Positions 1 through 43,749 of a stretch of 43,749 bases of DNA are shown here, piece by piece. Source of the DNA: Chloroflexota bacterium (lineage in GTDB: Bacteria > Chloroflexota > Limnocylindria > Limnocylindrales > CSP1-4); contig PMIE01000038.1 of the NCBI GenBank assembly GCA_003156975.1, forward strand, positions 1 through 43,749, written 5' to 3'. Numbering within the stretch: the first letter of the stretch is position 1; every line of letters starts with the position of its first letter. The notes beneath the pieces are model-generated. The model was not told the DNA's origin and did no database searches. It saw only the letters and a program-made list of their open reading frames with translations. A program made the position numbers and the translations under genes.

Positions 1-1155
1 CCCGAACAGGCGGCGGTCGAAGTCGTCGAAACGGTCGAGGCGGAGCCCGTCGAGCCGGCCCAATCTCAACCGGCGGACGACCGGGCGCTCCAAATCAGAT
101 TGGCCCGGATTCACCTCAAGACGGGCTCTTTCGCCATGGCACGCGCCGAGCTGGAGGCGCTGGCGGCGCGCAACCGGCTGGACACGCCGGCGCATCTCGA
201 CCTGGCCGAGGTCCGGTGGCGCACGGGCGATATCCATGGAGCCGGCGAGGCTGCTGCCGCATACATCGCAGACGGGGGCGACGAAGCACTTGGCTTCGTA
301 ATCGCCGCCGAAGCGGCCGCAACTGCGAACCGCCACGCGAATTCGCGGCGCTACGTCGAGCAGGCTCTCCAACGGCATCCGACGGAGCTCGACCCCGTGT
401 TTGCGGGGCTTCCGAGCAGGGCTGCGTGGAGTTCAGGAACATGGGCAACCTCTGCTGCGGCCGAAGCCGAGATCTCGATCGCTGGGCCGGCTGCTTCAAC
501 TGGCCAGGCCGAACCAGCCGCCGTTGCCGCCATCGAGCCGGCCGTTGAGCCGGTCGTCGTGCCGGTCGAACCGGAAGTCAATGCGCGTGAAGCCGGAATT
601 GCCGCCCGCGAGGCCAGTGTCGCGGCTCGCGAGGCCAATGTCTCCGCCCGCGAAGGCACGGCCCTTGCCGAGGGTGCTGTCGATACGGCTCCGACACCGC
701 CTGTCATCCCGACCGTCGATCCGGCCCCGCACCCGACCGAAGCTGGAGCCGAAGTCGAGTCGGGCCTCGTCTACTTAAGGGCAGACGATCCGATGATGGC
801 CGCTCTCCACTTCGCCGTTGCGATCCGTCTCGCGCCCGCTTCGGCAAGCGCGGTTCTCGCCGCAATCGGCGACCGGCAGGATCTTCCGCTCCAACTCGTC
901 CGCGGAGACGCCTTACGTTTACTCGGGCTCGAGGGCGATGCCGGCAGGGCCTATCTGTCGGTGGCGACCGCTCTGGGTGCTCCGAAGTCGGCCCCGCAGA
1001 AGACTGCCGCCCAGACACCGGCGGAGCCTGTCGCATCTGACGAGGCGGCCGCACCCTCATCGGCGAATCCGGATCCAGAGTCGCAGGCGGAGCTTCAGAC
1101 CAAGCCGCAACCCGAGCCCGAGGACTCGGACGCGCCGCCGATCCGCTGGGACTGA
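1..1155 (+). CDS. TPR-like repeat protein, C-terminal part (starts before the window)
   Basis: The frame is open from base 1, so the gene begins upstream and only about 384 C-terminal residues are seen. The first 110 visible residues form Ala/Leu-rich helix pairs resembling tetratricopeptide repeats (for example LARIHLKTGSFAMARAELEA), a fold that usually mediates protein-protein contacts. A low-complexity Pro/Glu/Val section follows, then an Ala-Arg-Glu helix built from four 7-residue units of the type AAREAxV (about bases 583-660). Another helical pair follows near 760-1000, then an acidic Pro/Glu/Ala tail. No enzymatic motif is visible. The next gene, ndk, lies about 90 bases downstream on the same strand. 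The TPR assignment comes from helix pattern only; the function is unknown. Confidence 0.7.
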   Translation, partial: PEQAAVEVVETVEAEPVEPAQSQPADDRALQIRLARIHLKTGSFAMARAELEALAARNRLDTPAHLDLAEVRWRTGDIHGAGEAAAAYIADGGDEALGFVIAAEAAATANRHANSRRYVEQALQRHPTELDPVFAGLPSRAAWSSGTWATSAAAEAEISIAGPAASTGQAEPAAVAAIEPAVEPVVVPVEPEVNAREAGIAAREASVAAREANVSAREGTALAEGAVDTAPTPPVIPTVDPAPHPTEAGAEVESGLVYLRADDPMMAALHFAVAIRLAPASASAVLAAIGDRQDLPLQLVRGDALRLLGLEGDAGRAYLSVATALGAPKSAPQKTAAQTPAEPVASDEAAAPSSANPDPESQAELQTKPQPEPEDSDAPPIRWD

Positions 1156-1251
1156 GCCTCGATTAGTTGGAGATTCGACCGCGTCCGGAGCTTCCGTGGG
1201 CGACCCGCTACACTCCCCATCGCATCAACCGTCCGCATGGGTATTTGTTCA

Positions 1252-1713
1252 GTGACCGAGCGCACCCTCGTCCTCGTCAAGCCTGACGGCGTCCAGCGGC
1301 AGCTGGCCGGCCGCATCCTCGCCCGCTACGAAGAGCGCGGCCTCAAGATCGTCGGGTTGAAGCTGGTCCACGTGGATCGCGAGCTGGCCGAGCGCCACTA
1401 CGCCGCCCACAACGGCAAGCCGTTCTTCGACGGCCTCGTCGCGTTCATCACCTCGGGCCCGCTCGTCGCGATCGCCCTCGAGGCGCCAAACGCCATCTCC
1501 CTCGTCCGCACCATGAACGGCGCCACGAAGCCGGCCGAAGCTGCTCCCGGCACGATCCGTGGCGATCTGGCGGTTGAGATGGGCCAGAACCTGGTTCATG
1601 CCTCGGACAGCCCGGAAAGCGCGACCACAGAACTGGGGATCTGGTTCCGGCCGGACGAGCTCCTCGGCTACGAGCGCGAGATCGATCGCTGGGTCATCGG
1701 CCCCAAGAGCTGA
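1252..1713 (+). CDS. ndk: Nucleoside-diphosphate kinase
   Basis: It transfers the gamma-phosphate of ATP to nucleoside diphosphates, keeping NTP and dNTP pools balanced in the cytoplasm. The protein opens with TERTLVLVKPDGVQR, the conserved NDK beta-1 signature, and carries the active-site block NLVHASDS, whose His is the phosphorylated residue. Its length of about 153 residues is normal for bacterial NDK. I chose the GTG at 1252 because family homology begins there; an in-frame ATG at 1237 would add five residues (MGICS). Neither start has a clear Shine-Dalgarno. A TACACT -10-like hexamer at 1209-1214 would give a very short leader. It converges with the minus-strand gene ending at 1811. Confidence 0.95.
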   Translation: MTERTLVLVKPDGVQRQLAGRILARYEERGLKIVGLKLVHVDRELAERHYAAHNGKPFFDGLVAFITSGPLVAIALEAPNAISLVRTMNGATKPAEAAPGTIRGDLAVEMGQNLVHASDSPESATTELGIWFRPDELLGYEREIDRWVIGPKS

Positions 1714-1804
1714 CGCCGAGCTCGGCCGGGCACCGGGCCGGTCGCGCGTCGGGCCCGTTTCGCCGTCGATGCGCTGGAGTCGGCGGTGCGTCGATCCTGC
1801 CGCT

Positions 1805-1820
1805 CACCGGCTAGCCGGTG
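1805..1820. repeat. 16-bp perfect palindrome at the end of the NuoN-like gene
   Basis: CACCGGCTAGCCGGTG is a perfect inverted repeat and includes the TAG stop (complement of 1811-1813) of the minus-strand gene. It sits between two convergent genes, so it may help end transcription in one or both directions, but no T-run follows it. Terminator function is inference. Confidence 0.4.
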
Positions 1821-3601
1821 TCACCGCGGACGGGCGCAGATGTCTTGATCGGCGGTGGGCTGGCGCTCGGAAGGGCGGACCCGCCCGGAGCCACGGAGCC
1901 CGATGGACCGCCGCTGGGGAAGGGCGCCTGAGTCGGCAGTGGGGTTGGGATTGGGCCGGCTGGGGCCGGGGTCGGTGTCGGTGTCGGCGTCGCGTGAGCG
2001 GCCTTGTCCAGAGGGATGCCGAACTGCGATGCCCTGTTCGCCCCGAGGCCTCCCAAAGCCAGGGCCGCGGCAAGGGCCGTGCCGATCGCCACGACCAGAC
2101 TGACCTCGAGCGTTCTGTTGAGTCGCCAGGCGACGGCCAGTCTGCGCGGAAGCTCCGACGGCGCCTTCTTCCCGGCGGGTGCCGGAGTCTGCGCGGCAAC
2201 CGCTGAGACTGTTGCTGCGGCCGTGCCGTCTGCAGACGCAGTGGTGGCAGTGGTGGCAGTGGTGGCAGTGGTGGCGGCCCCGGTTGTCGCCTCGGCAGTT
2301 TCACCGGCGGAGATCTCCGTCTCCGGCTTTGCCGGACGTGCCGGCCAGCGTGGCAGTTCGCTGCGAGCAGCCGCCACGTCTGCGCTTGGGGCGAGGGCCC
2401 CGATGATCAGAAGGCGGCCTGAGTACGCGATCGAGAGGAGTATCGATGTGATGAACAGGAACTGGAGCTGGGCCGGAAGGGCAAGCCGGATAAGAGTCGA
2501 TCGAGCCTCGTAGACGGCTCCGCCTGGCCAGCCGAGAGTGGCAACCACGATCGCCACGAGGGCCAGCCCCAGAACCGGGGTGCGCCGCAGCCATCCTCTC
2601 AGCCGGGACACATTGGATGTGCCGAATGCGCGTGAAACCGCGGCCTGCCAGGCGACGAGACTTGTCTTGGCGAGGACAAAGGCGAGCAGCCAGAGGCGAG
2701 CCGGACTCGCTGCATCGTCCGTTCGGGCGGCCAACGCCAGCAGGACGAAGCCCGAATCCGCGACGATCGAATAGGCAACAACCTCGCCGAGTTCGTCGTG
2801 TACGAGCGCCGCCAGCGCGCCCAGCACCAGAGTTGCCACCGCAACCACCTGAACGGCTGCGACCGCCCAGCTGAGTCCGTCGCTGCCGGCGCCGAAAGTG
2901 GTCGCGCTCCAGCTCACTGCCAGAAGGCCGATGCCTGCGGGGATCCAGACCAGCAACAGTGCGGTCGCGAAGCGGGTGGCCGTCTGGTCCAGATGGGCGG
3001 CCGGAATGTGGAACGGGACGGCGCCGCTGCGGACCGACAGCGCCAGGGCCAGACCGAGGAATGCCAGCGCGAGAACGGGGCCGCCGCCGGGACCGGCCCA
3101 GGGCGGGCGCAGGACCGCGATCCCGGCAAACAGGAGGGCGGTAGTCACGAGGCCGATTGTTCTGACCTCGGCCAGACGGCCATCCAGCTCGGCACCCTGG
3201 GGAGTGGCACGGACGATCACCATGGCACCCGTTGCGGCCGCGGCGGCACCGCCTGCCAGAGCAACGAGCGAATCGGAGGCGGTCGTGGCGACGGCGAGAC
3301 CTGCGAACGAGGCAAGTGCCGCGGGGGCTATCTCATCGGTCCAGCCCGAAACCAGAGCCACGACCGAAAGCAGCAGGCCGGAGCCCGCCGCACAGGCGAG
3401 GAAGAGGCCCGAGTACTCACTCCCTACGAGCGTCACCTGGCCGATGGTGACGTTGGTGTTCGAGCCGATGAGGAGTGCGGCGACGAGGGCTACGAGCAAA
3501 GCTGCCATGCCGGCCAGCCGGCCGATCCACGCGTGCGGCCTCGACGCCAGAGCAACCACGGACCCGATGCCGCAGGCGAACAGGAACACGATCAGGCTCA
3601 T
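1811..3601 (-). CDS. NuoN/NuoM-like proton-channel family membrane protein with proline-rich tail
   Basis: This 596-residue protein has about 12-14 hydrophobic segments in its first 430 residues. Local resemblances to complex I/Mrp antiporter subunits are visible: SGAVPFHIPAAHLDQTA corresponds to the SGAVPFHFWLPDA region, HDELGEVVAYSIVADSGF to the LLAYSSIAHAGY helix, and a Lys lies in the later AKTSLVAWQ segment. A second low-complexity part follows (residues 400-596), with Ala-Thr-Thr repeats, one more membrane segment, and a Thr-Pro repeat tail. The repeats are visible in DNA as a 9-bp tandem around 2240-2275. The start overlaps the stop of the upstream gene by four bases (ATGA), so the two are translationally coupled. 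Only these two Nuo-like genes are present, so a role outside respiratory complex I is likely. The family is fairly clear; the function is unknown. Confidence 0.7.
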   Translation of the reverse strand: MSLIVFLFACGIGSVVALASRPHAWIGRLAGMAALLVALVAALLIGSNTNVTIGQVTLVGSEYSGLFLACAAGSGLLLSVVALVSGWTDEIAPAALASFAGLAVATTASDSLVALAGGAAAAATGAMVIVRATPQGAELDGRLAEVRTIGLVTTALLFAGIAVLRPPWAGPGGGPVLALAFLGLALALSVRSGAVPFHIPAAHLDQTATRFATALLLVWIPAGIGLLAVSWSATTFGAGSDGLSWAVAAVQVVAVATLVLGALAALVHDELGEVVAYSIVADSGFVLLALAARTDDAASPARLWLLAFVLAKTSLVAWQAAVSRAFGTSNVSRLRGWLRRTPVLGLALVAIVVATLGWPGGAVYEARSTLIRLALPAQLQFLFITSILLSIAYSGRLLIIGALAPSADVAAARSELPRWPARPAKPETEISAGETAEATTGAATTATTATTATTASADGTAAATVSAVAAQTPAPAGKKAPSELPRRLAVAWRLNRTLEVSLVVAIGTALAAALALGGLGANRASQFGIPLDKAAHATPTPTPTPAPAGPIPTPLPTQAPFPSGGPSGSVAPGGSALPSASPPPIKTSAPVRGDTG

Positions 3602-4392
3602 TTGCGAGGCTCCCGCGGGCGCAGATGACGGCCCCGGCTCGACAACCCAGTCGGCTGCGGCGAAGACAAGGGCGGCTCCGGGCTTGTTTCGCGATTGGCC
3701 GCCTTATCTTCTGGCGACCCCGCCGACGCGCTGCCGGTCTCCCTATCCGGCGCCGCAACCCGCGCCGCAACCCGCGCCGCATCCGGCGCCGCCCGTCTGA
3801 GTTCTCCGTCGTCGGCGCCGACCGCTGCGGGTTGCAGTCCGACCGGCCCCATGAGCAGGCTCGTCGCTCCGACAACGCCGATCAGGACGGCCGTCTCGGC
3901 GATCTGGCCGAGGGGCGACGTGGCCCCAACCCAGGCCTGGAGAAGCAGGTAGAGGCCGAGCGTCAGCACAGCGGCGCCGGCTCCGGTTCGCAGAACGTTC
4001 CTCCCGGAGAGGGGCACAATCGCCAGCGCAATGAGGGCGAAACCAGCCGCCTGAGCCGCGATCGGTCCTGCCAGCGGTCTCACCGGCATGACGAACCAGC
4101 CGACGACAAAGGCTGCAGCAGCGGCCGCAGTCTCGGCCCCAGCCCCGATCCCAGATCCCTCGCTAGCGATCGACTGCGCCTGTGCCGCCGCCCAAAGCAA
4201 GTACGCGGCCAGCATCGCTCCGAGGAACCGGAAGGCCAGTGTCAGGGCTCCAGGCTCAGGGGAGGAGACGACGGGCGTCGCGAGCATCGCCAGCAGCAAG
4301 CCCCCGGCGACGATCCGACTGTCGCGGGCGGCGAGTGCCGCAACGCCGCCGCAGACAGCCACCACTGCGGCGATATCAGCAATCTGGATCAT
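3598..4392 (-). CDS. Small multi-pass membrane protein, possibly HyfE/NuoK-like
   Basis: The protein has about 264 residues. The ATG at 4392 is preferred over an upstream in-frame start because the extra N-terminal 37 residues are Arg/Pro-rich and would overlap the preceding gene; MIQIADIAAVV begins a hydrophobic helix. Six or so membrane segments are followed by a hydrophilic Ala/Pro/Ser tail holding a 12-bp DNA repeat (3751-3785). Its topology and its position just before a NuoN-like gene resemble hydrogenase-4 component E or NuoK partners of such channels, but I see no decisive motif. It is coupled by a four-base overlap to the next gene and lies 40 bases after the signal-peptidase homologue, so the three probably form one transcript. 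Confidence 0.6.
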   Translation of the reverse strand: MIQIADIAAVVAVCGGVAALAARDSRIVAGGLLLAMLATPVVSSPEPGALTLAFRFLGAMLAAYLLWAAAQAQSIASEGSGIGAGAETAAAAAAFVVGWFVMPVRPLAGPIAAQAAGFALIALAIVPLSGRNVLRTGAGAAVLTLGLYLLLQAWVGATSPLGQIAETAVLIGVVGATSLLMGPVGLQPAAVGADDGELRRAAPDAARVAARVAAPDRETGSASAGSPEDKAANRETSPEPPLSSPQPTGLSSRGRHLRPREPRK

Positions 4393-4432
4393 GTATCGCT
4401 CCCGCGGTCCGCCTGAAGGTCCTTCGTTCCGG

Positions 4433-5041
4433 TCACGGGGCCGTCGAGGACACCGGTGACCCGCTCGGGGCGGGTAACTGCTTGCCTTGCGGCAGCAATC
4501 CAAACTGGCCGACGGGCCAGTAGCGCAACCAAGCCCGGCCCACCACGGACGATTTGTCGATGGGGCCGTAATTGCGCGAGTCCTTCGTCATCGGATCCAT
4601 GCGGTTGTCGCCCATCACGAACAGTTGGTCTGCTTTGAGCTTCCATGTCTTTATGCCGCCATCAGCCATGGCGGTGGTCTGATTCTTCAAGACATAGGCC
4701 TCCGTCAGCAGGGCGCCGTTCAGGTAGACGTGACCGCCGTGGATGTCGATCGTGTCTCCGCCGACGCCGATGACGCGCTCGGCGTAGGGGGTTCCGGAGG
4801 GATCCTCGGGCGAGCCCGACGGCGGGGTGAAGATGACGATGTCGCCGCGGTGCAGGTCGTCGAAATGGGGCGTCAGCTTGTCAACGAGAACAAACTGACC
4901 CGGCGTCAGAGCGTTCCCCATGGTGAGTTTCTGCATTTGAAACGGCTGGGCGACGAAGAGCTGGATGAGCACGAAGATCACCAGCGTGATCAGGAATGTC
5001 TCCAGAAGTTCGAACAGGCAGCCTAGAGTTCGACGGTTCAC
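4433..5041 (-). CDS. Signal peptidase I family protein lacking both catalytic residues
   Basis: It has 202 residues: an N-terminal membrane anchor (residues 10-30) and then the S26 fold boxes. Recognisable are QPFQ before box B, RGDIVIF (box C), ERVIGVGGDTI (box D) and GDNRMDPMTKDSRNYGPI (box E). In active enzymes box B has a catalytic Ser (SM.PT) and box D a catalytic Lys (KRVIG). Here box B reads KLTMGNAL, with Thr at the Ser position, and box D reads AERVIG, with Glu at the Lys position. Peptidase activity by the known Ser-Lys mechanism is therefore unlikely. It starts with GTG and is the first gene of a three-gene set with two membrane proteins. A TATACT hexamer (complement of 5051-5056) lies 9 bases upstream, suggesting an almost leaderless mRNA. 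It could serve as a membrane-bound binding protein; this is inference. Confidence 0.85.
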   Translation of the reverse strand: MNRRTLGCLFELLETFLITLVIFVLIQLFVAQPFQMQKLTMGNALTPGQFVLVDKLTPHFDDLHRGDIVIFTPPSGSPEDPSGTPYAERVIGVGGDTIDIHGGHVYLNGALLTEAYVLKNQTTAMADGGIKTWKLKADQLFVMGDNRMDPMTKDSRNYGPIDKSSVVGRAWLRYWPVGQFGLLPQGKQLPAPSGSPVSSTAP

Positions 5042-5050
5042 AAGGTCGCG

Positions 5051-5056
5051 AGTATA
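5051..5056 (-). promoter_or_regulatory. -10 element for the signal-peptidase-like operon
   Basis: TATACT on the minus strand ends 9 bases before the GTG at 5041. The gap between the divergent genes is about 20-40 bases, so this is the only place a promoter can sit. No convincing -35 is visible. The same bases read TATAGG on the plus strand and could serve the divergent gene. Confidence 0.4.
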
Positions 5057-5080
5057 GGGGCTGTGTTATCGTCCTGCCCC

Positions 5081-7150
5081 GTGGAACTGCCCAAGCGATT
5101 CGGCTGGCTGATGAGCGGCCGCTTTCTCCGGCCGCTGTCGGCGCTCGCTGCGCTGGCCGTGCTGGCGGCCATTCTCTACAACGCTATCGCGATCGACCGG
5201 GTTCCGCCCACCTTCACGTTGCACGTCAGCGACACTTCCGGAACCAACCTGGCCATGACTCTTACCTCGATCGACGTCAACTTCAGCGAGGAAGTCAGGC
5301 ACGACACCGCCGACCGGGCATTCTCGATGACGCCGGCAGTTCCGGGATCGCCCAAGGTGGCCGGTGCGTTTCACTGGCAGGGCGCGACCCTTGTTTTCAC
5401 GCCGACGGCCAAACTGCCCCTCGCAACGAAGTTCCACGTTCACGTCGCATCCGGAGTGGAAGACCTCGCCGGCAACGTCCAGGTTGCCTCTCAGGACTTG
5501 GACTTGACGACCGTCGGCCAGCCGTCCGTCAAGTCGATCGCCCCGGCGGCCGATGCCGCGTCGGTCCCGGTCGATGCCTCAATCCAGATTACGTTCGACC
5601 GGATGATGGACACGCAGAAGGTGATCGAGGGTGTCACGCTGAAACCCGACATCACTTACCAGGCCTCCTGGAACGGCCCCGTTCTGACTCTCGACCCGAC
5701 GTCGTCCCTGAACTACGGGACGGTCTACACGGTTGCGATAGGCGATCCGGCGGTCGACACCGATGGCACGAAACTGCCCCCGTATACAGTGGCCTTCACG
5801 ACGGTGGCCATCGGATTGCAGGTCACCGCGATGATCCCTGCGCCCAACGTGAACGGCGTCAGCATCCACAGCCAGATCGCGGTCCTCTTTGACACACCCA
5901 TTGATCCGGCCTCGATAGCCGGAGCAATCACGGTCTCGCCGGCCGTGGCGGGTTCGACAAAGGCAGTCTCGCTGGGAGGCAGCAGCAGCCCGGCCGGTTC
6001 GGCCACGGCCGCTCCTGCGAATGCCGGCCCAACCGTTCTAGTGTTCACCCCGGACAGCCCTTTGGCCCCTCATACGACCTACTCGGTGACTTTGAGTCCA
6101 ACGGTGAAGCGGCTCGATGGCCAGGTCGACGAAGGCAAGACATGGCGGTTTATCACGGGCGAACCGACGGTCAACGCCCTCAACCAGATAGCCTTCATCT
6201 CCAACCGCAGTGGCGTTGAGAATGTGTGGTTGATGAACCCGGACGGGACCAACCAGCATGAGATCACGTCCGAGTTGACGCCGGTCACCGGCTACGACAT
6301 CAGCGGCGACGGCACGACCATCGCCTACGGGTCCGGCGGGGTCGTAAAGACGATGTCTGTGTCCGGGGCGAATCTCACGACCCTCACCCCGGCAGGAGAC
6401 TTCGAGTACGCGCCGACCATCACACCAGACGGTACGGGCGTCCTTGCGGGTCGGCGCGATTCCAACAATACGGATATGGGCTACTGGCACTATCCGCTGA
6501 TTAGCGGTGGCGACACCAAGCAGGTGGTCACGGACGGCGCCCCCGGGCCCGGGAGCGTCGGACCGAGGCCGACCGGCTCGACCTGGGTGCCGGGACTCAC
6601 AGCGTGGGCTCCTCGCGCGGCGCTCACACCGGATGGCAAGACGATGCTGCTCGTCAGGGGAGCGGACGATGGAATCGAGATCGTCGATATGACGGGGGCA
6701 AGCCAGCCCATGATGCTCAGCCTGCAGGGGGACTCGCGGCCGGTCTGGGACCAGTCGGATGGCGCCTTCTACGTTGCAGCTTCCAGCGACCAGGGGGCAA
6801 CGTGGGGTTGCTGGAGGGTCACGCCCTCGGGCTCGATCAGCGGTTGCGGCGCGGCCGCGGCCGATCCCGTCAATGCAACCCGAGCGCTCGCAATGATCGT
6901 GAAGTCCACGGACGGGTCGTACCACCTCGCATACTCGGCCGAGGCCGGTGGGTCGTCGGTACTCCTGACCTACGATCCGTCATTTGCCGATGCGGCGCCG
7001 GCGTTCTCGCCGAGTGGCTCAGCGCTGGTCTTCTCACGAGTCGGTTCCAAGTCCACGGGCATATCGGCCGGGATTTGGACGATCAACGTGGACGGCTCCG
7101 GGTTGACGATTCTCGCCACGGATGGATCCGACCCCCACTGGGTCCCCTGA
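5081..7150 (+). CDS. Membrane-anchored protein with SbsA-type Ig-like domains and a TolB-like beta-propeller
   Basis: An N-terminal membrane segment (FLRPLSALAALAVLAAILY) anchors or exports the protein. Three consecutive Big_5/SbsA-like Ig domains follow, each opening near 'V.F...V' and ending 'TVTLSP..DL.GN' style (about residues 45-150, 150-245, 250-365). The C-terminal half (about 370-690) is a WD40/PD40-type propeller: it begins QIAFISNRSGVENVWLMNPD, like TolB blades, and repeats 'S.DG..I' units. Such proteins are usually extracytoplasmic binding or surface proteins. Both GTG 5063 and GTG 5081 are in frame; 5081 lies just before the positive residues of the signal anchor, so I prefer it, though no Shine-Dalgarno is present for either. 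It is divergent from the signal-peptidase homologue. Its ligand is unknown. Confidence 0.75.
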   Translation: MELPKRFGWLMSGRFLRPLSALAALAVLAAILYNAIAIDRVPPTFTLHVSDTSGTNLAMTLTSIDVNFSEEVRHDTADRAFSMTPAVPGSPKVAGAFHWQGATLVFTPTAKLPLATKFHVHVASGVEDLAGNVQVASQDLDLTTVGQPSVKSIAPAADAASVPVDASIQITFDRMMDTQKVIEGVTLKPDITYQASWNGPVLTLDPTSSLNYGTVYTVAIGDPAVDTDGTKLPPYTVAFTTVAIGLQVTAMIPAPNVNGVSIHSQIAVLFDTPIDPASIAGAITVSPAVAGSTKAVSLGGSSSPAGSATAAPANAGPTVLVFTPDSPLAPHTTYSVTLSPTVKRLDGQVDEGKTWRFITGEPTVNALNQIAFISNRSGVENVWLMNPDGTNQHEITSELTPVTGYDISGDGTTIAYGSGGVVKTMSVSGANLTTLTPAGDFEYAPTITPDGTGVLAGRRDSNNTDMGYWHYPLISGGDTKQVVTDGAPGPGSVGPRPTGSTWVPGLTAWAPRAALTPDGKTMLLVRGADDGIEIVDMTGASQPMMLSLQGDSRPVWDQSDGAFYVAASSDQGATWGCWRVTPSGSISGCGAAAADPVNATRALAMIVKSTDGSYHLAYSAEAGGSSVLLTYDPSFADAAPAFSPSGSALVFSRVGSKSTGISAGIWTINVDGSGLTILATDGSDPHWVP

Positions 7151-7531
7151 TCGCCGGTCGATCGCCGTCAGCCGGCGTATTCCGGCGTTGGCGCCTGCGC
7201 GCTTCGCTTACGCACCTTCAAGTGCGCGCGCTCCAGTGCTCGGACGCCGCCTTGGTCTGCGCCGTCGGACGGCGATCGTGCCGCTCGCTCCGGTGCTCGC
7301 CGTCGCCTCGGGCCAAACGTCCCCGCCTTCAGTGACCAAATGACCCGGTTCAGCGGTCCACGATGCATATTCATGGGACGTTTCGCAGTTTGACCCGCCC
7401 TTTAGCCCGTTGATACACTCCGCGCGGCCCGTGTATGCATCAGTCGTTGGAATCCGGGCCCTGATCCCGGAGGCGTGCCGTCCCGCCGCGCTCCGCCACG
7501 TGCCCTCAAGAGAAGGAGCCGCTCGCCCCCC
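7151..7531. other. Intergenic region with a dispersed repeat and the hppA promoter/leader
   Basis: About 380 bases without a credible gene. The first 140 bases (7151-7290) match, in order and pattern, the element just after argR (11175-11297): a TCGCCGGTCG start right behind the stop codon, then ACGCAC-6 nt-GTGCGC (7210-7227), then a CGTCGG block. The remainder carries the hppA promoter at 7390-7419 and a leader of about 105 bases. Confidence 0.55.
7390..7419 (+). promoter_or_regulatory. Sigma70-type promoter of hppA
   Basis: TTGACC (7390-7395) and TACACT (7414-7419) are separated by 18 bases, predicting a transcript start near 7426 and a 5' leader of about 106 bases before the ATG at 7532. 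Confidence 0.65.
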
Positions 7532-9766
7532 ATGGATCCGACAATTCTCCAAGCGTTCATCCCCATCGCGGGCCTTCTCGCGGTTGGGTTCGCGATCTAC
7601 CTCGCTCGTGACGTCCTGTCCCGTGACACCGGGACCAAGGAAATGATGGAAGTCTCGGCGACCATCAATGAGGGCGCGGTCGCGTTCATCAAGCGGCAGT
7701 ACATGACGATCGGCGGGCTCGCTCTCGTCGGTGCCGTCATCATCACCGCAATCATCTCGCTGCTCGAGACCAAGAGCGTCGCGGACACGTCCCACGTCGG
7801 TCTCGACATCGGCATTCGCACAGGCGGCGCATTCCTGATCGGCGCCGCGTGCTCGATGGCCTGCGGGATCATCGGCATGCTCGTCAGCGTAAAGGCGAAC
7901 GTGCGCGTCGCTTCCGCGGCCCGCCGCAGCCTCGTCGAGGCCGTCCAGGTGGCCATGCGCGGTGGCGCGGTCTCCGGCTTCCTCGTCGTCGCCCTCTCGC
8001 TCCTGGGCGTGTGGTCGATCTTTGCCATCAACGGCGGCCTCGGCGGTGGCAACAGTGCCAAGGACGCCCCGTTCCTGATCGTCGGCTACGGCTTCGGCGC
8101 CAGCTTCGTGGCTCTGTTCGCCCAGCTCGGCGGTGGTATCTACACCAAGGCCGCCGACGTGGGCTCCGACCTCGTCGGTAAGGTCGAGGCCGGGATCCCT
8201 GAAGACGACCCACGCAACGCGGGCGTCATCGCGGACCTCGTCGGTGACAACGTCGGCGACTGCGCCGGCCGCGGTGCCGATCTCTTCGAATCCACCGCCG
8301 CCGAGAACATCGGCGCAATGATCCTGGGCGTCGCGGTCTACACCCTGGCCGTGAACGCACACTGGTCGAACCCGACCGCCTGGATCTTCTTCCCGCTCGT
8401 CGTCCGAGCCTTCGGCCTCGTTTCCACGATCGTCGCGATGTTCTTCATTCGCGGCAAGGAAACCGAGAACCCGATGAACATCCTCAATCGTGGCTACTGG
8501 GTCACGACCCTTCTGAGCGCCGCCGCCCTGGCCCTCGTTACCAGCGTGATGATGAACACCGGTGGCCAGACGGGCCCCAACGGCATCCCGACCTGGGTCT
8601 TCTTCTTCGGCTGCGGCGTCGTCGGACTTGCCACGAGTATTGCCTTCGTCTACATCACCCAGTACTACACCGCCGGTAGCTTCCGACCCGTTCGGGAGAT
8701 CGCCGAAGCGTCCAAGACCGGTCCGGCGACCAATATCATCAGCGGCATGGCCGTCGGCTTCGAGACGACGCTCGTCACCGCTCTGACGATCGGCGTCGCC
8801 CTCCTGGCCAGCAACTGGCTGGGCTCGCAGGCAGGCCTGGTCGACGCGACCGGCAAGAACATCGGCGGCATCTTCGGAACCGCCGTCGCGACCATGGGCA
8901 TGCTCATGACAACTGCCTATGTCCTGGCCATGGACACCTTCGGCCCGATCACCGACAACGCCGGTGGCATTGCCGAATTCAGCCGGGCCGAGGCAGGCGC
9001 TCGCGAAATCACCGACCGCCTCGACGCTGTCGGCAACACGACCAAGGCACTGACCAAGGGCTACGCCATTGCGTCTGCCTCCCTGGCCGCCTTCCTGCTC
9101 TTCTCGGCCTACATCGACAAGGTCAACCTGATCCTGGCCCGTCAGATCGCCGACGGCACCCGAACCGCCGCCCAGGGCCTGATGACCTCGGTCAACCTCG
9201 CCAACGTGAACGTCTTCGTGGCTGCGTTGATTGCCGCCATGCTCGTCTACTTCTTCAGCTCTCTGGCGATCCGGGCAGTCGGCACGACCGCGCAGGCGAT
9301 CATCGTCGAAGTCCGACGCCAGTTCCGTGAAATCCCCGGGATCATGGATTACACCGGCCGCCCGGACTACGCCCGAGTTGTTGACATCACGACCCGAGCA
9401 GCCCTCAAGGAAATGATGCTCCCGGGCATTGTTGCCGTTGCCACCCCGATCATCGTCGGCGTTCTGCTCGGCTACGAAGCCGTCGCAGGCATGCTGATGG
9501 TCGGCACCATCGCCGGCGTCCTCCTCGCCACTGTCCTCAACAACAGCGGCGGCGCGTGGGACAACGCCAAGAAGTACGTCGAGTCGGGTCACCTTCTCGA
9601 CGAGAATGGCGAAGTGCTCGGCAAGAAGTCCTTTGCCCACCAGGCCGCCGTCGTCGGCGACACGGTCGGCGATCCCTTCAAGGACACCGCCGGTCCGTCG
9701 CTCCACGTTCTTGTGAAGCTGCTGGCCACCATCACTCTGGTGATGGCCCCGCTCTTCATTCGCTAG
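7532..9766 (+). CDS. hppA: Membrane-bound H+-translocating pyrophosphatase, K+-independent type
   Basis: It hydrolyses pyrophosphate and couples this to proton export across the membrane. The protein has 744 residues and about 16 membrane helices. The substrate-binding signature [15 protein letters not shown] and the acidic blocks [11 protein letters not shown] and GDNVGDCAG are intact, as is the C-terminal [11 protein letters not shown] loop. The subclass determinant [10 protein letters not shown] has Lys505 and Thr508, the pair known for K+-independent H+-PPases (K+-dependent forms have Ala at both). ATG 7532 is used because homology begins MDPTILQAF; the purine run GAAGGAG lies 13 bases upstream. 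An upstream in-frame ATG at 7475 would add 19 Arg-rich residues. A hairpin at 9784-9811 follows, then uppP. Confidence 0.95.
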
Positions 9767-9783
9767 TTCCGTTCGGTTGCGTC

Positions 9784-9811
9784 GAGCCGGCGGTCGTCCG
9801 ATCGCCGGCTC
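9784..9811 (+). terminator. GC-rich hairpin between hppA and uppP
   Basis: A 9-bp perfect stem (GAGCCGGCG/CGCCGGCTC) with a 10-base loop lies 17 bases after the hppA stop. No T-run follows, so it may act as a weak terminator, pause or mRNA 3'-stabilising stem. Confidence 0.45.
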
Positions 9812-9857
9812 GCGCACATCCGCGGCCCGAAACCAATCCACCTAGAGGAGACATCGC

Positions 9858-10694
9858 GTGGACCTGTCCATCCAGGCGCTGATCATGGGGCTCGTTCAGG
9901 GTCTCACCGAGTTCATTCCCGTCTCGAGCTCGGGACACCTTGTACTCGTTCCATGGCTCTTCGGGTGGAAGGATCCGTTCATCGACTCGGTTGCCTTCAC
10001 CGTTGTTCTCCATATGGGCACCCTTGTTGCCCTGCTCGCCTTCTTTCGGCGTGATTGGGTGAAACTCATCCCGGCCGGATTGGCGACCATCCGCGATCGC
10101 TCGTTCAAGGGCGATCCGAACCGCAAGATGGCGTTCCTTCTCGTGGTTGCCACAATTCCGGCGGTTCTCGTCGGGCCGATCTTCGAATCAAAGCTCGAGG
10201 ATCTCGTACGCGAGCCGGCCCGCATCGCGGTCATGCTCTGCGTCGGCGCTGCCATTCTCTGGCTCGCCGATCGCTGGGGAAGCAAGCAGCGCGATGAGAC
10301 CTCCCTTACTTTCCTGGAGTCGCTCGGCATCGGCGTCGCCCAGGTGATCGCACTCGTACCGGGCATCAGCCGCTCGGGGATCAGCATTTCGGCCGGCCTC
10401 TGGATGGGTCTGAACCGCGAGGCCGCGGCCCGGTTCAGCTTCCTGATGGCGACCCCGGTGATCGGTGGCGCCGGTATCTGGGAAGCCCGCAAGTTCTTCA
10501 CTCACGAAGCGGGGCCAAGCCCGGAGATGAACGTCGTCTTGATCGGCTTCGTCGCCTCGCTGATCTCGGGCTTCCTGGCAATTCGGTTCATGCTCGCGTT
10601 CCTGAAGCGCCAGCCGCTGACTGCTTTCGTGGTCTATCGGATCGCGGCCGCGGCGCTCGTCTTCATCGTCCTGCTGTCGCCCCACGGCGCCTGA
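9858..10694 (+). CDS. uppP: Undecaprenyl-diphosphatase (BacA/UppP)
   Basis: It dephosphorylates undecaprenyl pyrophosphate to recycle the lipid carrier for peptidoglycan and surface polysaccharides; overproduction confers bacitracin tolerance. The 278-residue membrane protein has both family motifs: the N-terminal GLTEFIPVSSSGHLVL (Glu18, His27) and the central PGISRSGISI (catalytic Arg/Ser region). About eight membrane helices are evident. The GTG start has a good Shine-Dalgarno, GAGGAGA, about 6 bases upstream. Placement after the H+-PPase is suggestive, since cell-wall synthesis releases pyrophosphate, but the two are separated by a hairpin. argR begins 15 bases after the stop. Confidence 0.95.
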   Translation: MDLSIQALIMGLVQGLTEFIPVSSSGHLVLVPWLFGWKDPFIDSVAFTVVLHMGTLVALLAFFRRDWVKLIPAGLATIRDRSFKGDPNRKMAFLLVVATIPAVLVGPIFESKLEDLVREPARIAVMLCVGAAILWLADRWGSKQRDETSLTFLESLGIGVAQVIALVPGISRSGISISAGLWMGLNREAAARFSFLMATPVIGGAGIWEARKFFTHEAGPSPEMNVVLIGFVASLISGFLAIRFMLAFLKRQPLTAFVVYRIAAAALVFIVLLSPHGA

Positions 10695-10709
10695 GACCGG
10701 CCCGCCCCG

Positions 10710-11174
10710 ATGGAGGTCATCAAGCAGCTTCGACAGCGGGAGATCCGCGACCTGCTCGGACAGCGCCCCATCCGAACCCAGCAGGAACTGGCCGGCGCGC
10801 TACGAGATCGCGGGTTCCGGGCGACGCAGGCCACGATCAGCCGAGACGTGGCCGAGCTGGGACTGATCAAATCGAATCAGGGCGGCGTTCAGACGTACCT
10901 GGTCCCGGCCCGAGTCACCGAGGCGGAAAGCACGGGCGAGGAACGGCTGCGGGCGCTTCTGCACGATCTGCCGGTGGAAGTCCGCGAGGCCGGCCTGATG
11001 CTGGTTCTCAAGACGCTGCCGGGCTCAGCCCATGCCATAGCGGCGGCCCTGGATCGGACGCGCTGGCCGGAAGTGGTCGGGAGCATCGCCGGGGACGACA
11101 CCGTCTTCGTGGCCTTCTCGGACCGGATGTCGATGCAGCGGATCAGGGGCAGGCTGGCAGCGTTGGGTCGGTAG
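10710..11174 (+). CDS. argR: Arginine repressor
   Basis: This 154-residue transcription factor represses arginine biosynthesis and activates catabolism in response to L-arginine. The N-terminal winged helix carries the ArgR signature TQATISRDVAELGL. The C-terminal hexamerisation and arginine-binding domain carries GSIAGDDTVF, matching the GT.AGDDT motif whose two Asp residues bind arginine. It is 15 bases downstream of uppP on the same strand and probably co-transcribed. No arg biosynthetic gene is in the window. I did not find a convincing ARG box next to it. Confidence 0.93.
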   Translation: MEVIKQLRQREIRDLLGQRPIRTQQELAGALRDRGFRATQATISRDVAELGLIKSNQGGVQTYLVPARVTEAESTGEERLRALLHDLPVEVREAGLMLVLKTLPGSAHAIAAALDRTRWPEVVGSIAGDDTVFVAFSDRMSMQRIRGRLAALGR

Positions 11175-11176
11175 GT

Positions 11177-11347
11177 CGCCGGTCGGGCGGCTGATCGCTT
11201 CGTTGGGTCCTCCGGGCGCTCGCTCACGCACGTTCAGGTGCGTTCGTTCGCGTCCTCGGCCCCGCCTCGCGCTGAGCCGTCGGCCCTGCGACCAGGAGGC
11301 GACCGCCGGTCGGGCGGCTGATCGCTTCGGTGCGTCTTCCGGGCGCT
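11177..11347. repeat. Direct repeat, 44 bp, two copies
   Basis: Copies at 11177-11220 and 11304-11347 share an identical 26-base start (CGCCGGTCGGGCGGCTGATC and the six following bases) and differ at three positions afterwards. The intervening bases hold the ACGCAC/GTGCGT inverted repeat. Confidence 0.8.
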
Positions 11348-11369
11348 TCCGGGTTATCAGCAGATGCAG

Positions 11370-11420
11370 ACCGGCCCCGGCTTCCGAGGAGGAGGGGAGG
11401 ATCCGGAAGGCGGGGCCGGT
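11370..11420. terminator. Long GC-rich hairpin downstream of argR
   Basis: A 17-bp stem with one mismatch (11370-11386 against 11404-11420; it opens ACCGGCCCC and closes GGGGCCGGT) encloses a 17-base purine-only-like loop (AGGAGGAGGGGAGGATC). The following bases are T-rich (TTGCTTTGTTGTCTTG). It probably terminates the uppP-argR transcript. The AGGAGG-rich loop is unusual. Confidence 0.6.
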
Positions 11421-11710
11421 GACATTGCTTTGTTGTCTTGAATAATGATCAGGGTTGCTTCAGCGAACCAGCCCACTTTGGTCCCTCCCCGAAGAGGACC
11501 TCGGTTCTGGTGCAAACGTGGGGTACCGCCCCATCGGAATGCAGTAGGCGGCGGATTCGTTTGATGGCGCGGCTACCCGAGGGTCGCGCAGAGCCGGCGC
11601 CGACCCTCAGCCTGGACTATCTCGGGCATCGATTCGGGCGGGAAGAGGGTCGGTCCTGGGATCTCACTGCCGCGCGGGCCGCCGGAGAACGCGCCGGGTG
11701 CGCGATCTCT

Positions 11711-11739
11711 TTGACAGGGGCAGGGGCGCCCGCTAGCAT
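11711..11739 (+). promoter_or_regulatory. Sigma70-type promoter of greA-lysS
   Basis: Consensus TTGACA (11711-11716), a 17-base spacer and TAGCAT (11734-11739). The predicted start is near 11746, giving a leader of about 120 bases. Confidence 0.75.
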
Positions 11740-11864
11740 ACGCGCGGCCGAACTTCAGGGCACTTGTAGACGGTGCGCCTGAAGTTCTTTTCCTTATCCC
11801 GGGCCGCGAGGTGCCGGAGCTTCGCCGGCGGGCGCCGGACGGACGAGAACGGGAGCCTCCCGCG

Positions 11865-12329
11865 GTGAACAACAAGACTCAGTACATCTCGGAAGAGGGC
11901 CTGGTCAAGCTTCGGGCAGACCTCGAAGAGTTGATCAATGTCCGGCGCCAGGAGATCGCGCAGCGTATCCACGACGCCAAGGAACACGGCGACCTTGCCG
12001 AGAACGCCGAGTACGAAGACGCCAAGAACGAGCAGGCTTTCGTCGAGGGGCAGATCCAGCGGCTCGAGGGTTTGGTCAAGAACGCCACCATCATCGATGG
12101 CAACCACGGCACCGATCACGTCCAGATCGGCTCGACGGTGAAGGTCGAGGATGCCGACGGGAAGCGGGTCTTCACCATCGTCGGTTCGACGGAGGCCAGC
12201 CCGGGCGAGGGCCGGATCTCCAACGAGTCGCCCGTCGGTCGGGCTCTGCTCGGCAAGCGCAAGGGTGAGTCGGTCGTCGTCCACGTCCCGGCCGGCGATT
12301 TCTCCTACAAGATCATCGAAATCAGCTAG
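11865..12329 (+). CDS. greA: Transcription elongation factor GreA
   Basis: GreA enters the RNA polymerase secondary channel and stimulates cleavage of backtracked transcripts. The 154-residue protein has the N-terminal coiled coil, with the tip signature GDLAENAEYEDAKNEQ (the acidic residues that place the catalytic Mg2+), and the C-terminal FKBP-like domain ending GRALLGKRKGESVVVHVP. GTG 11865 (VNNKTQYISEEG) matches the family start; an upstream in-frame ATG at 11811 would add 18 Arg-rich residues. A CGGGAG stretch lies about ten bases upstream. lysS follows after nine bases, so the pair is an operon, an arrangement common for greA and lysS. Confidence 0.95.
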   Translation: MNNKTQYISEEGLVKLRADLEELINVRRQEIAQRIHDAKEHGDLAENAEYEDAKNEQAFVEGQIQRLEGLVKNATIIDGNHGTDHVQIGSTVKVEDADGKRVFTIVGSTEASPGEGRISNESPVGRALLGKRKGESVVVHVPAGDFSYKIIEIS

Positions 12330-12338
12330 CAGGCCGCC

Positions 12339-13925
12339 ATGTACTGGGCCGACGAGCTGGCCGCCAGCGTCTCTGGACCCCAGGTCGTCAACGACTCCAA
12401 GTCGCCTTCGGGGACGGTCCATGTCGGCTCGCTGCGCGGAGTCGTTCTACACGACGCTATCCATCGGGCGTTGCTCGGTGCCGGAGTGCCGTCCACATTC
12501 CTGTACGGCGTTGACGACATGGACGCCATGGATTCGCAGGCGAAGCTGACCCCGGACGCGATCGACAAGTACATGGGCGCTCCGCTCTCGCGAGTGCCGG
12601 CGCCCGAGGGGAGCACCGCCGCCAACTACGCCCGCCACTTTGTGGGCGAGATCTTCTTCCGGACCTTTGAGCCGCTGGGGATCAAGCCCGAGTTCTACTG
12701 GGTCAGCGAGCTCTACGCGGCCGGCAAGTTGGACTCGTACGTCAAGCTCGCCCTGGACAGGGCCGACCGGGTCCGCGACATCTACATGCGCGTCAGCCAC
12801 GTCGACCGACCCGAAATCTGGCTGCCGATTCAGGTCATCTGCGAGCAGTGCGGCAAGATCGGCACGACCTACGCAACCGATTGGGACGGCGCCACCGTCG
12901 CCTACCAATGCAAGCCCGACATGGTCTCCTGGGCGAGGGGCTGCGGCCACGAAGGCCGCGTCGCGCCGATGGGCGGACAGGCCAAGCTGCCGTGGAACCT
13001 GGAGTGGGCCGCCAAGTGGGGCCTTCTGGGGGTCACGGTCGAGGGCTGCGGCAAGGACCTTGCTACGGCCGGCGGCTCGCGCGACCGCTCCGACGCGATC
13101 AGCCGCGAGGTTTTCGAGGTGGAGCCGCCGCGCAACGTCACCTACGAGTTCCTCAACATCGGCGGCAAGAAGATGTCCACCTCCAAGGGACAGGGTGCCG
13201 CGGCCCACACCATCGCCGAGGTCCTGCCGCCTGAGCAGCTCCGCTTCCTCTTCCTGAGGCCGCGCCCCAACCAGGTCATCGACTTTGACCCCGAGGGCGA
13301 TACGATCCCGCGCCTCTTCGATGAGTTCGATCGCATCGCCGCGGCTACGGCCGGTCGTGAGGTCAAGGGCGAGTTACCGGCCGACCATGAGCGGGTGTTC
13401 GCCTATTCCCTGGTTGGCTCCGGGCGAGACGTTGCCGCTGCCGCGGCGGCTTTCAGACCCGCATTCGCCCATCTCGCGCTGCTGTTGCAGATCCCCGGCG
13501 TGGACATCGCCGATCGCATGCAAGCCGAGAAGGGCGCGCCGCTGACTGAGTTCGAGGCGGCGGTGCTCGCGGAACGTATTGCCGCCGCGCGCGCGTGGCT
13601 GGAGTCATACGCGCCGGATCGGGCCCGGCTGGCCGTCCGGCGTGATGCCGTGCCGGAGGAAGTCACGGCCCTTGACGAGGCCCAGCATTCCTATCTGGCG
13701 GCTCTCGCCGAAGCCGCCGCCGACGAGAAGCCCGTCTCGGGCGATGCGTGGCAGACGCTCATCTTCCGCCTGGCCACCGAAACGGAATTGGGCGCCGGCC
13801 GGGCGTTCGGGGCGCTATACGCTGCGTTCCTGGGGCGCAGCAACGGGCCGCGGGCCGGGTGGCTTCTGGCCAGCCTCGAGCCGGATTTCGTGGTGGAGCG
13901 GCTCCGGGCCGCCGCCAGGGCCTAG
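12339..13925 (+). CDS. lysS: Lysyl-tRNA synthetase, class I
   Basis: It charges tRNA-Lys with lysine. It belongs to the class I (archaeal-type, LysK) family rather than the usual bacterial class II enzyme. The HIGH-like motif is in PSGTVHVGS (residues 23-31) and the KMSKS-like motif is KMSTS (278-282). A Cys-rich insert between them (CEQCGKIG, then CKP and CGHEGR) is the family's zinc-ribbon-like element. At 528 residues the length fits class I LysRS. The C-terminal half is helical and corresponds to the anticodon-binding domain. Class I LysRS occurs in archaea and in scattered bacteria including spirochaetes and some alphaproteobacteria. No class II lysS is visible here. Confidence 0.92.
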   Translation: MYWADELAASVSGPQVVNDSKSPSGTVHVGSLRGVVLHDAIHRALLGAGVPSTFLYGVDDMDAMDSQAKLTPDAIDKYMGAPLSRVPAPEGSTAANYARHFVGEIFFRTFEPLGIKPEFYWVSELYAAGKLDSYVKLALDRADRVRDIYMRVSHVDRPEIWLPIQVICEQCGKIGTTYATDWDGATVAYQCKPDMVSWARGCGHEGRVAPMGGQAKLPWNLEWAAKWGLLGVTVEGCGKDLATAGGSRDRSDAISREVFEVEPPRNVTYEFLNIGGKKMSTSKGQGAAAHTIAEVLPPEQLRFLFLRPRPNQVIDFDPEGDTIPRLFDEFDRIAAATAGREVKGELPADHERVFAYSLVGSGRDVAAAAAAFRPAFAHLALLLQIPGVDIADRMQAEKGAPLTEFEAAVLAERIAAARAWLESYAPDRARLAVRRDAVPEEVTALDEAQHSYLAALAEAAADEKPVSGDAWQTLIFRLATETELGAGRAFGALYAAFLGRSNGPRAGWLLASLEPDFVVERLRAAARA

Positions 13926-14187
13926 ACCCCAGATCCTTTCGAGGACGCGGGCTTGCGTGCCGCGCCAGACATCGCCGAGTACCCGCAACTGCGAACCGGT
14001 CTTGATCGGCGGGAGGCGGGCGTTCTTGCCGAATGACCACCACGATTACATTCGGCGAACGACCCCGCCCGAGAGGCGCGTCAACGCCGTTGAATCTGCC
14101 TTCGGGATGCCCATCGAGGTCCGATTCGGGCGATTCTCGACCCGTTCTGCTCCGATTTGGCTCCAGTTCGGCCATCATCCTTCTCCT

Positions 14188-15120
14188 ATGTCAATCTGGT
14201 GGGCATTCGGCAAGAACTGGCGCCGTGCGCTCCTGTGGGCGGTTGCGGGCCTGGTCGCTGCGTGTGGCTCCGTTGGCCCATCGGGAACGCCGGTGTCGTA
14301 CGTGTCTCTCTCCTCGACCCAGAGTCCTAGCTTCGAGGCCGGCGCCACTCCGGCCGTGCCGCCGGAGCCCAATCCGACTGCTTTTCCCACCGCGCGCCAG
14401 ACCGCGTCGCCGCCCGCGGCCGCCTGGCAGCCCAGCATCGGCGACACTCTCCAGGTCCAGTATTCGGGCACGATCAGCCTGTCGGTCGACGCCACCATCT
14501 ACGACCTCGATGCGGACGACACACCCGCCTCGACGGTCGCGGCTCTTCATGCCAGGGGCCGCCACGTCTTCTGCTACATCGACGCCGGAGCGTGGGAGAA
14601 CTACCGTTCGGATGCTTCGAGGTTCCCGGCCGCGGTTCTGGGCAAGGCCATGGATGGCTGGCCCGACGAGCGCTGGCTCGACATCCGCAAGGTGAGCCTC
14701 CTGGCGCCCCTGCTGCGGCACCGTCTGGACACGTGCGTCGCCAAAGGGTTCGACGGGGTGGACCCGGACAACGTCAACGGCTACACGAATGCGACCGGCT
14801 TCCCGCTCAAGGCCGCCGACCAGCTGGCCTTCAATCGCTGGCTGGCCGACCAGGCGCACTCGCGCCACCTGGCGGTGGCCCTCAAGAACGACGGCGAGCA
14901 GGCCGCCGCGCTGGCGCCCGTATTCGATGCGGCGGTTGTGGAGGAGTGCGTCGAATACTCGGAGTGCGCGCAGTACGGCGCCTTCGTCAAGGCGGGCAAG
15001 CCCGTCTTCGACATCGAATACGCCCGCGCTCCAAGCGCCTACTGCCCGGTGGCCGCGAAACTGCGCTTTGCCATCATCGGCAAGCATCTCGCGCTTGATG
15101 CATACCGGACCCATTGCTGA
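14188..15120 (+). CDS. Lipoprotein with glycoside hydrolase family 114 domain (endo-alpha-1,4-polygalactosaminidase type)
   Basis: It is a 310-residue exported protein. The start ATG 14188 is chosen because it opens a signal peptide ending in the lipobox LVAAC (Cys26); the frame is open upstream but that part is a shadow of other reading. A Pro/Thr/Ser-rich linker follows, then a TIM-barrel of the GH114 type. Characteristic blocks are TIYDLDADDTPASTVAALH, HVFCYIDAGAWENYR, GFDGVDPDNVNGY (acidic residues of the active site), LAVALKNDGEQ and FDIEYAR. Known members cleave alpha-1,4-linked galactosamine polymers such as the fungal and bacterial Pel exopolysaccharide. The substrate here is inferred only from the family. 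It stands alone between lysS and serS, with no polysaccharide genes beside it. Confidence 0.85.
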   Translation: MSIWWAFGKNWRRALLWAVAGLVAACGSVGPSGTPVSYVSLSSTQSPSFEAGATPAVPPEPNPTAFPTARQTASPPAAAWQPSIGDTLQVQYSGTISLSVDATIYDLDADDTPASTVAALHARGRHVFCYIDAGAWENYRSDASRFPAAVLGKAMDGWPDERWLDIRKVSLLAPLLRHRLDTCVAKGFDGVDPDNVNGYTNATGFPLKAADQLAFNRWLADQAHSRHLAVALKNDGEQAAALAPVFDAAVVEECVEYSECAQYGAFVKAGKPVFDIEYARAPSAYCPVAAKLRFAIIGKHLALDAYRTHC

Positions 15121-15232
15121 GGCGGGCGTCGCCACCCCGAGAAGGAGCCTGCGCCCTTCAGGCCACGGCACCGCTAAACTCAACGGCAGTGACGCGGCCC
15201 GTGCCGCCAAAGGACACAGGGAGTAGCAACGC

Positions 15233-16543
15233 ATGAGCATCGGGCTGGCCAGGCTGCGCGAGGAGCCGGAACGGATTCGGCAGGGTGCGATCGACAAGGG
15301 CGAGGACCCGTCGATCGTCGATGCCGCCCTGGCCCTCGAAGGCAGGCGCCGCACCCTGCTCGGCGATTCGGAGCGCCTCAAGGCCGAGCGCAACGCCGCT
15401 TCCAAGCAGATAGGGGAGTCCATACGCGCCGGGGCCAAGCCGAACGGGCCGGAAGTCGCCGCTCTCCGCCAGGCCTCCACGGACGCCGGCGCCCGAATCG
15501 AGAAGCTGGATGCCGAGCTGGCTGCCACGGAGGCCCAGCTCGAGGACATGCTGCTGCGGATCCCCAACCCCGCAGACCCGGACGTTCCTGTCGGCGACGA
15601 GTCCGCCAATCAGGTCGTGCGCACCTGGGGCGAGGTACTGCCCAAGGACGTCGCGGCCGAGGGCGGGACCTGGACGCGCCGGCCTCACTGGGAAGTCGCG
15701 GCGGATCTCAAGATGTTCGACCTGGAGCGAGGAGCGAAGATCACCGGCTCCGGTTTCCCCGTCTACACCGGTCCGGGCTCCCGACTGCAGCGCGCCCTGA
15801 TCGATTTCATGCTCGATGTTCATACCGAAGAACACGGCATGACGGAGGTCTGGCCGCCGGCCCTGGTCAACGCCGCCTCGGCGCGCGGCACCGGCCAGAT
15901 CCCCGACAAGGAAGACCTCATGTACATCGCCACTCGCGATGAGTTGTATCTCGTGCCCACCGCAGAGGTCCCGGTCACGAATCTCCACCGCGACGAGATC
16001 TTCGAGGCGGATCAACTGCCGATCCGCTATGCCGCCTATTCGCCGTGCTTCCGTCGAGAGGCCGGCGCGGCAGGCAAGGACACCCGCGGCATATTGCGAG
16101 TCCACCAGTTCGACAAGGTGGAGATGGTCTTCTTTGAAAAGCCGGAGAACTCCACCGAAGCCCTCGAGTGGCTCACCGCTCGAGCGGAGGTCATCCTTCA
16201 GCGCCTGGGCCTGGCATATCGAGTCCTGCTCATGGCGACCAGGGACATGGGTTTCGTCCAGGCCAAGAAGTACGACCTGGAGGTCTGGGCTCCGGGCGTC
16301 GAGCGGTGGCTCGAAGTCAGCTCCTGCTCCAATTTCCGTGACTACCAGGCCCGCCGGATGGCCATTCGCTACCGGCCCGAACCCGGCGCAAAGCCCGAAC
16401 TCGTCCACACGCTCAATGGCTCCGGCCTGGCCCTGGCCCGTACGGTCGCCGCGATCATCGAGACGTATCAGCAGGCCGATGGCAGCATGGAAGTACCCGT
16501 GGCGCTGAGGCCCTACATGCGAAGGGATCGCATCGGCAACTGA
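15233..16543 (+). CDS. serS: Seryl-tRNA synthetase
   Basis: It charges tRNA-Ser (and tRNA-Sec where present). The 436-residue protein has the N-terminal antiparallel coiled-coil arm (residues 1-110) that grips the long variable arm of tRNA-Ser. The class II catalytic core contains motif 2 (SPCFRREAGAAGKDTRGI, then RVHQFDKVEM) and motif 3 (NGSGLALARTVAAIIE). The ATG has the Shine-Dalgarno AGGGAG about nine bases upstream, and a TAAACT -10-like hexamer lies near 15174. A substrate of this enzyme, tRNA-Ser(UGA), is encoded at 28908. Confidence 0.97.
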   Translation: MSIGLARLREEPERIRQGAIDKGEDPSIVDAALALEGRRRTLLGDSERLKAERNAASKQIGESIRAGAKPNGPEVAALRQASTDAGARIEKLDAELAATEAQLEDMLLRIPNPADPDVPVGDESANQVVRTWGEVLPKDVAAEGGTWTRRPHWEVAADLKMFDLERGAKITGSGFPVYTGPGSRLQRALIDFMLDVHTEEHGMTEVWPPALVNAASARGTGQIPDKEDLMYIATRDELYLVPTAEVPVTNLHRDEIFEADQLPIRYAAYSPCFRREAGAAGKDTRGILRVHQFDKVEMVFFEKPENSTEALEWLTARAEVILQRLGLAYRVLLMATRDMGFVQAKKYDLEVWAPGVERWLEVSSCSNFRDYQARRMAIRYRPEPGAKPELVHTLNGSGLALARTVAAIIETYQQADGSMEVPVALRPYMRRDRIGN

Positions 16544-16696
16544 CCGCGGGGCCGGCCGGCCGGGCTGAGTTGCTAAGATCCGTCGGACGGACCGGGCCGA
16601 ACGCTCGACCAGGACCGGTTTCTGGCAGGATTACATTCGATCTGGCGCTGGCATGGCAGCCTCGGGTCGCGAAAGCAGCATGTCTCGGAGGAACTG

Positions 16697-17515
16697 ATGG
16701 CACAGGTGGGTAGCCGGCGCACTCGATGGGGCGCCCTCTCGGGCATCGCCATGGTGGTGGCTCTGGCTGTGGCCGGTTGCGCCAGCAACTCCGCAACGCC
16801 GGCAAAGGTGTATATCACGCCGGCACCCGGAACTGCCGGAACTGCCGGACCCGGCGGACTCGATACTGGGGGACCGACGCCGACCGTCGACAGCATCGTC
16901 GTTTCTTCCTCCGCGCCGGACAACAGCTGGTCGTTCACATTCAAGAAGCCTTTGGTCTCCGGCGTCTCCGACGCCCTGTCGACGACGATCAACGACGCGG
17001 TCTCCTCCAAGGTCAACGGCTTCATCCAGAACTTCACCGGGGGGAAGCTGCCGGCGGTGACCAGCGGCAGTCCTCCCAGCACCCTTGAGGGCGATTTCAC
17101 CATTGCGCTCACCTCGCCCTCGATCGTCAGCTTCAGGTTCACCTTTCTGACGCACCTGTCGGGCTCCGCGCAGCTGGCTTTCGACTGCGGCAGCCTCAGT
17201 ATCTGGGTGTACACCGGCGCAACGATCAGCCTGGCGGACATCTTCACGGACCAGAACGCCGCCCTTCCGACACTCTCGAGCCAGGCTCATGCCGCCCTGG
17301 CAGCATCGCTGGGAAAGAGCCTGACGTGGTCCGGATCTGCGACGTCGATCAGCTTCTTCGACAACTGGGCGATCACGAAGGCCGGCCTGGAGTTCACCTG
17401 GGCCCAGGGCAAGATCGCCGGCAGTGAGGCAGGTTCGCCGAGCGTCACTCTGCCCTGGTCCAGCATCAAGTCCCTGATCAAGACGAGCGGCCCGGCCGGG
17501 CAATTCGTGCGTTAG
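16697..17515 (+). CDS. Lipoprotein with RsiV/DUF3298-like domain
   Basis: A 272-residue exported lipoprotein: signal peptide with lipobox AVAGC (Cys28), a short Pro/Thr/Gly linker, then an alpha/beta domain. Its C-terminal blocks 'L.DIF', 'NWAITKAGLEFTW' and 'LPWSSIKSLIKTSGP' match the pattern of the DUF3298/RsiV family, which includes the lysozyme-binding anti-sigma RsiV and peptidoglycan-associated proteins. The gene at 38921 is a paralogue sharing the NW..TK.GL...F and PWS/A...S....GP signature. A GGAGGAAC Shine-Dalgarno lies five bases before the ATG. No sigma factor gene is adjacent, so an anti-sigma role is unsupported. Confidence 0.65.
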   Translation: MAQVGSRRTRWGALSGIAMVVALAVAGCASNSATPAKVYITPAPGTAGTAGPGGLDTGGPTPTVDSIVVSSSAPDNSWSFTFKKPLVSGVSDALSTTINDAVSSKVNGFIQNFTGGKLPAVTSGSPPSTLEGDFTIALTSPSIVSFRFTFLTHLSGSAQLAFDCGSLSIWVYTGATISLADIFTDQNAALPTLSSQAHAALAASLGKSLTWSGSATSISFFDNWAITKAGLEFTWAQGKIAGSEAGSPSVTLPWSSIKSLIKTSGPAGQFVR

Positions 17516-17563
17516 GACGTTCCTCGGACCGATCTCCCTCGGGCGGCGTGTGATGATTGCGTC

Positions 17564-18856
17564 TTGATTGATTCTCCTCTGGCTCCCGCCGCGCCCGTGG
17601 CTGCGGCTATCTTCCTTGCGACGATCGCCCTGGTCATCGCTCGGCCGTGGCGCCTGACCGAAGCTTCCGCCGCATTGCTCGGTGCGGGCGTGATGATCCT
17701 GGCGGGTCTCGTTTCGCCGAGCGGCGCCGCCTCGGATGTTGCCGGCCATTGGAACGTGCTGCTCTTCTTCGTGGGCTTGACCGGGGCCGCGGCCGTTGCG
17801 GAACGAAGCGGGCTCTTCGAGGCGATGGCCGGCACTTCGGCTCGGTTATCCGCTGGTAGCCCGCGCCGATTGCTGGTTGCGGTTGTAGGCGCCGGCGCGA
17901 TCGTCGCGGCTCTGCTGTCAAACGACGCCGCGGCGCTTGTCTTGACGCCTGTCGTCTACGTGCTTGTAGCCAGGTTCGGTCTCGCGCCTCTTCCATATGT
18001 GCTTGCCTGCACTTTTGTGGCCGACGCCGCGTCGATTGCCCTGCCGGTCAGCAACCCCGTGAATGTGATCGTCAGCGATCGCCTCGGAGTCAGCGCCGCG
18101 AGCCTGGTACCGGTGCTCATGCCCGCAGCTATCGCGTCCGTGGTCGCGTTGCTTGCCTGCCTGTTCGTCATTTACCGCCACCAGCTGCCGGCGCGTGCAC
18201 CGCTCGTGCCGGATGATTCGTCGTGGGCAACCTGGACGGCAGTTCCGCGACGGCTCCTGGCCGCCTTCGGGATCGCGGTCGGTGCCTTCGCGGTCGCTTC
18301 GGCGCTTGACCTGCCGCTCGGGCCGACCATGGCGGTGGTGTGGTTGCTCGTGCTCGGCGTCGAGTGGACGAGCCGCCGCCCCGAAAAGCCGCTGGACGGC
18401 ATCGGCTGGTCCTTGCTCATCTTCGTGGCCTCAATGGGGATCCTGGTCGACGGCCTGTCGTCCACGGGGATCACGGCCTGGCTCGCGCAGATCATTCTGG
18501 GGAATGTGCGCGAATCGCCGGCCGCGGTCATGGTCGTCACCGCCTTCGCGGCTGCCGTGGGCTCGAACCTGGTCAACAACCTGCCGGCCGCGTTCGTGTT
18601 CGCCGACGCCGTTCACGGTGCCGGGCTGAGCTCGGCCAGTGCCCACGCCGCAGCAATCGGAACCATCATCGGAGCGGACCTGGGACCGAACTTGACGCCG
18701 GTCGGGTCCGTCGCCACGCTTCTCTGGTTCGTGATGCTGCGCCAGCGTGGCCTTCAGGTGTCAACGTGGAGCTACATTCGGATCGGCCTGATCGTGACTC
18801 CCGTCACGATCCTTGCGGCGCTCGGCGTCGCGCTGTTGCTTGGAGTGCCAGGGTGA
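17564..18856 (+). CDS. ArsB/NhaD-family anion or Na+/H+ permease
   Basis: This 430-residue protein has about 11 membrane helices and the two inverted signature loops of the ion transporter superfamily: LLSNDAAALVLTP with PVSNPVNVIVSD in the first half, and GSNLVNNLPAAF with GPNLTPVGS in the second. These match ArsB-type arsenite pumps and related CitM/NhaD carriers. No arsR or arsC is nearby, so arsenite specificity is not supported. The start is TTG 17564 (or TTG 17568 out of frame); a GATGAT hexamer ends six bases before TTG 17564, the same spacing as the leaderless promoter at 33205. A universal stress protein gene starts eight bases after its stop, suggesting co-expression. Confidence 0.8.
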   Translation: MIDSPLAPAAPVAAAIFLATIALVIARPWRLTEASAALLGAGVMILAGLVSPSGAASDVAGHWNVLLFFVGLTGAAAVAERSGLFEAMAGTSARLSAGSPRRLLVAVVGAGAIVAALLSNDAAALVLTPVVYVLVARFGLAPLPYVLACTFVADAASIALPVSNPVNVIVSDRLGVSAASLVPVLMPAAIASVVALLACLFVIYRHQLPARAPLVPDDSSWATWTAVPRRLLAAFGIAVGAFAVASALDLPLGPTMAVVWLLVLGVEWTSRRPEKPLDGIGWSLLIFVASMGILVDGLSSTGITAWLAQIILGNVRESPAAVMVVTAFAAAVGSNLVNNLPAAFVFADAVHGAGLSSASAHAAAIGTIIGADLGPNLTPVGSVATLLWFVMLRQRGLQVSTWSYIRIGLIVTPVTILAALGVALLLGVPG

Positions 18857-18863
18857 GTCGGCG

Positions 18864-19364
18864 ATGAGCGCGCCTCGACGGTTTCTCGTGGCTCTGGCCG
18901 GGACGGAGGACGCAGCCCTTGCCCAGCGGGTGGCGGCAGTTGTGGACTCCGGTGGGTCGGAAGTCGAATTGACGCTCCTCCATGTCGCGGAAGCCGGACC
19001 TCGCGAGCTCACGTCCTACGAGCCGATGGTCCGGCGAGGGCCCTGGCCGCTGCCCAAGAAGGCCGAGATGGAGCGTCGCCTCGCTGAAGCGGACGATGAG
19101 GCAGGGGCCGCGCTGCTCGCCGTCTGGCACGAGCGTTTCGCGGCGGCCCTGCCAGGCGCGGCGATAGCACATCTGGTTGCCCAGGGCCGCCCGGAGCAAG
19201 AGATCGTCAGCGCCGCCGAGCGGCTCAAGGCGGACGCACTCATCTTGTGCCCGCGCCCCAGATCCGGCCCAACCGAACCAGGGCCCAGGAGTGTGGGTCA
19301 CGTGGCCCGATTCGTGCTGGACCACTCCCCGGTGCCGGTTCTGTTCATGCGTCGGTCGAGCTGA
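18864..19364 (+). CDS. Universal stress protein (UspA) family
   Basis: A single Usp domain of 166 residues with the Rossmann-like alternation: RFLVALAGTEDAALAQRV at strand 1, VELTLLHVAE at strand 2, DALILCPRPRSG at strand 4 and the C-terminal HSPVPVLFMR. The nucleotide-binding G-2X-G-9X-G(S/T) motif is imperfect (GPTEPGPRSVGHVARFVL), so ATP binding is uncertain. It follows the permease after eight bases. Usp genes are often paired with ion transporters whose activity they regulate, which is plausible here but inferred. Confidence 0.75.
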   Translation: MSAPRRFLVALAGTEDAALAQRVAAVVDSGGSEVELTLLHVAEAGPRELTSYEPMVRRGPWPLPKKAEMERRLAEADDEAGAALLAVWHERFAAALPGAAIAHLVAQGRPEQEIVSAAERLKADALILCPRPRSGPTEPGPRSVGHVARFVLDHSPVPVLFMRRSS

Positions 19365-19778
19365 ACCTCTCGGACCCGAGCTTCTCACATTCGCGCGCCC
19401 GCGCGCGCCCTACTCCTGGGGGATCAACCCCAGCAGCCGCAGTTCGTCGAGAAGTGCCCGACCGTCGATAGGCTTGACCAGGAATTAGTCGCACTGCCCC
19501 TGAATCGCCCCGAGGACGTTGTCTCTGTCGGCGTGGGCGGTCAACGTGGGCGGCCGTCGCGATCACTTTGGTGCGCTGCTTCGGAGCGAGTTGCGCTCCG
19601 TTGCAGCGGCCGGCACGGCTAGATTGCCGCCCGGACTCGATGCCCTGGAAGGTGTTTACTGTTCCCGGCCGGGCTTGCAGGTCGTATCGTGGGTTGAGCG
19701 TTGGCGTAGGGAGCCGCGGCCGGGTACTCGGACAATGGTCGCGTCCGGATCCGCGATGAAGCTGCGAAGGACTCACTC
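19365..19778. other. Intergenic region holding a response-regulator remnant
   Basis: About 410 bases without an intact gene. The left half holds a degenerate receiver-domain fragment on the minus strand (19410-19590). The right half, upstream of the tlpA-like gene, shows no feature I can support. Confidence 0.6.
19410..19590 (-). pseudogene. Response regulator receiver-domain remnant
   Basis: Read on the minus strand, the frame ending at the TAG of 19410-19412 gives LTAHADRDNVLGAIQGQCD, then an in-frame TAA (19485-19487), then FLVKPIDGRALLDELRLLGL. This is the second half of a CheY-like domain: the beta-4 TAH(A)D segment, the KP of beta-5, and helix 5. Just upstream another frame reads RTKVIATAAHVD, which repeats the same beta-4 motif, so a frameshift has also occurred. 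No phosphoacceptor half is seen. Two lesions plus a missing N-terminal half make it a pseudogene. Confidence 0.65.
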
Positions 19779-20405
19779 GTGCCCGCCCGAACCTCGTGCC
19801 TTCAGGCTGTTGCAGTGCTGCTGGGCTGCGCCGTCATCCTCGCCGGCTGCGCCGCGACGATCACCAAAGCGCCCGCGGGTCCGGCCGCCTCGCCCGTCGC
19901 GGCCGGCGCCACCCCCACATTCTTCGACCCGATCCCTGCCGTGCCCGCGCCCACCGTACCGTCGTGGTTCAACGTGGAAATGACGGACGTGAATACGGGC
20001 AAGCAATTCAAGATCAACGACTTCCCCGGCAAGGTGATCCTCGTCGACACGATGGCGACCTGGTGCCCGACATGCCAGGGCGAGATGAGCCAGGTCCAGC
20101 GGCTGCCTGCCCTGATCGGCGCGACCAGCAGCAGCCTCATCAGGATCAGCCTCGACGTGGATCCCAACGAGGACGCGACGATCCTCAAGAAGTACGCGGC
20201 CAAGAACAAGTTCGATTGGTACGTCGCTGTGGCGCCGATCGAGGTCGGCCGGTTCCTCGAGACTAACTACGACCAGCAGTACCTCAATCCGCCACTTCAG
20301 CCGATGCTGTTCATCGACAAGATCGGCGGCGTCTATGGGCTGCCGTTCGGTGTCAAGTCCGCCGAGAGCATCCAGAAGACGATCGCCCAGTACCTCGCCC
20401 AGTAG
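19779..20405 (+). CDS. TlpA-like thioredoxin-fold lipoprotein
   Basis: An extracytoplasmic thiol-disulfide oxidoreductase of 208 residues. The signal peptide ends in VILAGC (Cys24, lipobox), a Pro/Ala/Thr linker follows, and then a thioredoxin fold with the redox motif TWCPTCQGEM. Downstream are the expected strand (LIRISLDVDPNE) and the cis-Pro region near PPLQPMLFID. The GTG start is supported by the signal peptide. A CcdA-type membrane protein starts five bases after the stop, so the pair likely moves electrons from cytoplasmic thioredoxin through CcdA to this protein, for cytochrome c maturation or repair of exported thiols. No cytochrome maturation gene is present in the window. Confidence 0.88.
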   Translation: MPARTSCLQAVAVLLGCAVILAGCAATITKAPAGPAASPVAAGATPTFFDPIPAVPAPTVPSWFNVEMTDVNTGKQFKINDFPGKVILVDTMATWCPTCQGEMSQVQRLPALIGATSSSLIRISLDVDPNEDATILKKYAAKNKFDWYVAVAPIEVGRFLETNYDQQYLNPPLQPMLFIDKIGGVYGLPFGVKSAESIQKTIAQYLAQ

Positions 20406-20410
20406 CGCGA

Positions 20411-21079
20411 ATGGACGTCGCACTGACATCCCTCTCGTTCGGGCTGCTGGCCACACTGAGCCCTTGCGTCCTGCCGCTCTACCCGGGCTTCCTCGCCTAC
20501 CTGGGCGGCCAGTCCGGAGCCGAGACGGGCAGGCTGCGCTACATCCTCGGCTTGTTCGTTCTGGCCGGCGTGCTGACGGCGATGCTTGTTCTGGGAGCGG
20601 CGATGGCGGCCCTTTCGGTCTCGATCGGCCGGGTGCTGGCAATCATCATCCCCATCGCGATCGTCGCCATCCTGGCGTTGGGGGTGCTGCTTCTGCTCAA
20701 CCGCAACCCCTTCTATCGCCTGCCGCAGATCAAAGTGCCGCTGCTGCGCCGCCCCTCCCTGAATGCCTACGTCTACGGACTTCTCTACGGTCCGATAGCC
20801 ATGCCGTGCTCCGGTCCGCTGGTCGTGGCCATCTTCGTCTACTCGTTCACGTTCGGCGAGGCGGCCAGCAAGCTGTGGGTCTTCCTCTGGTTTGGGCTTG
20901 GGTTTGGTGCGCCGCTGCTCGCCATCTCCTTGCTGTCTGGGGCGCTGCAGCGGCAGATGACTCTCTGGTTTGCGCGCCACAGCCGGGTCATCAACGCGAT
21001 TGGCGGCCTCCTCCTGATCGCGATCGCGGTCTACGATCTTGCGGAGAACTGGGACATGCTCACCCTGTACTACGGGTGA
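20411..21079 (+). CDS. CcdA/DsbD-type thiol-disulfide membrane transporter
   Basis: It is a 222-residue protein with six membrane helices that relays reducing equivalents across the membrane. The two redox-active Cys residues sit in the family motifs LSPCVLPLYPGFLAYL (helix 1) and GPIAMPCSGPLVV (helix 4). It lies five bases after the TlpA-like gene and is clearly in the same operon. It could be called ccdA, but the exact physiological target is unknown. Confidence 0.9.
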   Translation: MDVALTSLSFGLLATLSPCVLPLYPGFLAYLGGQSGAETGRLRYILGLFVLAGVLTAMLVLGAAMAALSVSIGRVLAIIIPIAIVAILALGVLLLLNRNPFYRLPQIKVPLLRRPSLNAYVYGLLYGPIAMPCSGPLVVAIFVYSFTFGEAASKLWVFLWFGLGFGAPLLAISLLSGALQRQMTLWFARHSRVINAIGGLLLIAIAVYDLAENWDMLTLYYG

Positions 21080-21185
21080 GCTCTTCGCGCGGACTGCAAT
21101 GCATTGTTGATGCGACGATCGGCTTCGGTGGGACACTCTGTGCGCTGACGCCCCCATGATCTGAACTCCGAAAGCGGCCGAGCGC

Positions 21186-21620
21186 ATGGAGGGATCGCCT
21201 GCGTGGGCGAAGACGATCACGGTCGATGACATCGACCGATCGGGCGTCCTCCTGCTGGTGGAGGACGACACGTCGGTCCGGGAGTTCGCGCGCCGCAGCC
21301 TGGAAGCTGCGGGATACACGGTTCTGGCGGCAGAGAACGGAGATCAGGCCGTTCGCGCGAGTGAGCGGTGGGGCGAACGGATCGACGTCCTGGTCACGGA
21401 CATCGCCATGCCGGGCATCCACGGTGTGGAACTGGCTGCCCGCATCCGCCAGCAACGCCCCGACATCCAGGTGGTGTTCGCAAGTGGCTTTGGCCCGGGT
21501 GCCGTCAACGGAAACGGCGTGCGGGCGGCGGGCGCGTTTCTGCCGAAGCCGTACAGCGGAATGGCCCTCTGTCGCGTGGTCGCTAGGGCGGTCGACACCG
21601 GTCGAGGTATCGCTCCGTAG
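21186..21620 (+). CDS. Single-domain response regulator
   Basis: A 144-residue protein consisting of one receiver domain. The acidic pocket LLVEDD, the phosphoacceptor Asp72 in VTDIAMPG, the beta-4 ASGF, and the Lys-Pro of LPKPYS are all present. There is no output domain. It is clearly paralogous to the receiver at the C-terminus of the PAS kinase ending at 28800 (both have VR.FARRSLE..GY and PKPYS/EKPYS). It lies just past the convergent hybrid kinase ending at 21703. It may be a phosphate sink or shuttle for one of the two kinases; which one cannot be told from sequence. The N-terminal start (ATG 21186) is not supported by an obvious Shine-Dalgarno. Confidence 0.85.
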   Translation: MEGSPAWAKTITVDDIDRSGVLLLVEDDTSVREFARRSLEAAGYTVLAAENGDQAVRASERWGERIDVLVTDIAMPGIHGVELAARIRQQRPDIQVVFASGFGPGAVNGNGVRAAGAFLPKPYSGMALCRVVARAVDTGRGIAP

Positions 21621-21702
21621 CGAGGCGCCGGCGCAGGACAGCCGGACTCTCCGCTCCGGCTGGTCCAAATGGCGGGCTCCTTCCACTCCGGGATCGTCGC
21701 TG

Positions 21703-24351
21703 TCAGGACCGCAGTTCGGCCCGACGTATCCCTGCCAGTAGCGCCCTCAGAGCCTCAGCCGCGGGCGCCAGCGCGGTCTCGATATCCGCGAGTATTGCCT
21801 CGCCGCCGACCGTGGTCCCGGAGCGGGCCAGTGCGACCATACGCTCCGTGCCGTCGTGGACGTGGCGAACGCCAAGAGTGGCGGCTACGCCCTTCAGCTT
21901 GTGGGCCGCATCTTCCAGCGCGTCCGGGTCGCCCGCCTGCAGCGCGGCCCGGATCCCGGGCACCGTCTCGGCCACGGTGGCTTCGTAGCTCTGGACCATC
22001 ATCGCGACGAAGACGTCGGAGCCATCGGGGTCGAGTTCGAACAACTCCGCCATCTGCTCCCGATCGATCGTGCCGCCTTCGTCCAGGGATCCGGCCGCGT
22101 CGAAGGCAGCTGCCGCGGCGAAGGCAGCGGCCGCTGCCGGACCGATGCTCCGCTGTGCCGGCAGCCAGCGTGCCAGCGTCGCCGTCAGATCCGCCGACGC
22201 GATCGGCTTGGTGAGATAGTCGTCCATGCCGGCCGCCAGGCATGCCGCCCGGTCGCCGGCCATCGCCGCGGCCGTGAGGGCGATGATCGGGAGACGCAGC
22301 CCCTCGGTCCGGATGGCACGGGCCGCTTCGAAGCCGTCCATCTCAGGCATGTGGCAATCCATGAGAACCAGGTCGAAGGTTCCGGCGCGGACGGCGGCCA
22401 CCGCCTCGAGGCCGTTGTCGACGATGGTTGCGTCCATTCCCAGGCGAGCCAGCAGGCGTTCCATCAGCCTCTTGTTTGCGTCGTTGTCCTCGGCAACGAG
22501 CACGCGCGCTCCCGACAGCTCGGGGCTGCGCGCCCCGCTTTCGCAGACGGCCATCACCGTCCCGGCCTCGGCGTCCGTGGGCGTTTCGAGGATGACGGTG
22601 AACCAGAACGTGGAGCCGCCGCCCGGACTCGAATCGACGTCGATCTCGCCGCCCATCATTTCGACGAGTTTCTTGCAGAGGGCAAGGCCGAGTCCGGTGC
22701 CACCAAAGCGGCGCGTGGTCGAAGCTTCGGCTTGAACGAAGGGTTCGAAGATCCGGTCCTTCTGAAGCTCGCCGATGCCGATACCTGTGTCGGCGACCTC
22801 GAAGCGCAGGGTCGTCTCCTCGACCGTCCTGCTGACGGCCCTGGCTCGGACGACGATACCCCCGCTCGCGGTGAACTTGATGGCGTTTCCGACGAGATTG
22901 GACACTACCTGGCGGAGCCGGTGCGGGTCGCCGGCGAGCATAAGCGGGATAGAGCGATCCACTTCTGCGGCCAGGGTGATGCCTTTCTCTCTGGCGCTCA
23001 CGCCGAACAGGGTCACGACGGAGCCGATGAGCGCCGCAGGCGCGAAGCCGACCCGTTCGAGCTCCATGTGGTCGGCCTCGATCTTGGAGAGGTCCAGAAC
23101 GTCGTTGATGACCGACAGCAGCGTCTGACCGGCGCCTTCGATGGCCTGGACGCATTCGGTTTCGGCCGGCCCCAGGGCCGCGTCGCCGAGCAAGCCCACG
23201 TTGCCAAGGATCGCGTTCATGGGCGTCCGCATCTCATGGCTCATCATTGCCAGGAAGGCGCTCTTGGCCTGATTGGCGGCTTCGGCCGCCGCCGTTTCGG
23301 CCCGCAGGCACTCTTCTCCCTTGAGTCGGGATGACGCCAGTCTCTCCCGCAGCGTGAGGACTCTCTGACGCGCCATCGACAACACCACGACGGCGGCCGT
23401 ACCGATCGGCGCCAGATCGATACCCTGAACTCGACCGTGCGGCACCGTCTCTACTGCGACGCATGCGAGGATCGCGCCGAGTGGCAGCCAATCGACCAGC
23501 CCGCGCGCGACTCGCTCGTACGTCGGGCTGTCGCTGACCTCCTCGTCCCATGTCATCCAGGCGTAGCCGACGAGCAGGGTGCCGCACGAATACATCAGGC
23601 TCGTGAGCAGGTCCCGGTATCCGCCCTGGAGGACGGTGTTTATCCACACGATCCAGGACAGGCCCACGACCGAAACGCCGGCGATGCCGCACCACACGCC
23701 ACGCAGGGCTGGAGCGGCGCGAGAGGTCAAGGCGACGATCGCGGCCACGCCGGAGCTGGCGATGAGTCCTGCGGCCATGATCGGGACGGCCAGCTGGCCG
23801 ATGCTCCGACCGCCCAGGTCGGTCGGGCCGAGGGTCAACATCAGCGTCATTCCGGCAAGGAGCATGATGCCGCTATCCAGTGCCTCCGTGACCAGCTCCC
23901 GCCTGTTCAGGCGGCGGTAGAGGGCCGGGACGATGACCGCCATGGAAAGGATTGCGCCGCCGATGAAGAAGGCGTTCGCCGCGATCACGGCGGGCGCCGC
24001 GTCGATCGTGCCGGCCGTCATGTTCAGGATCAGCATGCCTGCGCCCGTCAGGGCGATGGCGCTGGCCAGCGGCCCGTAGCGGAGAATCTTGGGTTCCGGA
24101 CGGAAGGCCAGAATCACGAGCGCCAACGTCGCGGTCACGGCCGACAGGATGACGGACAGGCCTATGAACGGGCTGTGCGGCCCGCCGGCATCTGTCACCT
24201 CCAGGGCGGCCACTACGGCCGTTGCCGCTCCGCCGAGGACGAGTACCAGACCCGGACGGTCGCGCCAGCTCCGATGGCTTGATCGCGTGAGAGGCATGCT
24301 CGCGTCTGCTTCCAACTCGCGCCCGATCGGAGTGGACTCGCCCGACTCCAT
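21703..24351 (-). CDS. Hybrid sensor histidine kinase (membrane sensor, HisKA, HATPase, REC, HPt)
   Basis: An 882-residue protein that contains a whole phosphorelay. Residues 30-330 are about nine membrane helices of unknown sensory type. The HisKA domain has His372 in [12 protein letters not shown]. The ATPase domain has the N box [10 protein letters not shown]1 DTGIGIG and G2 [10 protein letters not shown] receiver follows (AEDND; Asp665 in [15 protein letters not shown]). An Ala-rich linker leads to an HPt domain with His817 in [12 protein letters not shown]. This architecture resembles BarA/ArcB-type kinases. Six bases upstream lies the stop of a receiver protein transcribed the same way (24357), so they form a two-gene operon with the receiver first. 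The DNA-binding partner is not in the window. Confidence 0.93.
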
Positions 24352-24356
24352 TGCGC

Positions 24357-25067
24357 CTAAGCCCTGCTGGTCGAACTGACACGCTGAAGAGCAGAACGCA
24401 GTTGGTCGATCTCATTGACCAGGATGCCGGCCAGGCGCAGGGCCTCAGGGTCAGTCGATGCCATGAGGACGCAATGGGCGGCGGTGGCGACGCGGTTAGC
24501 TCCGAAGACCGTGGCCGGTCCCTTGGCCTGCTCCGCTGCGTCACGAACGCCGCCGGCGTCATGGGCGCGAAGCGCATCGGCCATACCGCATTCGATGATG
24601 TCCAGCGTTAGCGCCGTGGCGTCGGCCAGGGGTCCGTAGTCGAGGCCGCTCATCTCCAGGCGCCCGATGGTCTCGACGCGAGGCTCGAGGACGCGCTCCT
24701 CATTGGCAAGAACGGCGCGCACCTTGGTCATCACGATCTGAGCCTTGACCGGCTTGACGATGTAGTCGCGCACCCCCTGACCGAGCAGCTCCACGACGGT
24801 CGATCGATCGGTCGCGCTCGTGACCATGATCACCGGGATCGTGGCCAGCCGTGGGTCGGCCCGCATCCGTGTCACCAGTTCGCGACCGTCCATCACGGGC
24901 ATCCTGATGTCCGTGAGGACCAGGACGCAGTTCTGACTCTCGTCTCCTTCGAGCAGCCGCAGCGCCTCTCTGCCCGACCTGGCCTTGCACACGGCCAGGC
25001 CTTCTCGCTTCAGGACCATCTCGAGCATGATCAGGGCAGACGGTTCGTCGTCGACGATGAGGATCAT
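24357..25067 (-). CDS. Response regulator with a degenerate HPt-like C-terminal domain
   Basis: A 236-residue protein. The start ATG at 25067 gives MILIVDDEPSALIML directly at beta-1; an upstream in-frame start would add 34 residues of unrelated sequence. The receiver has Asp53 in LTDIRMPVMDG, the Thr/Ser of VTSATD and the Lys of IVKPVK. The tail (about 150-236) is helical and resembles the HPt of the neighbouring kinase: DAAEQAKGPATVFGANRV lines up with [18 protein letters not shown]. The phosphoacceptor His is replaced by Glu179, so this domain cannot accept phosphate in the usual way. It precedes the hybrid kinase by five bases. It may bind the kinase's receiver without transferring phosphate; this is inference. 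Confidence 0.8.
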   Translation of the reverse strand: MILIVDDEPSALIMLEMVLKREGLAVCKARSGREALRLLEGDESQNCVLVLTDIRMPVMDGRELVTRMRADPRLATIPVIMVTSATDRSTVVELLGQGVRDYIVKPVKAQIVMTKVRAVLANEERVLEPRVETIGRLEMSGLDYGPLADATALTLDIIECGMADALRAHDAGGVRDAAEQAKGPATVFGANRVATAAHCVLMASTDPEALRLAGILVNEIDQLRSALQRVSSTSRA

Positions 25068-25202
25068 TTCTATTAGTCGAACCCCCGCGTGGTACAGAGC
25101 CGGCGAAGTGGCGCTCCCAGAACGCACGGCCCACGCACTGGTTGTCGGTTGCGGGCCCTCCCAGGTCAAGAGGAAGGGCGGGGAGTACCTTCGTCTCCGG
25201 TC

Positions 25203-26417
25203 TCACTTGGAAGATGCGGAGACATCGGAGCCCCGATCGCCGCTTGAGACAGCTACGCCAGCGTCCCCGGGGGGAAGAGCGACCAAGGCCATGAGCCCCC
25301 CGGCGACGCAGAGTCCCGCGCTTACAAGGAAGAGCGTCGGTGCGCCGAGAGCGCCGTACAGCGCGCCTCCGGTCACGTTGCCGGCGGCCGAAGCGATACC
25401 CGAAGCTGTGCCTTGATACAGCGCCTGGCCCGTGGCCTGGAGACTTCGCGGCAGGAGTTGGCCGATCGTCAGAACCATGGAATACGTGATCCCGGCGAAG
25501 GCGAGGCCGGTCAAGAGGCGCGTGGCCACGATCGCCGATGGAGACATCAGGACGGCCCACGACGCGAACGCCGCGGCGTAGGCCAAAGCACTCAGGCAGA
25601 AGACGCCCCGAAGCCCGAAACGCCGCGACAGACGGGCTGCCAGGAACATGCCGGGTATCTCGGCGAAGGCGGAGATACCGAAGGATAGGGCGACGTCGGA
25701 TGCCTGACCGCCCAGGGCAATGAGACGCAGGCTCAGGAACGTGGTGCCGGCCGTCGTGGCGGCTGCGACGACGGCGATGGTTGCAAGTACCGGCAGAAGA
25801 TGAGGCTGCGTTCTAAGCGCGGTCCCCGTGGACCCAAATCGGGAAGACGTCTTCAACACGTTGGTCTCGCGAGACTTGGTGGCCGCATCTCGGTCGGGCG
25901 GCGCGGCGAAGGCCGCTGCCACGAGGCAGGATCCGAAGAACACGTAGAAGAGGCTCGTCACCGAGTAACCGAAACGATCGACGGCAAACCCCACTCCGAT
26001 CGTCGCCACAGCGAACGACAGGCTGGCCATCAGACGGATCTTCCCGTACTGGCGGTCTGGGTTGCGAAGCGTGTTGACGGTCAGCGCGTCGGCCAGGGCC
26101 AGGACCCCGCCGTGGGTGCAGGTGAACCCAACCACCAAGATCGCGAGCATGATCGGCGCAATAGGCAGGCCGATGCCAATAGCGATCGCGATCGCGATGA
26201 CGACCACCAACTGGAGCGTGGTTCGTCTGCCCAGGACCCGGTCGCCGATGTGGCCCCAGAAGGCGATCGCGGCAAAGAGACCGAGCGCACCTGCTCCGCT
26301 GACGAGTCCGATGACCTGCGAACTCAGGCCTCGTTCGTGCAGGATGACGGGAATGAAGACGCTGAGGGATGCGGTCGAGGCGCCAAGGGCCAGGTAGATG
26401 ACGCGGAGTGCCTTCAC
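25203..26417 (-). CDS. Major facilitator superfamily transporter
   Basis: A 404-residue carrier with 12 membrane helices (for example VIYLALGASTASLSVFIPVI and YSMVLTIGQLLPRSLQATGQ). The loop between helices 2 and 3 reads WGHIGDRVLGRRTT, the MFS signature A (G...DR.GRR). The overall layout resembles the MFS_1-like/HcaT/nucleoside-permease branch, but the substrate cannot be told. GTG 26417 (VKALRVIY) is taken as start because the first membrane helix begins there; longer frames upstream run through Arg/Pro-rich sequence of no MFS character. A 16-bp tandem copy of the start region lies immediately upstream. It is divergent from the PAS kinase at 26641. Confidence 0.85.
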   Translation of the reverse strand: MKALRVIYLALGASTASLSVFIPVILHERGLSSQVIGLVSGAGALGLFAAIAFWGHIGDRVLGRRTTLQLVVVIAIAIAIGIGLPIAPIMLAILVVGFTCTHGGVLALADALTVNTLRNPDRQYGKIRLMASLSFAVATIGVGFAVDRFGYSVTSLFYVFFGSCLVAAAFAAPPDRDAATKSRETNVLKTSSRFGSTGTALRTQPHLLPVLATIAVVAAATTAGTTFLSLRLIALGGQASDVALSFGISAFAEIPGMFLAARLSRRFGLRGVFCLSALAYAAAFASWAVLMSPSAIVATRLLTGLAFAGITYSMVLTIGQLLPRSLQATGQALYQGTASGIASAAGNVTGGALYGALGAPTLFLVSAGLCVAGGLMALVALPPGDAGVAVSSGDRGSDVSASSK

Positions 26418-26450
26418 GATCGGAGTGCCTTCACGAAGGGATGGTAGGGG
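26415..26450 (-). repeat. Tandem duplication at the MFS gene start
   Basis: On the minus strand TCGTGAAGGCACTCCG occurs twice, 17 bases apart, the second copy containing the GTG start at 26417. The first copy offers a GTG (26434) that reads only six codons before a TGA overlapping the real start (GTGA). Confidence 0.75.
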
Positions 26451-26640
26451 GTCCGAGATTCCGGCGCGTGGTGCTCGCGGTTGGGCGGGCCGCCGCCGCA
26501 CCGGCGAAGGGCCCTCCGGTATTTGGGGTATGGAGCAGCGAGTGGTGTGACGTACTCTTGCGGTGCGACACTCAGGTCTGGGCCGGGCTACGCACCCGTC
26601 GCGAGCAGGAGGCCCCCACCGACGTCGCCACTGGAGAGCG

Positions 26641-28800
26641 ATGCGGTCGGTCGACGCACCCGGACGCGATTTAGACCTCGAACTTGCCATAGACCACGAT
26701 CCGCCGAACGACAGGCGCAAGCTGCTCGTGCTTGCAGTTGCCCTGCTCGCGGCCGGCTTGTACTCGCTGACCGCTTCTTCGTCGATCCCCGAGATCCTCG
26801 CCTCTTCCCTCGGCCCGATCTTGATCCTTGCGATCGTGTGGCGGCGCGGCCTTAGCGACCCTCTCGCGGTTGTCTGCATCGCGCTCATCGGCGATATCGT
26901 CGGCGTCGTCTACGGCGCCACCGTCCGGACCGGCCTGGCGTTCGCGGTCCTCCTGCCCAGCGTCGGTATCTCGGCCATGTCCGGCGTACTCAAGGGCCGA
27001 GCCTGGCTCGCGCTCGCCGCGTCCGCGTGGGTCGCCACCGCCGCAGGAGGTCTGGCGTGGATGACGGTGGGACCGGCATCGAGAGAAATGCCACTCGTCG
27101 TGCCCGGCACCTCGATGGCGGGGATCATGGCCGTCGGCGGCTTCGGACTTGCCCTCCTGTGGCGGTCGAACCGGATCCAGGAGAGAGCCGTGGCGGCGGC
27201 TCACGAGGCCGCCGCGCAAACGGCGGCCGGTGCCGCCGAGCTGGCTCGGACCACCGAATTGCTGCGAACGGTCCTCGACGCCACGCCAGTGCCCATTCAG
27301 GCTTTCGCGCCGGATCGGACCGGCCTGGCCTGGAACCGAGCCGCCGAGCGTCTCTTCGGGTGGGGTCCGGAGGAGGTGATCGGCCGGACGCTGCCGGAGG
27401 CCATGACGCCGGACGAAGAAACGAAGCCCGCAGAGGATCGAATGAGGCGGATTCTCGCCGGGGCCACGGTGGCGGGCGAGCGGGCTCGCCGCCTGACGAA
27501 GGACGGGCGCACAGTCCTGGTCGATTTCCACGCCACGGCGATGCACGACGCGACCGGAAAGCCGGTCGGTATCGTGGGCGTCCTCGTCGACGCGACCGAG
27601 CGACAGGCTCTCGAAGACCAACGTGTCGTCGCCCAGGCTCGCGAGCGCGAACTCGAGGATCAGCTGCGCCAGGCTCAGAAGATGGAGGCCATCGGCCAGC
27701 TCGCCGGCGGGGTGGCCCACGACTTCAATAACATGCTCACGGCCATCCGTGGCTTTGCCGAGCTGGCTCTCATGGGTCTCTCGGACGCCGACGTTTCGGC
27801 TCGCGAAGATCTCCGCCACATCATCGACACGTCCGATTCCGCGGCCCGCTTGACCCAGCAACTGCTCACGTTCGCCCGCCGCACCGTGCTCGAGCCGCGG
27901 GTCGTGGATCCCGCCGAGGTTCTTCAGGCCACGGCTTCAATGATCGGGCGGCTCGTCGGCGAACAAATCGAGCTCGCCATCGAGCCTACTCTGAACCCGG
28001 GTCTCATCCGCGTGGACCCGGTCCGGCTCGAACAGGCGATTCTCAATCTGGCTGTCAACGCGCGCGACGCCATGCCCGACGGAGGACGCCTCACCATCCG
28101 GGTCGAGCGATGCCAGGTCGACCGGGACTTCGCCGCTCAGCACCCCGGCGCGGTCGTCGGGCCGCACGTGGTCATTCGGGTCTCGGACACCGGTCAAGGC
28201 ATGGACGAGGCCACACTCGAGCACATCTTCGAGCCCTTCTTCACGACGAAGGAGGTCGGCAAGGGGACTGGGATGGGGCTGGCCACGGTCTTCGGCATCG
28301 TCTCCATGTCGGGCGGCGTGATCGACGTCGTGTCCGAGACCGGCGCAGGCTCGTCGATCGCGCTGTATTTCCCGGAGGTCCTCGAGGCGGCCGCCGAGGA
28401 AGGCTCGGTGTCCGCCCTGGCGGTGCCGGCCGGAGGCTCCGAGACGATCCTGCTCGTCGAGGACGACGCCTCGGTTCGACGGTTCGCCCGGCGCAGCCTG
28501 GAGTCGTTCGGCTACCAGGTCGTGGAGGCCGGCGACGGCGTCGAGGCTCTTGCGGTCGCCGATGGTCTGGCCCGGCTCGACCTGCTTGTCAGCGACATCA
28601 CCATGCCCCGGATGCAGGGCACCGAGCTGGCCCGCCGCTTGTCCGAGGAACGGTCCGACTTCGGCGTCTTGCTCATCTCCGGACACACCGAGGCTGCGGC
28701 TCGCTCCGATCTCGGTCCCAACCATGTCTTCCTGGAGAAGCCCTACAGCCAGGCGGGCCTTGCCGCAGCGGTCCGCTCGGCGCTCGCCAGGCGCGGCTGA
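26641..28800 (+). CDS. PAS sensor histidine kinase with C-terminal receiver
   Basis: A 719-residue membrane kinase. Residues 20-185 hold an integral-membrane sensor resembling MASE1 in layout (six to eight helices). An Ala-rich coiled coil and a PAS domain follow (about 200-325; PIQAFAPDRTGLAWNRAAE opens it). The HisKA box QLAGGVAHDFNNMLTAIRG carries His360. The ATPase has the N box NLAVNARDAM, DTGQGMD and KGTGMGLATVFGI, the NtrB-like/HWE-neighbouring 'HDFNN' class. A receiver ends the protein (LLVEDD, Asp652 in VSDITMPRM, LEKPYS). ATG 26641 is preferred over the start at 26563 because the intervening 26 residues are Arg/His-rich and unlike a protein start. The Shine-Dalgarno GGAGAG is only two bases away, which is tight. 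Confidence 0.92.
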   Translation: MRSVDAPGRDLDLELAIDHDPPNDRRKLLVLAVALLAAGLYSLTASSSIPEILASSLGPILILAIVWRRGLSDPLAVVCIALIGDIVGVVYGATVRTGLAFAVLLPSVGISAMSGVLKGRAWLALAASAWVATAAGGLAWMTVGPASREMPLVVPGTSMAGIMAVGGFGLALLWRSNRIQERAVAAAHEAAAQTAAGAAELARTTELLRTVLDATPVPIQAFAPDRTGLAWNRAAERLFGWGPEEVIGRTLPEAMTPDEETKPAEDRMRRILAGATVAGERARRLTKDGRTVLVDFHATAMHDATGKPVGIVGVLVDATERQALEDQRVVAQARERELEDQLRQAQKMEAIGQLAGGVAHDFNNMLTAIRGFAELALMGLSDADVSAREDLRHIIDTSDSAARLTQQLLTFARRTVLEPRVVDPAEVLQATASMIGRLVGEQIELAIEPTLNPGLIRVDPVRLEQAILNLAVNARDAMPDGGRLTIRVERCQVDRDFAAQHPGAVVGPHVVIRVSDTGQGMDEATLEHIFEPFFTTKEVGKGTGMGLATVFGIVSMSGGVIDVVSETGAGSSIALYFPEVLEAAAEEGSVSALAVPAGGSETILLVEDDASVRRFARRSLESFGYQVVEAGDGVEALAVADGLARLDLLVSDITMPRMQGTELARRLSEERSDFGVLLISGHTEAAARSDLGPNHVFLEKPYSQAGLAAAVRSALARRG

Positions 28801-28907
28801 GGCGTTCAGGCCGGCGCCCGACCGCGGCCTGCGCTGCATGTCGGTGCGCTGTACGGGCACCGTGCTACATTCACCAGGCGTCGAGCGCAGCTACGCTACC
28901 GGCACGC

Positions 28908-28993
28908 GGAGAGGTGGCAGAGCGGTCTATTGCGGCGGTCTTGAAAACCGCTGGACGAGAGTCCCGTGAGTTCGAATCTCACCCTCTCCGCCA
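28908..28993 (+). tRNA. tRNA-Ser (anticodon TGA)
   Basis: The acceptor GGAGAGG pairs with CCTCTCC, followed by discriminator G and an encoded CCA. The D-arm is GTGGCAGAGCGGTC-like, and the anticodon stem GCGGT/ACCGC closes the loop CTTGAAA with anticodon TGA (28942-28944, reads UCA). A long class II variable arm (TGGACGAGAGTCCC region) and the T-arm GTGAG-TTCGAAT-CTCAC follow. All stems are intact. It is the left border of the putative island: its last 47 bases recur at 37595. Confidence 0.95.
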
Positions 28994-28994
28994 A
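28947..28994 (+). repeat. Putative attL: 3' end of tRNA-Ser repeated at 37595-37642
   Basis: These 48 bases (anticodon stem to just after CCA) recur 8.6 kb downstream with two mismatches, the first 32 bases being identical. Tyrosine-recombinase elements typically integrate at tRNA 3' ends and regenerate the tRNA, leaving such a copy at the far side. The attL label is inference. Confidence 0.6.
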
Positions 28995-29052
28995 GATTTC
29001 CCTAGTGAAATGGCCGATCTTGGGCGGGTGCACCTTGCCGTCGGACGGGGAC

Positions 29053-29080
29053 TTGACACCCGCGCGCCATGGCGTATTCT
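29053..29080 (+). promoter_or_regulatory. Promoter of the HTH / His-Cys gene pair
   Basis: TTGACA (29053-29058), a 16-base spacer and TATTCT (29075-29080) predict a start near 29087. The transcript then has a short leader with the Shine-Dalgarno AGGGAG (29094-29099), six bases before the GTG at 29106. Confidence 0.8.
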
Positions 29081-29105
29081 GCCGATAGGTCATAGGGAGC
29101 ACAAC

Positions 29106-29390
29106 GTGCAGGACAAGCCATTTCTCTCACCCAATGAGATAGCGTCGGAGCTGGCGGTCAGTACATCGACCGTGCTTCGGCTTATCCACGAGCAGCGGTT
29201 GCCGGCCATTCGCGTGTCTGAGCGCATCTACAGAATTCCGGTCGCTGCCTTCGAGAAGTACAAGGCCGGAGCGCTGGAGTCGCCATCGCCGGCCCGCGTC
29301 TCTTCCGAGACGAAGCGACGACCGCGGATCGGAGCGGGTGAGCGGCTGCCAGAAGCGGCCGAGCCCATCGAGCGCGTTCGCAGCGCGTGA
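29106..29390 (+). CDS. Excisionase-like helix-turn-helix DNA-binding protein
   Basis: A 94-residue protein. Residues 5-58 form a MerR-type/HTH_17 winged helix: LSPNEIASELAVSTSTVLRLIHEQRLPAIRVSERIYRIP, the pattern of phage and plasmid excisionases (Xis) and of small regulators. The tail is basic (KRRPRIGAGERLPE). It has a near-consensus promoter and Shine-Dalgarno. Its stop overlaps the GTG of the next gene (GTGA), so the two are translationally coupled. It lies 112 bases after the tRNA-Ser, the usual position for an integration-module Xis, but no integrase is visible. Alternatively it is the DNA-binding antitoxin-like partner of the following gene. Confidence 0.8.
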   Translation: MQDKPFLSPNEIASELAVSTSTVLRLIHEQRLPAIRVSERIYRIPVAAFEKYKAGALESPSPARVSSETKRRPRIGAGERLPEAAEPIERVRSA

Positions 29391-29863
29391 GTCAGTCTCT
29401 GGCGCAGATCGCCTCCTATCTCGGAGGGCTGGCCGTCCATCTTCGCAACCTGGGCGCCGAGGTACCCGAACCCGTCCTTGATCGCTACGACTCCGGCGAG
29501 ATCGGGTTCGCGATCACGGCCCAGCTGCCGGGCTCCAACGATCCCAAACCCGCGCTGATAGCTGCACAGGAGATCTGGCAACCTACCGGATCGGGCCGTT
29601 TCGAGCGGTCCGAGTATGCGTACGACCTCATCGACTACCCGGCGAACAGGCGACGGGCATTCCACATGCACGACGTTTCCGAATACCTGAGCCGCCTGGG
29701 CGTGACCGCCCACGAGCATTGCGAAGAGGTACTCGGCAAGCCGACCTGCGACCACTATCTCGGCCTGCCGGTCTACACGGGGTACGACGGCCTGAACGCC
29801 CTCCTCGCCTGCTGGAGCGACCCCGGACTGCTTGGCTGCGCCGGACTTCGCTGCGCCAGGTGA
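29387..29863 (+). CDS. Uncharacterised protein with H-x-H-x-C ... G-x-x-x-C-x-H-Y motif
   Basis: A 158-residue soluble protein I do not recognise. It starts MSQSLAQIASYLGGLAVHLR, continues through a beta-rich middle (EIGFAITAQLPG, ERSEYAYDLIDYP), and ends with a dense motif: HMHDVSEYLSRLGVTAHEHC, then EEVLGKPTCDHYLGLPV. The clustered His and Cys residues could bind a metal. GTG 29387 overlaps the stop of the HTH gene by four bases. A broken copy of the region around EEVLGKPTC..HY occurs at 37475-37545, next to the tRNA-Ser fragment, so this gene family is linked to both island borders. The pair HTH + this protein resembles toxin-antitoxin or defence modules in form only; no activity can be assigned. 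Confidence 0.7.
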   Translation: MSQSLAQIASYLGGLAVHLRNLGAEVPEPVLDRYDSGEIGFAITAQLPGSNDPKPALIAAQEIWQPTGSGRFERSEYAYDLIDYPANRRRAFHMHDVSEYLSRLGVTAHEHCEEVLGKPTCDHYLGLPVYTGYDGLNALLACWSDPGLLGCAGLRCAR

Positions 29864-30176
29864 ACGAGCGCCAGGGGCGATGGCTGGAGTCTTGGGTAGC
29901 GACCTAGTGGGTGCCGCGCGACGCGACGACTTGGCTCGCCGACGATATTCTCGAGGCCAACGTGACCGACCCGCCCCGGGCAAGGCCACCCTGGCCGCGA
30001 ACGTCCACCCGTCCAGCTCGGTGAACCGACCCTATGACGGGTGACGTCCTCTCGCAACGGCTGACTGGGCGTCATACTCGTTGGCGAAAGCGGCCAAGCC
30101 GCGCGAGCTGCCAGCCGATCCGAGAATTGCTTAGTTGGGCGGCCTCGCGCCGCAGAGACTCCGAGGGATGTTAGGC
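29864..30176. other. Intergenic region, no supported gene
   Basis: About 310 bases between the His/Cys gene and the kelch-like lipoprotein. One frame (about 29909-30000) reads a protein-like stretch with TWLADDILEAN after a TAG, which may be decayed coding sequence, but it has no start and I cannot place it. No clear promoter was found for the next gene. Confidence 0.35.
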
Positions 30177-32600
30177 ATGACTAGTGGGGCCAGGAGGGCT
30201 GGACGGGCTGACTCGCCCCGGACGCCGCCGCCCGCATTGCGCTTTGGGCTCGCCGTCGCGGTGGCGGTCATCGGATTGGCTGGCTGCGGCGGCGCGACGC
30301 CCTCAGCCTCCCCAAGTACCACCAAATCGCCGATAGCCATTCCGACTGCCACGCCCTCATCTACTCCTATTCCTTCGCCTGCGGCGGTGCCTACGTTCGT
30401 CGCGACAGGCAGCATGAAGGTCGCGCGCGAGGGTGCCACGGCCACGTATCTGCCGTTGACTGGCAAGGTCCTCATCGCCGGCGGAGGCAACCTGACCGAC
30501 ATGTTCGACCAGGACTTCTACGCCTCGGCCGAACTCTACGACCCGGCTACAGGCCAGTTCACCGCGACCGGCTCGATGACTTCGTCTCGCGCCGACGCCA
30601 CAGCCACTCTTCTCAGAAACGGAAACGTCCTGATCGCAGGGGGCCAGGGCTGCTCGGGCCCAAAGCGCTGCACCAACGCATCTGCCTCCTACCTCGTCTC
30701 GGCCGAAGTGTATGACCCCAGTACAGGCACCTTCACCAAGACCGGATCGATGGCGGAAGTCGCGAACAACCCTTCAGCCACCCTTCTGCCCGACGGCAAG
30801 GTCCTGTTCGATGGCGGCCTTCTCCGGGCTGAGCTGTATGACCCGAGTACCGGCAAGTTCGCCCGCGTTGGACAGAAGGCCGGCGTTGTCAGTGGCTACA
30901 ACGCCGCGACGCTCTTGCTGAGCGGCAAGGTCCTGGTAATCCACGCAGACTGGGGCGGCTCCGATCTGCAGGGCAAGGATACCGAGGCCTTGCTCTACGA
31001 CGAGAAGAGCGGAAAGTTCACTACAGTCTCACTGGCGCTTCCGAAAGGAACGCCATTGGTCAGGTACCTGGGTCTGGATGTCCCTCGGTCAGAACCGGGA
31101 GCGGCCACACTGCTCAAAGACGGCCGCGTCCTCATGTTCGGGGACGGATATCTGGAGACGTACGACCCTGCCAGCGGCAAGTGTGCTGACGCGGGCTTCA
31201 TATCTCCTGCCGCCCAGTGGTATGGGGCAAATGCCACGCTGCTGGCCGATGGCCGAGTGCTGCTCAGTGGTGGTTCCGTTTCGCCCCGCGTGACATGGGA
31301 ATCGATTTCATCAATTAGCGACAGAGCCGTGCTGTATGACCCCACCGACGGCTCGGTCCATACCAGCTCTATGCAAGTTGCCCGCGGATCGCAGACTTCC
31401 ACGCTCTTGCCCGACGGCAGCGTGCTGATCGCGGGCGGCGATGACCCCGACGGGAACCACCTCTCTTCGGCCGAGCTATTCAGGCCTATGGGCACAGTCC
31501 CGGCTGCCATCGAGACGCCCCGCCCGAGCCCTACCCCAGAGACGCGGCCACCGTTGACCATTGTGGCGACGGGTTCGATGAATACTGAGCGCAGTGGCGC
31601 CACAGCCACGCTTCTGAAGAACGGCAAGGTTCTAGTAGCCGGCGGATTGGGATCCGGAGATGTCATCCACGCGACAGCAGAGCTGTACGATCCGGTGACT
31701 GGTACGTTCGCCCCGACCGGCTCGATGTCAGCGGCTCGTGTGTTGGCCGCAGCCACGCTTCTGCCCAGTGGTGAGGTGCTCATCGCAGGCGGCGAGGGCT
31801 GCGCAGACCCGAAAGGCTGCACGTTCCTCGCCTTCGACTTTCTTACATCGGCGGAGCTGTATGACCCGACTACAGGCAAGTTCGCAAAAACCGGGTCGAT
31901 GGGCAAGGACGACGGCGGCGAAACTGCCACCGTTCTATCCGACGGTCGAGTCTTGCTCGCGGCCGGCCGTGCCCGGGCCGATCTGTACGACCCTGCATCT
32001 GGGAAATTCGTCAGTACCGGCGAGGAGCCGGAGTTCGAAAACTACTACAGCACCGCGACACTCCTGCCAAATGGCAAGGTCCTTGTGACCAGCCAAGGCG
32101 TGAACGAAGGTCCGATGGCGCAGCTGTACGACGAGCAAAGCGGCAAGTTCACCACCGTCTCGCTTGCGCTTCCGGCCGGAGCGACTGTGGATGAATATGG
32201 GGGTTTCGTGCGCAAGCGGCCGCCAACAGATACTGCCACTCTGCTCAAGGACGGCCGCGTCCTTCTGTTTCAGGATGGGTACCTGGAGACGTATGACCCG
32301 GTGAGCGGCATGTGCGCCGGCGCCGGCTTCATATCGCCTGCCGGCCTGTGGGGCGATGTCACGGCGACGCTGCTCGAGGATGGCCGCGTGCTGTTCGTAC
32401 GCCGCGACGAAGAAGAGACAAGAGGCAACATCACGGCTGTGTTGTACGACCCGACTGGCGGACCCAGCCGAAGTGGCACCATGTGGGTCGACAGTTCAGG
32501 CGGTATGGCGACGCTCTTGCCGGACGGAAACGTCCTGATTGCGGGCGGCGCAGACGCTACCGGACGGCCCCGTTCCGCTTCGGAGCTACTCAAGCCATGA
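30177..32600 (+). CDS. Kelch-like beta-propeller lipoprotein with two homologous halves
   Basis: An 807-residue exported lipoprotein: signal peptide ending VIGLAGC (Cys37) and a Ser/Thr/Pro linker. It then has about a dozen kelch-type repeats of the pattern 'ATATLL..GKVLIAGG....SAELYDP.TG.F..TGSM'. The protein is internally duplicated: residues about 78-440 and 465-805 both begin VATGSM and run through the same series of blades (…LIAGG.GC…, ELYDPSTGKFA, LYDE.SGKFTTVSLALP, GYLETYDP.SG.CA.AGFISPA) to end LIAGG.D..G...S.EL..P. An interdomain Pro/Thr spacer (PRPSPTPETRPP) separates the halves. ATG 30177 is chosen because GAGGG (30163-30167) sits nine bases upstream; ATG 30168 is also in frame. 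A sugar-binding or galactose-oxidase-like surface role is possible but not shown. Confidence 0.8.
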   Translation: MTSGARRAGRADSPRTPPPALRFGLAVAVAVIGLAGCGGATPSASPSTTKSPIAIPTATPSSTPIPSPAAVPTFVATGSMKVAREGATATYLPLTGKVLIAGGGNLTDMFDQDFYASAELYDPATGQFTATGSMTSSRADATATLLRNGNVLIAGGQGCSGPKRCTNASASYLVSAEVYDPSTGTFTKTGSMAEVANNPSATLLPDGKVLFDGGLLRAELYDPSTGKFARVGQKAGVVSGYNAATLLLSGKVLVIHADWGGSDLQGKDTEALLYDEKSGKFTTVSLALPKGTPLVRYLGLDVPRSEPGAATLLKDGRVLMFGDGYLETYDPASGKCADAGFISPAAQWYGANATLLADGRVLLSGGSVSPRVTWESISSISDRAVLYDPTDGSVHTSSMQVARGSQTSTLLPDGSVLIAGGDDPDGNHLSSAELFRPMGTVPAAIETPRPSPTPETRPPLTIVATGSMNTERSGATATLLKNGKVLVAGGLGSGDVIHATAELYDPVTGTFAPTGSMSAARVLAAATLLPSGEVLIAGGEGCADPKGCTFLAFDFLTSAELYDPTTGKFAKTGSMGKDDGGETATVLSDGRVLLAAGRARADLYDPASGKFVSTGEEPEFENYYSTATLLPNGKVLVTSQGVNEGPMAQLYDEQSGKFTTVSLALPAGATVDEYGGFVRKRPPTDTATLLKDGRVLLFQDGYLETYDPVSGMCAGAGFISPAGLWGDVTATLLEDGRVLFVRRDEEETRGNITAVLYDPTGGPSRSGTMWVDSSGGMATLLPDGNVLIAGGADATGRPRSASELLKP

Positions 32601-32611
32601 CGTTGCAGCCC

Positions 32612-32748
32612 TAGAGCGAGCGGCCGGGCTGTCAAGGAAGGGCCGAATCCTGCTCGCGGTTGTGCTGCACGAGAAGCACACCCAGAAGACCCCGAAACAG
32701 GTGATCGACCTGGCGAAAGATCGTCGCGACCGGTGGCACGCCGGGTGA
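32612..32748 (+). pseudogene. C-terminal remnant of a HigB/Gp49-type toxin
   Basis: The frame ending at TGA 32746-32748 reads GRILLAVVLHEKHTQKTPKQ and then VIDLAKDRRDRW. This matches the end of phage Gp49-like/RelE-superfamily HigB toxins, where the last strand is followed by '(K)KTQKTP..EI..A..R'. The N-terminal two thirds are missing; the fragment begins directly behind the kelch gene's stop. An XRE antitoxin gene follows 60 bases later, the normal HigB-HigA order. The family call rests on one short motif. Confidence 0.5.
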
Positions 32749-32757
32749 CGGGGCTAC

Positions 32758-32786
32758 TTGACAGGATATCTGCAATACCCGATACG
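32758..32786 (+). promoter_or_regulatory. Promoter of the HigA-like gene
   Basis: TTGACA (32758-32763), 17-base spacer, GATACG (32781-32786). The predicted start near 32793 lies within the Shine-Dalgarno region, so the leader is short. Confidence 0.6.
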
Positions 32787-32807
32787 TCGTCGAGAAGGAG
32801 AACAACG

Positions 32808-33092
32808 ATGGACGACCTCGATCGATCGATCGCGCGACGTACTGCTAAGAACCCCAGATACCCCGAGATGCTCCAGGCGGAGGTTCGTCGTCAGCGTCTC
32901 ATCGCGGCCCTTATCGCCGAGCGGAAGGCAAATCGCCTGACCCAGGCCCAAGTCGCCGCGGAGATGAACGTGAGCCAGTCGGTAGTAGTCGAGATCGAGT
33001 CGTCCAAGGCCGACGTCCGCTACTCCACGCTCGATCGCTATGCCGAGGCGGTCACGAAGCACAAGAAGCGCCTCGACCTGACGCCCGCCTAG
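32808..33092 (+). CDS. XRE-family antitoxin-like regulator (HigA type)
   Basis: A 94-residue protein with a Cro/CI helix-turn-helix at residues 35-90: LTQAQVAAEMNVSQSVVVEIESS, then the HigA-typical VRYSTLDRYAEAV. ATG 32808 has a good Shine-Dalgarno (GAAGGAG, eight bases away). An upstream in-frame start at 32733 is rejected because it would precede this site and run over the toxin remnant. Upstream lies a toxin C-terminal fragment, so this appears to be an antitoxin that has outlived its toxin. It now has its own promoter. It could still repress its own gene or act on related toxins. Confidence 0.8.
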   Translation: MDDLDRSIARRTAKNPRYPEMLQAEVRRQRLIAALIAERKANRLTQAQVAAEMNVSQSVVVEIESSKADVRYSTLDRYAEAVTKHKKRLDLTPA

Positions 33093-33181
33093 ATCCCGTC
33101 TCGGTCGGCCGACCTGGAAGGTGAGGGAACTGATCTGCCCGATTTCGCGTGATAGCGAACCCGCCGGATGCCGAAAAACTG

Positions 33182-33210
33182 TTGACAGTCGAGCGAAACC
33201 AATCGATACT
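33182..33210 (+). promoter_or_regulatory. Leaderless promoter of the DUF2975-XRE operon
   Basis: Consensus TTGACA (33182-33187), exactly 17 bases, then GATACT (33205-33210). The ATG at 33217 begins seven bases after the -10, where transcription should start, and no Shine-Dalgarno precedes it. The mRNA is predicted to be leaderless. Confidence 0.75.
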
Positions 33211-33216
33211 CGATAT

Positions 33217-33693
33217 ATGAAAACACTTGCGATTCGACTTCTCCGCGTTGCTGTTGTCGTCCTCCTGCTCGGAACCGTGCTCGTGCAGGTACTCCTGCCC
33301 GTGTTCGCGTCTGAGGAAGGGAAGACCTTCCCCGAGGTCGCCTACCTCGTCGTTCCATACTCGGTGGCCGCCATTCTCTTCATCGGCTGCGGTCAGGTGG
33401 CGCTGCTCGTCGTCTGGCGGCTGCTGTCCATGGTCAACGGCGGGGTCATCTTCACCCGCCGCTCCCTGCGCTGGGTCGACGTCATCACGGCCTGCGCGGC
33501 GGTCGCCACGGTTCTGAGCGCAGGCGTCTTGATCCACATGCTCGGTTTCGTCCCCGGCGGCGGCGGACCGATGGTCTATTACCTGGCCGCCTGCGTCGCC
33601 GGCGGGCTGGCGTTCGTGCTCCTTATGGTCGTCATGCGAGGCCTGCTCGAGTCGGCGATCGCCGACCGCACCGAGCTCGACGAGGTGGTCTGA
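33217..33693 (+). CDS. DUF2975 family membrane protein
   Basis: A 158-residue protein with four membrane helices (LAIRLLRVAVVVLLLGTVLV, VPYSVAAILFIGCGQVALLV, ITACAAVATVLSAGVLI, and a final VYYLAACVAGGLAFVLLMVV) and the inter-helix segment VNGGVIFTRRSLRWV typical of DUF2975. The family is almost always paired with a small XRE regulator, as here: the next gene starts inside this stop codon (TGATG). The ATG 33217 is preferred over an upstream start because it opens the first helix and coincides with the predicted transcription start. The function of the family is unknown; a membrane sensor that holds or signals to the XRE protein is a common supposition. Confidence 0.85.
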   Translation: MKTLAIRLLRVAVVVLLLGTVLVQVLLPVFASEEGKTFPEVAYLVVPYSVAAILFIGCGQVALLVVWRLLSMVNGGVIFTRRSLRWVDVITACAAVATVLSAGVLIHMLGFVPGGGGPMVYYLAACVAGGLAFVLLMVVMRGLLESAIADRTELDEVV

Positions 33694-33923
33694 TGGCCGT
33701 CATCGTCGACCTCGACGTCATGCTCGCCCGGCGGAAGATGTGCGTGGGCGACTTCGCCGACGCCGTCGGCATCACCCCGGCGAACGTCGCGGTCTTGAAG
33801 AACGGCCGCGCTCGAGCAATTCGCTTCACCACCCTGGACTCGATCTGCCGGGTGCTCGATTGCCAGCCGGGCGACATCCTCCGGTGGACCGCCGACCCGC
33901 CCGCCGGCGGGCCTCAGGCGTAG
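33693..33923 (+). CDS. Small XRE/Cro-CI regulator paired with DUF2975
   Basis: A 76-residue protein that is essentially one helix-turn-helix (HTH_26/YozG-like): LDVMLARRKMCVGDFADAVG, then ITPANVAVLKNGRARAIRFT and LDSICRVLDCQPGDILRW. It overlaps the DUF2975 stop (TGATG), so it is translationally coupled. The pair is widespread in high-GC Gram-positives and Firmicutes. Its 3' end overlaps by ten bases the convergent transporter gene ending at 33914. The target is likely its own promoter at 33182; not shown. Confidence 0.88.
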   Translation: MAVIVDLDVMLARRKMCVGDFADAVGITPANVAVLKNGRARAIRFTTLDSICRVLDCQPGDILRWTADPPAGGPQA

Positions 33924-34864
33924 GCGACCGCCACGAGCGAGAAGGCGACGAGAGTCACGACAGTCGCCAGCGAAAGAGTGTTGATCGCGTACTCGCGGTC
34001 GTAGGCCCACCGAGAATCGGGCGCGACGAACAACGGAATGACGAAGGGCGGCGGGAGGACTGCCATCGTCATGACGGCCGCCTGCTGCAGCCGATCGAGG
34101 TGGAGCAACCCGTCCACTACCACCAGGTTGAAGACGATCGCGAGGACTACCCAGATCGCCAGGCGGACGGCGACCGTGCGCGCCGGCCGGCCGAGCGACC
34201 CACGGCTCAAACGTGTGCCATAGCCGATGACCATGGCGATGAGCGGCGTCGTAAGAGAGGCGACGAGCGTAAGAGTTTCCAGTGCGGCCTTGCCCATGGA
34301 GCTGCCGTCGAGGAAGGAGCCGAGCCCGACGATACTGCCGAGCATCCCGCCGGCGATGCCGAGGATGACCGGAGTCCGGACGAATGACAGGGCGGTCGAG
34401 CGCAACGACGGCATCTCGCCGGTGGAACCGCGCGCGAGGACCGTCGCCAGAACGAAGAAGACGAACACGACCTGGCCGATGTCGACGATGGCGAATCGAT
34501 ACAGCTGGGCCGAGCCGAACGTCGCGCCGAAGATCGCGTAGCCGAGCATGCCCGCCTCGAACCCGGTCAGAAGCGCGGGCAGCAGCGGCGATGTCACCCC
34601 GATGGCCCGGCCGATCCAGCGGCCCGTGGCGAGGAGGATCACGCAGGCTCCGAAGACGCTCACCACGATCCAGAGGTAGCGAGGTTCGAGCGAGACCCGC
34701 AGAAACGTCAGGAACAACGCCGAGGGCAGGGCCAGTTTGAGCACGATCGATCGCAGGTCGTCGACCGTATCGGGGCGGATCACCGAGCGGCGTCGGAGCA
34801 GCGCGCCCAGCACGAAGAGCAGGAGAACCGGAACGACGCGCGCGAGCGCGTCCACGTAGACCAT
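33914..34864 (-). CDS. AEC-family (auxin efflux carrier) transporter
   Basis: A 316-residue protein with about ten membrane helices arranged as two five-helix halves. Motifs fitting the AEC/Mem_trans family are the N-terminal VLLLFVLGALLRRR, the internal PALLTGFEAGMLGYAIFG and LTTPLIAMVIGYGTRL, and the late PPPFVIPLFV. Such carriers export or import organic acids such as malate. The ATG at 34864 has the Shine-Dalgarno CAGGA six bases upstream, so I reject a longer start at 34912. It converges with the XRE gene, overlapping by ten bases. Substrate unknown. Confidence 0.82.
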   Translation of the reverse strand: MVYVDALARVVPVLLLFVLGALLRRRSVIRPDTVDDLRSIVLKLALPSALFLTFLRVSLEPRYLWIVVSVFGACVILLATGRWIGRAIGVTSPLLPALLTGFEAGMLGYAIFGATFGSAQLYRFAIVDIGQVVFVFFVLATVLARGSTGEMPSLRSTALSFVRTPVILGIAGGMLGSIVGLGSFLDGSSMGKAALETLTLVASLTTPLIAMVIGYGTRLSRGSLGRPARTVAVRLAIWVVLAIVFNLVVVDGLLHLDRLQQAAVMTMAVLPPPFVIPLFVAPDSRWAYDREYAINTLSLATVVTLVAFSLVAVAYA

Positions 34865-35088
34865 GAAGACTCCTGTCGGATGACGGTGGCCGGTCAGCCG
34901 CGGGCGCGACATCGATGGCCTCCGATTATGGCCCAGCGATCGGCACTCGCGCCCGCCGGCAGATGCGCCGACAGATGCGCCGGCGGAAGCGCCGGCGGAA
35001 GCGCCGACGCCCGGGCTTCAGCGCTTCAGGACTTGAGCCGGCACTCCGTCCGGCGAGTACGGATTCCCGAGCAACACGCCCTCGGCCC

Positions 35089-37407
35089 CTAGGAACCGTC
35101 CTTCTGTCTGAGGATGGCGACGAGCGCGGAGTCGAGCGGAGGCGCCAGTGACAGGCAGTAGGTCGCCGTAACGTGGTGGGTGTCCCGGAACACGATCATG
35201 CCGTTGATGACCACGGGGCAGGAGCCCGAACCGGGACAGGTCCAGCTCTCGGTGCCGATCATCTTCAGGCCCGTGGTGGAGGCCTTGACGGCCGTGGTCT
35301 CCCGGACGCTCCAGTAGCCGTTTCGCCCTACCAAGCGCGAGTAGGCGCAGCGCCGGTAGTCGGACGTGTGGCTCGACAGGCACGTCGGGACGTTCTCGTT
35401 CCAGGGGTACAGGAAATCCTCGATCAGCACCCGGGTGGTGGTCGCGGGCAGCTTGTCGGTCTCTCGCGCGAGGGCCCGCCCGAGCACCTTTGCGTCGACA
35501 TCCGATCCGTCGGGATTGATGATGGCCCGTCTCATCGCGACCAGCGCGAGGTTCACGCCGCTGCGCTGGACGTCTGTGAGAACTCGGGCGTTCCACGTTT
35601 CGCAAGCGCGGTACTCACCGCTACCGTATTGGCCCATTCGCATGTCGACGAACGGGCAGGCCATCTTGGCGTAGACCAGCAATCGCCAGCCGTGGGCTGC
35701 GGCGACTGCATTCACAGCCGGGAACAGGGCCGATGCGTGCGAGTCGCCGATGAGGGCGATGGTGTACGAGCCGGACGGGTTGCCGAAGACGCACTTGCCG
35801 GCGCCCGGAGGCGTAACGGCGCGAGTGTCGTAGAGACAGCCGTTGAGAACGGTGGCCTCGTAGTCGGTCGCCGCCTTACCGACGGATGGCTGCAGGCCCA
35901 CGACGGAGTAGGAGGACGGTGTCGCCGGACTCGGGGCCGGAGTGATCGCCGCAGTCCAGCCGGGCGCGATCGAGGGCATGCTCGCCGATGCCTCGGTCGA
36001 TGTCCCGGCCGACGCCGCCGTCGGAGTCAACCCTGGCGAAGGCGGCGCCGTCGGAGGGTCCGTGACCTGGGCGACGATGCTGGCGGACGGCGCCGGGGCA
36101 TCCAGACTCGCCAGCGTGTTCTGCGCGCCGATGCTCAGGCACGTGGCAACGAGAGCGACTGCCAGCATGGCCCCCACACCGGCGGTGACGAGGCGCCTGG
36201 GACTCGGCAATGAGATGCGCCCGCGCCGGAACGGCTCCTCGACGAAGGCCCAGGAGGCGAACGCCACCGGTATCGCAAGCGCCGCCAGCGCGAGCGCCTG
36301 GACCGGTTGGAGCACCTGCGGCGCGCCGAGCATGGTCGGCGAGAGCGCGTCGGGACCGTTGAGCGCCGCTCCGCCAAGCAGCAGGATCGGCCAGTGCCAC
36401 AGGTAGAGCGAGTAGCTGATCTTACCCACGAAGCGCAGTGGCGGAGTGCGAAGCAGGACGCCGGGACCCCATTTTGCTGCGCCCGAGGCGATCAGGACGA
36501 CGGCGGCAACAGTGGGTGCGAGTGCCGCGACCCCCGGGTACGCCACGACGGACGAATTGAGAGTCAGGGCATCGAAGGCGAGGACGCCGAGGGCCACCCA
36601 GCCGAGCCCGGTCAGGGCTCGCGAACACGCGGTCCGCAGCCGCGCGGCAACCCGAGCCGGGGCTCCGGTCCAGAGGGCGAGCAGGCCCCCGGCCGCGAGC
36701 TGCCACGCGCGGGTCGGCAGCATGTAGAAGGCGAAGGCCGGGTTGTTGTCCGTGATTGCAACGTTGACCGCGAACGAAATCACGGCGATGGCCACGAGCG
36801 CCGCAACGATCCCGGCTCGCGGACGGCGCCAGGCTACGACGAGCAGGATGGCGGGCCAGACCAGGTAGAACTGCTCCTCTACGCCGAGCGACCAGAAGTG
36901 CAGGAACGGCGAGTACTGAGTGGGGTTGAAGTAGTCGGTCGTGATGGCGTAGCGGATGTTGGCGATAGACAGGGCGGCCACGGCGCCGTCGGTCATCGTG
37001 TCCGGCAGAGACGCGAGAGGGATCAGGATGTAGGCCAGGGGCAGGACGATCAGCAGTGTCACGATTGCTGCCGGAAGGATGCGCCGCACCCGCCGGGCGT
37101 AGAACCGCAGGAAGCTGATCGTGCCGCTGCGCTCGCGCTCTCGAACGAGCAGCCCCGTGATCAGGTAGCCGGAGATCACGAAGAAGAGGTCCACCCCAAG
37201 GAAGCCGCCGGGCAGCAGCAACGAGGATCCAGACAGCAGGGCGGCGTGGTAGAGCACGACCATGAGCACCGCGACCCCGCGAAGGCCCTCCACGTCGGGC
37301 CTGAAGTTGTCGGCGGCGGCGGCCTTTGCGTCGGCTGGCACGTCGGCCGGTGCCACGCGATCCGCCGCGGGCGTATCGGCCGCCGTGAATTGGGTCTTAT
37401 CGGTCAA
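35089..37407 (-). CDS. OafA/YrhL-type acyltransferase with C-terminal SGNH domain
   Basis: A 772-residue membrane enzyme that should O-acylate an extracytoplasmic polysaccharide or similar acceptor. Residues 35-430 are the acyltransferase-3 domain: FRPDVEGLRGVAVLMVVLYH at the start, GGFLGVDLFFVISGYLIT, and the conserved FWSLGVEEQFYLVWP. A Pro/Thr/Ser linker (about 440-520) leads to an SGNH hydrolase-like domain (about 530-772) with block I IALIGDSHA and a C-terminal DTHHVT, providing Ser and His (the Asp-x-x-His pair is adjacent). The start is TTG at 37407; its N-terminal 30 residues are Ala/Asp-rich. It is the last intact gene before the right border of the putative island. Surface-modification acyltransferases are common cargo of such islands. 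Confidence 0.92.
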   Translation of the reverse strand: MTDKTQFTAADTPAADRVAPADVPADAKAAAADNFRPDVEGLRGVAVLMVVLYHAALLSGSSLLLPGGFLGVDLFFVISGYLITGLLVRERERSGTISFLRFYARRVRRILPAAIVTLLIVLPLAYILIPLASLPDTMTDGAVAALSIANIRYAITTDYFNPTQYSPFLHFWSLGVEEQFYLVWPAILLVVAWRRPRAGIVAALVAIAVISFAVNVAITDNNPAFAFYMLPTRAWQLAAGGLLALWTGAPARVAARLRTACSRALTGLGWVALGVLAFDALTLNSSVVAYPGVAALAPTVAAVVLIASGAAKWGPGVLLRTPPLRFVGKISYSLYLWHWPILLLGGAALNGPDALSPTMLGAPQVLQPVQALALAALAIPVAFASWAFVEEPFRRGRISLPSPRRLVTAGVGAMLAVALVATCLSIGAQNTLASLDAPAPSASIVAQVTDPPTAPPSPGLTPTAASAGTSTEASASMPSIAPGWTAAITPAPSPATPSSYSVVGLQPSVGKAATDYEATVLNGCLYDTRAVTPPGAGKCVFGNPSGSYTIALIGDSHASALFPAVNAVAAAHGWRLLVYAKMACPFVDMRMGQYGSGEYRACETWNARVLTDVQRSGVNLALVAMRRAIINPDGSDVDAKVLGRALARETDKLPATTTRVLIEDFLYPWNENVPTCLSSHTSDYRRCAYSRLVGRNGYWSVRETTAVKASTTGLKMIGTESWTCPGSGSCPVVINGMIVFRDTHHVTATYCLSLAPPLDSALVAILRQKDGS

Positions 37408-37474
37408 GAGTCCCCTCTGCGGTTGTCTGGCGCCCTGGACTGCGCCATGTTACAGAGCGTCCAACGGCATATCT

Positions 37475-37582
37475 GACTCGACCGGGTGGGACCGCTCATA
37501 AGCACTCCGAAGAGGTCCTCGGCAAGCCGACCTGCGGGCACTATGCCATCCATCAGCGCCGAACGCCCGCGAATGCCGTGGC
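37475..37582 (+). pseudogene. Fragment of a paralogue of the His/Cys gene at 29387
   Basis: The frame from 37497 reads HKHSEEVLGKPTCGHY and ends at a TAG at 37584-37586. It matches HEHCEEVLGKPTCDHY of the gene at 29387. Just upstream LDRVG in another frame matches LSRLG, so there is a frameshift. The DNA is also similar (GAAGAGGTnCTCGGCAAGCC in both). No start or N-terminal part is present. Confidence 0.7.
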
Positions 37583-37594
37583 CTAGACTTGGAG

Positions 37595-37642
37595 ACCGCT
37601 GGACGAGAGTCCCGTGAGTTCGAATCCCGCCCTCTCCGCCAA
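37595..37642 (+). repeat. Putative attR: truncated copy of the tRNA-Ser 3' end
   Basis: 48 bases matching 28947-28994 with two differences, both in the T-arm 3' strand and its neighbour (TCTCAC has become TCCCGC), which weaken the T-stem. The 5' half of a tRNA is absent upstream, so it is not a functional tRNA. It matches the far-side remnant left by integration at a tRNA 3' end. Confidence 0.65.
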
Positions 37643-37726
37643 ACGGCCGGGGGATGGCTGAGGTCGAAATGCTGCAGAGGTCAGGGCGCTATGCGTCAAG
37701 GGCCTCGTCACGTAGAGGGAGAACGC

Positions 37727-38446
37727 ATGACCAGCCAGCAGCCGCCGAACACGCCACCGGGCCAGTGGCCGGGCTACCCGCCACCGCCGACGCCACCGGG
37801 CCAGTGGCCGGGCTATCCGCCACCGCCGACGCCACCGGGCCAGTGGCCGGGCTACCCGCCACCGCCGACACCACCGGGCCAGTGGCCGGGCTATCCGCCA
37901 GCCGGCGCACCGGGGCAGCCGTGGGCCCAATACCTGGATCCCTATGCGCGTCGCAAGACGCCCAAGCGCACGTACGTCTACCTCGCGCTGTGGATTACCG
38001 GCGTGGCCTTTCTGGCTTTCACAATCATCATCGGCGGCTACTCCACCTACACGCTCCAGACGCGAACGGCCCGAACGGACGCCACCATCGCCAGGGAAGT
38101 ACCGGAGGCCGGCAGGAGCCACGGGTACGCGACCACGTATACGTGGGTGGTGGATGGGATCACATACTCGGGCTATCAGACCCGCACCGACAAGCACTAC
38201 TGGTCGGATCCGCCTTTCGTCTGCTACAACCCCGGCGATCCAGGCCAGGGGACGCTTGCCTGGCCGGACCGGCAGGACTGCTCCAGCATGAGTTGGGGTC
38301 CGGTGGTCTGGATCGAAAACATCGTCCTCCTTGGCCTCCTCCTCGGCGGCACCGCCCTTGCCTTCAAGAAGTGGCGCAAGTGGCGCCGCTTCGCTCGCCT
38401 GGCAAACGCGACCCCTGTCTCGGAGGTGAACAGTGGCCGGATCTGA
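37727..38446 (+). CDS. DUF3592-like membrane protein with Pro-rich tandem repeats
   Basis: A 239-residue protein. Residues 5-65 are four near-perfect copies of the 13-residue unit TPPGQWPGYPPPP, a flexible cytoplasmic tail. A membrane helix (about residues 82-105) leads to an extracytoplasmic beta domain (TDATIAREVPEAGRSHGYAT, then YTWVVDGITYSGYQT), and a second helix (IVLLGLLLGGTALAF) precedes a basic tail. The layout of helix, small beta domain with 'V.Y.Y.V.G..Y.G', helix is that of DUF3592. ATG 37727 has the Shine-Dalgarno AGAGGGA six bases upstream. It is the first intact gene beyond the tRNA fragment. Function unknown. Confidence 0.7.
   Translation: MTSQQPPNTPPGQWPGYPPPPTPPGQWPGYPPPPTPPGQWPGYPPPPTPPGQWPGYPPAGAPGQPWAQYLDPYARRKTPKRTYVYLALWITGVAFLAFTIIIGGYSTYTLQTRTARTDATIAREVPEAGRSHGYATTYTWVVDGITYSGYQTRTDKHYWSDPPFVCYNPGDPGQGTLAWPDRQDCSSMSWGPVVWIENIVLLGLLLGGTALAFKKWRKWRRFARLANATPVSEVNSGRI
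37748..37905 (+). repeat. 39-bp coding minisatellite, four copies
   Basis: Four in-frame copies of a 39-base unit (beginning ACGCCACCGGGCCAGTGGCC), differing mainly by C/T at one position (CTACCC or CTATCC) and the last copy truncated. Copies are nearly identical, so copy number is probably variable between strains. Confidence 0.9.
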
Positions 38447-38651
38447 GCACCGGGGCTCCAGCGGTGATTCGCACTTCTGACGCGGCGTCACGGCGGCACT
38501 GCACCCCACGAACAACCGACGCTGTGCGGCCCGAAAGGATGCACAGGAGTGGGACCATCAGGGAAGGCACCTAGGGCAAAACCCGACCGACACCCCAATT
38601 GGTCGCCAATTCATCTGGCTTCATAGGCGACCCGATTCCGGAGGTCGAGAG

Positions 38652-38870
38652 GTGTTCACCCGCAAGATGCCTGAAGTGCCGAACGCGGATCTGATCGATC
38701 TGTTGCTCGATGCCGATCAGCCGACGCGCAAGCTGCTTCTCTTCCAGGCTCTCCAGTCTGGTTCGATCATGAAGAGTGAGGCCGAGGAGGTCATCGCCCA
38801 GGTGGCCAGACTCGAGCGCGCTGCGGCACCGCGACGGGTCAAGCCCAAGGCCGACGCTCAGGCCGCCTAG
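38652..38870 (+). CDS. Small conserved-looking protein of unknown function
   Basis: A 72-residue soluble protein starting with GTG. It has two amphipathic helices (DLIDLLLDADQPTRKLLLFQ, then SIMKSEAEEVIAQVARLERA) and a basic Ala/Lys tail. A GGAGG sequence lies about nine bases upstream. Codon pattern and composition fit neighbouring genes. I do not recognise it; the helical hairpin would suit a small protein-binding or regulatory role. Confidence 0.55.
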   Translation: MFTRKMPEVPNADLIDLLLDADQPTRKLLLFQALQSGSIMKSEAEEVIAQVARLERAAAPRRVKPKADAQAA

Positions 38871-38908
38871 ATCGGGCGGCCAATGATGCGGCTCGGGCCC
38901 AAGTCCCC

Positions 38909-38914
38909 CATACT
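38909..38914 (+). promoter_or_regulatory. -10 element with leaderless start, DUF3298-like gene
   Basis: CATACT is followed by six bases and then the ATG at 38921, the same geometry as the promoter at 33205-33210. No Shine-Dalgarno precedes the ATG. The -35 region is weak, so this is moderately supported. Confidence 0.5.
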
Positions 38915-38920
38915 CGGGGA

Positions 38921-39832
38921 ATGAGGTCTCGTCGCAAGTCCCTCTTCGAGCGCATCGTCGATCTTGTTCCTGCCCTGGTTGTCGTCGGTGTCGGCGTTGC
39001 GGGCGTGTCCATCGCCATGAACGTCCTGGTTACGGCGCCGCCCGTCGCGATCTTCCGCAGCCCCGGCCCCTCGGCCTCAGTGGGGCCCTCCTTTCCGGAC
39101 TCACCGTCCCCGCTGGCGCTCACATCTGCCGAGCCGTCGGTTACTCCGGTTCCGACCGCATCCCTCACCAACCAGCAGCCCAGGTTCGTGCACTCCGTCA
39201 TCAAGGACGCCGACTCCGGCGGCGTCTGGAGTGTCCAGCTCAACTACCCCGCCTTCATCCTGGGGCAAACGCCCTGGGCGCAACAGATCGACTCGGACAT
39301 CCGGGGCGATCTGAACACGAGGGCCGACCAGTGGGAGTTGGGACCGGCGGCGTACCGCAGCGCCAAGGGGAAGACCAACACCCTGACCGGTTCGTTCACC
39401 ACGGAGATGGTCACCCCAACACTCGCCTCGTGGACACTCACTTTCGTCGATGACAGCGCCACAACCACGCCAGTCACGACAATCGAGACGCTGAACTACG
39501 ACCTGGGCACGGGTCAGCGGATCGTCCTCGATGACATCTTCATCGACAGCACATCCGCCATGGGCTTCGTCTCGGACCTGGCCCCGGCATACGTCAAAGG
39601 CCAGCTCGGCGCCGACTACGATCCGGCTCTGGTGAGCGCAGGAACCAGTCCGTTGCTCGCCAACTGGGATCACTGGGCCCTCACCAAGACCGGGCTCAGG
39701 ATCACTTTCGATCCATATCAGGTCTCGATCCACGCTGCCCCTCTGGTCTCGATCGTCGTGCCGTGGAGTGCGCTGACTTCGGTGATGATCCAGACCGGCC
39801 CGGTTGCGAGGCTGGCGGGCCTCTCGTCCTAG
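38921..39832 (+). CDS. Membrane-anchored RsiV/DUF3298-like protein
   Basis: A 303-residue protein with one N-terminal membrane helix (PALVVVGVGVAGVSIAMNVL), a Ser/Pro/Thr linker, and an extracytoplasmic domain with the DUF4163/DUF3298 layout. This layout comprises VWSVQLNYPAFI at the start, YDLGTGQRIVLDDIF (matching the 'tG..l.L.dlF' motif), NWDHWALTKTGLRITFDPYQ (the 'f..t..GL.f.f..Y.v' motif) and VVPWSALTSVM. It is the paralogue of the lipoprotein at 16697. DUF3298 domains occur in RsiV, which senses lysozyme, and in other cell-wall-associated proteins. There is no cytoplasmic anti-sigma domain here, so an RsiV-like role is unlikely. Confidence 0.7.
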   Translation: MRSRRKSLFERIVDLVPALVVVGVGVAGVSIAMNVLVTAPPVAIFRSPGPSASVGPSFPDSPSPLALTSAEPSVTPVPTASLTNQQPRFVHSVIKDADSGGVWSVQLNYPAFILGQTPWAQQIDSDIRGDLNTRADQWELGPAAYRSAKGKTNTLTGSFTTEMVTPTLASWTLTFVDDSATTTPVTTIETLNYDLGTGQRIVLDDIFIDSTSAMGFVSDLAPAYVKGQLGADYDPALVSAGTSPLLANWDHWALTKTGLRITFDPYQVSIHAAPLVSIVVPWSALTSVMIQTGPVARLAGLSS

Positions 39833-39929
39833 GATCTGCAACATATGGCCCCGAACTTAGAGGCCACGTATCCTTGGCACGGGCGACGAAACAGTCACGG
39901 CGGGCCCGACCGCAACTTCGGAGGACTCC

Positions 39930-40832
39930 ATGGCGGCTGAGTACAACGCGACGGTAGCCAGCAGGGTCGAGGTCGCTCCTGGTCTGGTCATCCTTAGAGT
40001 GGTGCCGGACACGCTGCCGCTCGAGTTCAAGGCCGGCCAGTACGTCGTTCTGGGCCTCAAGGCATCCGAACCGCGCATCGACGAGTCGGAGCAGGAAGGC
40101 GCCCCCGATGTTGCCGCCGGAGCGCCCGAAGCCGGAGCCGCCGCCGGAACCCCCGAGAGTCAGGCCGCCGTCGACGCCCAGGCTGCCGCTATCGTCACAG
40201 TCGCCGCCGATCCGGACCGGATGATCCGTCGCGCGTATTCGATAGCCTCCGAGAGCCGCTCAAGCGAATACGTCGAGTTCTACCTGACCGTTGTGATGAG
40301 TGGCGAACTGACGCCCCGGCTCTTCAACCTCAAGGTCAGGGACCGCTTGTACATCGGGCCGAAGGCCGTCGGCGTCTTCACGCTGGACAAGGCGCCGGGC
40401 AAGCATCTGCTCATGGTCGGCACCGGCACCGGCCTTGCGCCGTACATGTCGATGCTCCGCAGCGAACTCGTGTGCAATGGGCCGCGTCAATTCGTCGTTG
40501 TCCACGGCGCGCGGTATTCGTGGGACCTCGGGTATCGCACCGAGCTTTCGGGCCTGGCCCGACATTGTGCCAACTTCCACTACCTCCCGGTCATCACCCG
40601 GCCGCAGGAAGACGTCACGTGGCGCGGTCGCAGCGGCTACCTCCAGAACGTCATCGCCTCCGATGCGATAGAGGTGGAGACCGGTCTGGCGCTCACTCCG
40701 GAGAACTTCGACATCTTCCTGTGCGGCAATCCGGGCATGATTGACACCGTGATCGCCTGGGCCGAGGCCCGCGGCTTCGTCAAGGACAAGGGCCACGACA
40801 CAGGCACGCTCCACACCGAGGAATACTGGTAG
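39930..40832 (+). CDS. fpr: Ferredoxin/flavodoxin-NADP+ reductase with Ala-rich insertion
   Basis: A 300-residue FAD enzyme moving electrons between NADPH and ferredoxin or flavodoxin. The FAD-binding motif RRAYSIAS, the NADP motif GTGTGLAPYMSML, the second NADP block CGNPGMI, and the C-terminal aromatic EEYW (Fpr-type, stacking on the flavin) are all present. Between the FAD-domain strands, residues about 47-92 form an acidic/Ala-rich insertion (EQEGAPDVAAGAPEAGAAAG and onwards) not found in typical Fpr of about 255 residues. The ATG has the Shine-Dalgarno GGAGGA about six bases upstream. The AroE-family gene follows after 57 bases. Confidence 0.92.
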   Translation: MAAEYNATVASRVEVAPGLVILRVVPDTLPLEFKAGQYVVLGLKASEPRIDESEQEGAPDVAAGAPEAGAAAGTPESQAAVDAQAAAIVTVAADPDRMIRRAYSIASESRSSEYVEFYLTVVMSGELTPRLFNLKVRDRLYIGPKAVGVFTLDKAPGKHLLMVGTGTGLAPYMSMLRSELVCNGPRQFVVVHGARYSWDLGYRTELSGLARHCANFHYLPVITRPQEDVTWRGRSGYLQNVIASDAIEVETGLALTPENFDIFLCGNPGMIDTVIAWAEARGFVKDKGHDTGTLHTEEYW

Positions 40833-40889
40833 GTCGAGCGCCGCTGGCGCGTCCAATCGACTGACTCTGGCCCCACGAGAGAGAGCGGC

Positions 40890-41753
40890 ATGACGGAAGC
40901 ATCTGGCTACAAGGCCGAGTTGATCGGCGTCTTCGGGCACCCGGTTGCCGAGAATCCGACGGTCGTCATGTATGAGGCCGCATTCGCGGAGCTGGGGCTC
41001 AACTGGCGCTATCTCACGATCGAGGTTCTCCCCGAGGATCTGGAGGCCGCGATGAGGGGCCTGCGGGCCTTCAACATGCGCGGCATCAACTTGACCATCC
41101 CGCACAAGGTGGCGGTGCTGCCGTACCTCGACGAAGTGAAGCCGGCAGCCGCCTTGATGGGCGCGGTGAACACCGTTGTTCGCGTCGGCGACCGACTGGT
41201 CGGCGAGAATACGGACGGAAGGGGCTTCATGACCGCGCTGACCAGGGACGCCAGGGTCGATCCGGCGGGAAAGCGCGTAGTAGTGCTGGGTGCCGGCGGT
41301 GCCGCCAGGTCGATCACCGTGGAGCTTGCACTTGCGGGCGCGCAGCGGATCACGATCGTCAACCGCTCACCCGAGCGCGGCCTAGGGCTGGTGGAGCTGC
41401 TCAACGCCAAGACGCCCGCGAAAGCCGAGTTGGCTCCGTGGCCCGGTCGGTATGCCGTTCCCGAGGGCACGGAGATCCTGGTCAACGCAACATCCATCGG
41501 CCTCTTCCCCAATGTCCACGACAAGCCGGACATCGACTACGAGACGATCACCGACGGCATGGTTGTCTGCGACGTGATCCACACGCCGACCACGCCCTTC
41601 CTCGCGGAGGCCGAGCAGCGCGGCGCGCAGACTCTCGATGGCCTGGGGATGCTCGTCTACCAGGGAGCCATCGGCTTCAAGCTCTGGACCGGCCTCGACG
41701 CGCCGGTGAAGGTCATGTACGACGCCCTGGCCCAGGCTTTCGGGCTGGGCTGA
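40890..41753 (+). CDS. Shikimate dehydrogenase family protein (AroE-like)
   Basis: A 287-residue NAD(P)-dependent dehydrogenase that would reduce 3-dehydroshikimate to shikimate. The catalytic Lys73 in NLTIPHK and Asp109 in ENTDGRGF are present, as are the nucleotide-binding GAGGAAR (134-140), NRSPERG, and the C-terminal GLGMLVYQGAIGFKLWTG. The substrate loop differs from canonical AroE: where E. coli has a Ser (14) and another Ser (16) in 'AHSKSP', this protein has AENPTV, giving Asn and Thr. This suggests altered substrate preference, as in quinate/shikimate or aminoshikimate dehydrogenase relatives. The Trp-controlled trpE follows 1 kb later, fitting an aromatic pathway, with rbsD between. 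The Shine-Dalgarno is weak (AGAGAGAG). Confidence 0.85.
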   Translation: MTEASGYKAELIGVFGHPVAENPTVVMYEAAFAELGLNWRYLTIEVLPEDLEAAMRGLRAFNMRGINLTIPHKVAVLPYLDEVKPAAALMGAVNTVVRVGDRLVGENTDGRGFMTALTRDARVDPAGKRVVVLGAGGAARSITVELALAGAQRITIVNRSPERGLGLVELLNAKTPAKAELAPWPGRYAVPEGTEILVNATSIGLFPNVHDKPDIDYETITDGMVVCDVIHTPTTPFLAEAEQRGAQTLDGLGMLVYQGAIGFKLWTGLDAPVKVMYDALAQAFGLG

Positions 41754-41819
41754 CGGCGGCTCGGTGGCCCTTTCAATCGCTCGAACCCATCCACTATTTG
41801 CGACAACGGAGAGATGATC

Positions 41820-42221
41820 ATGCGAAAGAACGGCATTCTGAACCAGGACATCCTCGCGGCCACCGGAGGGCTCGGCCACGGAGACTACCTCGTGGTTTCC
41901 GACGCCGGGCTGCCGCTCCCGCTCGAAGTCGACCGCATAGACCTGACGGTGGTGAAGAACCTGCCGCGGTTCATCGATGTGCTGAAGCCGATTCTCGCGG
42001 AGATCATCGTCGAGAAGATCATCCTGGCCACGGAGATCCAGAAGGCCAGCCCTGAACTAACTGCGCAGATCCGCGAATTGGCAGGGTCGATCCCGATCGA
42101 GTTCATCAGCCATGAGCAGTTCAAGGCCCTGACCCACGACGCCAAGGCGATCGTCCGCACCGGCGAGCACACGCCCTACTCGAACGTCATCCTTCAGTCC
42201 GGCGTCGATTTCAGCAAGTAG
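41820..42221 (+). CDS. rbsD: D-ribose pyranase (RbsD/FucU family)
   Basis: A 133-residue mutarotase interconverting pyranose forms of ribose (or fucose). Family landmarks are GILNQDILAATGGLGHGDYL with the catalytic His, VSDAGLPLP, DRIDLTVV, EFISHEQFKALTHDAKA, and the C-terminal RTGEHTPYSNVILQSGV. The ATG at 41820 is chosen because GGAGAG (41808-41813) is six bases upstream; the ATG at 41814 would overlap that site. No ribose ABC transporter or kinase is adjacent. It follows the AroE-like gene after 66 bases on the same strand. Confidence 0.92.
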   Translation: MRKNGILNQDILAATGGLGHGDYLVVSDAGLPLPLEVDRIDLTVVKNLPRFIDVLKPILAEIIVEKIILATEIQKASPELTAQIRELAGSIPIEFISHEQFKALTHDAKAIVRTGEHTPYSNVILQSGVDFSK

Positions 42222-42236
42222 GTCCGGGCCCTCAGC

Positions 42237-42293
42237 GGCCGGGGAGAGACGACGGGTCTCGTTTCGGAGTCCCATTCCAATCTCTCCGGCCGG
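42237..42293. repeat. Imperfect inverted repeat after rbsD
   Basis: CGGCCGGGGAGAGA (42237-42250) can pair with TCTCTCCGGCCG (42282-42293) with a two-base bulge. It may end the rbsD transcript before the trp promoter. No T-run follows. Confidence 0.4.
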
Positions 42294-42371
42294 TGTTCGA
42301 TCGTATCGAGTCCTACCTCGATGGCCGGGGCCGTCGGCGCGTCCGCGCCAGATGGGCCTGATCGCGGGGAT

Positions 42372-42401
42372 TTGACACTCGCCCCTGTTCGCCCGTAGAC
42401 T
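42372..42401 (+). promoter_or_regulatory. Promoter of the trp leader
   Basis: TTGACA (42372-42377), 18-base spacer, TAGACT (42396-42401). The predicted start is near 42408, giving a leader of about 405 bases ahead of trpE. Confidence 0.8.
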
Positions 42402-42414
42402 CCCGCCACATTAC

Positions 42415-42720
42415 GAATACGGGCTGTGATCGGGACGAGTACTTCCCGGCGCCGGCGTAGAGAACCAGCGGTTGGTGCAAGCTGGTGCGGTGACGAGAAC
42501 GAATGGCCCCGTGAGCCTCCGGACCAAACCGCGAGCTTCCAGGGCTCGCCAGTAGGCTCCGGCGCAGAGCGCCAGCGATAAAGGGCAGCACCGATCGGCG
42601 GGAGTAGCGCGGAAGCGCAAGAGCCCGACCTGTCGGCCAAAGTGCGGCATTGCCGAATGTGGGTGGCACCGCGGAAGGATCAGACCTTTCGTCCCAAAGA
42701 CGAAGGGTTTTGTGATTCTT
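42415..42720 (+). promoter_or_regulatory. T-box riboswitch, tRNA-Trp specific
   Basis: Uncharged tRNA-Trp should bind this leader and prevent termination. Stem I is recognisable by GGGACGAGTAC near 42432 (the AGUA/K-turn side), the distal CAGCGGTTGGTGCAAGCTGG arm (42467-42486), and the specifier region GAACGAATGGCC, with TGG (Trp codon) at 42504-42506. The T-box core GGGTGGCACCGCGG lies at 42661-42674, with the bulge TGGC at 42664-42667. TGGC can pair with a GCCA acceptor end, which fits the G discriminator of tRNA-Trp. An intrinsic terminator follows at once (42684-42712). The downstream gene, trpE, agrees with the specifier. The exact folding of the middle (stems II/III) is not worked out. 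Confidence 0.85.
42684..42712 (+). terminator. T-box terminator 1
   Basis: ACCTTTCGTC pairs with GACGAAGGGT (10 bp, one G-T) around CCAAA, followed by TTTTG. TCGTCCC on its 5' side is the usual partner of the T-box GGG in the competing antiterminator. Confidence 0.85.
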
Positions 42721-42721
42721 A

Positions 42722-42791
42722 GCGGGGTAACCGCCCCGAACAGACCTTTCGTCCGTGGACGAGAGGTTTTTTGTTACCCCGCGACGCGGGG
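42722..42791 (+). terminator. Second terminator unit, a degenerate copy of the T-box expression platform
   Basis: A second hairpin, ACCTTTCGTC/GACGAGAGGT (42744-42767), is followed by a six-T run. Its 5' arm and preceding CAG are identical to terminator 1. Upstream, GGGGTAACCGCCCCGAA resembles the T-box core but lacks the TGG that binds the tRNA end. The unit is enclosed by a perfect 10-bp inverted repeat, GCGGGGTAAC (42722-42731) and GTTACCCCGC (42773-42782). The right arm of that repeat can instead form CCCCGC-GAC-GCGGGG (42777-42791) just before the trpE ribosome-binding site. Confidence 0.75.
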
Positions 42792-42813
42792 TGATCCAGA
42801 AAGGCGAACCGCA

Positions 42814-43749
42814 ATGGCACTCAAGGATCCGCTAAGTCTTCGCGAGGTGAAGCAGATGTCGGGCGCGGCCGACACGATCCTGCTGACCGCGACTCGCAAC
42901 GCCGACCTCGAGACGCCGATCGGGGCGTTCATGCGCTTCGACGATGGCGGCCCGGCCTTCCTGCTCGAATCCGTCGAAGGCGGCGAGCGGCTCGGCCGGT
43001 ACTCGTTCCTCGGAGTGGGGCCGCGACGCCTGCTGACGTACCGGCCTGGCCAGGCCACGATCCAGACGCGGCCCGTCGGCGTGGCGGAGTTCAGCCCCGA
43101 CCTGCCGACAGAGACTTTCGACGCTCCGGATCCGCTGGTGGCTCTGCGCCGGTTCATGCCGAAGCGGCGCATCCTGCCCTCGACGGAGATCCCGCGCTTC
43201 CCGGGCGGAGCGGTCGGCGCGCTGGCGTACGACGCCGTCTCGACCTTCGAGCCGACAGTTCCACTTCCTGCGAAAGACCCGATCGGCGTGCCGATGGCCG
43301 CCTTCCAGGAGACGGACCTGGTTCTGGTTTTCGATCATCTGACACACACCCTTTCGGCCGTCGCCGCGCTTCACACCGAAGCACCGGACCTCGACGGCCG
43401 ATACGCCATCGCCGAGCGCGCCATCTTCGAGGCCCTGGAGCGAACCGGCCGGCCGACGGAAATCGAGCTGGCGGGACTGACCAGGCGGAGCCGCGCCGGA
43501 TCGGCCGATGGCCAGGCAGAACCGACGCAGCCGCTCGGCTTGGAGCCGATCGAAGTCAGCATGAGCCGGGCCAGGTACGAGGCCGAGGTCCGCAACGCCA
43601 AGGAGAACATCGCTGCCGGCGAGGCGATCCAGATCGTCGTGGCTCGCCGCCAGACGTTCGAGCGCCCGGTGATCGGCGGCGAGAAGCTCGACGCGGTTTC
43701 GCTGTACCGATCGCTGCGCCGCGTGAACCCGAGCCCGTATCTCTTCTTC
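42814..43749 (+). CDS. trpE: Anthranilate synthase component I, N-terminal part (runs off the window)
   Basis: It converts chorismate and glutamine (with TrpG) to anthranilate, the first step of tryptophan synthesis. The visible 312 residues cover the N-terminal Trp-binding domain and the beginning of the chorismate-binding domain. The feedback motif LLESVEGGERLGRYSFLG is intact, so allosteric inhibition by tryptophan is expected. IEVSMSRARYEAEVRNAKE, then AAGEAIQIVVARR and NPSPYLFF, open the catalytic domain. ATG 42814 has the Shine-Dalgarno AGAAAGG nine bases upstream. It is controlled by the tRNA-Trp T-box leader. The frame is open to the last base, so the C-terminal third lies beyond the window. 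Confidence 0.95.
   Translation, partial: MALKDPLSLREVKQMSGAADTILLTATRNADLETPIGAFMRFDDGGPAFLLESVEGGERLGRYSFLGVGPRRLLTYRPGQATIQTRPVGVAEFSPDLPTETFDAPDPLVALRRFMPKRRILPSTEIPRFPGGAVGALAYDAVSTFEPTVPLPAKDPIGVPMAAFQETDLVLVFDHLTHTLSAVAALHTEAPDLDGRYAIAERAIFEALERTGRPTEIELAGLTRRSRAGSADGQAEPTQPLGLEPIEVSMSRARYEAEVRNAKENIAAGEAIQIVVARRQTFERPVIGGEKLDAVSLYRSLRRVNPSPYLFF

Follow-up and report, generated by a model that had tools for sequence, protein, structure and literature searches.

The window analysed here is a stretch of 43,749 nucleotides from a Chloroflexota genome (2,775,010 bases in 153 contigs, 84.71% complete), and the leader that concerns us lies close to its end, ahead of trpE. Homologues of this trpE are found in 17 of the 20 other genomes of the genus, and 22 trpE relatives are from Chloroflexi, many of them from fens. 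Judged by eye, the reading frames 3′ of trpE look like trpG, trpD and further trp genes, and the upstream frames at 40890-41753 and 41814-42221 resemble shikimate dehydrogenase (aroE) and an RbsD-like protein, respectively. The leader probably has its own promoter, the only promoter-like match that a consensus scan returned in 42200-42900, which would place the transcription start at about 42408. The features referred to below are as follows.

42372..42401, plus strand: probable sigma-70-type leader promoter, TTGACA, 18 nt, TAGACT (consensus scan)
42417..42699, plus strand: T-box riboswitch, Stem I to antiterminator (RF00230, 81 bits, E 2e-17)
42504..42506, plus strand: specifier codon UGG (Trp) within GAA-UGG-C of the specifier loop (Rfam alignment and sequence)
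42661..42696, plus strand: antiterminator AT1, with the bulge UGGC at 42664-42667 (Rfam alignment; fold -13.0 kcal/mol)
42684..42711, plus strand: terminator T1, four U and then broken, UUUUGUG (fold -15.8 kcal/mol, terminator scan)
42699..42708, plus strand: 3′ arm of T1, proposed relay strand against the 5′ arm of T2 (complementarity)
42722..42782, plus strand: perfect 10-bp inverted repeat around T2, arms 42722-42731 and 42773-42782 (repeat search)
42723..42738, plus strand: hairpin H1, CGGGG/CCCCG, between T1 and T2, in the proposed relay loop (folding)
42742..42772, plus strand: terminator T2, a copy of T1 ending in six U, 42767-42772 (T1 arms directly repeated, fold, scan)
42773..42795, plus strand: hairpin adjoining the ribosome-binding site (42770-42813 fold, -18.0)
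42799..42805, plus strand: likely trpE Shine-Dalgarno, AGAAAGG (read from the sequence)
42814..43749, plus strand: trpE, running past the window end (homologues in the genus)

The T-box sensor and the second terminator

The initial annotation had described a complete tRNA-Trp T-box with its terminator, and this is borne out by the Rfam covariance-model search that it had suggested, in which 42417-42699 aligns to model positions 1-219 of RF00230; at E ≤ 0.001 the genome has no other T-box match. The specifier UGG agrees with the regulated amino acid, trpE lying downstream, and since the genome's own tRNA-Trp has the anticodon CCA and, with a discriminator G followed by CCA, the 3′ end GCCA, the contacts at specifier and bulge both fit. 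The score of 81 bits falls below the Rfam gathering score of 93, which is a curation threshold rather than a biological property: of 151 Chloroflexota genomes, 140 have a match at E ≤ 0.001 and only 89 have one over the cut-off. T-boxes are very common in this phylum, with up to 15 per genome among the matches listed. AT1 and T1 (arms 42684-42693 and 42699-42708) both fold and share 42684-42696, and are thus predicted to be mutually exclusive; the 5′ arm of T1 is conserved among the relatives. Just past T1, GATTC (42714-42718) is present in 70 of 89 family leaders and may lengthen the terminator base by pairing with an upstream GGATC.

Behind this single T-box lies, as also annotated, a further terminator platform that has no tRNA site. 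A terminator scan of 42200-42900 gave three sites (shuffle mean 0.6), the plus-strand pair being T1 and T2, and T2 repeats T1 on both sides: 42738-42754 and 42678-42694 are identical at 16 of 17 bases, which confirms the shared 5′ arm of the initial description, its six-T run lies at 42767-42772, and the 3′ side recurs at 81% over 16 bases. With arms at 42744-42754 and 42757-42767, T2 has the more stable fold of the two (-17.9 vs -15.8 kcal/mol). The hexamer CAGACC precedes the arm in both units and, among the 17 other genus leaders, in L011 only, so the second unit was probably copied within its own lineage. Furthermore, the loop side and 3′ arm of T2, GTGGACGAGAGG, also occur in the single terminator of three relatives (L006, L007 and L036), which suggests that T2 retained the relatives' sequence and that the 3′ arm of T1 changed. 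As the two copies differ in several bases, a simple repeat error in assembly is disfavoured. On its sequence, the leader is a T-box followed by a copied terminator without a sensor, seen in one genome.

A T-box-like stretch before T2, thought at first to have lost its TGG, could not be upheld. When this stretch was aligned locally to the T-box strand, 48% of 2000 shuffles scored equally or better; with the alignment anchored at the shared CAGACC, 3179 of 5000 shuffles reached the same score; and the post-terminator DNA of the single-unit genus members shown outscored unit 2, a control that takes its highest score among many positions. In 42700-42830, Rfam returned no T-box up to E 10, the leader thus having a single RF00230 match and no second Stem I with a specifier, and no strand before T2 was T-box-like beyond chance, as a second antiterminator with a T-box bulge would be. 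Since its T-box likeness is no better than that of shuffled sequence, we treat unit 2 as a terminator only. Two weak Rfam matches to a PyrR site (26.6 and 19.5 bits, against a gathering score of 54) are treated as chance, and control by TRAP was set aside, with no TrpBP match at E ≤ 0.001 in this 84.71% complete genome.

The 10-bp repeat enclosing unit 2, the remaining part of the early description, is real and perfect, and moderately unusual, in that such a repeat occurs in 11 of 2000 dinucleotide shuffles and in 6 of 416 same-length stretches of the window (the whole window, including 42722-42782). In folding, however, it is mostly transient. In the model that holds the upstream strands, the predicted 10-bp stem is confined to nascent ends near 42782-42788 and later yields to two local hairpins. 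One is H1, whose pairing probability is 0.85-0.99 at all computed nascent lengths outside 42782-42788; the other is 42773-42795, whose core pairs stand at 0.99-1.00 from nascent end 42791 onward. A fold of 42640-42813, on the other hand, retains the stem through long-range pairs. The alternative pairing of the right arm beside the ribosome-binding site was recovered as an 8-bp inverted repeat (42776-42783/42785-42792) that adjoins the site within the hairpin 42773-42795; the Shine-Dalgarno is unpaired in the 42770-42813 fold. These predicted folds make no good case for the inverted repeat as the main control.

Relatives and other double-platform leaders

The initial annotation had let its reading depend on the second unit being present in relatives; those examined, in genus and family, lack it, and conservation thus gives function no support. 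A second copy of the arm (ten bases, one mismatch allowed) is present in one of 89 distinct family T-box leaders, that of the window alone, and hence in one of the 18 genus leaders; each of the other 17, from the 17 of 20 genomes with a trpE match, has one terminator arm. These 89 leaders, the window included, come from 88 of 107 family genomes and are what remained of 109 core matches once nine contributed by the phylum pattern, and 11 in which no terminator arm lay near the core, had been removed. A trpE-like DLETP motif lies downstream in 84 of them and is absent in five, of which L117 and L135 end soon and L129, L136 and L145 are unclear; the distance from arm to motif is 56-193 bases in the 70 leaders mapped. 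By a terminator rule, 63 of the 89 have a single terminator and 25 have none, the window being the only one with two, but the rule is insensitive, missing many T1, and weak second terminators may escape it. The exact double-arm pattern occurs in one of 107 family genomes and a looser form in nine of 400 phylum genomes; among the other eight loci with the looser form, six have at most one terminator by the rule and two (L090, L091) are by eye unlike T-boxes. One genus leader, L014, has a different hairpin, ACCGACCCAGAGGTCGGTTTAG, between T1 and the trpE start, just before the Shine-Dalgarno, which is possibly an unrelated second weak terminator.

In the phylum at large, we surveyed 110 T-box loci outside the family, the best-scoring among the matches listed. 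A new core was obtained from 95, a repeat of a known core from eight and none from seven, and on the 99 distinct cores the rule gave no terminator in 23, one in 72 and two in four. Two double-terminator candidates (L242 and L256) were rejected as chance-like by eye, as was an extra core in L198, which lies on the other strand and by eye is no T-box. In three surveyed leaders, L176, L258 and L210, the first T-box core is closely followed by another core with its terminator; L210 was missed by the terminator rule and found on recount. L176, at 1702-1850, has cores 89 nt apart, two terminators and GGGTGGTACC twice; it precedes a reading frame that looks like ilvD, and its specifier resembles CTC (Leu) by eye. 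L258, on the reverse strand, and L210 have cores 156 and 188 nt apart, respectively, and both belong to genome G263. The core GGGTGGTACC is kept in unit 2 of all three and not in the window.

The proposed hand-off and its rivals

The antiterminator of a usual T-box uses the 5′ arm of the terminator, and what becomes of the 3′ arm seldom attracts attention. Here, the 3′ arm of T1 (42699-42708) is complementary to 42744-42753 in the 5′ arm of T2 at ten of ten positions, one of them G-U, with a duplex energy of -18.0 kcal/mol when slightly longer strands are folded, and T2 may thus answer to the same tRNA event by way of T1. The second platform had been described as a fixed or differently controlled checkpoint, which stands as one option but overlooked this complementarity. 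We propose that one Trp-sensing T-box may drive two serial terminators by a strand hand-off, or relay, and we judge this the likeliest mechanism, with a probability a little under one half (about 0.46), its main rivals being a fixed damper and a neutral copy. With charged tRNA-Trp, T1 would fold and stop the polymerase; in transcripts that leak past it, the 5′ arm of T2 would be free, since the 3′ arm of T1 would be locked in T1, and T2 would stop the polymerase too. Uncharged tRNA-Trp, on the other hand, would stabilize the antiterminator on the 5′ arm of T1 and leave the 3′ arm free, which would capture the 5′ arm of T2 on its emergence and before the 3′ arm of T2 is made, so that T2 would be passed. 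The outcome would be a lower basal expression together with a steeper response from one sensor. The order and persistence of the relay helix in this scheme we infer from folding. That a copied terminator inherits regulation without a copied sensor, one tRNA-binding event opening both terminators in cascade, we put forward more tentatively.

Folding of the nascent leader is consistent with the capture step. With the antiterminator assumed to be held, the relay has a probability of 0.96-0.98 at exposed ends 42752-42764, and it lies at 0.82-0.98 across four parameter sets, at both 37 and 20 °C, for ends 42752, 42758 and 42764; the relay is displaced in the equilibrium model by end 42767. With T1 assumed to be formed, T2 has a probability of 0.91 at 42764, counted over those of its pairs that can already form. 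If the polymerase covers about 14 nt, the exposed end at the T2 decision would lie near 42758, inside the relay range. The antiterminator strand was also considered as a partner reaching the 5′ arm of T2 and was rejected, its duplex there being -11.7 against -14.1 with its own target and -18.0 for the relay.

When T2 has been transcribed in full, it is favoured over the relay at equilibrium (-30.7 vs -25.9 kcal/mol), and the relay model therefore needs a kinetic trap. With Turner 2004 at 37 °C and at ends 42767-42772, where all ten pairs are available, the relay must cross 9.1-9.8 kcal/mol to reach T2, which gives relay lifetimes of 13-40 s; the antiterminator without tRNA would pass to T1 over 5.4-8.0 kcal/mol in 0.03-2 s, and these lifetimes rest on an assumed prefactor of 2e5 per s. 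The smallest barrier en route, 7.6 kcal/mol for a two-pair nucleus at 42759, corresponds to about 1 s. At 37 °C, Turner 1999 shortens the lifetime to 0.2-2 s and Andronescu 2007 to 0.04-0.1 s, and Langdon 2018 puts it at about 50 s for the full length; at 20 °C it is longer with every parameter set. The path searches yield upper limits of the barriers, so that the real lifetimes could be shorter. That the relay forms is predicted robustly; its predicted persistence varies from 0.04 s to tens of seconds with the energy set.

The complementarity is in itself no evidence of selection, because any copied terminator has it at birth. Among 85 leaders with a recognisable 3′ arm, the duplex of this arm with the downstream leader ranks third in the window (-16.9, median -8.6), and the two leaders with a stronger duplex are GC-rich, one having its site in an apparent trpE coding part. 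In the surveyed double-platform leaders, the equivalent pairing has a probability of 0.75-0.90 at all lengths computed in L176 (0.86-0.90 when the 5′ arm of T2 has just emerged) and of 0.79 in L258 until the 3′ arm of T2 itself emerges, whereas in L210 it stays at 0.00-0.07 at all lengths computed, the linker binding the arm instead. A general hand-off thus has mixed support; the arms of these leaders share CGTCCC by descent anyway and, as the T-box core is kept there, unit 2 of L176 and L258 is controllable another way.

Somewhat unlikely, in our view, is that T2 serves as a plain second terminator, independent of tRNA, and thus as a fixed damper that lowers trp expression in both states. Its greater stability and six U are in keeping with such a role, as are the preference for T2 at equilibrium even with the antiterminator holding the 5′ arm of T1 and the short relay lifetime with one energy set; by prediction, however, its 5′ arm has already been taken up by the time its 3′ arm emerges, and a strong terminator that always acts on the trp genes would be costly. 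We give still less weight to a recent tandem copy, neutral or slightly harmful and without selected function in this one lineage, in which T2 would be leaky or due for future loss. The presence of a second arm copy in only one of the 89 family and 18 genus leaders argues for this, as do the large variation in post-arm leader length and the near-restriction of CAGACC to the two units (1 of 17 other genus leaders), as expected if the copy is recent. The linkers, on the other hand, have diverged, yet the 5′ arms remain identical at 16 of 17 bases and the 3′ arms pair fully, which suggests that both hairpins are maintained.

It is very improbable that the inverted repeat and T2 form a long stem in read-through mRNA, acting in RNA processing, stability or translation rather than in termination. 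The perfection of the repeat, the hairpin next to the Shine-Dalgarno and the stem kept in the 42640-42813 fold would suit such an element, but once the upstream strands are held the stem is limited to a few nascent ends before the two local hairpins replace it, and the Shine-Dalgarno itself is left unpaired. More improbable still is a degenerate T-box platform in unit 2 that senses another signal, or the same tRNA weakly: GGGT..AACCGC in unit 2 does resemble GGGTGGCACCGC, but at shuffle level in both tests, and with no T-box or other convincing Rfam match we rejected this candidate.

Known systems and meaning

In its sensor, the leader agrees with the RF00230 transcriptional Trp T-box, with UGG in Stem I, the UGGC bulge, an antiterminator set against a terminator and a place before trpE; it differs in the added second terminator copy and in scoring below the gathering cut-off. 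Excerpts of PMC2494555 report a trpE T-box in Dehalococcoides, another Chloroflexi group, and these, with excerpts of PMC12452182, describe Bacillota trp operons with tandems of two or three complete T-boxes. As far as these excerpts go, such tandems likewise put two or more terminators under Trp control before trpE, whereas the window has one sensor and a unit 2 without Stem I, specifier or bulge. Partially tandem T-boxes, whose "modes of action remain unknown" according to a portion of PMC7583486, also place another expression platform shortly after the first one. L176 and L258 are likely of this kind and L210 perhaps, and these keep the GGGTGGTACC core in unit 2, whereas the window has a terminator only. 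Tandem riboswitches and logic gates, in the sections consulted of the review PMC9481103, share the serial terminators in one leader but rely on separate aptamers, none in those sections having one aptamer with two arm-linked terminators. Within the partial coverage of the literature searched, we met no case of two arm-linked terminators under one T-box.

The window leader is a very simple case, with one sensor, two terminators and no second tRNA site. If the hand-off fails, the trp genes would lie behind a constitutive second terminator, which would be odd in another way. If it works, serial terminators would answer to one signal, and the duplication of about 60 bases would sharpen the switch. 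The same mechanism, if true, could explain the working of some leaders that combine a single Stem I with two platforms, and would provide a one-step evolutionary route to a tighter switch.
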